Shown here one piece after another: positions 1-5,695 of a stretch of 5,695 nucleotides of DNA. Under the pieces are notes generated by a model, which saw nothing but the letters and a program-made list of their open reading frames with translations, did no database searches and was not told the DNA's origin. Location: contig JAGCUM010000099.1 of the NCBI GenBank assembly GCA_017962865.1, positions 1-5,695 on the forward strand. Direction: 5' to 3'. This DNA is from Spirochaetales bacterium. GTDB taxonomy: Bacteria > Spirochaetota > Spirochaetia > Sphaerochaetales > Sphaerochaetaceae. The number at the start of each line of letters is the position of its first letter. Within the stretch, counting starts at the first letter, position 1. A program made the position numbers and the translations under genes.

Positions 1-1
1 C

Positions 2-1216
2 ATAGCCCAGTCCGTCAGCGGCGATGTCGTTGCCGTTCCGGCCGGGGTGACAGCGGAGGATATCCGTCTTGCTGCCGATTGCGTGAAGGGTGCATCCAGA
101 TCCCATCTGATCGTGAGCCTTCCGGTTTCCACGGTCCAGATGGAATACATGTACCGCCTCAAGGCCCCCAAGATGCTCGAGCGAATCACGGAGCTTGTCA
201 GTACGGCCAGGTCCATGTGTGAGGATGTGGAATTCGAGGCCCTCGATGCCACGAGAAGCGATGTTTCCTTCCTAATTCAGGCTTGTCTTGCCGCGAAGGA
301 GAGTGGGGCGACGAGTGTTTCAATCTGCGATGATGCAGGAATCATGATGCCCGAGGAGTTCGCATCCCTGGTCAAAGCAGTCAAGGATGCCGTGAAGCTT
401 CCTCTGGCCGTGAGGGTTTCCGATTCAATCAGCCTTGCCGTTGCTGATGCCCTTGCATCGCTTCAGGCGGGAGCAGATGCAGTGAAGGCCTCCGTGACCG
501 GTGACTGTCTTACTGTCGGAAGCTTTGCTCAGGCTTTCAAGACCAAGGGCGCCCAGCTGGGTCTGGAGTCTTCCCTTCATTTCACGGAGCTCCAGTCCGA
601 TATCGAGAGCCTGCTGAAGAAGATGCAGGCCGGAAACGAGAAGGACGAAAGACCTGCCATCGTGGGGTCTGCGATCTTTTTGGATTCGGAGAGTACCATC
701 CAGCAGGTCGGAATGGCTGTCAAAAGCCTCGGCTATGATCTTTCGGAAGCCGACCTCGACAAGGTCTATAGGGTCCTGATGCATTTCTGCGAGCAGAAGT
801 CCTCCATCGGAGGCAAGGAGCTCGAGGCCATCGTGGCATCCAGTGCCATGCAGGTTCCTGCTACCTACAAGCTCAAGAATTACATCGGAACAATGTCCAA
901 CAAGGTCAACAGCGTAACCAATGTAGTGCTGGAGCGCGACGGAGAGAAAATCAGCGGAATAGGTACCGGAAACGGCCCGATAGATTCAGCTTTTGCAGCT
1001 ATAGAGCAGTGTATAGGCCATCATTATGAACTGGATGATTTCCAGATCCAGGCCGTTACGGAGGGCCGCGAGTCCCTCGGTTCCACTCTTGTACGACTTA
1101 GGAGCAACGGAAAACTCTACTCCGGAAACGGTATCTCTCCGGATATCGTCGGAGCATCGATAAGGGCCTACATCAATGCCCTGAACAAGATTGCCTACGA
1201 GGAGTCCCAGAGATGA
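2..1216 (+). CDS. LeuA-like protein (IPMS/citramalate synthase superfamily), 5'-truncated, probable pseudoenzyme
   Basis: The frame is open from base 2 with no stop, so the gene begins upstream; the GTG at 47 is an internal Val. About 404 codons are visible against roughly 510 for LeuA, so about 100 N-terminal residues are missing. Numbering from the Val at 47: residues 1-180 are the HMGL-like TIM barrel, with DVEFEALDATRSD (60-72) and SICDDAG (92-98) matching the LeuA DDVEFS.EDA and NIPDTVG stretches. Residues about 215-280 are a linker region, and about 281-385 the LeuA allosteric (dimer) domain, with GTGNGPIDSAF, AVTEGRESLG and YSGNGISPDIVGAS. LeuA enzymes condense acetyl-CoA with a 2-oxoacid using a divalent metal. 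Here the HxHDDLG motif reads RVSDSIS (R123, S125) and the GERAGN Asn is Ser159, so three of four expected metal ligands are gone; the fourth lies upstream. Catalysis is therefore doubtful, while the regulatory domain looks intact. It overlaps the next gene by ATGA, implying translational coupling. LeuA-superfamily assignment is secure; function is not. Confidence 0.85.
   Translation: MAQSVSGDVVAVPAGVTAEDIRLAADCVKGASRSHLIVSLPVSTVQMEYMYRLKAPKMLERITELVSTARSMCEDVEFEALDATRSDVSFLIQACLAAKESGATSVSICDDAGIMMPEEFASLVKAVKDAVKLPLAVRVSDSISLAVADALASLQAGADAVKASVTGDCLTVGSFAQAFKTKGAQLGLESSLHFTELQSDIESLLKKMQAGNEKDERPAIVGSAIFLDSESTIQQVGMAVKSLGYDLSEADLDKVYRVLMHFCEQKSSIGGKELEAIVASSAMQVPATYKLKNYIGTMSNKVNSVTNVVLERDGEKISGIGTGNGPIDSAFAAIEQCIGHHYELDDFQIQAVTEGRESLGSTLVRLRSNGKLYSGNGISPDIVGASIRAYINALNKIAYEESQR
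1199..1204 (+). promoter_or_regulatory. Shine-Dalgarno site for the TIM barrel-acyl-CoA synthetase gene
   Basis: GAGGAG lies inside the last codons of the LeuA-like gene, eight bases before the ATG at 1213. It supports that ATG as the start and fits coupled translation across the four-base ATGA overlap. Confidence 0.7.
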
Positions 1217-3669
1217 AGATCGCTTTCTCCACCAGGGATGTCCAGAGGCCGTCGTTCTCATCGCTCTGCCGCTTTGCCGCCGATTACGGCATGGACGGTA
1301 TCGAGATCTGGAATGCATCTGAGGAAAGGCAGAGCCATTCCGACAGCATCCTTAGAGCCGAGATGGTTTCCGAGGCAAGAAACAAGCTGCGCAACAACCG
1401 CATCGAGGTCTGTGCCCTGACTTATCCTCTTGACGTCGAGTCCGACGAGGCATCTCCGATCTCCCTTGTCCAGTATGTGGATATGGCTGCCCTTGCAGGT
1501 ATAGAGAACGTGATTGTCCATGTGAGCTCCATGCCTGACGAGCAGGCGCTTCTTGCCAAGATGAATGCGGCAATCTCGCGTGCCCAGAAACAGAACATCG
1601 GAATCCTCTTCGAGACTTCAGGTCCTCTTGCCAAGACCCAGAACCTGCTTCAGATAATCAATGTGTTCGCTTCGTCGGCCATCGGAGCTGCATGGAACAT
1701 CCGCCAGACCTTCTTCGAAGGCGATGAGAGCGCAGAGACCACCATCAAGACCCTCGGTGCCTACATCCGCTACGTGAGAATAGGCGACAGGCGAGACGGT
1801 GCGGATGTACTGATGGGTGAGGGAAGCCTTCCTGTAGATGACTTCCTCAAGGCCCTGAGGTCCCTCAACTACGAGGGTTTCTTCACCGTTGACTGGAACG
1901 ATGAGATCCGGGATGCGGACATCGTCCTGACCCACTTTGCAAACTTCATCTCCAGGGTCTCGGGGGAGGAGGCCAAGACCTCTGCACTCTATGAGAACCG
2001 CTCGGGCACGGGTACATTCCCGTGGAAGAAGTACGAGGTCATAGACGCCACCTTCGGCGATGTGCTGGACAAGATGGCGGAAACTTATCCCGATCAGTAT
2101 GCAATCAAATGCACAACCCTTGATTATACAAGGACATACAGGGAATTCAGACGTGATGTGGACCGTGTTGCGGCAGCTTTCATATCAATGGGAGTCAAGC
2201 CCGGCTACCATGTTGCCGTCTGGGCAACCAACATCCCCGCATGGTTTCTGTCCTTCTGGGCAGCCACCAAGATAGGTGCAGTCCTTGTCACTGTGAATAC
2301 CGCCTACAAGATTCATGAGGCCGAATATCTTCTGAGGCAGTCGGACACCCATACGCTTGTTATGATCGAGAGCGTCAGGGAGTCGAACTACAAGCAGATA
2401 ATCCAGGAGCTCTGTCCCGAGCTGGCAACCCACAGAAAGGGCGAGCCTCTCTTTGCAAAGAGACTGCCGTTTTTGCGCAATGTGGTTACCGTCGGTTTCG
2501 AGATGGACGGAGCCCTCTCATGGGAGCAGATGCTCGAGCGTGCAGACGATGTTCCGATGGAGGAGGTCCGCCGCAGGGCTTCGATGGTAAGACCCGATGA
2601 CGTGTGCAACATGCAGTACACCTCAGGAACCACCGGATTCCCCAAGGGCGTCATGCTTACCCACAGAAACATCATCAACAACGGAAAGACCATCGGTGAC
2701 AGGATGGACATCTCGACTGCCGACCGCATGATGATTCAGGTTCCGATGTTCCACTGCTTCGGCATGGTCCTGTCGATGACGAACCTGATGACTCACGGCG
2801 GTACGATCTGTCCGATGCCTTACTTCTCGCCCAAGTCATCGCTGGCCTGCATAAATCAGGAAAAGATAACCTGTTTCAACGGTGTACCTACAATGTTTAT
2901 AGCTATGTTCAATCATGAGGACTTCGTTCATACGGATTTCTCCTACATGAGAACAGGCATAATGGCCGGTTCGAACTGTCCTCCCGACCTTATGAGAAGG
3001 GCAGCCATCGAGATGAACATGACCGAAATCCTATCCGTCTACGGACAGACCGAGAGCTCGCCCGGGTGCACCATGGGAGAGGTCAACGAGGACCTCGATC
3101 ATAGGGTTGAGACCGTCGGTTCGGCCTTCCCGGGAATCGAGTGCAAGATCATCGATCCCGAGACCGGAAAGGATCTCCCCGACGGCGAGAACGGTGAATT
3201 CGTCGCACGCGGCTTCAATATCATGAAAGGTTATTACAAGATGCCCGAGGCCACTGCCAAGACCATCGATGCCGACGGATGGCTCCATACCGGAGATATC
3301 TGCTGCCGCACCAGCGACGGCTACTACAAGGTAACCGGCCGTCTGAAGGACATGATCATCCGCGGAGGAGAGAACATCTATCCGAGGGAGATCGAGGAGT
3401 TCTACCTCACGAATCCCAAGGTCCGCGATGTTCAGGTCGTGGGAGTGAAGGACAAGGTCTACGGAGAGGAGGCCTGCGCCTGGGTCGTGCTTCATGAGGG
3501 TCAGAGTGCGGACGAGGCGGAGATGAAGGACTACGGCTACAAGTCCATGGCAAGGCATAAGGTGCCCAGGTACTTCATGTTCGTGGATACCTTCCCGATG
3601 AATGCCGCCGGAAAGATTCTCAAATACAGGATGAAGGAAGAGTCGGAGAAGATTCTGAATCTTGTCTGA
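1213..3669 (+). CDS. Fusion of xylose-isomerase-like TIM barrel with ACSF2-type acyl-CoA synthetase
   Basis: 818 residues. Residues 1-250 form a sugar-phosphate isomerase/epimerase-like (AP endonuclease 2 superfamily) barrel: GMDGIEIWN (26-34), ILFETSG (131-137), LGAYIRYVRIGD (181-192), MGEGSLPVDDFL (201-212). Usual metal ligands look changed: the family's WDxxH is WNIRQ (N162, Q165), HVHxKD is YVRIGD (R189) and the final Glu is Asp227; only Glu134 remains. Residues about 270-818 are a full-length AMP-forming acyl-CoA synthetase, which makes an acyl-adenylate and then the CoA thioester. Its motifs are P-loop YTSGTTGFPKG (469-479), YGQTE (610-614), the adenosine-binding TGD (693-695), hinge GRLKD (709-713), GGENIYP (718-724) and catalytic Lys801 in NAAGK. 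The text between motifs (VPMFHCFG, FNGVPTMF, IMAGSNCPP) resembles ACSF2-type medium-chain ligases. The enzyme half appears fully active; the substrate is unknown. The protein should be cytosolic, as no signal peptide or membrane segment is seen. ATG start is supported by GAGGAG at 1199 and by overlap with the LeuA-like gene. Confidence 0.93.
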   Translation: MKIAFSTRDVQRPSFSSLCRFAADYGMDGIEIWNASEERQSHSDSILRAEMVSEARNKLRNNRIEVCALTYPLDVESDEASPISLVQYVDMAALAGIENVIVHVSSMPDEQALLAKMNAAISRAQKQNIGILFETSGPLAKTQNLLQIINVFASSAIGAAWNIRQTFFEGDESAETTIKTLGAYIRYVRIGDRRDGADVLMGEGSLPVDDFLKALRSLNYEGFFTVDWNDEIRDADIVLTHFANFISRVSGEEAKTSALYENRSGTGTFPWKKYEVIDATFGDVLDKMAETYPDQYAIKCTTLDYTRTYREFRRDVDRVAAAFISMGVKPGYHVAVWATNIPAWFLSFWAATKIGAVLVTVNTAYKIHEAEYLLRQSDTHTLVMIESVRESNYKQIIQELCPELATHRKGEPLFAKRLPFLRNVVTVGFEMDGALSWEQMLERADDVPMEEVRRRASMVRPDDVCNMQYTSGTTGFPKGVMLTHRNIINNGKTIGDRMDISTADRMMIQVPMFHCFGMVLSMTNLMTHGGTICPMPYFSPKSSLACINQEKITCFNGVPTMFIAMFNHEDFVHTDFSYMRTGIMAGSNCPPDLMRRAAIEMNMTEILSVYGQTESSPGCTMGEVNEDLDHRVETVGSAFPGIECKIIDPETGKDLPDGENGEFVARGFNIMKGYYKMPEATAKTIDADGWLHTGDICCRTSDGYYKVTGRLKDMIIRGGENIYPREIEEFYLTNPKVRDVQVVGVKDKVYGEEACAWVVLHEGQSADEAEMKDYGYKSMARHKVPRYFMFVDTFPMNAAGKILKYRMKEESEKILNLV

Positions 3670-3686
3670 CACTTGAGTCGTTTCTG

Positions 3687-3715
3687 TTGACAAAAACACC
3701 CTAAAGTGGTAGAAA
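3687..3715 (+). promoter_or_regulatory. Sigma70/sigmaA-type promoter of the T-box-controlled gene
   Basis: A perfect -35 TTGACA (3687-3692) is followed, after a 17-base spacer, by TAGAAA (3710-3715), which matches four of six bases of the -10 consensus. Transcription would start near 3721-3724, just before T-box stem I, which is where a leader promoter is expected. It lies 18 bases past the stop of the preceding gene, so the third gene has its own transcription start. No convincing intrinsic terminator separates it from gene 2, so read-through into the leader is also possible. Confidence 0.72.
3700..3710 (+). repeat. 11-base direct repeat, copy 1 (promoter spacer)
   Basis: CCTAAAGTGGT sits in the -35/-10 spacer and ends on the first base of the -10. 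An identical copy lies at 3892-3902 in the T-box leader. It may be chance, or a remnant of leader duplication; no function is assigned. Confidence 0.4.
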
Positions 3716-3805
3716 AAGCGCAATAGCGTTGACGAAGACGGTTCAGGAAGATAGCATCAGCGAGCTGGGTACGGTGAGAGCCAGTTGCGAAGGGCCTGAA
3801 AACCT

Positions 3806-3808
3806 ATC
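3806..3808 (+). promoter_or_regulatory. T-box specifier codon AUC (isoleucine)
   Basis: ATC is followed by one A (3809) and then by the CTTCC strand of the basal stem I helix. This is the usual T-box geometry of codon, purine, helix, leading to CCGAGCTG. The antiterminator bulge reads TGGT, which would pair with a tRNA ending in ACCA, consistent with the discriminator A of tRNA-Ile. Tyr, Leu and Val tRNAs also commonly carry A there, so the bulge alone is not decisive. The main alternative is CTA (Leu) two bases earlier, which breaks the spacing. Confidence 0.68.
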
Positions 3809-3891
3809 ACTTCCGAGCTGGGGGAAGGAAAACCGGACGGTGAGTAATGTCCTCCCGAGTCTGCCGCGTAAGGGCATAGGGCTTGTTGGAG

Positions 3892-3902
3892 CCTAAAGTG
3901 GT
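3892..3902 (+). repeat. 11-base direct repeat, copy 2 (T-box leader)
   Basis: CCTAAAGTGGT is identical to 3700-3710. Here it runs into the stem III hairpin just before the T-box sequence. Part of it (AGTGGT) recurs at 3921-3926 in the T-box itself, so shared leader motifs may explain the resemblance. Confidence 0.4.
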
Positions 3903-3916
3903 GCAGGATTGCACAA

Positions 3917-3971
3917 TTTGAGTGGTACCGCGGGTATCATGTTCATGAAATGGATATGTGCTCGTCTCAAA
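3917..3971 (+). promoter_or_regulatory. T-box antiterminator
   Basis: Helix A1 is formed by TTTGAG (3917-3922) with CTCAAA (3966-3971). The seven-base bulge TGGTACC (3923-3929) carries the UGGN that binds the tRNA acceptor end. Helix A2 pairs GCGGG (3930-3934) with CTCGT (3961-3965), using two G-U pairs. The 3' strands of both helices are the same bases that form the 5' arm of the terminator, so the two structures exclude one another. This is the expected on/off switch. Confidence 0.88.
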
Positions 3972-4004
3972 GAACTGATGAAGTCTTTGGGACGAGCTTT
4001 TTTT
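3960..4004 (+). terminator. Intrinsic terminator of the T-box leader
   Basis: A 14-base-pair stem pairs GCTCGTCTCAAAGA (3960-3973) with TCTTTGGGACGAGC (3984-3997), with a single G-U pair and a ten-base loop, followed by seven T residues (3998-4004). It forms by default when charged tRNA is abundant and would stop transcription 25 bases before the GTG start. Confidence 0.95.
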
Positions 4005-4018
4005 GTTTCTGAAGGCGG

Positions 4019-4026
4019 AAGGAGGA
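4019..4026 (+). promoter_or_regulatory. Shine-Dalgarno site fixing a GTG start
   Basis: AAGGAGGA is an almost perfect anti-SD match. Only four bases separate GGAGG from the GTG at 4030, a little tight. The next in-frame ATG (4081) would remove the first helix of the HTH, so GTG is preferred. Confidence 0.75.
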
Positions 4027-4029
4027 ATT

Positions 4030-5695
4030 GTGGACACCACGAAATCGCAGCTTCTGGAAGTTGCCTCCCGTATCAGGGAAATGCGCGAGATCCTGGGTTA
4101 TTCCCAGAACACCATGGCGCAGCGCACGAATCTCAGCCTTGCAGAGTACAAGGCCTATGAGAGCGGGGAGACGGACCTTCCGTTCTCCTTCATACACAAG
4201 TGCGCCCTTGCATTCAACATCGATATCACCGACCTTCTGGAAGGACATTCGACCAGACTGACTTCCTACACGGTCACAAGGCGCGGTCACGGTCAGCAGA
4301 CGGCCAAGGAGATGGGAATCGACATCCAGAACCTGGCTCCCAAGTTCAAGAACAAGATCGCCGAGCCTTACTGGGTCAAATACGACTACTCCGAGGAGCT
4401 CCAGAGCAAGCCGATTCAGCTTGCCACGCATGCCGGACAGGAGTTCGACATCGTCATAAGCGGTTCTCTTCTGGTTCAGGTCGGAACCAACAAGGAAGTC
4501 CTCCACGAGGGCGATTGTATCTACTACAACTCATCCACACCCCACGGAATGATAGCCATAGACGGCAAGGACTGTCTGTTCGTGGCAGTTGTTCTTCCCG
4601 GAGAGGATGAGACCGTCGATGCCGGAACCAACCTCATGGCCAGTATGGCCGTTCCTTCCTCGCTGAAGCTTCTTGCAAACAAGTTCGCAGACTGCAAGGA
4701 GAACGCGAAGGGCAGCCTGGTGGATGTGTCGTTCAAGAATGCCGAGAAGTTCAACTTCGGCTACGACATCGTCGATGCCCTTGCAGAAAAATATCCTGAG
4801 AAGCTTGCCATGATCCATCTGGACAAGGAGAAGAACGAGAGACGCTTCACGTTCATGGACATCAAGCGTGAGAGCGCAAGAGTTGCCAATTACTTCGTGT
4901 CCATGGGAATAGGCAAGGGCGACAAGGTCATGCTGGTGCTCAAGAGGCACTATCAGTTCTGGCCTGCCATGGTGGCACTCCACAAGATCGGAGCCATCGC
5001 CATTCCGGCAACGTATCAGCTTCGCGAGCACGATTTCGAATACCGTTTCAATGCCGCAGGCGTGAAGGCCATCGTCTGTACTGCCGACGGCGACTGTGCA
5101 CAGATAGTGGACAAGGTCCAGCCGCAGTGTCCCACTCTGACTCTGAAGATGTTAGTGGGCGGACAGAGAGAGGGCTGGAGGGACTTCAACAAGGAGTATC
5201 CGATGTTCAAGAGCTCCTTCAGGCGCACGGCCGAAACCCCATGCGGCGATGAGCCTGCTCTGATGTTCTTCTCATCGGGTACCACGGGCAATCCCAAGAT
5301 GGTGGAGCACAAGCACACCTATGCCCTGGGACACTTCCTTACTGCAAAATATTGGCACTGTTGTGAGCCTGACGGCCTTCATTTCACCATTTCCGACACC
5401 GGATGGGGAAAGAGCCTCTGGGGCAAACTGTACGGCCAGTGGATGTGCGAGGGAGCGGTTTTCGTCTACGATTTCGACCGCTTCCACGCGGATGATATCC
5501 TGCCGATGTTCGCCAAGTACCATATCACGACCTTCTGCGCACCGCCCACGATGCTCAGGATGATGATCAAGGAAGACCTGTCCAAGTACGATTTCTCCTC
5601 CGTGCGTCACATGACAACCGCAGGAGTGGCCCTGAACCCGGAGGTTGCAATGCAGTTCTACAAGGCAACCGGTCTGGAGATCTGCGAGGGCTTCG
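4030..5695 (+). CDS. XRE helix-turn-helix / cupin / medium-chain acyl-CoA synthetase fusion, 3'-truncated
   Basis: 555 codons are open to the window edge; perhaps 200 C-terminal residues are missing. Residues about 8-72 are an XRE-type HTH (SRIREMREILGYSQNTMAQ at 13-31, then YKAYESGETDLP). Residues about 125-190 are a cupin with HAGQEFDIVISG (134-145) and GDCIYYNSSTPHG (161-173); the first motif keeps one His, so metal binding is uncertain. From about 240 on is an AMP-forming acyl-CoA synthetase with P-loop SSGTTGNPK (415-423), ISDTGWGKSLWGKLYGQW (454-471), FCAPPTM (502-508) and CEGF at the edge, where GQTE should follow. The long matching stretches recall the medium-chain synthetase of Methanosarcina acetivorans, reported to favour 2-methylbutyrate; this comparison is from memory. 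The likely role is activation of a short or branched acid to its CoA ester in the cytosol, possibly with DNA-binding feedback. The gene is controlled by its own promoter and an Ile-type T-box. The domain order is clear; the substrate is inferred. The missing C-terminus should hold the TGD motif and catalytic Lys. Confidence 0.92.
   Translation, partial: MDTTKSQLLEVASRIREMREILGYSQNTMAQRTNLSLAEYKAYESGETDLPFSFIHKCALAFNIDITDLLEGHSTRLTSYTVTRRGHGQQTAKEMGIDIQNLAPKFKNKIAEPYWVKYDYSEELQSKPIQLATHAGQEFDIVISGSLLVQVGTNKEVLHEGDCIYYNSSTPHGMIAIDGKDCLFVAVVLPGEDETVDAGTNLMASMAVPSSLKLLANKFADCKENAKGSLVDVSFKNAEKFNFGYDIVDALAEKYPEKLAMIHLDKEKNERRFTFMDIKRESARVANYFVSMGIGKGDKVMLVLKRHYQFWPAMVALHKIGAIAIPATYQLREHDFEYRFNAAGVKAIVCTADGDCAQIVDKVQPQCPTLTLKMLVGGQREGWRDFNKEYPMFKSSFRRTAETPCGDEPALMFFSSGTTGNPKMVEHKHTYALGHFLTAKYWHCCEPDGLHFTISDTGWGKSLWGKLYGQWMCEGAVFVYDFDRFHADDILPMFAKYHITTFCAPPTMLRMMIKEDLSKYDFSSVRHMTTAGVALNPEVAMQFYKATGLEICEGF

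Follow-up and report, generated by a model that had tools for sequence, protein, structure and literature searches.

Why should a leader built to sense a tRNA stand directly in front of a gene for an acid:CoA ligase? The window analysed here, a 5,695-nucleotide stretch of DNA from a Spirochaetales bacterium (contig JAGCUM010000099.1), ends inside such a ligase gene, and a preliminary description of it had proposed that a tRNA-Ile T-box controls the gene and so links isoleucine starvation to activation of a carboxylic acid. We consider it highly probable that the leader is a transcriptional tRNA-Ile T-box and that it turns on an operon making isoleucine from 2-methylbutyrate; the case for this is comparative throughout.

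A T-box leader precedes an HTH-cupin-ligase gene

An Rfam cmscan of positions 3600-4100 matched the T-box model RF00230 over its full length (model positions 1-219 of 219) at 3720-3972 on the + strand, with 62.6 bits and an E-value of 2.5e-13; with the terminator included, the leader spans 3720-4004. The start claimed earlier, 3722, lies at most two bases from that of the match, and the claimed parts (stem I, AUC specifier, antiterminator and terminator) are borne out by the match and by folding. The leader and its gene comprise:

3687 to 3715, + strand: TTGACA-17 nt-TAGAAA, resembling a promoter, immediately before the leader, picked out by eye and offered as a suggestion only
3734 to 3737, + strand: 5' strand of the stem I basal helix (GAAG), pairing with 3810-3813
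3759 to 3780, + strand: distal stem I, with an AGCGA bulge and a GGUGAGAG apical loop, conserved in alignment A1
3806 to 3808, + strand: specifier AUC (Ile), from the covariance-model alignment and the leader alignment
3810 to 3813, + strand: 3' strand of the stem I basal helix (CUUC), pairing with 3734-3737
3917 to 3971, + strand: antiterminator, 3917-3935 with 3960-3971, -19.0 kcal/mol folded alone
3920 to 3932, + strand: T-box sequence GAGUGGUACCGCG, with UGGU at 3923-3926, complementary to the ACCA end of a tRNA with discriminator A
3960 to 4004, + strand: intrinsic terminator, 14 pairs (3960-3997) followed by U7, -24.4 kcal/mol
4019 to 4025, + strand: Shine-Dalgarno sequence AAGGAGG, read from the sequence
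4030 to 5695, + strand: gene for the HTH-cupin-AMP-forming acid:CoA ligase, which begins with GTG and is truncated where the window ends

Rfam sets its gathering score for this model, a reporting threshold and not a structural feature, at 93; the leader falls short of it, and for this reason a default Rfam scan of the whole window reports no T-box while the E-value scan does. RF00230 matches occur in 5 of 14 control genomes, and since only two of those five pass the cut-off (three fall below), a sub-threshold score alone is no ground for doubt; 13 of the 30 carrier genomes have no RF00230 match above the gathering score at all. The 298-nt leader forms a better fold than its dinucleotide shuffles do (z-score -2.82), 1 of 200 being equally good.

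Conservation runs through the structure. In an alignment of 39 leaders the basal helix of stem I has standard pairs in all 39, compensatory changes occur in 17 of 36 consensus pairs and are found through stem I, the upper helix flanking the specifier covaries, and the antiterminator region includes consensus pairs. The specifier loop is compact, with AC on its 5' side and Y-AUC-N on its 3' side; a loop E motif (AGUA/GAA), which is common in T-boxes and not defining, is not present in it, the 39-leader consensus on the 5' side being A-C-G-G. By analogy, we take the AGCGA bulge and GGUGAGAG apical loop to be the tRNA-elbow contact. Positions 3960-3971 serve as both the 3' strand of the antiterminator and the 5' arm of the terminator, which makes the two structures mutually exclusive. 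A consensus terminator scan of the window lists no terminator at the leader, probably because the loop has 10 nt and the scan allows 8, and the promoter-like element is absent from a consensus promoter scan because its rule requires T as the last base of the second hexamer.

A domain search confirmed the HTH-cupin-acid:CoA ligase gene 3' of the leader (HTH_19, Cupin_2 and AMP-binding). Close relatives of the protein are about 755 aa long, the nearest named ones coming from rumen Spirochaetales, and any role of the HTH-cupin part is one that we infer from sequence.

The specifier points to tRNA-Ile

The covariance-model alignment places AUC one base 5' of the basal helix, the register that TBDB, in the part of its description available (PMC7778990), tries first. 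It thus puts no unrelated codon in the specifier position, and the tRNA-Ile reading survives. The leader is not peculiar to this locus either, as it would be if homologous genes consistently lacked one: a T-box core lies 5' of the ligase in 76 of 80 relatives and before all 20 loci from a class-wide search (L117-L136; 19 of them new, L117 being L028), and three loci (L032, L071 and L075) have a ligase without its own leader. AUC is read in 75 of 79 readable leaders of Ile-clade (orthologous) ligases, the window included; L046 is an Ile-clade ligase whose leader reads GUC. The nearest genome, G001, which carries locus L001, encodes a tRNA-Ile(GAU) with A73 that matches the UGGU of the T-box sequence; it is the only one of 11 spirochaete genomes in which a pattern search detected tRNA-Ile. 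These results support the view that the leader reads tRNA-Ile.

Valine and leucine counterparts

A paralogous ligase has its own T-box leader, which reads GUA or GUC (Val) in 24 of 24 Val-clade members of the ligase tree that have a T-box; eight Val leaders that fall outside the patterns (L048, L049, L056, L063, L065, L066, L069 and L080) were read by eye, and the second leader of L079, which is ambiguous (CUG or GAA), was left out of the counts. A third kind of leader, before a LeuA-ligase operon, reads CUC (Leu). In the ligase tree two clades separate (SH-aLRT 100) and correspond to the specifiers, clade and specifier agreeing except at one leader. Specifier labels change 10 times on the tree against 31.3 times when shuffled, and none of 200 shuffles gave so low a number.

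Two residues of the ligase may bear on its substrate:

5353 to 5355, + strand: Trp442 (KYW), aligned with Trp259 of MacsMa, assuming a one-residue numbering offset
5407 to 5409, + strand: Gly460 (DTGW-G-K), Gly in Ile-linked and Ala in Val-linked ligases

Residue 460 (Gly/Ala) separates the Ile and Val clades completely; with L117 taken as L028, its count for AUC is 8. From alignment to 3ETC and from the pocket residues of acetyl-CoA synthetase, this position presumably lines the pocket. 3ETC is the closest solved structure (657 bits, the next 354 bits, in a search with P0001, which shares 96% identity with the window's protein), and its chain aligns only from ligase residue 238 onward. Trp442 lies in a column that is W in 81/81 and 28/28 members of the two clades (109/109 rows). 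According to the part of the published account available (PMC10455477), the 3ETC enzyme, MacsMa, prefers 2-methylbutyrate, and its Trp259 is the critical acyl-pocket Trp. The substrate of the window's ligase would then be 2-methylbutyrate. The enzyme had been called unassigned; its gene context in relatives, described below, the specifiers and 3ETC as nearest structure now give it a probable place.

Operon context and acetolactate-pathway genes

Upstream, the window holds two genes that are conserved neighbours:

2 to 1216, + strand: LeuA-like gene (HMGL-like and LeuA_dimer domains), its 5' end beyond the window
1213 to 3669, + strand: xylose-isomerase-like TIM barrel fused to an acyl-CoA ligase

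In clostridia the LeuA-like gene has its own T-box, with specifier CUC. Of 51 relatives whose sequence extends far enough, 38 have VorB (2-oxoisovalerate:ferredoxin oxidoreductase) downstream of the ligase and 13 show none there; it is often accompanied by a branched-chain aminotransferase, and one or the other is present in 41 of these loci and both are absent in 10. L007 has ligase, 2-oxoacid:ferredoxin oxidoreductase and branched-chain aminotransferase together, with Vor alpha, beta and gamma subunits (VorB 554 bits, cut-off 399; ilvE_II 365 bits, cut-off 250), and at L001 a 68-aa two-cluster ferredoxin lies 5' of VorB. The window stops inside the ligase, and the same operon in its own genome is extrapolated from these relatives. 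VorB-like proteins are common in the controls (matches in 10 of 14, above cut-off in 3), so Vor alone is not specific. CN_hydrolase, considered as a core part of the pathway, was rejected, being present in 19 of 73 loci.

The hosts mostly lack matches to the standard route. Of 30 carrier genomes, 27 gave no IlvC match (3 did), 6 had IlvD and 3 had IlvB above cut-off, and each of the three was present in all 14 controls; the genomes behind these negatives are MAGs whose completeness is not stated. Some match to the IlvB model occurs in 24 of the 30 carriers, 21 of these below cut-off, and G026, G027 and G030 are carriers with IlvB, IlvC and IlvD. Across 246 genomes of the class the fusion and IlvC co-occur less often than expected (14 genomes with both, odds ratio 0.195, p 7.6e-7, by a Fisher test that ignores kinship and with an E-value limit set after the search); IlvC is present in 14 of the 53 fusion-bearing genomes.

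How the leader might act, and alternatives

We propose that when isoleucine is short, uncharged tRNA-Ile(GAU) would pair with AUC through its anticodon and with UGGU through its ACCA end, stabilising the antiterminator so that RNA polymerase continues into an operon that begins with the ligase. The ligase would activate 2-methylbutyrate, taken up from the rumen, to 2-methylbutyryl-CoA, Vor would reductively carboxylate this to 3-methyl-2-oxovalerate, and the branched-chain aminotransferase would convert that to isoleucine. By the same logic, the second ligase with its Val T-box would lead from isobutyrate to valine, and the LeuA-ligase operon would answer to its Leu T-box. Both the tRNA-dependent antitermination and the direction of flux are steps that we infer. 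The earlier claim that this is an unusual T-box target stands in part: since the ligase seems to catalyse the opening step in an operon for amino acid biosynthesis, this T-box would have an ordinary task on an unusual route.

One might instead suppose that the chief task of the ligase is to prime the synthesis of branched-chain fatty acids, with isoleucine shortage a proxy for missing 2-methylbutyryl-CoA. Among NCBIfam models the ligase indeed scores highest with MbcS, the Staphylococcus aureus methylbutyryl-CoA synthetase, which, in the part of the source available (PMC10026030), activates 2-methylbutyrate and isobutyrate but feeds fatty acid synthesis. The score, 175.4 bits for a query cut at 555 aa, is far under the curated cut-off of 850, and the ligase is not filed as MbcS because of it. 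We find this alternative unlikely, given that Vor and aminotransferase, and no fatty acid genes, make up the conserved neighbours examined, that separate Val and Leu T-boxes correspond to individual amino acids, and that IlvC and IlvD are unmatched in most carriers searched. A catabolic direction, in which deamination and oxidation turn isoleucine into 2-methylbutyrate and the ligase, run in reverse, yields energy, seems more doubtful still. In principle ligase, Vor and aminotransferase can each run backwards, and Vor takes part in the fermentation of amino acids, but a T-box with its antiterminator before its terminator activates genes when isoleucine is scarce, and IlvC was not found in most hosts searched. 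Hardly credible, finally, is a leader that answers to a different tRNA, or a decayed or non-functional one brought in by transfer: since A, C or G can follow AUC, UCN (Ser) is readable one base on, and the score is under the gathering threshold, but the shifted frame of the paralogue gives UAG, UAA or UCG where the unshifted one gives only Val codons, on which Ser was rejected, UGGU matches A73 of tRNA-Ile, and compensatory changes run through stem I.

As for the isoleucine operon, rumen spirochaetes and many clostridia of the gut appear to have the switch, with 2-methylbutyrate apparently coming from neighbouring microbes. With less assurance, we lean towards a broader picture in which a three-codon code (AUC for a 2-methylbutyrate ligase and GUA/GUC for an isobutyrate ligase, split by Gly/Ala460, and CUC for LeuA-ligase), with Vor and aminotransferase in common, takes the place of the acetolactate pathway, in which many gut anaerobes depend on their neighbours' acids, and in which the unit and its T-boxes moved from Bacillota to rumen spirochaetes. 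If true, this would help explain branched-chain amino acid synthesis in gut anaerobes without IlvC and would bear on branched-acid feed supplements. From the specifier codons one can propose the amino acid that each ligase serves, a T-box specifier being used here to annotate an enzyme's substrate.

Relation to known systems

Spirochaetes would join the phyla with T-boxes; a 2008 survey listed none in 6 Spirochaetes genomes (PMC2494555, Table 3, as far as available). We found no description of this regulon or of any spirochaete T-box in the literature searched, though there may be an earlier mention, nor in the available parts of PMC2494555, PMC10319736, PMC8632094, PMC7778990, PMC3766115, PMC10658910, PMC8163506 and PMC2700814. 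The leader resembles known T-boxes (RF00230; TBDB) in its specifier-bearing stem I, AG bulge, apical loop, UGGU and mutually exclusive antiterminator and terminator, and differs in its compact specifier loop, acid:CoA ligase/Vor target and spirochaete host. Its CUC counterpart is like the Leu T-box before leuA (2-isopropylmalate synthase) in Geobacter, where the parts of the reports available (PMC2494555, PMC2700814) mention neither a fused ligase nor a branched-acid route. The critical Trp and the GWGK motif of our ligase also occur in MacsMa, the medium-chain acyl-CoA synthetase of Methanosarcina acetivorans, which is archaeal, however, and has no HTH-cupin part. In methanogens, too, the sources (in the parts available) describe use of 2-methylbutyrate and isovalerate for Ile and Leu (PMC10658910) and infer reductive carboxylation to isoleucine in Methanobrevibacter ruminantium (PMC2812497); that route is archaeal, and RNA control is not mentioned in those parts. 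T-boxes are already known, and so, biochemically since the 1960s, are the rumen routes from branched acids to branched-chain amino acids: the available part of PMC7356843 gives carboxylation of isovalerate to Leu, 2-methylbutyrate to Ile and isobutyrate to Val, crediting Allison-Robinson 1966, Robinson and Allison 1969, and Allison and Peel 1971. The chemistry and habitat are the same, and to them we would add candidate genes and an amino-acid-specific RNA control.

Results

The window holds three genes and a leader, all on one strand:

2-1216, forward strand: LeuA-like gene, of which only the end is present
1213-3669, forward strand: TIM-barrel/acyl-CoA ligase fusion
3720-4004, forward strand: T-box leader
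4030 to the window end, forward strand: HTH-cupin-AMP-binding gene with a GTG start

The Rfam T-box model gives a full-length match at 3720-3972 (62.6 bits, E 2.5e-13), which is below its gathering score of 93. Compared with shuffled versions of itself, the 298-nt leader stretch has the more stable fold (z -2.82; equalled by 1 of 200), its T-box bulge is UGGU, and 12 bases (3960-3971) are common to the antiterminator and to a terminator of 14 pairs and U7. The covariance alignment places the specifier AUC at 3806-3808, one base 5' of the CUUC strand of the basal helix, and the first-choice register of TBDB, given in the accessible text as bases 2-4 counted from the specifier-bulge end (PMC7778990), likewise yields AUC. 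The nearest locus is L001, whose genome encodes a tRNA-Ile(GAU) with discriminator A, as read from the ARAGORN span; by pattern search this genome was the only one of 11 from spirochaetes with a tRNA-Ile, the remaining matches being tRNAs with other anticodons.

A scan of genome contigs yielded 170 relatives, of which 80 were kept, from rumen or gut Spirochaetales (L001-L009 and L011, 77-94% identical; L016, 71%) and from Clostridia (62-72%). A T-box core stands upstream in 76 of the 80, as in the window; none was found upstream of L032, L071 or L075, and L011, counted with these, has no upstream sequence. In 39 aligned leaders the specifier is AUC in 38 and GUC in L046, and compensatory changes occur in 17 of 36 consensus pairs; the helix above the specifier loop holds many of these. 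The loop is conserved in a compact form (5' AC, 3' Y-AUC-N) that lacks AGUA/GAA. The core also precedes all 20 loci listed from a class-wide search, the best ones of its top-scoring genomes (19 new, one being L028 again).

Many clostridial loci carry, about 2.5 kb downstream, a second HTH-cupin-ligase whose own leader reads GUA or GUC (valine) at the same register as AUC. Moving the frame by one base would give UCN in the AUC leaders and UAG, UAA or UCG in those of the second ligase; the unshifted frame is thus the only one that makes sense in both groups. In the spirochaete genomes G006, G007 and G011 a GUC leader stands upstream of a second HTH-cupin-ligase located apart from the first, and G002-G005 (4 of the 11 searched) give one T-box match each. 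A LeuA-like enzyme is paired with the TIM-barrel/acyl-CoA ligase fusion in the window (2-3669), L010, L012, L021 and other loci; IPMS models match this enzyme well below cut-off. In clostridia the pair has a leucine (CUC) T-box (16 of 17 by pattern, L065 by eye), and no T-box was found within 400 nt upstream of the pair in the spirochaete loci L001, L002, L004 and L007 or in L037. One of the CUC T-boxes, near 10264 of L034, precedes a gene other than LeuA, and L079 has at about 7570-7830 a second leader with a different helix and an ambiguous specifier (CUG or GAA). T-boxes upstream of thrS in L098, L099 and L114 (genomes G008-G010) read ACC (Thr, by eye), a second kind of T-box in the spirochaete phylum.

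The ligase tree (109 rows, quick search, SH-aLRT without bootstrap, midpoint root only) splits with support 100 into an Ile clade of 81 rows (75 AUC, 1 GUC, 5 unlabelled) and a Val clade of 28 (24 GUA/GUC, 4 without leader). Readable Ile-clade leaders have AUC in 75 of 79, the denominator being 79 because no sequence could be read for L011 and L024, which are among the five without a label. The GUC exception, L046, leads a ligase pair whose Val-clade partner has no leader of its own. Because the 12 spirochaete rows, window included, nest within Bacillota rows (support 96), this midpoint-rooted tree suggests that the spirochaete ligase was acquired by transfer, T-box included.

Residue 460 is Gly in 81 of 81 Ile-clade and Ala in 28 of 28 Val-clade ligases, and is the sole full clade separator in the catalytic domain; residue 419 (Thr/Ser) separates the clades partially. 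Outside the first locus set, AUC goes with Gly460 in 8 of 8 (a ninth repeats L028) and GUA/GUC with Ala460 in 14 of 14; three genes were too truncated to be scored. As the clades split once, this association may be a single event rather than many. The residue comes after GW, which lines the acyl pocket in acetyl-CoA synthetase, and we infer that Ala460 makes a smaller pocket for isobutyrate. At a strict threshold, 9 of 10 positions separating Ile- from Val-linked ligases fall within residues 18-199 (window 4081-4626), in or near the HTH-cupin part and outside the catalytic domain.

Downstream of the ligase, L007 encodes, in this order, a CN_hydrolase, a branched-chain aminotransferase (ilvE_II, 365 bits; cut-off 250), a P-loop ATPase, VorB of 2-oxoisovalerate:ferredoxin oxidoreductase (Vor; 554 bits, cut-off 399) and the beta and gamma subunits. 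L001 has the same order, with a 68-aa protein bearing two four-cysteine motifs directly upstream of VorB. Among loci with enough sequence, tblastn found VorB in 38 of 51, the aminotransferase in 36 of 61, either in 41 of 51, the ATPase in 41 of 54, and the beta and gamma subunits in 25 and 21 of 50, these last two counts being reduced by contig ends. The CN_hydrolase (8283-9080 in L007) occurs in only 19 of 73; it and the CbiA/ParA-like ATPase (10167-10853) both lie between ligase and VorB.

Among 30 carrier genomes, IlvC is present in 3, IlvD in 6 and IlvB above cut-off in 3, with sub-threshold IlvB-model matches only in 21 more; none of the three was found, IlvB being judged above cut-off, in the 11 spirochaete genomes. 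All 14 controls have IlvB, IlvC and IlvD. Of the 11 spirochaetes, 9 have VorB above cut-off, but so do 3 of the 14 controls. Across 246 class genomes, with the fusion called at E < 1e-160 (a limit fixed after the search), IlvC occurs in 139, the fusion in 53 and both in 14 (odds ratio 0.195, p 7.6e-7, a statistic that ignores kinship and MAG gaps); IlvC is present in 2 of the 34 genomes with the closest fusions. In distant relatives (about 40-44% identical; G130, G133, G245, G101 and others) the match extends over both parts and contains an internal stop codon, so HTH-cupin and ligase may be separate adjoining genes there.

Discussion

The leader and ligase likely work as a tRNA-Ile-switched operon leading from 2-methylbutyrate to isoleucine. 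Uncharged tRNA-Ile would stabilise the antiterminator, the ligase would form 2-methylbutyryl-CoA, Vor with reduced ferredoxin would add CO2 to it, and the aminotransferase would yield isoleucine; the HTH-cupin part may provide extra control at the DNA level. Branched acids are stated to be rumen precursors of Ile, Val and Leu in the accessible portion of one paper (PMC7356843), which cites Robinson and Allison 1969 among others.

T-boxes as such are already known. As far as their available text goes, a 2008 survey counted none in 6 Spirochaetes genomes (PMC2494555), and a 2013 survey confined them to Firmicutes, Actinobacteria, Chloroflexi, Thermus/Deinococcus and Geobacter (PMC3766115); a Leu T-box upstream of Geobacter leuA is on record (PMC2494555, PMC2700814, in the portions available). 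Our literature search, over a collection with few subscription journals, found no description of this regulon or of a spirochaete T-box, nor a T-box joined with 2-methylbutyrate and isoleucine or with a branched-chain ferredoxin oxidoreductase. The closest solved relative of the ligase is PDB 3ETC (657 bits; next 354), the Methanosarcina acetivorans enzyme MacsMa, which, by the text accessible to us, prefers 2-methylbutyrate and has a critical Trp259 (PMC10455477); the aligned Trp is retained in 109 of 109 rows. MacsMa has Gly at the residue-460 position, as in the Ile clade; the 4-hydroxybutyrate ligase 8biq has Ala, as in the Val clade.
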